Assembly: GCA_024644005.1 (NCBI GenBank) | Contig: JAHELU010000002.1 | Span: 1-36,089, forward strand | Source of the DNA: Acidimicrobiales bacterium | GTDB taxonomy: Bacteria; Actinomycetota; Acidimicrobiia; Acidimicrobiales; SZUA-35 | Reading direction: 5' to 3' | Length of the DNA stretch: 36,089 nt | Part shown: piece by piece, positions 1 to 36,089 of the stretch | How positions within the stretch are numbered: the first letter of the stretch is position 1 | How the letters are laid out: each line of letters begins with the position of its first letter | Translations under genes and position numbers: made by a program | The notes under the pieces: model-generated | Seen by the model: only the letters and a program-made list of their open reading frames with translations | What the model was told of the DNA's origin: nothing | Database searches by the model: none

Positions 1-528
1 GTAGACCTTGGGCTTCGTGTTCTGCTCGGGAGCCCTGACCGCCACATCGTCGCGGGCGATGATCCGGCTGATCTCGGAGGTCGGGTCGTCGAGGTCGCCG
101 ATCTTGATGGCCTCGGTGGGACACACGATCTGGCACGACGGCTCCAGCCCGACCTCGAGCCGGTGGTTGCACATGTTGCACTTGTGCGCGGTGTTGGTCT
201 CCGGGTTGATGTACAGGGCGTCGTAAGGGCAGGCGTTCATGCACGACTTGCAGCCGATGCAGTCGTCGTCCTGGAAGTCGACGACGCCGTTGTCGGCCCG
301 GTAGAGGGCAGACGTGGGGCAGATCGTCATGCACGGCGCATCGTCGCACTGGTTGCACCGCATCACGTTGAACTTGCGGGCCACATCGGGGAAGGTGCCG
401 GTCTCGATGTACTTGACCCAGGTCCGGTTCACGCCGAGCGGCACGTCGTGCTCGCTCTTGCAGGCCACGGTGCAGGCATGGCAGCCGATGCAGTTGTCGC
501 TGTCGAGCAGGAACCCCATTCGGACCAT
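1..528 (-). CDS. 4Fe-4S dicluster (DmsB/NrfC/FdhB-like) electron-transfer subunit, C-terminus cut by window edge
   Basis: The minus strand reads 176 codons from ATG at 528 without a stop to the window edge. Sixteen cysteines fall into four ferredoxin-type sets: CIGCHACTVAC near the N-terminus, CNQCDDAPCMTICP, CIGCKSCMNACP, and CNMC followed by CQIVCP. This is the four-cluster pattern of the iron-sulfur subunits of molybdopterin oxidoreductases (DmsB, NrfC, PhsB, formate dehydrogenase beta). Such subunits pass electrons between a catalytic molybdoenzyme and a membrane partner. A GGGAG Shine-Dalgarno 6 nt before ATG 528 favours that start over the internal ATG at 519. The catalytic partner is not in view and probably lies beyond the left edge. 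The molybdoenzyme at 11682 is far away and of a soluble type, so it is not an obvious partner. Family is secure; the partner is unknown. Confidence 0.9.
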   Translation of the reverse strand, partial: MVRMGFLLDSDNCIGCHACTVACKSEHDVPLGVNRTWVKYIETGTFPDVARKFNVMRCNQCDDAPCMTICPTSALYRADNGVVDFQDDDCIGCKSCMNACPYDALYINPETNTAHKCNMCNHRLEVGLEPSCQIVCPTEAIKIGDLDDPTSEISRIIARDDVAVRAPEQNTKPKVY

Positions 529-596
529 TGGCCACTCCCGTACTCTCGTGTCTCGACGGCCGACCGCCGGCCCGGCCGTTTCACCCTGGTTGGACA

Positions 597-602
597 ATCG
601 TA
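597..602 (-). promoter_or_regulatory. possible -10 box for the iron-sulfur subunit gene
   Basis: TACGAT on the minus strand fits TANNNT and lies about 70 nt before ATG 528. No convincing -35 box is seen. The rest of the 529-756 divergent gap holds an AT-richer patch around 660-690 and a small 6-bp hairpin (715-729) before putA, but no clear putA promoter. Confidence 0.25.
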
Positions 603-756
603 GGCCCGGCGCAGCGGTGGGCAGGGGACCCGCTCCGGCGTGCCGTCCCGGCGTCGGTCAGTAAAAGTCCAAATGTACGGCTATTTCGATCGGAGGTCAA
701 GACGGCGGTCGACGGGGGTCGTTGACCCCGCCGGTCCGGAGGTCGATCATGGGGCC

Positions 757-3700
757 ATGTCCGACCAACTGCTCGTTCGTGAGTCGATCGAGCTGGTGTC
801 CCAATGGCTCGACCGCGGACCGGAGATCGAGACCGACGACGATCGCGCCACCACCGCCCCGCTCCAGGCCCTCATCGAGGATCCCGACGGGGTGGGCTTC
901 GCGATGCGCTTCATCGACCGGGTCATCCGACCGGAGGACGATCGCGTGGCGGCCGCCCAGCTGGCGTCGCTCGTCGGCGCAGGCGAGCTGCCGGGATTCC
1001 TGTCGGCGCTCGACCGGCTGCTGCTCCGGGCCGGCGCCCTGCTCGGGCCATCCCTCCCCAAGGTGGTGATGCCGCTGGCCCGGCGCCGGATGCGCCGGCT
1101 CGTCGGACACCTGGTGGTCGACAGCGAGCCGAAGCGGCTGGCGCAACACCTCCAGGCTTCGAGGGCCGACGGCTTCGCCCAGAACGTGAACCTGCTCGGC
1201 GAGGCGGTGATGGGCCGCAACGAAGCCGGGCGGCGACTGGCGGACACCTTGGCTCTGATCGACAACCCGGACATCGACTACGTGTCGGTCAAGCTCTCCT
1301 CGGTGGTGCCCCAGCTCAACCACTGGGACTGGGACGGCAGCCGGGCGAGGGTGGTGGCGCGGCTCACCGAGATCATGGATCGAGCGGCCGCCACCGGCAC
1401 CTTCGTCAACCTCGACATGGAGGAGTACCTCGACCTCGATCTCACGATCGCCGCCTTCATCGAGGTGCTCTCCCAGCCCGAGCGCGCACCGGTCGAGGCC
1501 GGCATCGTGCTCCAGGCGTACCTGCCGGATTCGTTCCTCGCCCTGCAGCACCTCACCGACTGGGCCACCGAGACCGACCACGAGATCAAGATCCGCCTGG
1601 TCAAGGGAGCCAACCTGGCGATGGAGAAGGTCGAGGCGGAGCTCCACGGATGGCCCCAGGCCCCGTACGAGACGAAGGCCGAGGTCGATGCCAACTACAA
1701 GCGCTGCCTCGACTGGGTGCTCACCCCGGAACGGACGGCGCGGATCCGCATCGGGGTGGGGAGTCACAACCTGTTCGACGTGGCCTGGGCGCACCTCCTC
1801 TCCGCCGAGCGGGGGGTGGCCGACCGGATCCAGTTCGAGATGCTGCAGGGCATGGCTCCCACCATGGCGAGGGTCGTGAGGGGGTCTTCCGACCGCAAGC
1901 CGCTCCTGCTCTACACCCCCATCGTGGCGAACGACCAGTTCGACGTCGCCATCGCCTACCTGTTCCGGCGACTGGAGGAGAACGCTGCGCCGGAGAACTT
2001 CATACGCTCGCTGTTCAGCATCCGCACCGACGCGTCGGCATTCGCCCACCACGCCGATGCCTTCGCCGACTCCGTCGCCAAGCGGTGGAGCATGGCCGAC
2101 CGGCCCCGGCGGACCCAGGTGAGACCCGCCGAGCGGGCTGCGGCCACCCTGGGGGCGCCGACGGACGACTTCGTCAACGAACCGGATTCCGACCCCTCCA
2201 TCGCCGCCAACCGCGAGTGGGCGGTGTCGGTCCTGACCACCGATCCCGGACCAGCCAACACCCCGCTCAGCACCACGACAGCCGCGGTCGATGCCGTCCT
2301 GGCCCGCTGTCGAGCCGCCGAGCCGTCGCCACCGGCAGAACGGGTCGATCTGCTGCGACGGGCCGCCGACGTGCTGGCCAGGCGGCGGGGAGAGCTGATC
2401 GCGGTGATGGCCCACGAGGCGGGCAAGACCTTCCAACAGGCCGACGCCGAGGTCTCCGAGGCCATCGACTTCGCCCGGTACTACAGCCATCGGATCGAGG
2501 CGCTCGACGACCCGATGGCCCGCTTCGAGCCACTCGGGACCGTGGCGGTCATCCCGCCGTGGAACTTCCCGGTGGCCATACCCTGCGGCGGTGCCCTCGC
2601 CGCGGTGGCGGCCGGCAATCAGGTCGTCCTCAAACCGGCACCGGAGACCCCGCGTTGCGGCGAGCTCCTGGTCGAGTGCCTCGCCGAGGCCGGGATCGAC
2701 GCCGTTCACTACCTGCGGACTCCGGACGACGAGGTCGGTCGTCACCTGGTCCGCACCGTCGACGGCGTCATACTGACCGGCTCGTTCGAGACGGCCCGGC
2801 GGTTCCGGTCCTGGCATCCGGGGCTGAAGCTCCTGGCCGAGACGAGCGGCAAGAACGCCATGGTCATCACACCCCGGGCCGACATCGATCTGGCGGTGAA
2901 GGACCTCGTGGCCTCCGCCTTCACCCATGCCGGTCAGAAGTGCTCTGCCGCCTCGCTGGCCATCTGCGTCGGCGACGTCTCCCGCTCCCCCCGCTTCCTC
3001 AGACAGCTGACCGATGCCGTGGAGGGCCTCAACACCGGACCGGCCGTCGCCATCGCCAGCGACGTCGGGCCGTTGATCGGGCCCCCGACGGAGAAGCTCG
3101 CGAGGGCGCTCCAGGAGCCGGACGCCCGGTGGCTCGTCGCCCCCCGCCGCCTGAGCGACGACGGCCACCTGTGGTCGCCAGGTGTCCGGTTCGTCGAGCC
3201 TGGCAGCTGGTTCCACCTCACCGAGTGCTTCGGCCCGGTGCTCGGCATCATGGCCGCCGACGATCTCGACCAGGCCATCGCCTTCCAGAACGCCACCGAC
3301 TTCGGCCTGACCGGGGGGATCCACTCGCTCGACCCCGCCGAGATCGAGCACTGGCTCGAGCGGGTGGAGGTCGGGAACGCCTACGTCAACAAGCCGACCA
3401 CCGGAGCGATCGTCGGCCGGCAGCCGTTCGGCGGGTGGAAGCGGTCATCGGTCGGACCGGGGGCCAAGGCCGGCGGCCCGAACTACGTCGACCAGCTCGG
3501 GACCTGGCATCCCACCGAGCCGGTCACCGCTGCCACCCTCGAGCAGGCCAGGGTCGACGACCGGCGGTGGTGGCGCGACGAGTACGGCACCGTCCGGGAT
3601 CCGAGCGGGCTGCGCTACGAAGCGAACGTCTTCCGGTACCGGTCGCGGGGTCGGATCGGCCTCAGGGTCGGTGTCGGGATCGACGAGGCCGAGGTCGAGC

Positions 3701-4020
3701 GGGTCCGTCACGCCGCATCGGTGGCCGGATGCCTGCTGATCGAGTCCCGGGCCGACTCCGAGCCCGACCGCCGGTATGCGCGCTCGATCCGATCGCTCGG
3801 CGTCGAGCGAATCCGCCACCTGGGCCCGGTGCCGGGTCTCGTTCGTACCGCGGCCGGCGATGCCAACGTGGACCTGGCCGACGATCCGGTGACCCTGTCG
3901 GGGCGGCTCGAGCTGCGGCACTACCTGCGGGAACAGGTGGTCAGCATGACCGGGCACCGCTTCGGCAATCTCCTGGCCGACCCCGTGACGGTGGCCGGCC
4001 TGGCGACGCCTGGCGCCTGA
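757..4020 (+). CDS. putA: bifunctional proline dehydrogenase / L-glutamate-gamma-semialdehyde dehydrogenase (PutA)
   Basis: 1087 aa. It oxidises proline to P5C (FAD-dependent, N-terminal half) and then glutamate semialdehyde to glutamate (NAD+-dependent ALDH half). The PRODH barrel shows RLVKGANLAMEKVEAEL near residue 279, GVGSHNLFDVAWAHLL near 335 and FEMLQGMAPTMARVV near 360. The ALDH part shows PPWNFPVAIPCGGALAAVAA near 600, the general-base Glu in LAETSGKN (about E695) and the catalytic Cys in GQKCSA (about C729). About 200 residues follow the catalytic ALDH core, as in longer PutA forms. There is no N-terminal ribbon-helix-helix repressor domain. The open frame extends upstream to 640, but ATG 757 (MSDQLLVRES) is preferred: GGAGG lies upstream and the extension is Arg-rich and unlike the family. 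It ends one base before the convergent gene at 4022. Family assignment is firm. Confidence 0.95.
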   Translation: MSDQLLVRESIELVSQWLDRGPEIETDDDRATTAPLQALIEDPDGVGFAMRFIDRVIRPEDDRVAAAQLASLVGAGELPGFLSALDRLLLRAGALLGPSLPKVVMPLARRRMRRLVGHLVVDSEPKRLAQHLQASRADGFAQNVNLLGEAVMGRNEAGRRLADTLALIDNPDIDYVSVKLSSVVPQLNHWDWDGSRARVVARLTEIMDRAAATGTFVNLDMEEYLDLDLTIAAFIEVLSQPERAPVEAGIVLQAYLPDSFLALQHLTDWATETDHEIKIRLVKGANLAMEKVEAELHGWPQAPYETKAEVDANYKRCLDWVLTPERTARIRIGVGSHNLFDVAWAHLLSAERGVADRIQFEMLQGMAPTMARVVRGSSDRKPLLLYTPIVANDQFDVAIAYLFRRLEENAAPENFIRSLFSIRTDASAFAHHADAFADSVAKRWSMADRPRRTQVRPAERAAATLGAPTDDFVNEPDSDPSIAANREWAVSVLTTDPGPANTPLSTTTAAVDAVLARCRAAEPSPPAERVDLLRRAADVLARRRGELIAVMAHEAGKTFQQADAEVSEAIDFARYYSHRIEALDDPMARFEPLGTVAVIPPWNFPVAIPCGGALAAVAAGNQVVLKPAPETPRCGELLVECLAEAGIDAVHYLRTPDDEVGRHLVRTVDGVILTGSFETARRFRSWHPGLKLLAETSGKNAMVITPRADIDLAVKDLVASAFTHAGQKCSAASLAICVGDVSRSPRFLRQLTDAVEGLNTGPAVAIASDVGPLIGPPTEKLARALQEPDARWLVAPRRLSDDGHLWSPGVRFVEPGSWFHLTECFGPVLGIMAADDLDQAIAFQNATDFGLTGGIHSLDPAEIEHWLERVEVGNAYVNKPTTGAIVGRQPFGGWKRSSVGPGAKAGGPNYVDQLGTWHPTEPVTAATLEQARVDDRRWWRDEYGTVRDPSGLRYEANVFRYRSRGRIGLRVGVGIDEAEVERVRHAASVAGCLLIESRADSEPDRRYARSIRSLGVERIRHLGPVPGLVRTAAGDANVDLADDPVTLSGRLELRHYLREQVVSMTGHRFGNLLADPVTVAGLATPGA

Positions 4021-4021
4021 A

Positions 4022-4576
4022 TCAGCCGGACGCAGCCCGCCTGACCGCGGCCACCAGGTCATCGACGGACGGCCGGTCGTCCGGCCCCTCCCCCCAGTGC
4101 CCCCACACCAGGATGCCGTCGGGGCCGATCACGAAGTCGCCCCCGAGCTGCAACGTGTCCTCGGTGGCGGGGCGGAGATCGCGGAGACGACCGCCGCGGA
4201 ACAGCGCCACGTAGCGCCCGATCGCCCGCCATCCGTAGACGCGGCGGACCGATCCCCGGCCGAGACCGAACGACCGGTACGCCGAGCGATCGGGATCGAG
4301 GAGGATGGTGAACGGTACGTCGTTACGTCGACGGTACGGATCGAGCTGCTCCTGCGACGTGAAGGTGACGAGCACCACCTCGGTGTCCGGACCGAGCTCT
4401 GCGAGCCGGTCGCCGACGGCGACGGCATGGGCCGCACAGGGCAGTCAATAGATGTGGCGGTGGAAGATCAGCACCACCGTCCGGCCCCGCATGTCGGCGA
4501 GTCGCCACAGGCCGCCGTCCGGATCGACGAGCGCCACGTCCGGCGCGGGACGTCCGAGCGGCGGGCGGCTCGTCAC
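4022..4576 (-). CDS. candidate selenoprotein: SelL/PRXL2-like thioredoxin-fold redox protein with UxxC site (in-frame UGA)
   Basis: From GTG 4576 the minus frame gives 184 aa if the TGA at 4447-4445 is read as an amino acid (codon 44). The protein would start MTSRPPLGRPAPDVALVDPD, a typical AhpC/TSA N-terminus, then read VVLIFHRHIY-U-LPC: beta strand followed by a UxxC redox motif (Sec44, Cys47). After the UGA the same frame continues with VVLVTFTSQEQLDPYR, ILLDPDRSAYRSFGLGRGS and QLGGDFVIGPDGILVW, all characteristic of peroxiredoxin-like AhpC/TSA (PRXL2/SelL-related) proteins, to TGA 4022. Homologs usually carry Cys at the UGA position. A SECIS-like hairpin lies just downstream of the UGA. 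The frame starts 22 nt after the DUF1508 stop, so the two are probably co-transcribed. The likely role is thiol/peroxide redox chemistry in the cytoplasm. Alternatives are a nonsense mutation or a base-call error (TGC/TGT to TGA). Confidence 0.8.
4405..4447 (-). promoter_or_regulatory. putative bacterial SECIS element with its UGA (gene at 4022-4576)
   Basis: The UGA is at 4447-4445. The hairpin is at 4426-4405: arms GTCGCC/GGCGAC (6 bp) close a GTC loop, and three more G-C pairs follow past a single bulged C. The first loop base is G and lies 28 nt after the UGA. These features match the general bacterial SECIS model (apical-loop G in first or second position, roughly 16-37 nt downstream). 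GC-rich coding DNA forms hairpins readily, so this supports rather than proves the call. Confidence 0.6.
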
Positions 4577-4598
4577 CGGCCGGCGAGCGTGCCCACGC

Positions 4599-4787
4599 TC
4601 AGCCCGTCACCACGTTCACCGGGCCGTCGTAGGACCCGGCCAACAGCTTGGTGAGCGTCGAGGTGGCAGCTGCCTTGTTGCCGTAGCCCTGACCCCCGTC
4701 GGTGGCCACCACCTGACCGTTGGATGCCTTGACCCGAAACGCCCACTTGCCGTCCTTGCGCTTGTAGACCTCACCGGTTCCTGCCAT
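4599..4787 (-). CDS. DUF1508 (YegP-like) small protein
   Basis: 62 aa, a single DUF1508 repeat: GEVYKRKDGKWAFRVKASNG, then QVVATDGGQGYGNKAAATS. The family forms a small beta-beta-beta-alpha unit often found in tandem; here there is one copy. Its biochemical function is not known to me. ATG 4787 is preceded by AAAGGA about 8 nt upstream, a strong Shine-Dalgarno. It is followed after 22 nt by the GTG of the candidate selenoprotein, so they probably share a transcript. The 164-nt gap upstream (4788-4951) shows no gene or strong structure. Confidence 0.85.
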   Translation of the reverse strand: MAGTGEVYKRKDGKWAFRVKASNGQVVATDGGQGYGNKAAATSTLTKLLAGSYDGPVNVVTG

Positions 4788-4951
4788 GTGCTGTTTCCTT
4801 TCGTCGACGGAGTCAACGCCTGTCGCCCCGATTCCTAGCGCCACCGACTCTAGAGGAGGGACAGGTCCAGTCAAGCCATTCGGGCTGCCGCCGACGCAAC
4901 CCGTCCGACGACACGCCATCGCCGGGCGGTGGCTGCACCTCGGCGCTCGAC

Positions 4952-5725
4952 CTATGCGGCGTGGGGCCGCAGCTCGCCCCGGGATCCGGTGGTCCAATCG
5001 CTCACGAACCGGAAGCGGTCACCGCGGATGATGGTGGTCCGCCACTCGATCGGGGTTCCGTCGCGGCTGCCGAGCCGCTCCAGGAAGAAGGCGGCATCGC
5101 CTTTGCGCAGATCGAGCAGGGCCCGATCGGCCGGGCTGGGGACGATCGGTGTCAGCCGCTCCCAGCCCTGGTTCGGGACGGGCCGGCCCAGCTTCGCCAG
5201 CTCGGCGTAGAGGGCGGTATGGCTCCAGTCGACCTCCAGCAGTGGCTCGGCGACGGTGAGCGGCAACCAGGCCCGGTCGACGGCGAGCGGTTGGCCCGCG
5301 GCCCGCCGGAGCCGAGCCAGCAGAACCAGTTCGGCCCCCTCGTCGAGATCCAGATGCGAGGCGGCGACGGTGTCCGTCACCACCTCGAGCTGCAGCACGT
5401 CGCTGGTCTGCTCGACCCCGGCCGACTCGACGGACTGGAACAGGCTGTAGAGCGTGCCGAGCGACTGCTCGAACTCGGCCCGGTTGACGACGGTGCCCCG
5501 GCCGCGCTCGCGCTTCAGGAGCCCGGTCTTGTTCAGGTGGCGCACCGCCTCCCGGACGGTGTGGCGGCTCACCCCGTAGGCCTCGGTCAGCTCGTGATCG
5601 GTGGGGAAGAACCCTTCGTCGAACTCGCCGGCCTCCAACCGGCGCCGGAGCTCGGCCTCCAACTGCGCCCACAGCGGCATCGGGCTGTCTCGGTCGAGCG
5701 GCATCGGCGACGACGATCGCGCCAT
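4952..5725 (-). CDS. GntR-family transcriptional regulator, HutC/FarR subfamily
   Basis: 257 aa. The N-terminal winged helix-turn-helix (about residues 17-85) shows PLWAQLEAELRRRLEAGEF, FPTDHELTEAYGVSRHTVRE and HLNKTGLLKRERGRGTVV. The C-terminal UTRA ligand-binding domain (about 95-245) shows LARLRRAAGQPLAVDRAWLP and FFLERLGSRDGTPIEWRTTI. HutC-type regulators sense small metabolites and usually repress nearby catabolic genes. It lies downstream of, and on the same strand as, the methylated-amine gene cluster, separated by a terminator-like hairpin at 5875-5914, so control of that cluster is plausible but only inferred. ATG 5725 has an AGGAC-type ribosome site about 9 nt upstream. Confidence 0.92.
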   Translation of the reverse strand: MARSSSPMPLDRDSPMPLWAQLEAELRRRLEAGEFDEGFFPTDHELTEAYGVSRHTVREAVRHLNKTGLLKRERGRGTVVNRAEFEQSLGTLYSLFQSVESAGVEQTSDVLQLEVVTDTVAASHLDLDEGAELVLLARLRRAAGQPLAVDRAWLPLTVAEPLLEVDWSHTALYAELAKLGRPVPNQGWERLTPIVPSPADRALLDLRKGDAAFFLERLGSRDGTPIEWRTTIIRGDRFRFVSDWTTGSRGELRPHAA

Positions 5726-5748
5726 CGGGGTCCTGTCCTTTCATTCAG

Positions 5749-5754
5749 ACATTA
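5749..5754 (-). promoter_or_regulatory. possible -10 box for the GntR regulator
   Basis: TAATGT on the minus strand lies in the only AT-rich patch of the 247-nt gap (5741-5770) and would place a transcript start about 17 nt before ATG 5725. No good -35 was found. Confidence 0.3.
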
Positions 5755-5874
5755 CTGTCGATAAGTATGGTACCGGCCGGATCCGACTCCGGTGGGACGG
5801 CCGTGCAACCGATCCGGTCCGGGTTGCGCTTGATGCAGTGGGTGAGGCGCTACGGCCCACACCCGAACGGGATC

Positions 5875-5914
5875 GCACTCCGCCCTCGGTTAGGGGAAGA
5901 AGGGGGCGGAGTGC
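5875..5914 (-). terminator. terminator-like hairpin after the oxidase operon
   Basis: Perfect 11-bp inverted repeat, GCACTCCGCCC (5875-5885) and GGGCGGAGTGC (5904-5914), around an 18-nt loop. It lies 59 nt beyond the DAO-family stop at 5973 and before the gntR promoter region. There is no U-tract, which is common for GC-rich actinobacterial termination structures. It could instead be a regulatory or mRNA-stability hairpin. Confidence 0.5.
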
Positions 5915-5972
5915 GGGACCGGTCGCCCTGGACGGCGGTCAGGCGTCGACGGGCGCTGGCGTCGGATGGCGC

Positions 5973-7307
5973 TCAGCCGTTCACCGAGAAGCTGGAGCGC
6001 TCGTTGATGTCGCGGTTCCGGCTGAACGAGCCGAGGTCTATGGCCAGACCGGTGTAGCGGCCCTCGACGGTGAGCGGCGCTGCGTCGTGGTCGTGCCCTG
6101 CCTCGACGGCCTCGATCAGCTCGGCCATGCAGTGGGCGGCCACCCCGGCGTTCTTGTACTGGTTGCCGCTCGTGCCGATGGCGACGTAGAAGCCCGACAG
6201 ATCGGTCCGGTCGTAGATCGGGATCCAGTCGTCGGCGACGTCGTACAGGTCGACCACGCCCCGCCGGCGATTGGGGACGCCGAGGTCCGGCATCCGGCGC
6301 GCCAACCGCAGCACCTGGGCCTGCCACTGGTCCTCGGTGATCTCCCGATCGAAGTGGTCGGGATCGTCGACCCACTCCCGGGGATCGCACTCCGGGTCCT
6401 CCGAGCCGATCAGGATGTTGTCGCCGGCTTCTGGCCGGATGTAGATCCCGGTGTCGCCGTCCTGCAGGTGGCAACCGGTGGCCTCGTAGTCGACACCGGG
6501 TGGTGAGGCGACGTGGTGGACCTCGTGGCGCAACGCCCTGGTGGCGATCTTCATCGTGCCCTCGAGCCCGGCCATCCGATTGACGACGAAGCTGTGGGGC
6601 CCGGCGACGTTGACCACCACCGGCGCCGAGAGCACTTCGGGGCCATCCGGGCCGTCCACCGTCACCCCGATGACCCGACCGCCGTCGCGCTCGATCGCCG
6701 TGACCGCGGTGTTGAACCGGAACCGGCCGCCCACCGCCTCGGCCGCCCGCTGGAGGTTGTGGGCCGACAGCTGGGGATCGCTGATGTAACCCGAGTCGGC
6801 GGTCCAGACCGCCCCGAGCAGGCGCTCGGTGGGCTCGGCCCAGAACGACTCGTCGTCCGGCCGCTTCGGCGGGCCGAACACCGAAGGGTCGAAGGCCGGG
6901 AACCGGGCCACCAGCTCCTCGACCGACCAGTCCTCGAACGGGATGCCGAGCTCACCCAGCAGGGGGATGACCTTCTCGTGGTGGCCGCCCGGCTTCTTCA
7001 GCAGCGCGGTGCCGCACCGGATGAAGCGGGCCAGCCCCCGCTCGTCGACGTCGCCGCCGAGATGGTCCCGCCAGTTCGCCCAGTAGTGCTGGCCCTCCCA
7101 CGACATGGCCACCCCGTCGTAGGTCGAGTAGCTGAACCGGATGATCGCACAGCTGTTGCTGGTCGAGCCGTAGCCGGCGGCCGGCAGCTTGTCGATGTTG
7201 AGGGTTCGTCTGCCTCGCCGGGCCAGCTCGTAGCCCACCGCGGCGCCGATCACCCCGGCCCCGATGACGATGACGTCGTAGCGCTCGTTCTCCCGATCGG
7301 CTGCCAT
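5973..7307 (-). CDS. FAD-dependent amine oxidase/dehydrogenase, DAO family (sarcosine oxidase beta-like)
   Basis: 444 aa. The N-terminal Rossmann fold shows VIVIGAGVIGAAVGYELARRG, then GSTSNSCAIIRFSYS, typical of single-domain sarcosine/glycine/N-methyl amino acid oxidases. Near the C-terminus WIPIYDRTDLSGFYVAIGTS and NQYKNAGVAAHCMAELI match the second FAD-contact region of the DAO fold. It would oxidise a secondary or tertiary amine and release an aldehyde or a C1 unit; the substrate cannot be read from sequence. ATG 7307 has GGAG 6 nt upstream and is preferred to GTG 7319. It follows the larger flavoprotein gene by 22 nt, so both belong to one operon. Confidence 0.9.
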   Translation of the reverse strand: MAADRENERYDVIVIGAGVIGAAVGYELARRGRRTLNIDKLPAAGYGSTSNSCAIIRFSYSTYDGVAMSWEGQHYWANWRDHLGGDVDERGLARFIRCGTALLKKPGGHHEKVIPLLGELGIPFEDWSVEELVARFPAFDPSVFGPPKRPDDESFWAEPTERLLGAVWTADSGYISDPQLSAHNLQRAAEAVGGRFRFNTAVTAIERDGGRVIGVTVDGPDGPEVLSAPVVVNVAGPHSFVVNRMAGLEGTMKIATRALRHEVHHVASPPGVDYEATGCHLQDGDTGIYIRPEAGDNILIGSEDPECDPREWVDDPDHFDREITEDQWQAQVLRLARRMPDLGVPNRRRGVVDLYDVADDWIPIYDRTDLSGFYVAIGTSGNQYKNAGVAAHCMAELIEAVEAGHDHDAAPLTVEGRYTGLAIDLGSFSRNRDINERSSFSVNG

Positions 7308-7329
7308 GCCCAGCTCCACTGTTCGACCT

Positions 7330-9885
7330 TCAGCTCCTCATGCGCTCGCCGTGACGATCCCACAGGCACCCATCGACCGGCGAGGCCGGGCGGCGGACCC
7401 CGACCACCTCGATCTCGAAGCCGTCCGACGCCCCCTCGAGGGCGGCGGGCACGTAGCCGAGGGCCACCGACTCCTCGCTGTGGTGGGCGTAGCCACCCGA
7501 GGTGACCCACCCGACCACCTCACCGTCGTGCCAGATCGGCTCGTCGCCGATGACATCACAGGCCGACTCGCCGCCCGAGTGGTCGCCGGAGGGATCGCCG
7601 GTGTCGACGGTCCAGGTCAGCAGCCGCCGTCGCGGACCGGCCACCTCGGCCAGGGCGTCACGGCCGATGAAGTCCTTGTCGAGCCGGACGAAACGATCGA
7701 GCCCTGCCTCGAACGGGTCGTAGATGGGACGGAACTCCCTGGCCCAGGACCCGAAGCTCTTGTCGAGCCGGAGGCTGTCGAGGGCATCGAGGCCGAACAA
7801 CCCGAGCCCGAGGTCACCGCCCTCGGCCTGCAGCAGGTCGAACACCGCCCGCTGGGCCGAGGACGGCATCCAGAACTCGTAGCCGAGGTCGCCCGTGTAG
7901 GTCACCCGACCACACCAGACCGACAGCGGGCCGAGATCCAGTTCCCGGAAGTCCATGAACCGGAACCCGTCGGCCGACACGTCCGATCCGGTGAGACGGG
8001 ACAGCAGCTCCCGGGACCGGGGGCCGGCGATCGACAGGCCGCACAGCTCCCAACCCAGCGTCCGGTAGACGACGGCGCCGCCGGCCGCCGACGGCTCGGC
8101 CTCCAGCTGCTGGTCGAACCATCGCTCGTAGTATCGCTCGGCGATGCCGGAGCCGAAGACCACGAACCGCTCTCCGTCGCCGAGGTTCTGGGTGGCGCCG
8201 CCGGTTCTGGTGGTGATCGGCCCCTCGGCGGTCCCCGGGGTCGAGCCGAGGCAGGCCACGGTCAGGTCCCCGATCAGCTTGCCGTTGTGGTTGGTCATCG
8301 GGGCCAGCGCCATGCGGCCCGGCCTCGGCACGCGATTGGTGAAGAGCCGATCGAGGAAGGCCCTGGCGCCGGGACCGCTGAACAAGAACTTGGAGAACCC
8401 GGTGGTCTCCATCATCCCGACGCCGGCCCTGACCGCCCGCACCTCCTCTGCGACCGGCTCCCAGGCGTTCGATCGACCGAACGTCACGTCCTCGACCGGC
8501 TCGAGGCCCGGACGCTGGAACCATCGGGCCGACTCGAGCCCGAAGGCGTCGCCCCACACGGCGTTCTCGGCCACCAGCCGGTCGTAGATCGGCGAGGTGT
8601 GCAGTGGGCGGCCCGCAGGCAACACCTCGTTCGGGAACTGGATCCTGAACCGTCGGGAGTAGTTCTCCCGGACCTTGGCACTGGTGTAGCCGAGGGTGGC
8701 GTACTCGCCGAAGCGGGCCACGTCCATGCCCCACACGTCGAAGCCGGGGTCGCCGTCGGTGATCCAGTTGGCGAGGGCCAGCCCGACCCCGCCCCCCTGG
8801 GACAGGCCGGCCATGACCGCACAGGCGCTCCAGAACCCGGGCAACCCCCGAATCGGGCCGAGCAACGGGTTACCGTCGGGGGCGAACGTGAACGGACCGT
8901 TGATGACCTGCTTGATGCCGGCCTCGGCGAAGATCGGGAAGTGCTTGAAGCCGACGTCGAGCGATTCGGCGATCCGATCGAGGTCGGGGCTCAGCAGCCG
9001 CATGCCGAAGTCCCACGGCGTCTGCTCCGGGGACCAGGGCTTGCCGTTCCGCTCGTAGGTGCCGAGCAGCAGGCCGCCGGCCTCCTGCCGCATGTAGATC
9101 TCACCCCCGAAGTCGATGCAGTGGAGCACCTCGCCGTGCTCGGCGTTGTAGGCCGCGATCTCCGGGATGTCCTCGGTCAGGAGGTACATGTGCTCCATGG
9201 CCAGCAGCGGCAGCTCCAGGCCCACCATCCGCCCGACCTCGCGGGCCCAGAGACCACCGGCGTTGACGACGTGCTCGCAGTGGATCGTGCCAGCGGCCTC
9301 CCCTGAGGGGGTGTCGTACACGTCGACGAGCCAGCCGCCCTCTGCGGAGCGGGTGATGGCCCTGGCCCAAGTGTTGCGGTGGACGACCGCCCCCCGGTTC
9401 TTGGCGCACTGGGCGTAGGCGTGGGTCACCCCCGACGGGTCGACGTGCCCCTCGTGGCGGTCGTACATGGCGCCGACGAAGTACTGCTCCTCCAGCAACG
9501 GCATCAGCCGCTTGGCCTCCGCCACCGAGATGAGCTCGGTCTCCATGCCGAGGTACCGGCCCCGGGCGTGGGCCATGCGGAGCCAGTCCATCCGCTCGGC
9601 GGTGTCGGCCAGCATCACGCCGCCGGTCAGGTGGATACCGCAGTCCCGGCCGGACTCCTGCTCGATCTCCCGGTACAGCTCGATCGTGTACTGCTGGAGC
9701 TTGGCCACGTTCGGGTCGCCGTTGAGGGTGTGCATCCCGCCGGCAGAGTGCCAGGTCGACCCGGCGGTCAGCTCGGTCCGCTCGAGGAGCACGACATCGG
9801 TCCAGCCGTTCTTGGTCAGGTGGTACAGCACGCTCGTGCCGACGACACCGCCACCGACCACCACCACCTGCGTCGTCGTCTTCAT
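7330..9885 (-). CDS. dimethylglycine/sarcosine dehydrogenase-type flavoprotein with C-terminal GcvT domains
   Basis: 851 aa. The N-terminal DAO domain (about residues 1-385) has VVVVGGGVVGTSVLYHLTKNG and GSTWHSAGGM; His46 sits where DMGDH/SARDH bind FAD covalently. The C-terminal half (about 430-850) is a tetrahydrofolate-binding GcvT-like unit, with AVRAGVGMMETTGFSKFLFS, MDFRELDLGPLSVWCGRVTY, TGDLGYEFWMPSSAQRAVF and FGLDALDSLRLDKSFGSWAR. Family members oxidatively demethylate N-methyl amino acids and pass the C1 unit to tetrahydrofolate. It starts 39 nt after the MttB-family stop and ends 22 nt before the smaller oxidase. Substrate (dimethylglycine, sarcosine, N-methylproline or other) is unresolved. 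Confidence 0.92.
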   Translation of the reverse strand: MKTTTQVVVVGGGVVGTSVLYHLTKNGWTDVVLLERTELTAGSTWHSAGGMHTLNGDPNVAKLQQYTIELYREIEQESGRDCGIHLTGGVMLADTAERMDWLRMAHARGRYLGMETELISVAEAKRLMPLLEEQYFVGAMYDRHEGHVDPSGVTHAYAQCAKNRGAVVHRNTWARAITRSAEGGWLVDVYDTPSGEAAGTIHCEHVVNAGGLWAREVGRMVGLELPLLAMEHMYLLTEDIPEIAAYNAEHGEVLHCIDFGGEIYMRQEAGGLLLGTYERNGKPWSPEQTPWDFGMRLLSPDLDRIAESLDVGFKHFPIFAEAGIKQVINGPFTFAPDGNPLLGPIRGLPGFWSACAVMAGLSQGGGVGLALANWITDGDPGFDVWGMDVARFGEYATLGYTSAKVRENYSRRFRIQFPNEVLPAGRPLHTSPIYDRLVAENAVWGDAFGLESARWFQRPGLEPVEDVTFGRSNAWEPVAEEVRAVRAGVGMMETTGFSKFLFSGPGARAFLDRLFTNRVPRPGRMALAPMTNHNGKLIGDLTVACLGSTPGTAEGPITTRTGGATQNLGDGERFVVFGSGIAERYYERWFDQQLEAEPSAAGGAVVYRTLGWELCGLSIAGPRSRELLSRLTGSDVSADGFRFMDFRELDLGPLSVWCGRVTYTGDLGYEFWMPSSAQRAVFDLLQAEGGDLGLGLFGLDALDSLRLDKSFGSWAREFRPIYDPFEAGLDRFVRLDKDFIGRDALAEVAGPRRRLLTWTVDTGDPSGDHSGGESACDVIGDEPIWHDGEVVGWVTSGGYAHHSEESVALGYVPAALEGASDGFEIEVVGVRRPASPVDGCLWDRHGERMRS

Positions 9886-9924
9886 GGTCCGGCCCGTGCT
9901 CCGTTTCGCTCGCTCAGTGGTCGC

Positions 9925-11562
9925 TCAATAGTCCGTGGCGACGCCGCCGGCCGCCACACGGCGAGCCACGAAATCGTCCAGCTCGGCTCGAGTCTGGTCG
10001 TCCATCGGCGGCGGGGTGAAGTCGGCCAGCAGCTGCCGGCAGACCTCGGCCGCCCGCTGCTCGGCCGTCGGGGATCCGGCCTCGAGCCACGACTCGAAGT
10101 TGCGCCAGTCCGAGATCATCGGAGCGAAGAAGGCGTTGCGGTACCGGTCCTGGGTGTGCTGCACGCCGAAGAAGTGCCCACCGGGGCCGACCTCGGCGAT
10201 CGCGTCGACGGCCAGCGACGCGTCGTCGACGATCAGGGGCTGCAGGAATGCGGCCACCATGGCGAGGAGGTCGGCGTCGAGCACCATCTTCTCGAACGAG
10301 GCCCGGAGCCCTCCCTCCAGCCACCCCGCCCCGTGGAAGACCAGATTGGCGCCGCCCATGATCGCCCCCCACAGGGAGAACACCGACTCGTAGCCGGCCT
10401 GGGCGTCGACCGCATTGGCCGCGTTCACGTTCGACGACCGGTACGGGAGACCGTAGCGGCGGGCCAGCTGCCCGCCGAGCATCGCCGACTGCACGAACTC
10501 GGGTGTCCCGAAGGCGGGCGATCCCGAGCGCATGTCGACGTTGGACGTGAACCCGCCGTACATCACCGGCGCCCCCCGCCTGACCACCTGGCTGAGGGTT
10601 ATGCCGGCCAGGGCCTCGGCGTTCTGCTGGGTGACCGCCCCGGCGATGGTGACCGGGGCCATCGCCCCGGCCAGCGTGAACGGGGTGATGATGCAGACCT
10701 GGTTCCGACCGGCGTACTCGATGATGCCCTGGGCCATCGGGTCGTCGAGCCGCAGCGGTGACGACGTGTTGATGACCGTGGTGATCGACGGCTCACGCTC
10801 CAGCACCGACTCCTCGATCCGCCGGGCGATGCGGGTCATCTCCAGGCAGTCGCGGTTCCGCACCGCGCCGAGGCTGTAGGCGTTGACCGCCTTGTCGCTG
10901 AGGGTCAGCAGGTCATGGGTGGCGTGGAGGTGACGGACCGACGGATGGAGGTCGGCCGGCTCCACCGGGAAGCCGCCGTGGATCTGGATGGCGTTGAGCT
11001 GCTGGGTCAGGCGGACCAGGTCCTGGAAGTCGGCCCGGTTGCCGCTCCGCCGGCCGCCGACCAGGTCGGAGACGTTCGGTGGACTGGCCACTGCACCGAA
11101 CACCACGTGGTCGTCGCCGATGGTCACGGTGTGATCGGGGTTGCGGGCGTGGAGGGTGAACACCGACGGGGCCGACCCGACGAGCTCGACCACCATCTCC
11201 GGATCGAACCGGACCCGATCGCCGTCCACTGCCGCCCCCTGGCCGGCCAGCAACCGGCGGGCGGTCCCGTTCAGGACGTCGATGCCGGTATCCCGCAGCA
11301 CCCCGAGCGATGCCAGGTGGATCGCTTCCAGCCGATCGTCCGAGACGGCCCGCGTCGGCTCGAACCAGCGGCGGTGACCCCGGACCGGTGGCTGCTCGAT
11401 CGCACCGCCGGCCCCGCTCCCTGCTCGGTCCCGGTTGGTCGTCCGCCGACTGCCCCGCCGGCCCGGGCGGCGGCCACCGCCCTCGCCCAGGGCGCTCGCT
11501 CCGGACCCATCGGGGGTCCGGTCGGCGGCACCCTCCAGCGGCCACTCGTCAGCCACGGTCAA
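9925..11562 (-). CDS. MttB-family (trimethylamine/betaine) corrinoid methyltransferase
   Basis: About 545 aa from TTG 11562. MttB-family landmarks include GVLRDTGIDVLNGTARRLL, HARNPDHTVTIGDDHVVFG, PFTLAGAMAPVTIAGAVTQQ, GAPVMYGGFTSNVDMRSGSP and GGANLVFHGAGWLEGGLRAS. Pyrrolysine MttB carries an in-frame amber codon; there is none here, so this is the non-pyrrolysine branch, some members of which demethylate glycine betaine or proline betaine and hand methyl to a corrinoid protein. No corrinoid protein is seen nearby. The N-terminus is Gly/Arg-rich and low-complexity, as in many family members. The frame opens to TTG 11616, but that codon lies on the -10/-35 side of the likely promoter, so TTG 11562, overlapping a short upstream ORF, is preferred. 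Exact start uncertain. Confidence 0.85.
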   Translation of the reverse strand: MTVADEWPLEGAADRTPDGSGASALGEGGGRRPGRRGSRRTTNRDRAGSGAGGAIEQPPVRGHRRWFEPTRAVSDDRLEAIHLASLGVLRDTGIDVLNGTARRLLAGQGAAVDGDRVRFDPEMVVELVGSAPSVFTLHARNPDHTVTIGDDHVVFGAVASPPNVSDLVGGRRSGNRADFQDLVRLTQQLNAIQIHGGFPVEPADLHPSVRHLHATHDLLTLSDKAVNAYSLGAVRNRDCLEMTRIARRIEESVLEREPSITTVINTSSPLRLDDPMAQGIIEYAGRNQVCIITPFTLAGAMAPVTIAGAVTQQNAEALAGITLSQVVRRGAPVMYGGFTSNVDMRSGSPAFGTPEFVQSAMLGGQLARRYGLPYRSSNVNAANAVDAQAGYESVFSLWGAIMGGANLVFHGAGWLEGGLRASFEKMVLDADLLAMVAAFLQPLIVDDASLAVDAIAEVGPGGHFFGVQHTQDRYRNAFFAPMISDWRNFESWLEAGSPTAEQRAAEVCRQLLADFTPPPMDDQTRAELDDFVARRVAAGGVATDY

Positions 11563-11597
11563 CGGGCGGGATCCCGATCCGGCCTGCGGTGCGACAT
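11559..11597 (-). CDS. possible leaderless 12-residue upstream ORF (leader peptide) before the MttB-family gene
   Basis: ATG 11597 lies exactly 6 nt after a TACCGT -10 box, the leaderless geometry. It encodes MSHRRPDRDPAR and stops at TGA 11561-11559. That stop overlaps TTG 11562-11560, the likely start of the methyltransferase, which suggests translational coupling. It may be fortuitous; no peptide function is claimed. Confidence 0.4.
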   Translation of the reverse strand: MSHRRPDRDPAR

Positions 11598-11603
11598 GGC
11601 CGA

Positions 11604-11632
11604 ACGGTACCGTCAAATCGGGGCACGGTCGA
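11604..11632 (-). promoter_or_regulatory. promoter of the MttB-DMGDH-DAO operon
   Basis: Minus strand: -35 TCGACC (11632-11627), 17-nt spacer, -10 TACCGT (11609-11604). Both hexamers and spacing fit a housekeeping actinobacterial promoter. It lies in the short divergent gap shared with the molybdoenzyme gene. Confidence 0.5.
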
Positions 11633-11681
11633 CCTTCCGTGCCGAGTGGCCGGGCGACCGGCCGTCGCCGATACTGGGCGG

Positions 11682-13991
11682 GTGACGGAGACGACCAGCA
11701 CAGTCACCCACTGGGGCCCGTTCCTCGTCGACTCCGATGGCGCCACCGTCACCGGTGTGCGCGGCCACCCGAGCGATCCCGATCCCTCCCCCATCGGCCA
11801 GGCCCTGACCGCGGTCACCGAGCTGCGGGTGGCGCAACCATCGATCCGGCGGTCGTGGCTGGAGGGCGGTCCCGGCACCGCAACCGGGCTGCGGGGGCGG
11901 GAGCCGTTCGTCGTCGTCGACTGGGACGAGGCGCTCGACATCGTGGCGGCCGAGCTGGCCAGGGTCAAGGGGACGCACGGGAACCAGGCCATCTACGGCG
12001 GTTCCTACGGTTGGGGCTCGGCCGGACGGTTCCACCAGCCGTCGAACCAGATCTACCGCTTCCTGCGACAGTACGGGGGTTACACCGACGCCAGGGGCAC
12101 CTACTCGGCGTCGGCGGCCGAGAACATCGTCCCCCACGTCCTTGGCATGGGGTACAACACCGCGGTCGGCCAGCAGACCGCGTGGTCGGTCATCGCCGAG
12201 CACACCGAGCTGTTCGTCGGCTTCGGCAGCCTCCGCCTGTCGAACGCCCAGGTCACGTTCGGCGGCTCCGGTCCCCACCACACGAGGGAGTGGCTCCACA
12301 AGTGCGGTCACGTTCGCTTCGTGAGCATCGGACCGCTGGCCGACGACGAGGCCGACTTCGTCGACAGCCGATGGCTGCCGATCCGGCCCGGCACCGACGT
12401 CGCCCTGATGGCGGCCCTGATCCACACGCTGGTGATCGACGGGGCGGCCGACGAGGCATTCCTGACCAGCCACTGCCACGGCTGGGGCCGTCTGCGCGAC
12501 TACCTGCTCGGACGCAGCGACGGCCAGGCCAAGAATGCGGCCTGGGCGGCATCGATAACCGGCGTCGACGCCACGACGATCGTCGAGCTGGCCAGGCAGA
12601 TGGCGTCGAAGCGGACCATGATCAGCGTCAGCCTGTCGATCCAGCGGACCGACCACGGCGAGCAGCCGTACTGGATGGCGGTCGCCCTTGCCGCGGCCCT
12701 CGGCCAGATCGGCCTACCGGGCGGCGGCATCGCGTTCGGCTTCGGGGCGAACGGCAACACGGGGGCCGGTCAGGTCCGCAAGCGCATCCCCGGCCCGTCG
12801 GTGCCGCTACAGCCGGCGGAGATGCCGGTCATCTCGGTGTCGCGGGTGACCGAGCTGCTGGAGGGCCCTGGCCGGACCTACCACTTCAACGGCATGACCG
12901 GGACGTTCCCCGACATCAAGCTGGTCTACTGGATCGGCGGGAATCCGTTCCACCACCACCAGGACCTCAACCGGCTCGGCCGGGCCTGGCAGCGGCCGGA
13001 GACGATCGTGGTGCACGAGCCGTTCTGGAACCCGATGGCGAAGCGGGCCGACATCGTGTTGCCCGCCACCACCCCTCTGGAGCGAAACGACCTCGGCGGC
13101 GCCGAGACCCTGCTCATCGCCATGCAGGCGACACTTCCCCCCCAGGGCCAGGCCCGCAACGACTACGACATCTTCCGGGGCCTGGCCGAGCGGCTGGGGT
13201 TCGGGGAGCGCCACAGCGAGGGCCGGACCGCGGACGAGTGGATACGCCACCTCTACGAGCGGTTCGAGCAGGACAACGACTACGCGCCGCCGTTCGACCG
13301 GTTCTGGCGGGACGGTGTGGTGGCCCACGCCGACATGGCCCCGATGGGCCACAACCCCCAGGTGTTCCTCTCCGAGTTCCGAGCCGACCCCGCGGCCAAC
13401 CCGCTCGGTACGCCGTCCGGGCTGATCGAGCTGTACTCGGAGGTCATCGCGGCCTTCGACTACGACGACTGCCCGCCCCATCCGACCTGGCTCGAGCCGT
13501 ACGAGCGGCTCGGCACGGACGCGGCCGAGCGGCATCCGCTGCACCTCGTGTCCAATCAGCCGAGGACGAGGCTCCACAGTCAGTACGATCACGCCACGAT
13601 CAGCCGCGAGACGAAGGTGGCGGGCCGGGAGCCGGCCAGGCTCCATCCGGCCGACGCGGCCGCCCGCGACATCGCGGACGGCGACGTGATCCGGATCTTC
13701 AACGACCGGGGGGCCTGTCTGGCGGGTGCGGTGCTGAGCGATGCGCTGATGCGGGGGGTCGTGCAGCTGTCGACCGGAGCCTGGTACGACCCGGACGAGA
13801 CCGGGATGTGCAAGCACGGCAACCCGAACGTGTTGACCAGGGACAAGGGCACGTCGAAGCTGGCCCAGGGCCCATCGGCCCACACCTGCCTCGTCCAGGT
13901 CGAGCGGTTCGACGGCGAGCCCCCGCCGGTCACGGCGTTCGACCCGCCGACGTTCGCCGAGCGGGCCCCGGTCGCCGCGCCCGATCCGTGA
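11682..13991 (+). CDS. molybdopterin oxidoreductase of the TMAO/DMSO/biotin sulfoxide reductase type (TorA/BisC-like)
   Basis: 769 aa from GTG 11682 (MTETTSTVTHWGPFLVDSDG). The opening has no [4Fe-4S] cysteine set, and the active-site region reads YGGSYGWGSAGRFHQPSNQ, where Ser113 matches the serine Mo ligand of DorA/TorA. VYWIGGNPFHHHQDLNRL and WNPMAKRADIVLPATTPLER are typical bis-MGD contacts, and the C-terminal domain has LHPADAAARDIADGDVIRIF. No Tat or Sec signal is seen, so it is probably cytoplasmic like BisC. It would reduce an N-oxide or S-oxide. It is divergent from the MttB-family operon, so a TMAO-related role is an inference from context. The frame is open far upstream to 11310, antisense to the methyltransferase, which is not credible as coding. 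Confidence 0.9.
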   Translation: MTETTSTVTHWGPFLVDSDGATVTGVRGHPSDPDPSPIGQALTAVTELRVAQPSIRRSWLEGGPGTATGLRGREPFVVVDWDEALDIVAAELARVKGTHGNQAIYGGSYGWGSAGRFHQPSNQIYRFLRQYGGYTDARGTYSASAAENIVPHVLGMGYNTAVGQQTAWSVIAEHTELFVGFGSLRLSNAQVTFGGSGPHHTREWLHKCGHVRFVSIGPLADDEADFVDSRWLPIRPGTDVALMAALIHTLVIDGAADEAFLTSHCHGWGRLRDYLLGRSDGQAKNAAWAASITGVDATTIVELARQMASKRTMISVSLSIQRTDHGEQPYWMAVALAAALGQIGLPGGGIAFGFGANGNTGAGQVRKRIPGPSVPLQPAEMPVISVSRVTELLEGPGRTYHFNGMTGTFPDIKLVYWIGGNPFHHHQDLNRLGRAWQRPETIVVHEPFWNPMAKRADIVLPATTPLERNDLGGAETLLIAMQATLPPQGQARNDYDIFRGLAERLGFGERHSEGRTADEWIRHLYERFEQDNDYAPPFDRFWRDGVVAHADMAPMGHNPQVFLSEFRADPAANPLGTPSGLIELYSEVIAAFDYDDCPPHPTWLEPYERLGTDAAERHPLHLVSNQPRTRLHSQYDHATISRETKVAGREPARLHPADAAARDIADGDVIRIFNDRGACLAGAVLSDALMRGVVQLSTGAWYDPDETGMCKHGNPNVLTRDKGTSKLAQGPSAHTCLVQVERFDGEPPPVTAFDPPTFAERAPVAAPDP

Positions 13992-14051
13992 GCCGTCGCT
14001 GCGGCCGAGGCCGATCTGGCAGGCTGCAACCGGTCAGGACCGCCTGGGCCC

Positions 14052-14057
14052 TACGAT
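14052..14057 (+). promoter_or_regulatory. -10 box giving a leaderless start for the repeat lipoprotein
   Basis: TACGAT followed by 6 nt and then ATG 14064. There is no ribosome site, consistent with a leaderless transcript. No clear -35. Confidence 0.45.
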
Positions 14058-14063
14058 GCTGCC

Positions 14064-15383
14064 ATGGCCACCGGGGTGTGGGGCGCAGTGGGGAGGCGGC
14101 GCTGGATCCCTCGGCGATCGACTGCGCTCGTCCTGGTCGGCGCAGCGGTCCTGCTCTCCGGTTGCGCCACCAGCGGGCAATCCGGCCTCGGCGGAACGGA
14201 TGGGCCGGAGCCGGTGCCGAGCGAGGCCGCCGCCCCGGCCGGTGGGCTGCAATTCGCCGCCGACGGCGACAGGGTCCACTGCGACGGCTCGGAGCGCCGG
14301 ATCGGCGAGATCCGCAACGCCGATCCGAACGAGCCGATCGATTTCACCTCCCCGCTTCCGCTGAAGCTGAGCGGTGCGGTGGCCGACGACGACGGCAGGT
14401 TCTGGATGACCTGGAGCTGCCAGCCCAGCGAGTCGCGGCTGACGTGGGACATCACCGCCACCGGTCGAGCGTCGGGACGTTCGGTCGACTTCACGGTGAC
14501 CGGTACCGCAGAGGACCCTGCGGCCGCTGACACGCTGCAGATCTCCGTGTTCGACGAGGCGTTCGTCTGTGACGGGTTCACCCGTCGGGTCGGTCACCTC
14601 AGCGGAGGAGATCCGAACGAGGCGATCGTGTTCTCATCGGAGGAGACGGCCGGCCTGCGGCCCGGCGCGACCGACGGGAACGGTGAGCTCGACCTGAACT
14701 GGTCCTGCGACGAGGCCTCGATCGGTACCTCCTGGACGGTGACCGCCACCGGAGCCGAGTCCGGTCGGTCCGGTACGTTCTCACTGGTCGGGGTGGCGCC
14801 GGCTCCGGCGACGATCGAGCAGCTCGCCGTCGAGGTGCAGGAGGACCCGTTCGTCTGCGACGGGGGCAGCAGGACCTTCGCCGTCATCACGAATCTCGCC
14901 CCCGACGAGCTCGTCGACTTCGAGGCAGACCCACCGGCCGGAGCCCTTCGCCAGGGACGTGCAGACGGTACCGGGGAACTGCCCGTCCGCTGGCAGTGCG
15001 GCCTCGAGGACGCAGACCGGTCGATGCAGCTGACCGCAACCGGTCAGACCTCCAGGCGATCGACCGTCATCAGCTTCTCCACCACGGCTCCGGGCCCGGG
15101 CCAGGCGCCGGAGCTCGCCGTGACGGTGACCGAGGATCCGTTCCGCTGCGACGGCGCCAGTCGGGCCTTCGCTGTCATCAGCAACTTCGCGCCGGAGGAG
15201 TTCGTCGACTTCACCTCGCCGCAGGCCGACGGTCTCAGACAGGGCCAGGCAGACGAGACCGGCACCCTGCCGATCCGCTGGCAGTGCGGTGCGGGCGACA
15301 TCGACGAGATATGGGAGCTGACCGCCACCGGCCGGACCTCGGACCGCTCGATCACGATCACGGTCACCGGAGCTGCACCCTGA
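14064..15383 (+). CDS. lipoprotein with four tandem two-cysteine domains, function unknown
   Basis: 439 aa. Arg-rich n-region, hydrophobic stretch LVLVGAAVLLSGC (residues 22-34) with lipobox cleavage before Cys34, then a Gly/Pro/Glu linker. Four repeats of about 85-90 residues follow, starting near 62, 157, 248 and 348. Each repeat has a first Cys in a CDG context, a D/APxExxxF turn, a second Cys in WSC or WQC about 45 residues later, and a closing xxTATGxxSxRS strand. The spacing suggests a beta-sandwich with one disulfide per domain, on the outer face of the membrane. I do not recognise the domain. Repeats 3 and 4 are the most alike (for example ADxTGxLPxRWQCG), suggesting recent duplication. 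Not obviously part of an operon. Confidence 0.85.
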   Translation: MATGVWGAVGRRRWIPRRSTALVLVGAAVLLSGCATSGQSGLGGTDGPEPVPSEAAAPAGGLQFAADGDRVHCDGSERRIGEIRNADPNEPIDFTSPLPLKLSGAVADDDGRFWMTWSCQPSESRLTWDITATGRASGRSVDFTVTGTAEDPAAADTLQISVFDEAFVCDGFTRRVGHLSGGDPNEAIVFSSEETAGLRPGATDGNGELDLNWSCDEASIGTSWTVTATGAESGRSGTFSLVGVAPAPATIEQLAVEVQEDPFVCDGGSRTFAVITNLAPDELVDFEADPPAGALRQGRADGTGELPVRWQCGLEDADRSMQLTATGQTSRRSTVISFSTTAPGPGQAPELAVTVTEDPFRCDGASRAFAVISNFAPEEFVDFTSPQADGLRQGQADETGTLPIRWQCGAGDIDEIWELTATGRTSDRSITITVTGAAP

Positions 15384-15419
15384 TGCTCTTGCCGTCGTGC
15401 GGGCCGAGCGGCCCACTCG

Positions 15420-16490
15420 TCAGGCCCACTCCTTGATGACGGGCAGCACCTCGGCTGCGAACAGCCGCATACTGGCCTCGGCCTGGTCGATCGGGATGCC
15501 CCCGTAGCGGAAGCAGGTGGCGAGCTCGAAGGGCCCGATCAGCTCACGGCGAGCCCGGAAGCTCTCGATGATCTGCTCCGGGGTCCCGTGGGCGCAGGCG
15601 TCCATGAAGCCCTGCAGGAAGCCGCTCGCCCCGATCTTGTTCAGCACCTCGGAGGCCTTGGCGTACGCCTCGTAGCCGTCGATCCCGGCGAAGTGGTCGC
15701 CCATCACCTCGTAGTGGTGCAGCACGCTGGCCAGGTAGTTGCCCTGGTACTCGACGGCCCGCTCGGTGGCGACATCGGGATCCTCGTGGCAGTACACGAA
15801 GTCGGCGGTCATCGGCGGTGGCGGCTCCTCACCGTTGAACTCGCGGTACAGCTCCCGCCACCGCTCGATGCTCGGCAGCCTCGCCGTCCACGACCGATCG
15901 GCGAACATCACCATCCTGGCCCGCAACCGGGCCGCCGATTCGACGGAGTCGTCGGAGCTGGCGACGGCATAGGTCCGCTCGGCGAAGTCCCTGGTCGGGG
16001 CCGGGCGGATCTGGGCCCTCATCTGCGGATAGAACGGGCCGTCCCCCTCGATGTAGCCGGTCCGGAGCGCCTCCAGCACCATGGTGGCCCCCTCGTCGAA
16101 GCGGCCCCGGGACTCGTCCATCTCGATGCCCCGCATCCGGTCGTACTCCCGGCGGGACAGGCCGCGACCCATGCCGAACCGCACCCGGCCGCCCGAGATC
16201 TGGTCGAGCAACGAGATCTTCTCCGCCACCCGCAGCGGCTCGTTCCACGGCATGATCACCGCCGCCGTACCCAGGTCGATCCGCTCGGTGATGCCGGCCA
16301 GGTAGGCGAGGAGCTGGGTGTTGTCTGGACAGAACGAGTAGTCGAAGAAGTGGTGCTCGACCGGCCACAGGCAGTCGAACCCGAGGCCCTCCGCCTGTCT
16401 CGCCAGGCGCAGGTCCTCCTCCATCACCTGCTCGTCTGTGTGGTCGGGCCAACCCCATCGGGCGAACACCAACTGCATGCCAACATCCAC
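15420..16490 (-). CDS. LLM-class (luciferase-like) flavin-dependent oxidoreductase
   Basis: 356 aa TIM-barrel protein. Key stretches are LVFARWGWPDHTDEQ, GLGFDCLWPVEHHFFDYSFC, TERIDLGTAAVIMPWNEPLR, EKISLLDQISGGRVRFGMGR and GLSRREYDRMRG, as in bacterial luciferase-like monooxygenases using FMNH2 or F420H2. Substrate unknown. GTG 16490 is chosen because GGGAG lies 6 nt upstream; the later in-frame ATG has no such site. It follows the second LLM gene by 82 nt on the same strand. Confidence 0.88.
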   Translation of the reverse strand: MDVGMQLVFARWGWPDHTDEQVMEEDLRLARQAEGLGFDCLWPVEHHFFDYSFCPDNTQLLAYLAGITERIDLGTAAVIMPWNEPLRVAEKISLLDQISGGRVRFGMGRGLSRREYDRMRGIEMDESRGRFDEGATMVLEALRTGYIEGDGPFYPQMRAQIRPAPTRDFAERTYAVASSDDSVESAARLRARMVMFADRSWTARLPSIERWRELYREFNGEEPPPPMTADFVYCHEDPDVATERAVEYQGNYLASVLHHYEVMGDHFAGIDGYEAYAKASEVLNKIGASGFLQGFMDACAHGTPEQIIESFRARRELIGPFELATCFRYGGIPIDQAEASMRLFAAEVLPVIKEWA

Positions 16491-16572
16491 GGCCGGCTCC
16501 CTGTGTCGAGTACCGCCCCAACGCTATGGCCGCCGGCTGGAGGGCACCAAGTCCGCGCTGCTCCCGAGACGC

Positions 16573-17436
16573 CTATCGGGCCGGGGCGTACTGCTCCACG
16601 TAGGCCAGGATCTCGTCCTCGCCCTTGTGCCAACCTGGCTGGAGGATCAGGCGGTCGACGCCGAGCTCCGCATAGGCCTCCAGGTCACCCGGTCCCAGCC
16701 GCCGCTGGGGGGTGATGCTGATCTCGAGCGGACCGAGCGCTTCCGGCCGATCGTGGCGATCGGCCGCTTCGGCCAGTCTGGCGATGTCGGCCGCCGTCGT
16801 CTCCGGGTCGCGCATGAACCCGTACCAGCCGTGGGCCAGCTCCACCGCCCGCCGCGCCGCTCTGCGGCTGTGGCCACCGACCACCGTGTGGACATCGGCC
16901 TGGACCGGCTTCGGGTTGGCGGTCACACCCGAGAACCGGACGAACTCACCCTCGAAGCTGGTGGCGTCCTCGATCCACAGCTGACGCATGGCCGCCAGGT
17001 ACTCGTCGGCCCGCTCCCCCCGCCGGGCCATCGGCGTGGAGCAGGCGGTCATCTCCGGCTCGAGGTAGCCGACCCCGAGCCCGAACAGCAGCCGACCGCC
17101 GGACACGTGGTCCAGCGATGCCAGGCTCTTGGCCAGCACCGCCGGCTGGCGCTGGGGGAGGATGATGATCCCGCTGCCCAGCTTGATCGACGAGGTCACC
17201 CCGGCCAGGTAGCTGAGGGCCACGACGGTGTCGACCATCGACGTCTCCGGCGGGGCGGGCGACGGCGGGGCCTGGGGGTCGGGCAACACGATGTGCTCGC
17301 CGGTCCACACCGACTCGTAGCCGGCGTCCTCGGCCGCCCTGGCGACCCTGATCATGGCCTCTGGATCGCCGGCGCCCCCCATGTTGATGCCGAAGACGGC
17401 GAGGTGGGGTGTCGTTGTCGATCCGCTCAGGCTCAT
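16573..17436 (-). CDS. LLM-class, probably F420-dependent, oxidoreductase
   Basis: 287 aa. Features are GGAGDPEAMIRVARAAEDAG, YESVWTGEHIVLPDPQ, GSGIIILPQRQPAVLAKSLA, LDHVSGGRLLFGLGVGYLEP and the C-terminal GVDRLILQPGWHKGEDEILA. This matches the F420-dependent branch of the luciferase-like superfamily common in actinobacteria. Reaction and substrate cannot be read from sequence. A TAGGGT box lies 6 nt before ATG 17436, so it may have its own leaderless transcript as well as read-through from the ArsR gene 34 nt upstream. Confidence 0.88.
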   Translation of the reverse strand: MSLSGSTTTPHLAVFGINMGGAGDPEAMIRVARAAEDAGYESVWTGEHIVLPDPQAPPSPAPPETSMVDTVVALSYLAGVTSSIKLGSGIIILPQRQPAVLAKSLASLDHVSGGRLLFGLGVGYLEPEMTACSTPMARRGERADEYLAAMRQLWIEDATSFEGEFVRFSGVTANPKPVQADVHTVVGGHSRRAARRAVELAHGWYGFMRDPETTAADIARLAEAADRHDRPEALGPLEISITPQRRLGPGDLEAYAELGVDRLILQPGWHKGEDEILAYVEQYAPAR

Positions 17437-17442
17437 GGGAGC

Positions 17443-17448
17443 ACCCTA
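17443..17448 (-). promoter_or_regulatory. -10 box (TAGGGT) 6 nt before the LLM start
   Basis: TAGGGT on the minus strand, then 6 nt, then ATG 17436. Same geometry as before several other genes in this window. Confidence 0.45.
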
Positions 17449-17470
17449 TGAGATCCGGCCCGCCACCGCA

Positions 17471-17794
17471 TCACGTCCTACCGGGACCGTCCTCGACCGA
17501 GGCCGCCAGGCGGCTCAACCGGGTGGCCCAGCGGCGCTCGACGTCGCCGATCCACTCCTGGATGTCGCCGAAGCCGTCGAGGCTCGCCTCGAACCTCGTC
17601 TCCCTCCCCACCCGCTCCGAGGTGGCGATCCCGGCCCCCGCCAGCAGCTGCAGGTGCTTGGCCACCGCCTGGCGGGTGATGGCGAGGCGACCGGCCAGGA
17701 CGGTGGCCGTCGACGGCCCGGACCCGACGAGCAGCTCGACGATCCGCCGCCTCGTCGGGTCGGCCAGCGCCACGAACGGGTCGACCTCAGCCAT
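17471..17794 (-). CDS. ArsR-family winged-helix transcriptional regulator
   Basis: 107 aa. DPFVALADPTRRRIVELLVG, then AGRLAITRQAVAKHLQLLAG, then AGIATSERVGRETRFEASLD: the ArsR fold of the metal-free type that accompanies SRPBCC/AHSA1 genes. No metal-binding cysteine pair is visible. It follows the SRPBCC gene by 63 nt in the same direction. Such pairs are usually autoregulated, and the palindromic sites at 18422-18439 and 18469-18488 are the natural candidate operators. Confidence 0.9.
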   Translation of the reverse strand: MAEVDPFVALADPTRRRIVELLVGSGPSTATVLAGRLAITRQAVAKHLQLLAGAGIATSERVGRETRFEASLDGFGDIQEWIGDVERRWATRLSRLAASVEDGPGRT

Positions 17795-17857
17795 CGGGAC
17801 GATCCCGTGCCGGTCCGACCGATCGGTCGGCCGGGTGCGCCGCCGGGCGCTCGTCGC

Positions 17858-18391
17858 TCAAGCCCGGACCACCTGGCAGGCGACCGTCAGCAACGCCAGA
17901 CGCCAAGACCAGGCCCCGACGAGGCTGGTTCGGACCCCGGCCAGGGCCGATGCCACGCTCGTCCCCGCTCCGAGGCGGCCCGAGGTGGGGAGCGGCCGCT
18001 CGAGGACGTCGACCCGGGTTCCGGTCTCGATCGGCGTGACGGTGATCGAGACCCTGGATCGGCTGGTTGGCTCCTCGGCCGGCCACCACGTGAGCTCGAT
18101 GAGCCGTCGGTCGTCGATCCGCTCGATCCGGCCGTGACGGTGACGCCCGCCGACGGGGTCGGGAGCGGTCAGCTCGCCGTTCGGCACGGGGTCGATGGAC
18201 GCCCCGGCACCCAGCCACGGCTCCAGTCCCGCCGCAGTGGTCAGGGCTCGCCACACCCGATCGACGGTCGCTGCGACGTCGACGCTCGATCGGGCGACGC
18301 GATCGCGATCCAGGTCGGACTCCCTCCCTGATTCCCTGTCGAATCCAGTGTCGGCTTCCCTGTCGAATGCACCGATCGGTTCTTCGCTCAC
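17858..18391 (-). CDS. SRPBCC (AHSA1/START-like) domain protein
   Basis: 177 aa. After a charged, Asp/Arg-rich 30-residue lead, the SRPBCC fold runs VDVAATVDRVWRALTTAAGL, EPWLGAGASIDPVPNGELTA, DRRLIELTWWPAEEPTSRSR and VSITVTPIETGTRVDVLERP. The family binds hydrophobic ligands or acts as a stress-type helper; ligand unknown. GTG 18391 sits 6 nt after a TAGGGT box, so the transcript is probably leaderless. It is the first gene of the SRPBCC-ArsR-LLM set and is divergent from clpP. Confidence 0.87.
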   Translation of the reverse strand: MSEEPIGAFDREADTGFDRESGRESDLDRDRVARSSVDVAATVDRVWRALTTAAGLEPWLGAGASIDPVPNGELTAPDPVGGRHRHGRIERIDDRRLIELTWWPAEEPTSRSRVSITVTPIETGTRVDVLERPLPTSGRLGAGTSVASALAGVRTSLVGAWSWRLALLTVACQVVRA

Positions 18392-18397
18392 GACACG

Positions 18398-18426
18398 ACC
18401 CTAGACGCGATCGGCCACAGGCGCAA
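18398..18426 (-). promoter_or_regulatory. leaderless promoter of the SRPBCC-ArsR operon
   Basis: Minus strand: -35 TTGCGC (18426-18421), 17-nt spacer, -10 TAGGGT (18403-18398), then 6 nt to GTG 18391. The -35 overlaps one end of palindrome 18422-18439. Confidence 0.6.
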
Positions 18427-18439
18427 CCGATCGGTTGCG
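18422..18439. promoter_or_regulatory. operator 1: perfect 18-bp palindrome, probable ArsR site
   Basis: CGCAACCGATCGGTTGCG is its own reverse complement. It overlaps the -35 boxes of both divergent promoters, so a bound dimer would block both. It shares the pattern GCAAYCGATYGRTTGCG with operator 2. Assignment to the ArsR protein at 17471 is by proximity. Confidence 0.65.
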
Positions 18440-18463
18440 TTTCGGGACGAGCGCTGCTACGGT
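18435..18463 (+). promoter_or_regulatory. clpP promoter
   Basis: -35 TTGCGT (18435-18440), 17-nt spacer, -10 TACGGT (18458-18463). A start near 18470 would place operator 2 over the initial transcribed region. Confidence 0.55.
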
Positions 18464-18468
18464 GTCAT

Positions 18469-18488
18469 GCGCAATCGATTGATTGCGC
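18469..18488. promoter_or_regulatory. operator 2: inverted repeat related to operator 1
   Basis: GCGCAATC (18469-18476) and GATTGCGC (18481-18488) flank a GATT centre. The core matches operator 1 at most positions. It lies just downstream of the clpP -10 box and 24 nt before ATG 18513. Confidence 0.6.
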
Positions 18489-18512
18489 GTGGGCTCGAGG
18501 ACAGGAGCGACC

Positions 18513-19169
18513 ATGAGCTATCTCGTACCGACCGTCATCGAGCAGACCGAGCGAGGAGAGCGCAGCTTCGACCTCTACTCGCGGCTCCTGGCCGATCGGG
18601 TGATCTTCCTCGGCACCGAGATCGACGACGCCAGCGCCAACCTGGTGATCGGCCAGTTGCTGCACCTCGAGTCCCAGGACGACGAGCGGGACATCCAGCT
18701 CTACATCAACAGCCCCGGCGGATCGGTCACCGCGGGCTTCGGCATCTACGACACCATGCAGTACGTCCGACCCGACGTGTCGACGATCTGCGTCGGCCAG
18801 GCCGCCTCCTGGGGAGCGGTCCTGCTGGCGGCCGGCGCACCGGGCAAGCGGCTCGCCCTGCCGAACGCCAGGATCCTGATCCACCAGCCCCACGGTGGCG
18901 CCCAGGGCCAGACCACCGACATGGAGATCCAGCTCGAGGAGATGCGGTTGGCCCGGCGACAGATCGAGCGGCTGCTCGCCCTCCACACCGGCCGGGACGA
19001 GTCGCGGATCGCCACCGACATCGAGCGCGACTACATCGTCCGGGGTGACGAGGCGGTTGCCTACGGCCTGGTCGACGAGGTCATCGAGCGACGGGCGCGC
19101 CCGACGGATCGGCCGGCCGCTCAGCCGGCTGTTGCCCCCTCCGCGACGGGCTGGAACAACGCGTCGTAG
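18513..19169 (+). CDS. clpP: ATP-dependent Clp protease proteolytic subunit
   Basis: 218 aa. It degrades proteins delivered by Clp ATPases in the cytoplasm. The catalytic triad is visible: Ser99 in [15 protein letters not shown], His124 in LIHQPHGG and Asp173 in [31 protein letters not shown] is the family signature. Trp follows the nucleophile, where Met is more usual. The C-terminal 15 or so residues are Pro/Ala-rich and overlap the convergent gene by 49 nt. ATG 18513 is chosen for AGGAG 5 nt upstream and the conserved opening [11 protein letters not shown]. It stands alone, without clpX or a second clpP beside it, under the SRPBCC/ArsR control region, so it may be a regulated paralog rather than the main housekeeping copy. 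Confidence 0.93.
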
Positions 19170-21211
19170 AGGGCCTCGATCTCGTCGGTCCTGGCCACCA
19201 GCAGCACGAGCACCCCGGCAGGACCGGGCTCGACCGCTGCCCTGGCCGACTGGGTGCCGACCGCCGAGGTGGTGAAGGAGCTCCAGCTCTGCCCGTTCAC
19301 CTCGATCTCCTCGGCAGCGACGAAGCGGATCCCGAGCTGACCACCCACCAGGTCGAGCAGCTGGCGGCCGCTCAGCCCACCGGTCGGCTGGATCAGCAAC
19401 GTGGTCGGATCGACCGCCGTCTGCTGGCGGGCGAAGACCCCATTGCCGACGTCGGTCCAGTCGGCGGGGCGGACACCGCGGACCGAGACGAGGCCCGTCG
19501 ATTCGAACTCGACCAGTTCGATCGCATCGGTGTCGTCACCCGGCACCCAGTTGGGGGCGGGACTGGTGGCGATGCACGATGCGTCCGGCTCCCGGTCCGG
19601 TCGGGACAGGAAGGCCGAGACGAGCTCTGCCCCGCAATCGGTGGGCGTGATCCCGTGACCCTCGTTCGGGAGCAGGAAGACGAACGAGTTGGGCAGCCCG
19701 CTCGCCACCAGATCGGCCCCGGCGGGCGGCGTGATGGGATCGTACTGGCCGGCCAGGATCAGGGCCGGCAGCTCGCTGGTGATCGACTCGCTCTCGACGT
19801 CCGGGGCTCGACCGGCGGGCCAGCTCTCGCAGAGGTCGAAGATCGACGGGCTACCGTCGAGCCGCTGCAGCCTGGCGTAGCCCGGATCGTCCGGCTCGTT
19901 CGCCAGGAAGTCGCCCTCGGACTCGAATGGGATCTCCTCGTTGCACTCCACCGAGAGCCGCATCCCGAGTGACACGAAATCGAGGTTGGTGAGCTGGATC
20001 GACCCGAACAGCTCGATCGTGGTGTAGTCGCCGGCCAGGGCCTCGGTGACCATCGGGGGCACGGCTGCGAACTGCTGCCGGTTGTAGAGCGCGTTGAAGA
20101 CCAGCCCCATCACGTCATCACCGTCGAGCTGGGCCGATCGGGTCGCTCCGTCCAGCAGGTTCCTCAACTGCACCTGGGCCGGCTCGTCGTCGAGCCGGTC
20201 GAGCAGCTCGAAGAAGTCCTGCTCGAGCTCGGGGTAGGTGGCTGCGCACGCCGGATCGGCGGCGCACCCGTCGAAGAACTGCTCGAAGGCCCGTCGGGCC
20301 CCGGGGCTGAAGTTCGTCCACAGGTCATAGCCGGTGGGAAAGACCGAATCGAGCACCACGGATCGGATCGAGCCCGGGTACATCCGCATGTAGGTCTGGG
20401 CCAGGCGGGTGCCGTAGGAGATCCCGATCACATTCAGCCGCTCGTAGCCCAGCAGCGAGCGGATGGCCTCGACGTCGTTGGCGCTCGCGATGCTGTTGTA
20501 GGCCTCGAGGTTCACACCTGCGGCGGTCAGCCGATCACGGCAGGCCCCCTGGGCGTCGATCATGGCCGCAGCGGCGGTCTCCGGGTCGAGCTCCGCCGCC
20601 AGGTCGGCCAGGGCGACCTCGGTCATCTCGGGACAGGACAGTGACGGCTCCGAGAGGCCGAGCCCCCGCTGGTCGAACACGATGTAGTCCCGCCCGCCGA
20701 AGTAGGGCTCGACGAGGTCGCCGAATGTGAGCGAGAGGCTGCCGAGGGTGTGTCCGCCCGGTCCACCGTCGAAGTAGATCAGCGGGTCCGGTTCGGTCCC
20801 GTCTCCCTCGAACACGGCGACCTGGAGCACCACCCGGTCGTCGGGATCGGGGTCGGACCAGTCCTCCGGTACCGACAGGGAGTGACAGCGGGGCCGGACC
20901 GGCAGCGGCACCGGCTCGTCGAACGAGCAGCCGACCGACTCGATCGATGCGAACCGACCGGGATCGTCGACGGCCCCTGTCGGCAGCTCGCCACGATCGG
21001 GCGCCTCGGACCCGTTCGCCGCATCGGGCTGATCGGAGGCCTCGTCACCGCTCGCCGCTCGATCGGAGGCGTCGTTGCGCCGCTCGGCGCCATCGGAGCC
21101 GTTCTCGCTGCTCGAGCCGGAGAAGACACAGGCCGATGTGGCGAGCACGACGGCCAGGAGGAGACCGATCAGCCGACGGGCCGTCTCGGGGCTTCGCTTC
21201 TCACTGGGCAT
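19121..21211 (-). CDS. secreted lipoprotein alpha/beta hydrolase (prolyl aminopeptidase/TAP-like)
   Basis: 696 aa. Signal [15 protein letters not shown] with lipobox Cys28, then an acidic Ser/Asp/Glu linker to about residue 80. Hydrolase fold: [12 protein letters not shown] oxyanion region, [20 protein letters not shown], nucleophile Ser in [18 protein letters not shown], Asp in [18 protein letters not shown] and His in [14 protein letters not shown]. The arrangement matches exported tripeptidyl/prolyl aminopeptidase-like proteins of actinobacteria. About 130 residues beyond the TAP-like C-terminal region are unassigned. ATG 21211 has GGAGGTG about 8 nt upstream. Its 3' end overlaps clpP antisense by 49 nt. 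Confidence 0.88.
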
Positions 21212-21323
21212 CGGCGTTCACCTCCAGGCCATCGGGTCTTGGCCGGTTCAGCAGCCAACCCTAGGCGTCGGACAACGTGGATCGGTGCCGCTGTTTCCCG
21301 GACGATGCCGGGGTGGGCCGAAG

Positions 21324-21329
21324 TAGGGT
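21324..21329 (+). promoter_or_regulatory. -10 box (TAGGGT) giving a leaderless ABC-F start
   Basis: TAGGGT, 6 nt, then ATG 21336. Same arrangement as at 17443 and 18398. Confidence 0.45.
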
Positions 21330-21335
21330 CCTGAG

Positions 21336-22943
21336 ATGGGATCCGTCGAGTTCTCGAACGTGACCTTCGCCTACCCGATCGGCCCTCCGGTCCTCGACGA
21401 TGTGTCCTTCAAGGTGGGCGACGGCGATCACAGCGCGCTCGTCGGGGCCAACGGCGCAGGCAAGACGACCATCCTGCGGTTGGCCGCCGGCCAGCTCGCC
21501 CCCGGCGGCGGCTCGATCCGACTGTCCGGGTCCTGGACGTACATGGATCAGATGATCGGCGTCTCCGAGGGCCTGACCCTCAGGGAGCTGTACCTGTCGC
21601 TCTCGCCGAGCCGGTACATCGATGCGGCGGCCGCTCTGGCGCGGGCGGAGGCACAGCTCGTCGCAGACGGATCGGAGCAGGCCGGGGTCCGCTACGCCGA
21701 CGCGTTGGCCCGATGGGAGACGATCGGCGGCTACGACCTCGAGGTGCTGTGGGCCGAGTGCGCCGACCGGGCGGTCGGCGCGCCGTGGTCCGAGCTGGCC
21801 GACCGCCCGACCGAGAGCTTCTCCGGCGGTGAGCAGAAGCGACTGGCCCTGGAGCTGCTGTTCCGCTCCGACTACGACGTGCTGCTGCTCGACGAGCCGG
21901 ACAACTTCCTCGACGTCCCGGGCAAGGACTGGCTGGCCGACCAGATGAACGCCAGCCACAAGACCATCCTCTACATCTCCCACGACCGGGAGCTGCTGGC
22001 TGCCACCTCCCGCAAGGTCGTCACCATCGAGACCAGCGGGGCCTGGACCCACGGTCACTCGTTCGCCACCTGGGCCGAGGCCAGACTGGCCCGGCGGAAC
22101 CAGATCGACGACGAGAACCGTCACTGGGCCGCAGAGCGGCAACGTCTCGTCCTCCACATGAAGGAGATGAAGCGGCGGGCGGCCATCAGCGAGAAGTTCG
22201 CATCGAGAGCCAAGGCGGCCGAGTCCCGGCTGCGGCACTTCGACGAACGTGACCGACCCCCTGCCCCGATCGTCGACCAGCAGATCGACATGCGCCTCGC
22301 CGGCGCGAGGACGGGGAAGCGAGCGGTCATCATCCAGCAGCTGGAGCTGACCGACCTCACCTTCGGTTTCGACGACGAGATCTGGTACGGGGACCGGGTG
22401 GCGGTGGTCGGGCGCAACGGCACGGGAAAGAGCCACTTCCTGCGCCTGCTGGCCGGGCAGCCGATCGACCACGAGGGTGACTGGCGGCTGGGGGCGAACG
22501 TCGTGCCGGGCCTGTTCTCCCAGACCCACGAGCACCCCGAGCTCGAGGATCGGACCCTGGTCGACATCCTGACCGAGGATCACATCCGATCACAGATCAA
22601 TGCCAGGGGGCGGGCGATGGGCCACCTGCGACGCTACGAGCTGCAGGACGAAGCCGACCAGACGTGGGGCAGCCTCTCGGGCGGGCAGCAGGCCAGGTTC
22701 CAGATCCTGCAGCTCGAGCTCAGCGGTGCCACGCTGCTGCTGCTCGACGAGCCGACGGACAACCTCGACGTGGCGTCGGCCGAGGCCCTGGAGGCCGGCC
22801 TCTCCTCGTTCCAGGGGACCGTGATCGCGGTCAGCCACGATCGATGGTTCCTCCGATCGTTCGATCGTTTCCTGATCTTCGACCCGGACGGCGAGGTCCA
22901 CCACGCCGACCAGCCGGACCGAGCCTGGGCCCCCACCGGCTGA
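21336..22943 (+). CDS. ABC-F family ATPase (ribosome-associated type)
   Basis: 535 aa with two ATPase domains and no membrane segment. Domain 1 has Walker A GANGAGKTT, signature FSGGEQKR and Walker B VLLLDEPDNFLD. An Arg/Lys-rich helical linker follows (about residues 245-300, RHWAAERQRLVLHMKEMKRR). Domain 2 has GRNGTGKSH, LSGGQQAR and LLLLDEPTDNLD. ABC-F proteins act on the translating ribosome, some as antibiotic-protection factors; which subgroup this is cannot be told. His replaces the usual Thr/Ser at the end of the second Walker A (GKSH), which is ordinary variation rather than loss of GK[ST]. Confidence 0.9.
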   Translation: MGSVEFSNVTFAYPIGPPVLDDVSFKVGDGDHSALVGANGAGKTTILRLAAGQLAPGGGSIRLSGSWTYMDQMIGVSEGLTLRELYLSLSPSRYIDAAAALARAEAQLVADGSEQAGVRYADALARWETIGGYDLEVLWAECADRAVGAPWSELADRPTESFSGGEQKRLALELLFRSDYDVLLLDEPDNFLDVPGKDWLADQMNASHKTILYISHDRELLAATSRKVVTIETSGAWTHGHSFATWAEARLARRNQIDDENRHWAAERQRLVLHMKEMKRRAAISEKFASRAKAAESRLRHFDERDRPPAPIVDQQIDMRLAGARTGKRAVIIQQLELTDLTFGFDDEIWYGDRVAVVGRNGTGKSHFLRLLAGQPIDHEGDWRLGANVVPGLFSQTHEHPELEDRTLVDILTEDHIRSQINARGRAMGHLRRYELQDEADQTWGSLSGGQQARFQILQLELSGATLLLLDEPTDNLDVASAEALEAGLSSFQGTVIAVSHDRWFLRSFDRFLIFDPDGEVHHADQPDRAWAPTG

Positions 22944-22960
22944 CCGACCAGGCCGGTGCT

Positions 22961-23003
22961 CGGCCGGCGGGCGATCGGTGGTCGGCCGGCGGGCGATCGG
23001 TGG
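22961..23003. repeat. 22-bp direct tandem duplication
   Basis: The unit CGGCCGGCGGGCGATCGGTG plus GT occurs at 22961-22982 and again from 22983, missing only the last base. Just downstream of the ABC-F stop. Confidence 0.8.
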
Positions 23004-23135
23004 ACCTCGGTTGACGAGCGAACGGCCGTTCCCTAGGATCGTGCTGTCCCGGTCCGTCCGCCTGCTGCACGAGCGGGCGCAGTGCCAGGGCCACTCGGCG
23101 GCTGCGGCCCCCCGACAACACGTCCTCAACGTCTC

Positions 23136-23164
23136 CGGTGGATGTCCGTCCCGGACGTCCACCG
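23136..23164. other. 13-bp hairpin with 3-nt loop
   Basis: Arms at 23136-23148 and 23152-23164 (GGTGGATGTCCG against CGGACGTCCACC, flanked by a C-G pair) with one G-T wobble. No U-tract. Terminator or RNA structure; not resolved. Confidence 0.4.
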
Positions 23165-23361
23165 ATCCGGGATCAGCCGTGCTCGCTCGTAGCTGCCATC
23201 GCCGTGGTCGTCCTCGACGCCACCGCCCTGTCCGCCACAACTGCGACGCGGCGCGCTCCCGTGCGTTGTCGCCGGCCCGGGGCTCTGTCCTCGCCTCCGG
23301 GTCGGCGGCGCCCCGAACGGCTGCAGGCCCCTCGGCTGCTCGCCTGGTCGGGGCATGGCGG

Positions 23362-23398
23362 ACGTGGTCCCGCCGGTCGAGGGCCGGCGGGACCACGT
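23362..23398. terminator. 15-bp perfect hairpin, terminator-like
   Basis: ACGTGGTCCCGCCGG (23362-23376) and its exact complement (23384-23398) around a 7-nt loop. By far the strongest dyad in the interval. It is about 420 nt after the ABC-F gene and 180 nt before the dehydrogenase. No U-tract, so it could be an intrinsic-like terminator, a protein site or part of an RNA. Confidence 0.45.
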
Positions 23399-23456
23399 AA
23401 TGGCCTGACAACATCGGCCCGGAAGCGCAAGCGTGCGCCTGCCGTGCGGGCTGACA

Positions 23457-23462
23457 TAGGGT
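23457..23462 (+). promoter_or_regulatory. possible -10 box for the alcohol dehydrogenase transcript
   Basis: TAGGGT, identical to boxes before three other genes in the window. It would give a leader of about 110 nt before ATG 23579. Confidence 0.35.
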
Positions 23463-23510
23463 GGGCCCGCCGGGCGAGCGTCGCCCGAGGACCAGAGGTC
23501 AGGAAGCGAG

Positions 23511-23582
23511 GTGGCCGTGCTGGCAACCGTCACACCACGGGCACGGACCTCGGCGAGTGCCGACGGCGGCCCCCGGCCATGA
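23511..23582 (+). CDS. possible 23-residue upstream ORF coupled to the alcohol dehydrogenase
   Basis: GTG 23511 follows AGGAAG by 4 nt, encodes a peptide starting MAVLATVTPRARTSASADGG, and stops at TGA 23580-23582 within ATGA, overlapping ATG 23579 of the dehydrogenase. The dehydrogenase start has no ribosome site of its own, so coupling is plausible. No function claimed. Confidence 0.35.
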   Translation: MAVLATVTPRARTSASADGGPRP

Positions 23583-24658
23583 AGGCCGCAGTGCTCCGCA
23601 ACGGGGCGATGGTCGTCGACGAGATCCCCGACGTCGAGCCGGCGGCGGGTCAGGTACTGGTCGAGACCATCGCCTGTGGCATCTGCGGCAGCGATCTCCA
23701 CACGGTCGACCACGCCGACCACATGGTCGAGACGGCCCGGGAGGCGGGGATCGCCACCTTCGGGTTCCGGGCCGATCGGGATCTGGTGATGGGCCACGAG
23801 CTGGCGGTCCGGGTGCTCGACGTCGGCCCCGGCGTCGAGGGTCTCGAACCGGGTGCCGCCATGGCCGCCATGCCGATGCTCACCACCGCAGACGGACCGG
23901 TCACCCCCGGATACCACAACGACTACCCCGGCGGCTACAGCGAGCGCATGCTGCTCGATCCCGGCGCACTGCTGCCGGTCCCCAACGGCCTCGACCCCCA
24001 CCTGGCGGCGCTGACCGAACCGATGGCCGTCGGGCTCCATGCGGTCGACCAGTCATCGGCGGAGGCCGGTCGGGCGGCGATCGTGATCGGGGCCGGTCCC
24101 GTCGGACTGGCCATCATCGCCGCACTCGCACTGACCGGCGCGGAGCCGATCATCGCCACGGACTACTCCCCCACCAGGCGCACCCTGGCCTCGACGATGG
24201 GGGCCCACCTGGTGATCGACCCCGGCACGGCCGGCGACCGGCAGGCGGGGTTCGCCCTCGCCACCGACGCCCTTGCCGGAGACAGCGCCGGCAACGGGCC
24301 CGACCAGGCCGCACCGGTGATCTTCGAGGCGGTCGGCGTGCCCGGCATGATCGACCTCGCCATGACCGGGGCCCCCGCCGGTAGCGAGGTGGTGGTGGCC
24401 GGGGTGTGCATGGCGGTCGACCGGTTCCGACCGATCATGGGCATCTACAAGCACCTGACCGTTCGGTTCGTGCTGGGCTGGTCGGCGGAGGAGTTCGCCA
24501 CTTCGCTCCACAACCTCGCCGAGGGACGCATCGACGCTCGACCGATGGTGACCGACCAGGTCGGTCTCGACGAGGTCCCGGCTGCGTTCGCCGAGCTGGC
24601 GAGCCCCGACCGGCAGGTCAAGATCCTGGTGAGGCCGAACGGCCCACCAGGGGGCTAG
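23579..24658 (+). CDS. zinc-type medium-chain alcohol dehydrogenase
   Basis: 359 aa. The N-terminal GroES-like domain has TIACGICGSDLHTVDHADHM and the catalytic-zinc GHE in LVMGHELAVRVLDVGPGVEG; the coenzyme-binding fold has AIVIGAGPVGLAIIAALALT. A structural-zinc four-cysteine lobe, present in many ADHs, is not visible. It probably oxidises an alcohol or polyol with NAD(P)+; substrate unknown. The frame is open upstream to 23138, but homology begins at MKAAVLRNGAMVVDE. It converges on the LLM gene at 24668 with a 9-nt gap. Confidence 0.9.
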   Translation: MKAAVLRNGAMVVDEIPDVEPAAGQVLVETIACGICGSDLHTVDHADHMVETAREAGIATFGFRADRDLVMGHELAVRVLDVGPGVEGLEPGAAMAAMPMLTTADGPVTPGYHNDYPGGYSERMLLDPGALLPVPNGLDPHLAALTEPMAVGLHAVDQSSAEAGRAAIVIGAGPVGLAIIAALALTGAEPIIATDYSPTRRTLASTMGAHLVIDPGTAGDRQAGFALATDALAGDSAGNGPDQAAPVIFEAVGVPGMIDLAMTGAPAGSEVVVAGVCMAVDRFRPIMGIYKHLTVRFVLGWSAEEFATSLHNLAEGRIDARPMVTDQVGLDEVPAAFAELASPDRQVKILVRPNGPPGG

Positions 24659-24667
24659 TTGCTGCTG

Positions 24668-25642
24668 CTAATCGATGATCTTGGCCAGGGTCTGGCCGAG
24701 GATCTCCACGGGCTCGATGTGATGGCCGTTGGCCGGCAGGTTGCAGGTGAAGCCGTCGATGGCATGGGCGTCGACGACGCTGGCGAGCTGCTCCCCCACC
24801 TCGTCCGCGTCACCGATCACCACCAGCGAGCTCAGCAGCTCACGGGTCGCCGGGTCGTCGAAGTCCATCCCGCGGTCGGCGAAGAACACCCGGGCCTGCT
24901 CCTCGGCCTCGGCGTGGGTGGCGGCCACACACACATTGCGTTGCATCGTGACCGTGATCTCCGAGCGGTCCCGGCCCAGTCGCTCGCAGTGTGCCGCCAG
25001 GGCATCCAGCTTGCGATCGATCTCGTCCGGCCCGCAGGTCATGTTCGACTCATCGGCGTACTGGGCCACCATGCGGAGCGTCTTCTTCTCGCCGCTGCCG
25101 CCGATCATGATCGGGACAGCACCGATCGGAGCGGGTGAGTTGATGGCGTCGACCACGGTGTAGTGGGTGCCGTCGAGGCTCGGCCGCTCGCCCCGCAGCA
25201 TCGGCAGGATGATCTGCAGTGCCTCCTCCAGCTTCTCGAACCGCTGCGAGAACGTGCCGAACTCGTAGCCGAACGCGATGTGCTCGTCCTCGAACCACCC
25301 GGCCCCGATGCCGAGCTGGGCCCGGCCGCCCGAGACGATGTCCAGCGTGGTCACCGTCTTGGCCAGCATCGCCGGATTCCGGTACGTGTTGCCGGTGACG
25401 AGCGCGCCGAGTCGGCACCCGGTGGTGTGCTGGGCCAGGGCCGACAGCGTCGAGTAGCACTCGAGCATCTCGTTGTCCGGCGGCCCGATCATCGGGAGCT
25501 GGTAGAAGTGGTCCATCAACATGACGGTGTCGAAGCCGGACCGATCGGCCGCAGCCGCCTGGGCTGCCACATTGGCGAAGAGGTCCGGCGTGGCGATGCC
25601 CGGGTAGGTGAAGTTGGGGATCTGGTAGCCGATCTTGGTCAT
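24668..25642 (-). CDS. LLM-class, probably F420-dependent, oxidoreductase
   Basis: 324 aa. IGYQIPNFTYPGIATPDLFA, TVMLMDHFYQLPMIGPPDNE, LDIVSGGRAQLGIGAGWFED, EHIAFGYEFGTFSQRFEKLE and PIMIGGSGEKKTLRMVAQYA are the typical order for the F420-dependent actinobacterial branch. Third such enzyme in the window and not closely tied to the other two. ATG 25642 is 6 nt after TAGCCT, so probably leaderless. Confidence 0.9.
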   Translation of the reverse strand: MTKIGYQIPNFTYPGIATPDLFANVAAQAAAADRSGFDTVMLMDHFYQLPMIGPPDNEMLECYSTLSALAQHTTGCRLGALVTGNTYRNPAMLAKTVTTLDIVSGGRAQLGIGAGWFEDEHIAFGYEFGTFSQRFEKLEEALQIILPMLRGERPSLDGTHYTVVDAINSPAPIGAVPIMIGGSGEKKTLRMVAQYADESNMTCGPDEIDRKLDALAAHCERLGRDRSEITVTMQRNVCVAATHAEAEEQARVFFADRGMDFDDPATRELLSSLVVIGDADEVGEQLASVVDAHAIDGFTCNLPANGHHIEPVEILGQTLAKIID

Positions 25643-25648
25643 GCGTCG

Positions 25649-25654
25649 AGGCTA
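25649..25654 (-). promoter_or_regulatory. -10 box (TAGCCT) for the LLM gene
   Basis: Minus-strand TAGCCT, 6 nt, ATG 25642; no ribosome site. Confidence 0.45.
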
Positions 25655-25711
25655 GACGACTGCACCGACCGCTGCGGCGGCGCCCGGCCGGTGTCCGCTC
25701 GGCCAAGCCGA

Positions 25712-25741
25712 TCGACAGCGCCGGGGCACCCGCTGTAGCTT
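25712..25741 (+). promoter_or_regulatory. promoter of the PEP-utilizing protein gene
   Basis: -35 TCGACA (25712-25717), 18-nt spacer, -10 TAGCTT (25736-25741). Close to consensus for a GC-rich actinobacterium. Leader of about 45 nt to ATG 25795. Confidence 0.5.
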
Positions 25742-25794
25742 CGACCGGAGATGAGCGCCGGGGCCGACCGGCGCCCGACACGGAAGGGGCCGGG

Positions 25795-27528
25795 ATGGCC
25801 GACGTGCGCTGGATCGCCGACAACGAGCTGACCGAGAAGTGGCCGTTCTGGACCAGGGCCAACGTCGGCGAGGTCCTGCCGCAGCCGCCATCGCCGCTCG
25901 GATGGGACCTGGTCTGGGAGAACGGGACCCTGGCGGGCTGGTACGACTGCGCGGTCAACCGGTTGGGCTATGGCGATGTCGGCCTCGACGAGAAGCGACC
26001 CCAGGTCGCCGGTCTGTTCGGCGGCTACGCCTACCTCTGCGCCACCAGCATTCGGCTCTTCGGCGTCAGGACGCCGGGGATGACGGCCGAGGCGATCGAC
26101 CTCGCCTATTTCGGTGACCACCCGGACGTCCCGCCCTACGTCCACGAGGACTGGCACGAGAGCGAGGCCGGGACCGCCACGCTGGCCGCGTGGCTCGCCT
26201 GGGTCATGGGCACGATGGAGCAGGACGAGCTGGAAGCAGATCGCCTCGACGGTCTGGCGGCCCGGCGGGATCGACCTGACCTCATCGCCCTCGACGACAC
26301 CGAGCTGGTGGCGAGGGCCAGGTCGTTCGAGCCGCTGATCCGGCGGATGTTCGACCAGCACATCAACCAGAGCGGCGCAGCCTCGATCGGGCCCGGCGTG
26401 ATCGGCACGGTCTGCAACGCGATCGGGCAGCCGACCGCGGCGATGCGGCTGGTCGCCGGGCTCGGCGGCGTCGACTCGGCCGCCCCGTCCTATGCGATGT
26501 GGCACCTCTCGCGGACGGTCAGGGACTCGTCGGCGCTGACCGCTCTGCTCGACGAGGGCGTCGACGGCGTCGCCGATCGGCTCAGGGCCTCCGACCATCC
26601 AGACGCCGTTGGGTTCGTGGCCGAGCTCGACGACTTCCTGGTCGAGTTCGGCTCCCGGGGCCCGAACGAGTGGGACATCCACTCCGACACGTGGGAGACG
26701 AGGCCGGACCTGGTCCTCGCCCTGGTCGATCGGATGCGACTGACGGCCGACGATCGGTCTCCCGTCGACGAGCAAGCGGCCAGGGAGGCCGAGCGGGAGC
26801 AGCTGTCGGGGGAGCTGGTCGATGCGCTGGCCGCCGATCCCGAGACCCAGGGCCAGTTCGCGGCCGCCCTCGCCTCGGCCAAGGTGTTCGTCCCCGGTCG
26901 GGAGCGATCGAAGACCACCATCATCAGGGTCATCCACGAGGTTCGGATGGCGATGTGGGAGATCGGCCGCCGGGCGGTCGAGCGGGGGGACCTCGACGAG
27001 CCCAGGGACCTGTGCATGCTGTTCATCGACGAGATCGAGCGCTACATCGATGGCGAGCTCCCTGACGTGCGAACCGTCGTGGCCCGGCGCAAGGCCCACC
27101 ACGACTGGCTCAGGACGCTCGAGCCACCGTTCATCATCGACGGCGTCATGCCGCCGAACACCGAGTGGCCGAAGAAGGGCTCGGCCGAGGTGGCCACCGG
27201 CTCGACCGGCGACGTCCTGGTCGGCAATCCTGGCTGCCCCGGGGTCTACCGCGGTCGGGCGCGCGTCGTCCTCGATCCCTCCGACCCGTCCGTGCTCGAA
27301 CCTGGCGACGTGCTGGTGGCTCCCATGACCGACCCGGCATGGACGCCGCTGTTCGTCACCGCAGGTGCGGTGGTGGTCGACGTCGGCGCGGCCCTGAGTC
27401 ACGCCATCATCGTCAGCCGGGAGCTGGGCATCCCGTGCGTGGTCTCCGCCACCAATGCGACGGGCAAGATCCCCGACGGAGCCCAGATCGAGGTCGACGG
27501 CGACACCGGTCGAGTCACGATCCTGTAG
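25795..27528 (+). CDS. PEP-utilizing (phosphohistidine swivel) protein lacking an ATP-grasp domain
   Basis: 577 aa. The C-terminal domain (about residues 475-577) is the mobile phosphohistidine domain: GNPGCPGVYRGRARVV, PGDVLVAPMTDPAWTPLFVT and GAALSHAIIVSRELGIPCVV, where His in LSHAIIVSRE is the phosphorylated residue in PpsA, PpdK and rifampicin phosphotransferase. The middle (about 290-430) has GSRGPNEWDIHSDTWETRPD, reminiscent of the central domain of rifampicin phosphotransferase. The N-terminal ATP-grasp that makes ATP the phosphate donor in those enzymes is absent, and the first 100 or so residues are unassigned. It may need a separate ATP-grasp partner or have another role. Its 3' end overlaps the convergent acyltransferase by 14 nt. 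Confidence 0.85.
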   Translation: MADVRWIADNELTEKWPFWTRANVGEVLPQPPSPLGWDLVWENGTLAGWYDCAVNRLGYGDVGLDEKRPQVAGLFGGYAYLCATSIRLFGVRTPGMTAEAIDLAYFGDHPDVPPYVHEDWHESEAGTATLAAWLAWVMGTMEQDELEADRLDGLAARRDRPDLIALDDTELVARARSFEPLIRRMFDQHINQSGAASIGPGVIGTVCNAIGQPTAAMRLVAGLGGVDSAAPSYAMWHLSRTVRDSSALTALLDEGVDGVADRLRASDHPDAVGFVAELDDFLVEFGSRGPNEWDIHSDTWETRPDLVLALVDRMRLTADDRSPVDEQAAREAEREQLSGELVDALAADPETQGQFAAALASAKVFVPGRERSKTTIIRVIHEVRMAMWEIGRRAVERGDLDEPRDLCMLFIDEIERYIDGELPDVRTVVARRKAHHDWLRTLEPPFIIDGVMPPNTEWPKKGSAEVATGSTGDVLVGNPGCPGVYRGRARVVLDPSDPSVLEPGDVLVAPMTDPAWTPLFVTAGAVVVDVGAALSHAIIVSRELGIPCVVSATNATGKIPDGAQIEVDGDTGRVTIL

Positions 27529-28522
27529 CCGGGGCGCCCAGTCGGGCGTCGAGCGCCAGCCACAGCTCGTCGAGCCACACCACCTGCTCGGCCACGTCGA
27601 CCGGGATCTCGGATCGGGGGATCCGGCGGGCCGTGACCCGTACCGCCCGGTCGACCGGCACGGCGCCGACCAGGTCGGCCAGCCTGCCGAATCGGTCCAG
27701 GCCGCGGTGGTCGATCAACACCACGTCGGCCTCGGGCACGGCGCCGAGCAGGCCGAGCAGCCCGCCCGGCCGGGGCGGGAGCAGGTTGGCCAGGCCGGCC
27801 AGGCGGGCCGCCCGCTCCGGATCGGTCTCGGCCAGGCGGGCCAGTGATCGATCACGAACCGCAGGGAGGAACAGCCGGCCCTCGGGGAAGATCACCAGTG
27901 CCGTGTCGGCGGTGGTGGTCGCGGCCATGCGCTCGATCTCCGCTCTGGCCCTTTGGCCGTCGTCCCGGGGCACGAACACCGAGCCCAACCGACCGTACAG
28001 GAGATCGAACCCGGGATCGGCCAGCAGCTCGGCCATGATGACCCCCCGGACACGGAAGCCGATGTCGGCATAGACCAGGCCGGGGATCGACGCATCGAAC
28101 AGGCTGACATGACGGCTGATCACGATGACGGGACCCGGGGCCAGGGCCTGGCGGCTCTCGTCGTCGACGTCGAACCGGAGGCCGAGCAGCCGCTCGGCCC
28201 TGACCGCGAGGAGCTTCATCGACCACCACTGCAGGCGCTCGTGGCGGGCCAGCGATGCCGGCCGCCCGAGCCCGGTCCCGAAGCCGGCCATGACCCAGTA
28301 GATCGGGGCGGCGACGATCTCCACGCTGTCGTTGACGAGGTACTGCAACAGGAACAGATAGATCCGCACCGTCGGCAGCTGGAACCGACCCCGGGCCACA
28401 TCGGCGATCGCCGCCGCCGGTAGGACGACGGGCAGGCCGAGGAGCGCCACGGAGGTGGCGGCCAGCATGGTGGGAACGGTCACGACCCGCCGGCGCCAGC
28501 GACTGGTGAGCGGTTCGGCCAT
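27515..28522 (-). CDS. PlsC-like 1-acylglycerol-3-phosphate acyltransferase family protein
   Basis: 335 aa. Hydrophobic N-terminal segment near residues 15-40. The acyltransferase HX4D motif is SRHVSLFDAS, followed by GVIMAELLADPGFDLLYGRL, VPRDDGQRARAEIERM and the FPEGR motif (LVIFPEGRLFLP). It would transfer an acyl chain in lipid synthesis or remodelling at the membrane. The spacing and motif order fit the family; the acceptor is unknown. No strong ribosome site precedes ATG 28522. Confidence 0.87.
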   Translation of the reverse strand: MAEPLTSRWRRRVVTVPTMLAATSVALLGLPVVLPAAAIADVARGRFQLPTVRIYLFLLQYLVNDSVEIVAAPIYWVMAGFGTGLGRPASLARHERLQWWSMKLLAVRAERLLGLRFDVDDESRQALAPGPVIVISRHVSLFDASIPGLVYADIGFRVRGVIMAELLADPGFDLLYGRLGSVFVPRDDGQRARAEIERMAATTTADTALVIFPEGRLFLPAVRDRSLARLAETDPERAARLAGLANLLPPRPGGLLGLLGAVPEADVVLIDHRGLDRFGRLADLVGAVPVDRAVRVTARRIPRSEIPVDVAEQVVWLDELWLALDARLGAPATGS

Positions 28523-28597
28523 CGGAGGCGCAAACCGCCGAGCCCGTCCGACGATTCCCGATCAACTCCTCACGGTCCTCACCGAGTAGCCGACCGG

Positions 28598-29485
28598 TCA
28601 GCACTCGACGCCGACGCAGCTGACCAGCGCCTGGATCTCGGCCACTGCCAGCGGCCTGGTGGTGGCGGTCGGTTCGACGGTGAGCAGCCCGCCGCCGACG
28701 CTCGACTGGTACTCGACCCGCCAGTGGATCAGCAGCCGGGCCGGGAACGTCGCACCGTCGGCCGCAACGGATGAGGCAGTGCGGTACGTGTAGCTGCAGC
28801 GGCCGGGTCGGGCCGGGTCGTAGCCGGCGACCGGGTCCGTCCCGGTGCAGCGGATCCCGTCGCCGGGTCTGGTGGGGTCGCCGGCCTGGAACTCGAGCGC
28901 CACCGGCGTGGCGGTCGCCGTGGCGTAGACCGGGTCCGGTCCCCCGACCGACGCGGTGATCCGGATGGGCCGCCAGTCGTCGGGATCGATCCGGATGTCC
29001 AGCGGCAGCCCCACGATCACCCATCCGGGAGGCCGTAGCGGCGTCAGTACCGGATCGGGTCGAGGGAGACGAGCCACCATCGCGTCCCGAAGGACGGGAA
29101 CGAGCGTGCCCGCCACGGAGGCGATGGGAACCCAGACGTAGGTGTTGCGGGCCGGGTCGGTGCAGCTGTGGCGGTCGTAGAGCCGGTGGGTCCTGACGAG
29201 CTCCGGGTCGGCCGGAACCCGCCCTCGGTGGGTGTCGATCGGTACGACCCGCCACGAGCACCGCACGGTCGAGGACCGGCGGCCATCGCTGCGGACCGCC
29301 ACGCCGATCGTCTCGGGCGACGGGGTCGATACGACCACCGAGGAGCGGTCGGGGTCGTCGTGACCACCGATCGCGGCACCGGGGGTGGACGGCCCGATGA
29401 CCACGCTCGCCACGACGATCAGCACCACGACAGCCGCCGGCACGGCAGCCACCGCAGCCGTCGAACCGTGTCGAGACCGCCTCAC
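28598..29485 (-). CDS. membrane-anchored extracytoplasmic protein, function unknown
   Basis: 295 aa from GTG 29485 (MRRSRHGSTAAVAAVPAAVV). One N-terminal hydrophobic helix (about residues 10-32) then a soluble, Pro/Thr-rich beta-type domain with four cysteines after residue 100. The frame is open upstream, but the start overlaps the preceding lipoprotein stop as GTGA, which fixes a coupled start. I do not recognise a named family. It is probably co-transcribed with, and functionally paired to, the lipoprotein upstream. Confidence 0.8.
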   Translation of the reverse strand: MRRSRHGSTAAVAAVPAAVVVLIVVASVVIGPSTPGAAIGGHDDPDRSSVVVSTPSPETIGVAVRSDGRRSSTVRCSWRVVPIDTHRGRVPADPELVRTHRLYDRHSCTDPARNTYVWVPIASVAGTLVPVLRDAMVARLPRPDPVLTPLRPPGWVIVGLPLDIRIDPDDWRPIRITASVGGPDPVYATATATPVALEFQAGDPTRPGDGIRCTGTDPVAGYDPARPGRCSYTYRTASSVAADGATFPARLLIHWRVEYQSSVGGGLLTVEPTATTRPLAVAEIQALVSCVGVEC

Positions 29486-30168
29486 CGCCGGCACCCCAGC
29501 CCATCGCCATAGATCTCCTCGGTGCGTCGCTCGATCAACCGCCACGCACCGTCGGCAGCTCGTCGCACGGTGCCGACGCGAACGGCGGAGACGATCGTCT
29601 CGTCGATCACCGCGTCGCCACCGTCGGCACCGTCGGCACCGGTTCCGGCCTGGACCAGGATCCGGCCGTCGATATCGCAGTACACGACCTCGGCCTCGGA
29701 GCCGAGCCCGATCGAGGCGGCGGTGGCTGAGGTCGACACGAGCTCGACCCGGTCGTGTGCAGGATCCAGCGGCGGGCGGACCACCCAGCCCCGCTCGGCC
29801 CATCGACGCACCTCGGCCGCCACCGACGTCAGGAGCGGGTCGCCGTAGACGTGACCGAGATCGCGCTCCGGACGGCAGGCCGACGGCCGCTCGCTGCACC
29901 CGACCCAGGCCAGACGGACCGCCTCCACGAACCGCTGCAGCTCCGCTCTGGCTTCATCGGTGCCACCGTGGAGATCCTCGGGATCGGTCGCGAGGCTGTC
30001 GCCGACCGTCGACGGGACCGGTGATCGGCGGGCCGTAGGCGGGGCCCGTCTCGACGCGACGACCGGAGCGATCTCCGGTGGCGGCTGCGATTCGGTTGAC
30101 GAGCGGCTGCAGGCCCCCACCACGAGCACCACCGCGGCTACGGACCGGGCGAGCCCGGGTGGCCACAT
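29482..30168 (-). CDS. lipoprotein, function unknown
   Basis: 228 aa. Signal ARSVAAVVLVVGAC with lipobox cleavage before Cys20, a Pro/Ser-rich linker to about 60, then a compact domain (FVEAVRLAWVGCSERPSACR, ATAASIGLGSEAEVVYCDID, GAWRLIERRTEEIYGDGLGC) with an NTF2-like feel, uncertain. ATG 30168 has GAGGAGA 6 nt upstream. A much longer open frame runs upstream but is the shadow of the gene at 30249. Overlaps the next gene by GTGA. Confidence 0.82.
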   Translation of the reverse strand: MWPPGLARSVAAVVLVVGACSRSSTESQPPPEIAPVVASRRAPPTARRSPVPSTVGDSLATDPEDLHGGTDEARAELQRFVEAVRLAWVGCSERPSACRPERDLGHVYGDPLLTSVAAEVRRWAERGWVVRPPLDPAHDRVELVSTSATAASIGLGSEAEVVYCDIDGRILVQAGTGADGADGGDAVIDETIVSAVRVGTVRRAADGAWRLIERRTEEIYGDGLGCRR

Positions 30169-30248
30169 GGTTCTCTCCTCGATGCCGGCTCCGGGCCGAC
30201 CCGCCGGCCCGAGCGCTTCGGCCGATGCGTGGTCGGCCGCTGTCGACC

Positions 30249-31529
30249 CTACCGGCGGTCCGGCTCGATCCGGGCCGCCCCCGAGGCAAAGGCGCTCCCA
30301 CCCCGGTAGTGGCCTTCGGGGATCAGCAGCCCTCGAACCAGCAGCGCCCGCCGGCTGCCGTCCTCGGTGAGCCGATCGGCCACGGCCAGCAGCACCTCCC
30401 CGAGGGCGGTCTCGGTGAAGATCCACTGGTTGAGGGCATCGTGGTTGGGTGCGTCGGGGCCGGGCCGGGCGGCGATCGCCTCGTGATAGAGGGTGCGCAG
30501 GTCGTCGGCCAGGTGACGGATCAGCAGCGGTGGCGGCATGGACCAGGCCACGTCGCCGGCGGGCATCGAGGTCACGTCGCCGGTCTCGGCGATCGACGTC
30601 AGGGCCCGGACCACCTCGTCGACCTGGTCGATCGCTGCCCCGCTGGCCCCGAACAGGGTTCGACCCCTGGCCCGCCTCGTCTCGGCGGACCAGGGCCTCA
30701 GCCGGGAAACCTCGGCGAGCAACCGGCCGGTCGCCGTGGCGGGGGTGTCCGGTGGGGCGATGCTCAGCGGGCACGCCCACTGCCCGGGACCGGCCTCGTC
30801 GGGCGCCTCCACCGGGTAGTCCTCGATGGTGGGCTCGGTGGCCGTCTCGAGCATGGCCAGGGCCGCCCTGATCACGTTGCGCTGGAACTGCGGATCCTCG
30901 GCCGAGCCGAGCGGGCGACCGAGCTCGAACGGCACCCACAGCGCCCGTGGAGGGTTGACCCGCTCTGTCTGCTCCTTGATCAGGCTGATCGACGCGGTGG
31001 CCACGCCGGCCCGTTCGATGAAGTGGGCGAGAGCGCCGACCGCGCCCGAGCAGATCGGTCAGACCGGTACGAGCAGGGCGACATCGACACCGTCGGCCGC
31101 CAGTAGGCGACCGACCTCCTCGCCCGTCTCCTCGAGCAGCAGCGGATCGGGGAGCGCCCCCATGAACGAGTAGTGCCAGTTGGCGACACCGCCGATCTCC
31201 CCCGACTCGGCCAGCTCCCGGAGTCGGTCGAGGGGGAACATGATGTTCGGGTCCTGCTGGAAGGCGCTGCGGTCGAAGTTGGCGCTGATGTGGGACAGTA
31301 CGACGTCGGCGAAGTCCACATCGCCGGGGATCAACCGGTAGTCGATGGAGCCGGCCCGGAACCGCTCGTCGTTCCGCCGATGGAGCCCGGCCGTCGAGAC
31401 GATGGCGACGGTGGCCTCGGTCACCGGCGGGGGCTGGAGCCAGCGCTCCACTCCCATCGCCGGCATGTTCGCCGCCCGGGCCAGAAGGTGCTCGGCCTCG
31501 ACCGGATGGAGGTCGCCGAGCCGGACCAT
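30249..31529 (-). CDS. candidate selenoprotein: glycine/sarcosine/betaine or D-proline reductase component B (GrdB/PrdB)-like protein with in-frame UGA
   Basis: 426 aa from ATG 31529 if TGA 31061-31059 (codon 157) is decoded. Before the UGA: STAGLHRRNDERFRAGSIDY, LSHISANFDRSAFQQDPNIM, FPLDRLRELAESGEIGGVAN and DGVDVALLVPV. Then U-PIC (UxxC, Sec157/Cys160), and in the same frame SGAVGALAHFIERAGVATAS, PPRALWVPFELGRPLGSAED and PQFQRNVIRAALAMLE to TAG 30249. Both halves match one family, the selenoprotein B family of glycine/sarcosine/betaine/D-proline reductases and their aerobic relatives, in which Sec or Cys occurs at this site. The combined length is close to GrdB. A SECIS-like hairpin follows the UGA. 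No GrdA/GrdC or PrdA partner is seen. The start shares one base (TGATG) with the SnoaL-like stop. Alternatives: nonsense mutation or base-call error. Confidence 0.82.
31031..31061 (-). promoter_or_regulatory. putative bacterial SECIS element with its UGA (gene at 30249-31529)
   Basis: UGA at 31061-31059. Stem GGGCGC (31047-31042) with GCGCTC (31036-31031), one G-U pair, closes the loop GGTCG. The loop begins with G 18 nt after the UGA and contains GGUC, as in the E. coli fdhF SECIS loop. Fits the bacterial SECIS geometry; chance hairpins are common at this GC content. Confidence 0.6.
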
Positions 31530-32056
31530 CAGCCCTCGTCCTCGGTCGGTGGACGAGGCTCGCGACCGGGCAGGAATCGCTGGTCGAGCCAGCCGGTGTC
31601 GAACGGGGTGAAGAAGGCCACGTCGATCTCGGTCGACGAGATCAGCCAGCTGTCGCCGTCGCGCCGGTAGGTGTCGGCATAGGTCGCTGCCAGCCAAACC
31701 GCCTGCTCGCCGTCCCGCCCGGCGTTGGTGCAAGGCTGGAACAGGAGCCAGTGTCCCGTGGCCCGGTCGCCGTCCCCGTCGGGCTCGACCTCGATGATCG
31801 GGTTCATGACCTGGTGGCGGGCGATCGTGACCCGATCACCGGCCCCGACGAAGTGGGCGCGGATCGCCTCGCGGCCCTCGGCCCGGCCGAAAGTCCGCCC
31901 ACCGTCCCAGACGGCGTCCTCGGTGAACAGCGAGGCGATGCCGTCGGCGTCGTAGCCGTCGTCGCAGTAGGCGCAGTACCGGGCCTTGAGCTGCTTGATC
32001 GCCTCGATGTCCTCGAGTCGCCGCAGCCGGGCCTCCAGGTCCGTGATGGGCTCCAT
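31529..32056 (-). CDS. SnoaL-like/NTF2-fold protein
   Basis: 175 aa. RLRRLEDIEAIKQLKARYCA, GIASLFTEDAVWDGGRTFGR and HQVMNPIIEVEPDGDGDRAT are the standard opening of the SnoaL_4-type NTF2-like family, and WLISSTEIDVAFFTPFDTGW closes it. Such proteins are small cyclases, isomerases or hydratases, or merely bind ligands; activity unknown. It immediately precedes, and shares a base with, the candidate selenoprotein, so the two are probably translated together. Confidence 0.88.
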   Translation of the reverse strand: MEPITDLEARLRRLEDIEAIKQLKARYCAYCDDGYDADGIASLFTEDAVWDGGRTFGRAEGREAIRAHFVGAGDRVTIARHQVMNPIIEVEPDGDGDRATGHWLLFQPCTNAGRDGEQAVWLAATYADTYRRDGDSWLISSTEIDVAFFTPFDTGWLDQRFLPGREPRPPTEDEG

Positions 32057-32065
32057 GGTCAGCTC

Positions 32066-32083
32066 AACCAGGCATTCGAGAAC
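32066..32083 (+). other. 18-nt inverted match to the enoyl-CoA hydratase gene (possible gene remnant)
   Basis: AACCAGGCATTCGAGAAC here is identical, on the opposite strand, to codons for NQAFEN in the hydratase at 32408-32425. Flanking codons here read LNQAFENVG versus INQAFENMG. This suggests a decayed fragment of a hydratase copy in the 32057-32242 gap, which otherwise shows no gene. Confidence 0.4.
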
Positions 32084-32234
32084 GTCGGCCGGCGCCCGTC
32101 GACCACGTCGACCGAGCGGCAGTCATCGGTTGCGATCGTTGCGGGTGCGGTCAATGTGGAGTCCCCCTCGCCACGGTCCCGTGGATGGTAACCGAGGGGC
32201 ATCGGTCGAGCGAACCCGCCATGACCTGGGGGCA

Positions 32235-32253
32235 GGCCCCGATCAGCGGGGCC
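32235..32253 (-). terminator. hairpin centred on the hydratase stop codon
   Basis: GGCCCCG (32235-32241) and CGGGGCC (32247-32253) flank ATCAG; on the minus strand the loop contains the TGA stop of the gene ending at 32243. Terminator-like, no U-tract. Confidence 0.35.
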
Positions 32254-33118
32254 GTTCGCCGTAGTCCTGCCACGGGGCGTCCCGGTCCCGGATGACCTGG
32301 CGGAACCCGGATCGCTCGAAGTCCTCGACCCACCGGTAGGCCTCCTCGGTGTGACGGGTCATCCCGTCGAAGAACGTGCCGAGCATCTGCGACGTGCGCA
32401 GGCCCATGTTCTCGAATGCCTGGTTTATCAGCAGCTTGTTGAGGGCCAGCTGGTTGGCCGGGATGTGGCGGAACCGACTGGCGTCGGCCTCGATCGTGGC
32501 CGCCAGGTCCTGCGGTGGACAGACCTGGGAGACCAACCCGATCCGGTGGGCGGTGTCGGCGTCGATGGCCCGACCGGTCAACAGGAACTGCTTTGCGTGC
32601 TCGAGACCGAGCCGGTAGACCCACAGCATCGTGGTCGGGGTACCGAAGATGCGGCTGGGGGCGTAGCCGATGTGGGCGTCGGCCGCCATGTACAGCAGAT
32701 CGCAGCAGAGCACCAGGTCGGTGGCGCCGCCGACCGCCCAACCCTTGATCTCGCCGAGCACCGGCTTCGGGCAATCCCAGACCTTCATGAACCGCCGCAC
32801 GTTGTTGTTCATGAACTGGTAGTCCCGAACCGGATCCCAGGCCCCGTCCCGGGGCTCCGGCCCCTTCGCACCGTAGGGCGTGGACCAGTGCTCGCCCGGC
32901 CCGGCGTCACGATCGGGGTTCAGGTCGTAGCCGGCGGTGAACGTGTCACCGGCCCCCCTCAGCACCACGGCGACGACATCCGGCGACTTGGTGGCGGCGT
33001 CGATCCCGTCCGCCACCCCCTGGATCACGGCATCGGTCAGGGTGTTCTTCTTCTCCGGTCGGTTGAGGGTGATGACGGCGATGTCATCCCGCTCCTCGTA
33101 CAGCACTGGCTCCGGCAC
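32243..33118 (-). CDS. enoyl-CoA hydratase/isomerase family protein
   Basis: 291 aa from GTG 33118 (MPEPVLYEERDDIAVITLNR). Crotonase fold: LRGAGDTFTAGYDLNPDRDA (oxyanion strand), GEIKGWAVGGATDLVLCCDL, AHIGYAPSRIFGTPTTMLWV. The residues expected to be catalytic Glu in classical hydratases are not clearly present (Ala-Thr-Asp in the first position), so it may be a non-hydratase crotonase-fold enzyme. GGGAGG lies about 8 nt before GTG 33118. The open frame runs far upstream through the tandem repeat, which is not coding for this protein. Confidence 0.87.
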   Translation of the reverse strand: MPEPVLYEERDDIAVITLNRPEKKNTLTDAVIQGVADGIDAATKSPDVVAVVLRGAGDTFTAGYDLNPDRDAGPGEHWSTPYGAKGPEPRDGAWDPVRDYQFMNNNVRRFMKVWDCPKPVLGEIKGWAVGGATDLVLCCDLLYMAADAHIGYAPSRIFGTPTTMLWVYRLGLEHAKQFLLTGRAIDADTAHRIGLVSQVCPPQDLAATIEADASRFRHIPANQLALNKLLINQAFENMGLRTSQMLGTFFDGMTRHTEEAYRWVEDFERSGFRQVIRDRDAPWQDYGERPR

Positions 33119-33201
33119 CGGTCCAGCCTCCCATGGCCGATCCGAGGGGACAACAGTCCGACGCTCGCTTCCGCCCGTCGCCCGGCTACCGGGCCGAGCG
33201 G

Positions 33202-33337
33202 GGCCTACCGGCCTCCAGCCGTTCGGCCAACTACCGGGGCCTACCGGCCTCCAGCCGTTCGGCCAACTACCGGTGCCTACCGGCCTCCAGCCGTTCGGCC
33301 AACTACCGGGGCCTACCGGCCTCCAGCCGTTCGGCCA
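33202..33337. repeat. 36-bp tandem repeat, 3.8 copies, duplicating the end of the neighbouring hydratase gene
   Basis: Units begin at 33202, 33238, 33274 (one G to T change) and 33310 (28 nt, inside the coding end of the gene at 33303-34049). Unit core GGCCTACCGGCCTCCAGCCG. On the minus strand each unit is twelve codons ending in TAG (LAERLEAGRPR then stop), so the repeat copies the last codons and stop codon of the hydratase three more times in frame. Confidence 0.95.
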
Positions 33338-34049
33338 TGTCCCGGGGGCGGCCGTAGGGGGTCGACCGCTCGTAGGCGAGCGCCTGGTCGCGGTCCATGT
33401 CCCTCGTGTCGGCCAGGATCGCCTTGTCGAACCGGCTGGTGTCCCACGAGTTGGCCACGATCTCGGCGGCGAGCTCATCGACCGCGCGGTCGAGCTCGTC
33501 GTCTGGGGTCGATCGGTTGACGAGGCCGATGGCCGCCGCATCGGCGCCGCTGATGCGACGGGCGGTGTACATCAGCTCCTTGGCCGTGGCCAGGCCCACC
33601 CGTTCCGGCAGCCGGACCGTCATGCCCCAGGACGCCACCAGACCCCACTGACCGTGGGTGTCGCCGAGCTGGGCGGATGCTGCTGCCACCAGCAGGTCAC
33701 AGCCGAGCGCCAGCTCCAGTCCACCGGTGAAGCAGTGGCCGCGGATCTTGGCGATCGTCGGCTGGGGCAACCGCTCCAGCGCGTCGATCGTCTCGGCCTG
33801 GAAGTGCGGTGTCGGAGCCCGGACCCCCTCGGCGATCCCGCCGAGATCGTTGCCGGCACAGAACGAGCGGCCAGCCCCGGTCAGCACGACGCAGCCGACC
33901 GTCTCGTCGCCGGCCAGCGCATCGACGTGGGCTCGCAGCTCGACGAAGAGCGCCGGCGTGAGCGCGTTCAGCTTGGCCGGACGGTTCAGGGTCAAGGTGC
34001 TGACGCCGACCCGGTCGTCACGCACCACCAACGCATCGGTCGTCTCCAT
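33303..34049 (-). CDS. enoyl-CoA hydratase/isomerase family protein
   Basis: 248 aa from ATG 34049 (METTDALVVRDDRVGVSTLT). Crotonase signature: LTGAGRSFCAGNDLGGIAEG, then IRGHCFTGGLELALGCDLLV, where Glu in GGLELALGC is the first expected catalytic acid. It probably hydrates or isomerises an acyl-CoA. The last 12 residues (MAERLEAGRPR and stop) lie in the tandem repeat. No good ribosome site precedes ATG 34049. Confidence 0.9.
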   Translation of the reverse strand: METTDALVVRDDRVGVSTLTLNRPAKLNALTPALFVELRAHVDALAGDETVGCVVLTGAGRSFCAGNDLGGIAEGVRAPTPHFQAETIDALERLPQPTIAKIRGHCFTGGLELALGCDLLVAAASAQLGDTHGQWGLVASWGMTVRLPERVGLATAKELMYTARRISGADAAAIGLVNRSTPDDELDRAVDELAAEIVANSWDTSRFDKAILADTRDMDRDQALAYERSTPYGRPRDMAERLEAGRPR

Positions 34050-34119
34050 GCCATCGAGTGAAGCCGCTTCCCGCTGCCGTCGCCAGCTCCCCCACACGGC
34101 CACGATGGGACCGAGCCCG

Positions 34120-35340
34120 ATGACCGACACTATCGTCTGGTCGATGACCGCCACGTTCTTCCCGCCAGGACCGGCCCGGACCGCGGACCCGCTGCTGCCG
34201 ATGATGTCGGACCAGGCAGAACTGGCCGATCGGACCCGGACCATCGACCCAGAGCTGATAGCCGCCATCAAGGGCAGCGACCTCATGAAGCTCGCCGCCA
34301 CCGCCGGCATCGGCGGGGTGGAGGCGTCGATCCTCCAGATCGGGCGAGAGCTCGAAGCGGTGGCCGCCAACTGCACCAGCACCGCCTGGACCCTGTGGAA
34401 TCACCTGTCGGTCTTCCACCTGTTCGCCGGCACGCTCGGACCCGATCATGTCGGGCTACTGACCGACATCGTCGATGGTGGGCAGTGGGTGTGCTTCCCG
34501 GCCGGAGCCGGATCGGGGGTCCGGGGCGTGGTGGACGGCGAGGACGTGAGGATCACTGGCCGGGGCTCGTTCGGCTCGGGCGGTCGCTACGCGGACTGGG
34601 CCGGGACGGCATTCAGCATGTGCGACGACGACGGTCGGCGGCGGGAGCCGATGGACATCCGGTTCTCGATCGTGGCGATCGACGGTGAGGGGGTGAAGAT
34701 CGACCCGACCTGGGACGGCAGCGCGGTCAGGGCGTCGGCAACCGACGACATCCACTACACCGACGTGGCGATTCCCCTCGATCGCTGCGTCCGCTGGTAC
34801 GGGGCCAACCGGGCCGAGTCGCTGCGAGAGCTCCCGGTGGTGGCCCCCCGCTATCGGGAGGACTGGGTCGGCTTGTCCGACATCTGGCTCGGCTGGATGG
34901 GGGTCGGCCTGGTGAAGGCCGCCCTGCAGGAGACCGTCGAATCGGTTCGGGACCGCAGATCGATCATGGGCAAGGCCATGGTCACCAGACCGACCGTGCA
35001 GGTCAACCTCGGCAACGCCGCAGCGCTGGTGGCGGCGGCCGAGGCAACGGTCGAGAGCGCCTGCCGGGAGGTCGATCGCAGGCTCGACCTCGAGCGGGTT
35101 CCGGACGAGGCCGACTACCTGCGCCAGATGGCGCTCGCCACCTCCGCCCTCGACCAGCTCGAGCAGGCGATGGGGCTCATCCTGCGCTCGCTCGGGGGCA
35201 ACGGCCTCCGGGAGGGTGGCAGCTTCGAGCGACGGTGGCGGGACTTCCAGGCCATGCCCCTCCACATCAACGCCCACAGGGACCGGGTCCACCACCAGCT
35301 CGGCCGGTTCGTGCTCGGCGAGGAGCTCGAGCCGTTCTGA
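34120..35340 (+). CDS. acyl-CoA dehydrogenase-like flavoprotein (HsaA/SfnC/DszC-type)
   Basis: 406 aa from ATG 34120. Recognisable parts: GVEASILQIGRELEAVAANC, STAWTLWNHLSVFHLF, GRGSFGSGGRYADWAGTAFS (flavin/substrate loop), VAIPLDRCVRWYGANRAES, and the C-terminal helical bundle ending LGGNGLREGGSFERRWRDFQ, AMPLHINAHRDRVHHQLGRF. The fold is that of acyl-CoA dehydrogenases but resembles the flavin monooxygenase branch (HsaA, DszC) more than fatty acyl enzymes. Substrate unknown. ATG 34144, 7 nt after a TATCGT box, is an alternative leaderless start. Divergent from the hydratase at 34049, so a shared acyl-CoA pathway is plausible. Confidence 0.85.
   Translation: MTDTIVWSMTATFFPPGPARTADPLLPMMSDQAELADRTRTIDPELIAAIKGSDLMKLAATAGIGGVEASILQIGRELEAVAANCTSTAWTLWNHLSVFHLFAGTLGPDHVGLLTDIVDGGQWVCFPAGAGSGVRGVVDGEDVRITGRGSFGSGGRYADWAGTAFSMCDDDGRRREPMDIRFSIVAIDGEGVKIDPTWDGSAVRASATDDIHYTDVAIPLDRCVRWYGANRAESLRELPVVAPRYREDWVGLSDIWLGWMGVGLVKAALQETVESVRDRRSIMGKAMVTRPTVQVNLGNAAALVAAAEATVESACREVDRRLDLERVPDEADYLRQMALATSALDQLEQAMGLILRSLGGNGLREGGSFERRWRDFQAMPLHINAHRDRVHHQLGRFVLGEELEPF
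34131..34136 (+). promoter_or_regulatory. possible -10 box for a leaderless start at 34144
   Basis: TATCGT, 7 nt, ATG 34144. If real, the flavoprotein starts at MTATFFPPGPARTAD rather than 34120. Confidence 0.35.
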
Positions 35341-35545
35341 GGATCCTCGGCGCCGGCAGGACGGCTGCCGGTCGACTCACCGGTGAGTGCTGGCGAGCCG
35401 CATCGGTGGCGCGCCGAGCTCCTGTCCCGGACCTGTCGCGGCGATGTCGCGTGCTCGTCCCAGCCTTGGAGGTGGGTCTGGTGCCGCTGCCGGCCAGCGC
35501 CCAGGATCGACAGAGGACACTCGACCGAACGACGGAAGGACCGCC

Positions 35546-36089
35546 ATGTACATCTTCGCCAGCATCAGGAACCTCGATTGGGCTCGCTCCTCGGACGCCA
35601 TGGAGGCCGGCACCGGAATCGTCGCCACGATGAGCGACCTCACGGGGTTGCCCTACACGATGTGGTTCCAGAGCTTCGCCCCCACCGGGCCGGCCCTGGT
35701 GTTCACGACCCGGGTCGAGCACCTGGAAGAGCTCGACAGGTCCTTCGCCACCCTCATGGGCTCGTCTGACTACCAGGACCAGCAGGCCGAGCTCGACGAG
35801 TACCTGATCGGCTCGCCGGTCCAGAACGTCATCGAGCCGGTCGCTGGCACCCCACCGGCCGAGCTGACTCCGTTCGTGTCCAGCGTGCAGGCCACCGCCA
35901 CCAACGGCCACCTCCGGGCCGCCATGCACTGGGGAGCCGACGTGGCCGAGCGGTTCGGCAGTGCCATGGGGGTGCCTACCATGTTCGCTCGCGGCCTCTA
36001 CGGCCACTATGGGACCCTGTTCTGGGCCTCCTACTACGACGACGTCAACGCCATCGAGGGCACCCAGGCCAAGATGGCTGCCGACGAGA
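35546..36089 (+). CDS. unrecognised protein, C-terminus cut by window edge
   Basis: 181 codons are open to the window end from ATG 35546, which has GGAAGGA about 5 nt upstream. It begins MYIFASIRNLDWARSSDAME. Visible features are a beta-strand-rich opening, FAPTGPALVFTTRVEHLEEL, a helix ELDEYLIGSPVQNVIEPVAG, then AMHWGADVAERFGSAMGVPT. The opening half looks compatible with a ferredoxin-like alpha/beta barrel, but I do not recognise a family. No signal peptide or cysteines are seen in the visible part. It is 205 nt downstream of the flavoprotein gene. Confidence 0.7.
   Translation, partial: MYIFASIRNLDWARSSDAMEAGTGIVATMSDLTGLPYTMWFQSFAPTGPALVFTTRVEHLEELDRSFATLMGSSDYQDQQAELDEYLIGSPVQNVIEPVAGTPPAELTPFVSSVQATATNGHLRAAMHWGADVAERFGSAMGVPTMFARGLYGHYGTLFWASYYDDVNAIEGTQAKMAADE

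Follow-up and report, generated by a model that had tools for sequence, protein, structure and literature searches.

In contig JAHELU010000002.1 of an Acidimicrobiales bacterium (assembly GCA_024644005.1), a minus-strand reading frame of the AhpC/TSA fold is interrupted by a TGA at its putative redox-active position. Does this triplet specify selenocysteine (Sec) within a single gene, or does it mark a gene that is broken or simply shorter? The stretch of 36,089 nucleotides analyzed here is referred to as the window. The original prediction held that the frame continues through the TGA and encodes a UxxC redox selenoprotein that is hidden from ordinary gene calling. The relevant features are as follows:

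4022-4576, minus strand: coding sequence of the predicted UxxC redox selenoprotein, 184 residues, supported by profile matches; putative GTG start, stop TGA at 4024-4022
4445-4447, minus strand: in-frame TGA, residue 44, predicted Sec on the basis of conservation and machinery
4436-4438, minus strand: codon of C47, which pairs with U44 in UxxC and does not vary across a 28-row alignment
4022-4378, minus strand: 118-residue open reading frame left by the standard code, starting downstream of the active site (ORF list)

A single reading frame across the in-frame TGA

When the TGA at 4447-4445 is read as a residue, positions 4576-4025 of the minus strand encode a single 184-residue protein of the AhpC/TSA fold, in which residue 44 has the context HRHIY-U-LPC. 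All Pfam matches lie above their cut-offs, with AhpC-TSA (PF00578) at 61.6 bits (cut-off 26) placing the protein in the AhpC/TSA superfamily, followed by AhpC-TSA_2 at 46.6 and Redoxin at 35.3 bits. The NCBIfam model NF040769 (SelL_rel_redox) was matched over nearly its whole length, residues 10-177 covering model positions 2-172 of 173, with a score of 133 bits against a cut-off of 120 when the UGA was read as Cys; nothing that was tested sets the protein apart from this model. A six-frame search of the genome with the same model returned the gene with 124.2 bits. These matches confirm the readthrough frame within 4576-4022. The label SelL/PRXL2-like held in part: AhpC-TSA_2 does match, but PRXL2 is only partly apt and SelL_rel_redox fits best.

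Family signatures had been claimed on both sides of the UGA. This was borne out when the two halves were searched separately with a profile built from 27 relatives and free of the window protein (Z 1000, filters off): residues 1-43 alone gave an E value of 2.7e-10 and residues 45-184 alone one of 4.1e-55. Since the halves before and after the TGA each match the family profile, one gene spans the TGA. An alignment of 28 rows was prepared from the window protein and 27 of the 29 other relatives, excluding L027 and L046 (motif type LRHFGU); R40, H41, H50, D140 and QLGG at 143-146 are invariant in it.

As foreseen, gene calling by the standard code retains only a piece past the active site: when open reading frames are listed down to a length of 80 residues, this frame contributes just the 118-residue one at 4378-4022. 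A Sec codon would account for this splitting of the gene in two. The gene terminates with TGA (4024-4022), and the triplet therefore doubles as a stop codon here.

Conservation of the TGA and the selenocysteine machinery

Relatives were collected with hmmsearch (E <= 1e-8), and the fetched loci were aligned. The 141 rows have TGA (137) or TGC (4) at the residue-44 site. Once a double locus and identical 75-mers had been discarded, 118 relatives were left, 114 with TGA and four with TGC (Cys). The family alignment thus contains the Sec or Cys that was asked for at residue 44, and the in-frame UGA stands where homologs have Sec or Cys, as in bacterial selenoproteins. The TGA-bearing relatives comprise 72 of the (H/T)RHxxU(L/V)PC type and 42 of other types. 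Named records among the best 80 of 109 relatives belong mainly to Acidimicrobiales and other Actinomycetota, with further members from Planctomycetota, Acidobacteria, Myxococcota and Chloroflexi. As Sec forms outnumber Cys forms among the fetched members, this branch lends itself to studying why selenium has been retained.

Genome surveys caution against too absolute a view, since they include members without the in-frame stop. Across 119 genomes, SelL_rel_redox matches of at least 75 bits contain one TGA in 53 of 55 cases and no in-frame stop in the other two, and all 13 matches above the 120-bit cut-off contain one TGA. In a phylum sample of 396 genomes, the in-frame stop is absent from 6 of the 40 matches listed, four of these six lying outside the set of 118 relatives. 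Two loci differ in arrangement: a Myxococcales relative (L120) has a UxxU motif, LRHLRULAU, resembling the SelL or ULPU type, and another locus (L155) carries two nearby gene copies on the same strand, each with a TGA.

A genome lacking selA, selB, selC and selD would have been incompatible with a Sec codon. This situation was excluded, as the genome of the window (4.46 Mb in 314 contigs, 83.09% complete) contains all four: selA scored 408.1 bits (cut-off 267.9), selB 274.9 (cut-off 242.25), selD 364.7 (cut-off 125) and tRNA-Sec 66.4 (cut-off 47), the last also being called as tRNA-SeC by ARAGORN. The selA and selB genes adjoin each other on contig 286, while selD, on contig 69, has its own in-frame TGA at the active site (G-U-A-C-K). 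Among 14 control genomes, the cut-offs were passed by tRNA-Sec in five, by selB in two, by selD in two and by selA in one.

Thirteen AhpC-TSA matches were found in the genome, and six of them hold a TGA, namely the window gene and five others (L161, L162, L167, L168 and L169; motifs TPGU, TSGU, DWUPFC, PYUGC and PWUTSC). Together with selD, these add up to seven likely selenoproteins in the families searched. The genome therefore probably has several selenoproteins and very likely employs Sec in several redox proteins.

To relate the gene to the machinery, selA was scored in 119 genomes of the same order, the window's own included, in 78 of which it lies above its cut-off. It was scored as present in 46 of the 48 genomes with a strong TGA-bearing match versus 37 of the 71 others (Fisher p 1.2e-7), where the limit for a strong match, about 75 bits, was chosen after viewing the table and the 83 positives include five below the selA cut-off. 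The exceptions, in which the selA search was negative despite a strong match of this kind, are G055 (96% complete) and G100 (78%), both of which are in many contigs; the relative in the 96% complete genome is L017.

The hairpin downstream of the TGA and other readings of the triplet

A hairpin with a loop G 28 nt after the UGA had been proposed as a bacterial SECIS element:

4405-4426, minus strand: predicted SECIS hairpin of bacterial type, spanning nt 22-43 where the T of the TGA is nt 1, supported by family-level tests

The minimum free energy fold has the loop GTC (nt 31-33), closed by C30-G34, and one bulged nucleotide (39), so that the proposed G is nt 31. The rules given in PMC13188914 place the loop 16-37 nt after the UGA, require G as one of its first two nucleotides and set the free energy at -7.5 kcal/mol or lower; the window hairpin has an energy of -14.8 kcal/mol and a loop that starts with G, 27 nt past the UGA. 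Taken alone, this hairpin stands out only slightly (equal stability was seen in 11 of 200 synonymous recodings, z -1.65), and the support for it comes from the family.

RNAalifold predicted no pairs and hence no consensus structure for the alignment of 72 relatives, perhaps because the position of the bulge shifts between sequences, and synonymous recoding and pair counting were therefore used instead. Nucleotides 21-46 of the 72 relatives are more stable than their synonymous recodings (mean z -1.07, median -1.09, uncorrected for relatedness). Among 19 control segments, the overlapping one (labelled 14-40) gave -0.88, while the 18 downstream ones (labelled 26 and beyond) ranged from -0.28 to +0.42, with 40 recodings per sequence compared to 200 for the tested segment. 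Synonymous homozygosity at codons 8-11 (nt 25-36) reaches 2.05-3.20 times expectation, likewise uncorrected for relatedness, versus ratios of 0.74-1.80 at the remaining 20 of the 24 codons examined, and G31-U32 is present in 64 of the 72 sequences.

Pair counting, with shuffles that ignore relatedness, yielded 46 cells changed on both sides (shuffles, 15.3), and the counted structure has 66.5% of its cells paired (shuffles, 57.0), neither value being reached in 500 shuffles. At least as many pairs with changes on both sides, however, arose in 36 of 500 shuffles, and at least as many pair types in 33. Sliding the structure by -1 gave almost equal covariation (0.192 versus 0.197), and the bulged base in the best fold of the window differs from that in the counted structure. 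The proposed SECIS element is thus well supported by stability, synonymous conservation and pair changes at the level of the family, RNAalifold being the exception, and the exact pairing is less so.

With these results, other explanations of the TGA can be weighed. Since the assembly is a draft, one might suspect a broken gene for a Cys-type redoxin, its TGA being due to a sequencing error or to a nonsense mutation of recent date. The relatives, which were drawn from many assemblies and include the named strain Ilumatobacter nonamiensis YM16-303, have TGA at the same codon in 114 of 118 distinct cases, which excludes a read error as a general cause; the frame downstream of the TGA moreover remains under protein constraint, and we consider a broken gene extremely improbable. 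Just as improbable is the production of only the 118-residue piece as a non-catalytic protein: the GTG at 4378 and the open frame behind it do exist, but residues 1-43 and the HRHxxULPC motif are conserved and lie entirely outside that piece.

Alternatively, a near-cognate or altered tRNA could decode the UGA as Trp or Cys. This reading draws on the fact that Sec at residue 44 is a prediction from sequence. Against it stand the tRNA-Sec, selA, selB and selD of the genome, the use of TGA as terminator of the very same gene and the constraint on the hairpin region; all four fetched relatives without TGA have TGC and none has TGG. Decoding as Trp or Cys is accordingly very unlikely. Computation has established the reading frame, the family membership, the conservation of the UGA, the presence of the machinery genes and the constraint on the hairpin region. 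We are highly confident that the gene encodes a peroxiredoxin/thioredoxin-fold oxidoreductase with a reactive Sec, in which insertion at position 44 would be directed by SelB and the hairpin, U44 would attack and C47 would resolve.

Active site, known relatives and genomic neighborhood

The AlphaFold2 model of the protein, which is a confident one (pLDDT 94.1, pTM 0.90), has a helix at residues 45-56 that starts directly after U44. Its best Foldseek matches in the PDB are peroxiredoxins, with Bcp4 (3hjp) at the top (TM 0.76/0.88), and ResA is found within the top 50. Canonical peroxiredoxins (PrxQ/Bcp, AhpE) share this fold and have the motif PxxxTxxC, whereas the window protein reads R40-xxx-U44-xx-C47. 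In a profile alignment to the peroxiredoxin 2ywn, U44 falls on the Thr three residues before the Cys, and this Cys, which we take to be the peroxidatic one, pairs with C47. The CxPC pair of the thiol-disulfide oxidoreductase ResA aligns with U44 and C47, the window protein having Sec in place of the first active-site Cys. In thioredoxins and glutathione peroxidases, the attacking residue is located at the corresponding position, and the alignments to the first Cys of ResA and the Thr of 2ywn thus put U44 at the attacking position of these enzymes. Eukaryotic SelL has a UxxU motif, while the window protein has UxxC.

A catalytic route can be proposed from these positions. SelB carrying Sec-tRNA would bind the hairpin directly after the UGA, allowing the ribosome to insert Sec at position 44. 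Placed just before the first active-site helix, U44 would attack a peroxide or a disulfide, either of which may be the substrate; C47 would then resolve it as a selenenylsulfide, to be reduced by a thiol reductant or thiol system.

Proteins of this kind are already known, as Prx-like UxxC selenoproteins are in print and a public family model fits. Prx-like thiol:disulfide oxidoreductase selenoproteins (PF00578, UxxC or UxxU) appear in Table 1 of PMC13188914 and in PMC9312934, and Prx-like 1-3 in Table 2 of PMC2398784, so that Prx-like UxxC selenoproteins had been published by 2008; the AhpC-TSA domain and the UxxC motif are common to them and the window protein. By published counts, Prx-like 1 in that table has 225 Sec versus 2,740 Cys forms, whereas the relatives fetched here are dominated by Sec. 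A ULPU-containing selenoprotein occupies one table line in PMC5029168; judged by the motif name only, it shares U-L-P, and its second selenium position is Cys in the window protein. The main text of PMC13188914 does not name NF040769, and searches for 'SelL-related' and for Ilumatobacter with selenoprotein returned no papers. We tentatively raise the rather unlikely possibility that the HRHxxULPC branch represents an almost exclusively Sec-based enzyme family, found in Acidimicrobiia and a small number of further lineages and not separated in the 2026 prokaryotic selenoprotein catalogue, in which U44 at the thioredoxin/glutathione peroxidase position and C47 at the peroxiredoxin position would support a peroxidase or reductase mechanism unlike both.

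Clustering of neighboring stop-to-stop frames at 117 loci did not bring out a strong partner. With 55 loci, the largest cluster runs opposite to the gene and resembles an antisense frame; two others, each of 12 loci, lie downstream, mostly or wholly on the same strand as the gene. Upstream of the selenoprotein gene, a DUF1508 gene of 62 residues (4602-4787, minus strand) ends 22 nt before the GTG. It was considered as an operon partner and rejected: among 140 loci, 136 of them with at least 400 nt upstream, it stands beside the gene only at the window's own locus, which is present twice. Within the window, Rfam gave no match at gathering thresholds and ARAGORN no tRNA. Convergent with the selenoprotein gene, a plus-strand frame at 640-4020 combines proline dehydrogenase and aldehyde dehydrogenase domains. 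A GntR/UTRA regulator (4952-5725, minus strand) adjoins two FAD-dependent oxidoreductases at 5973-9885 on the same strand, one of which has glycine-cleavage T domains.
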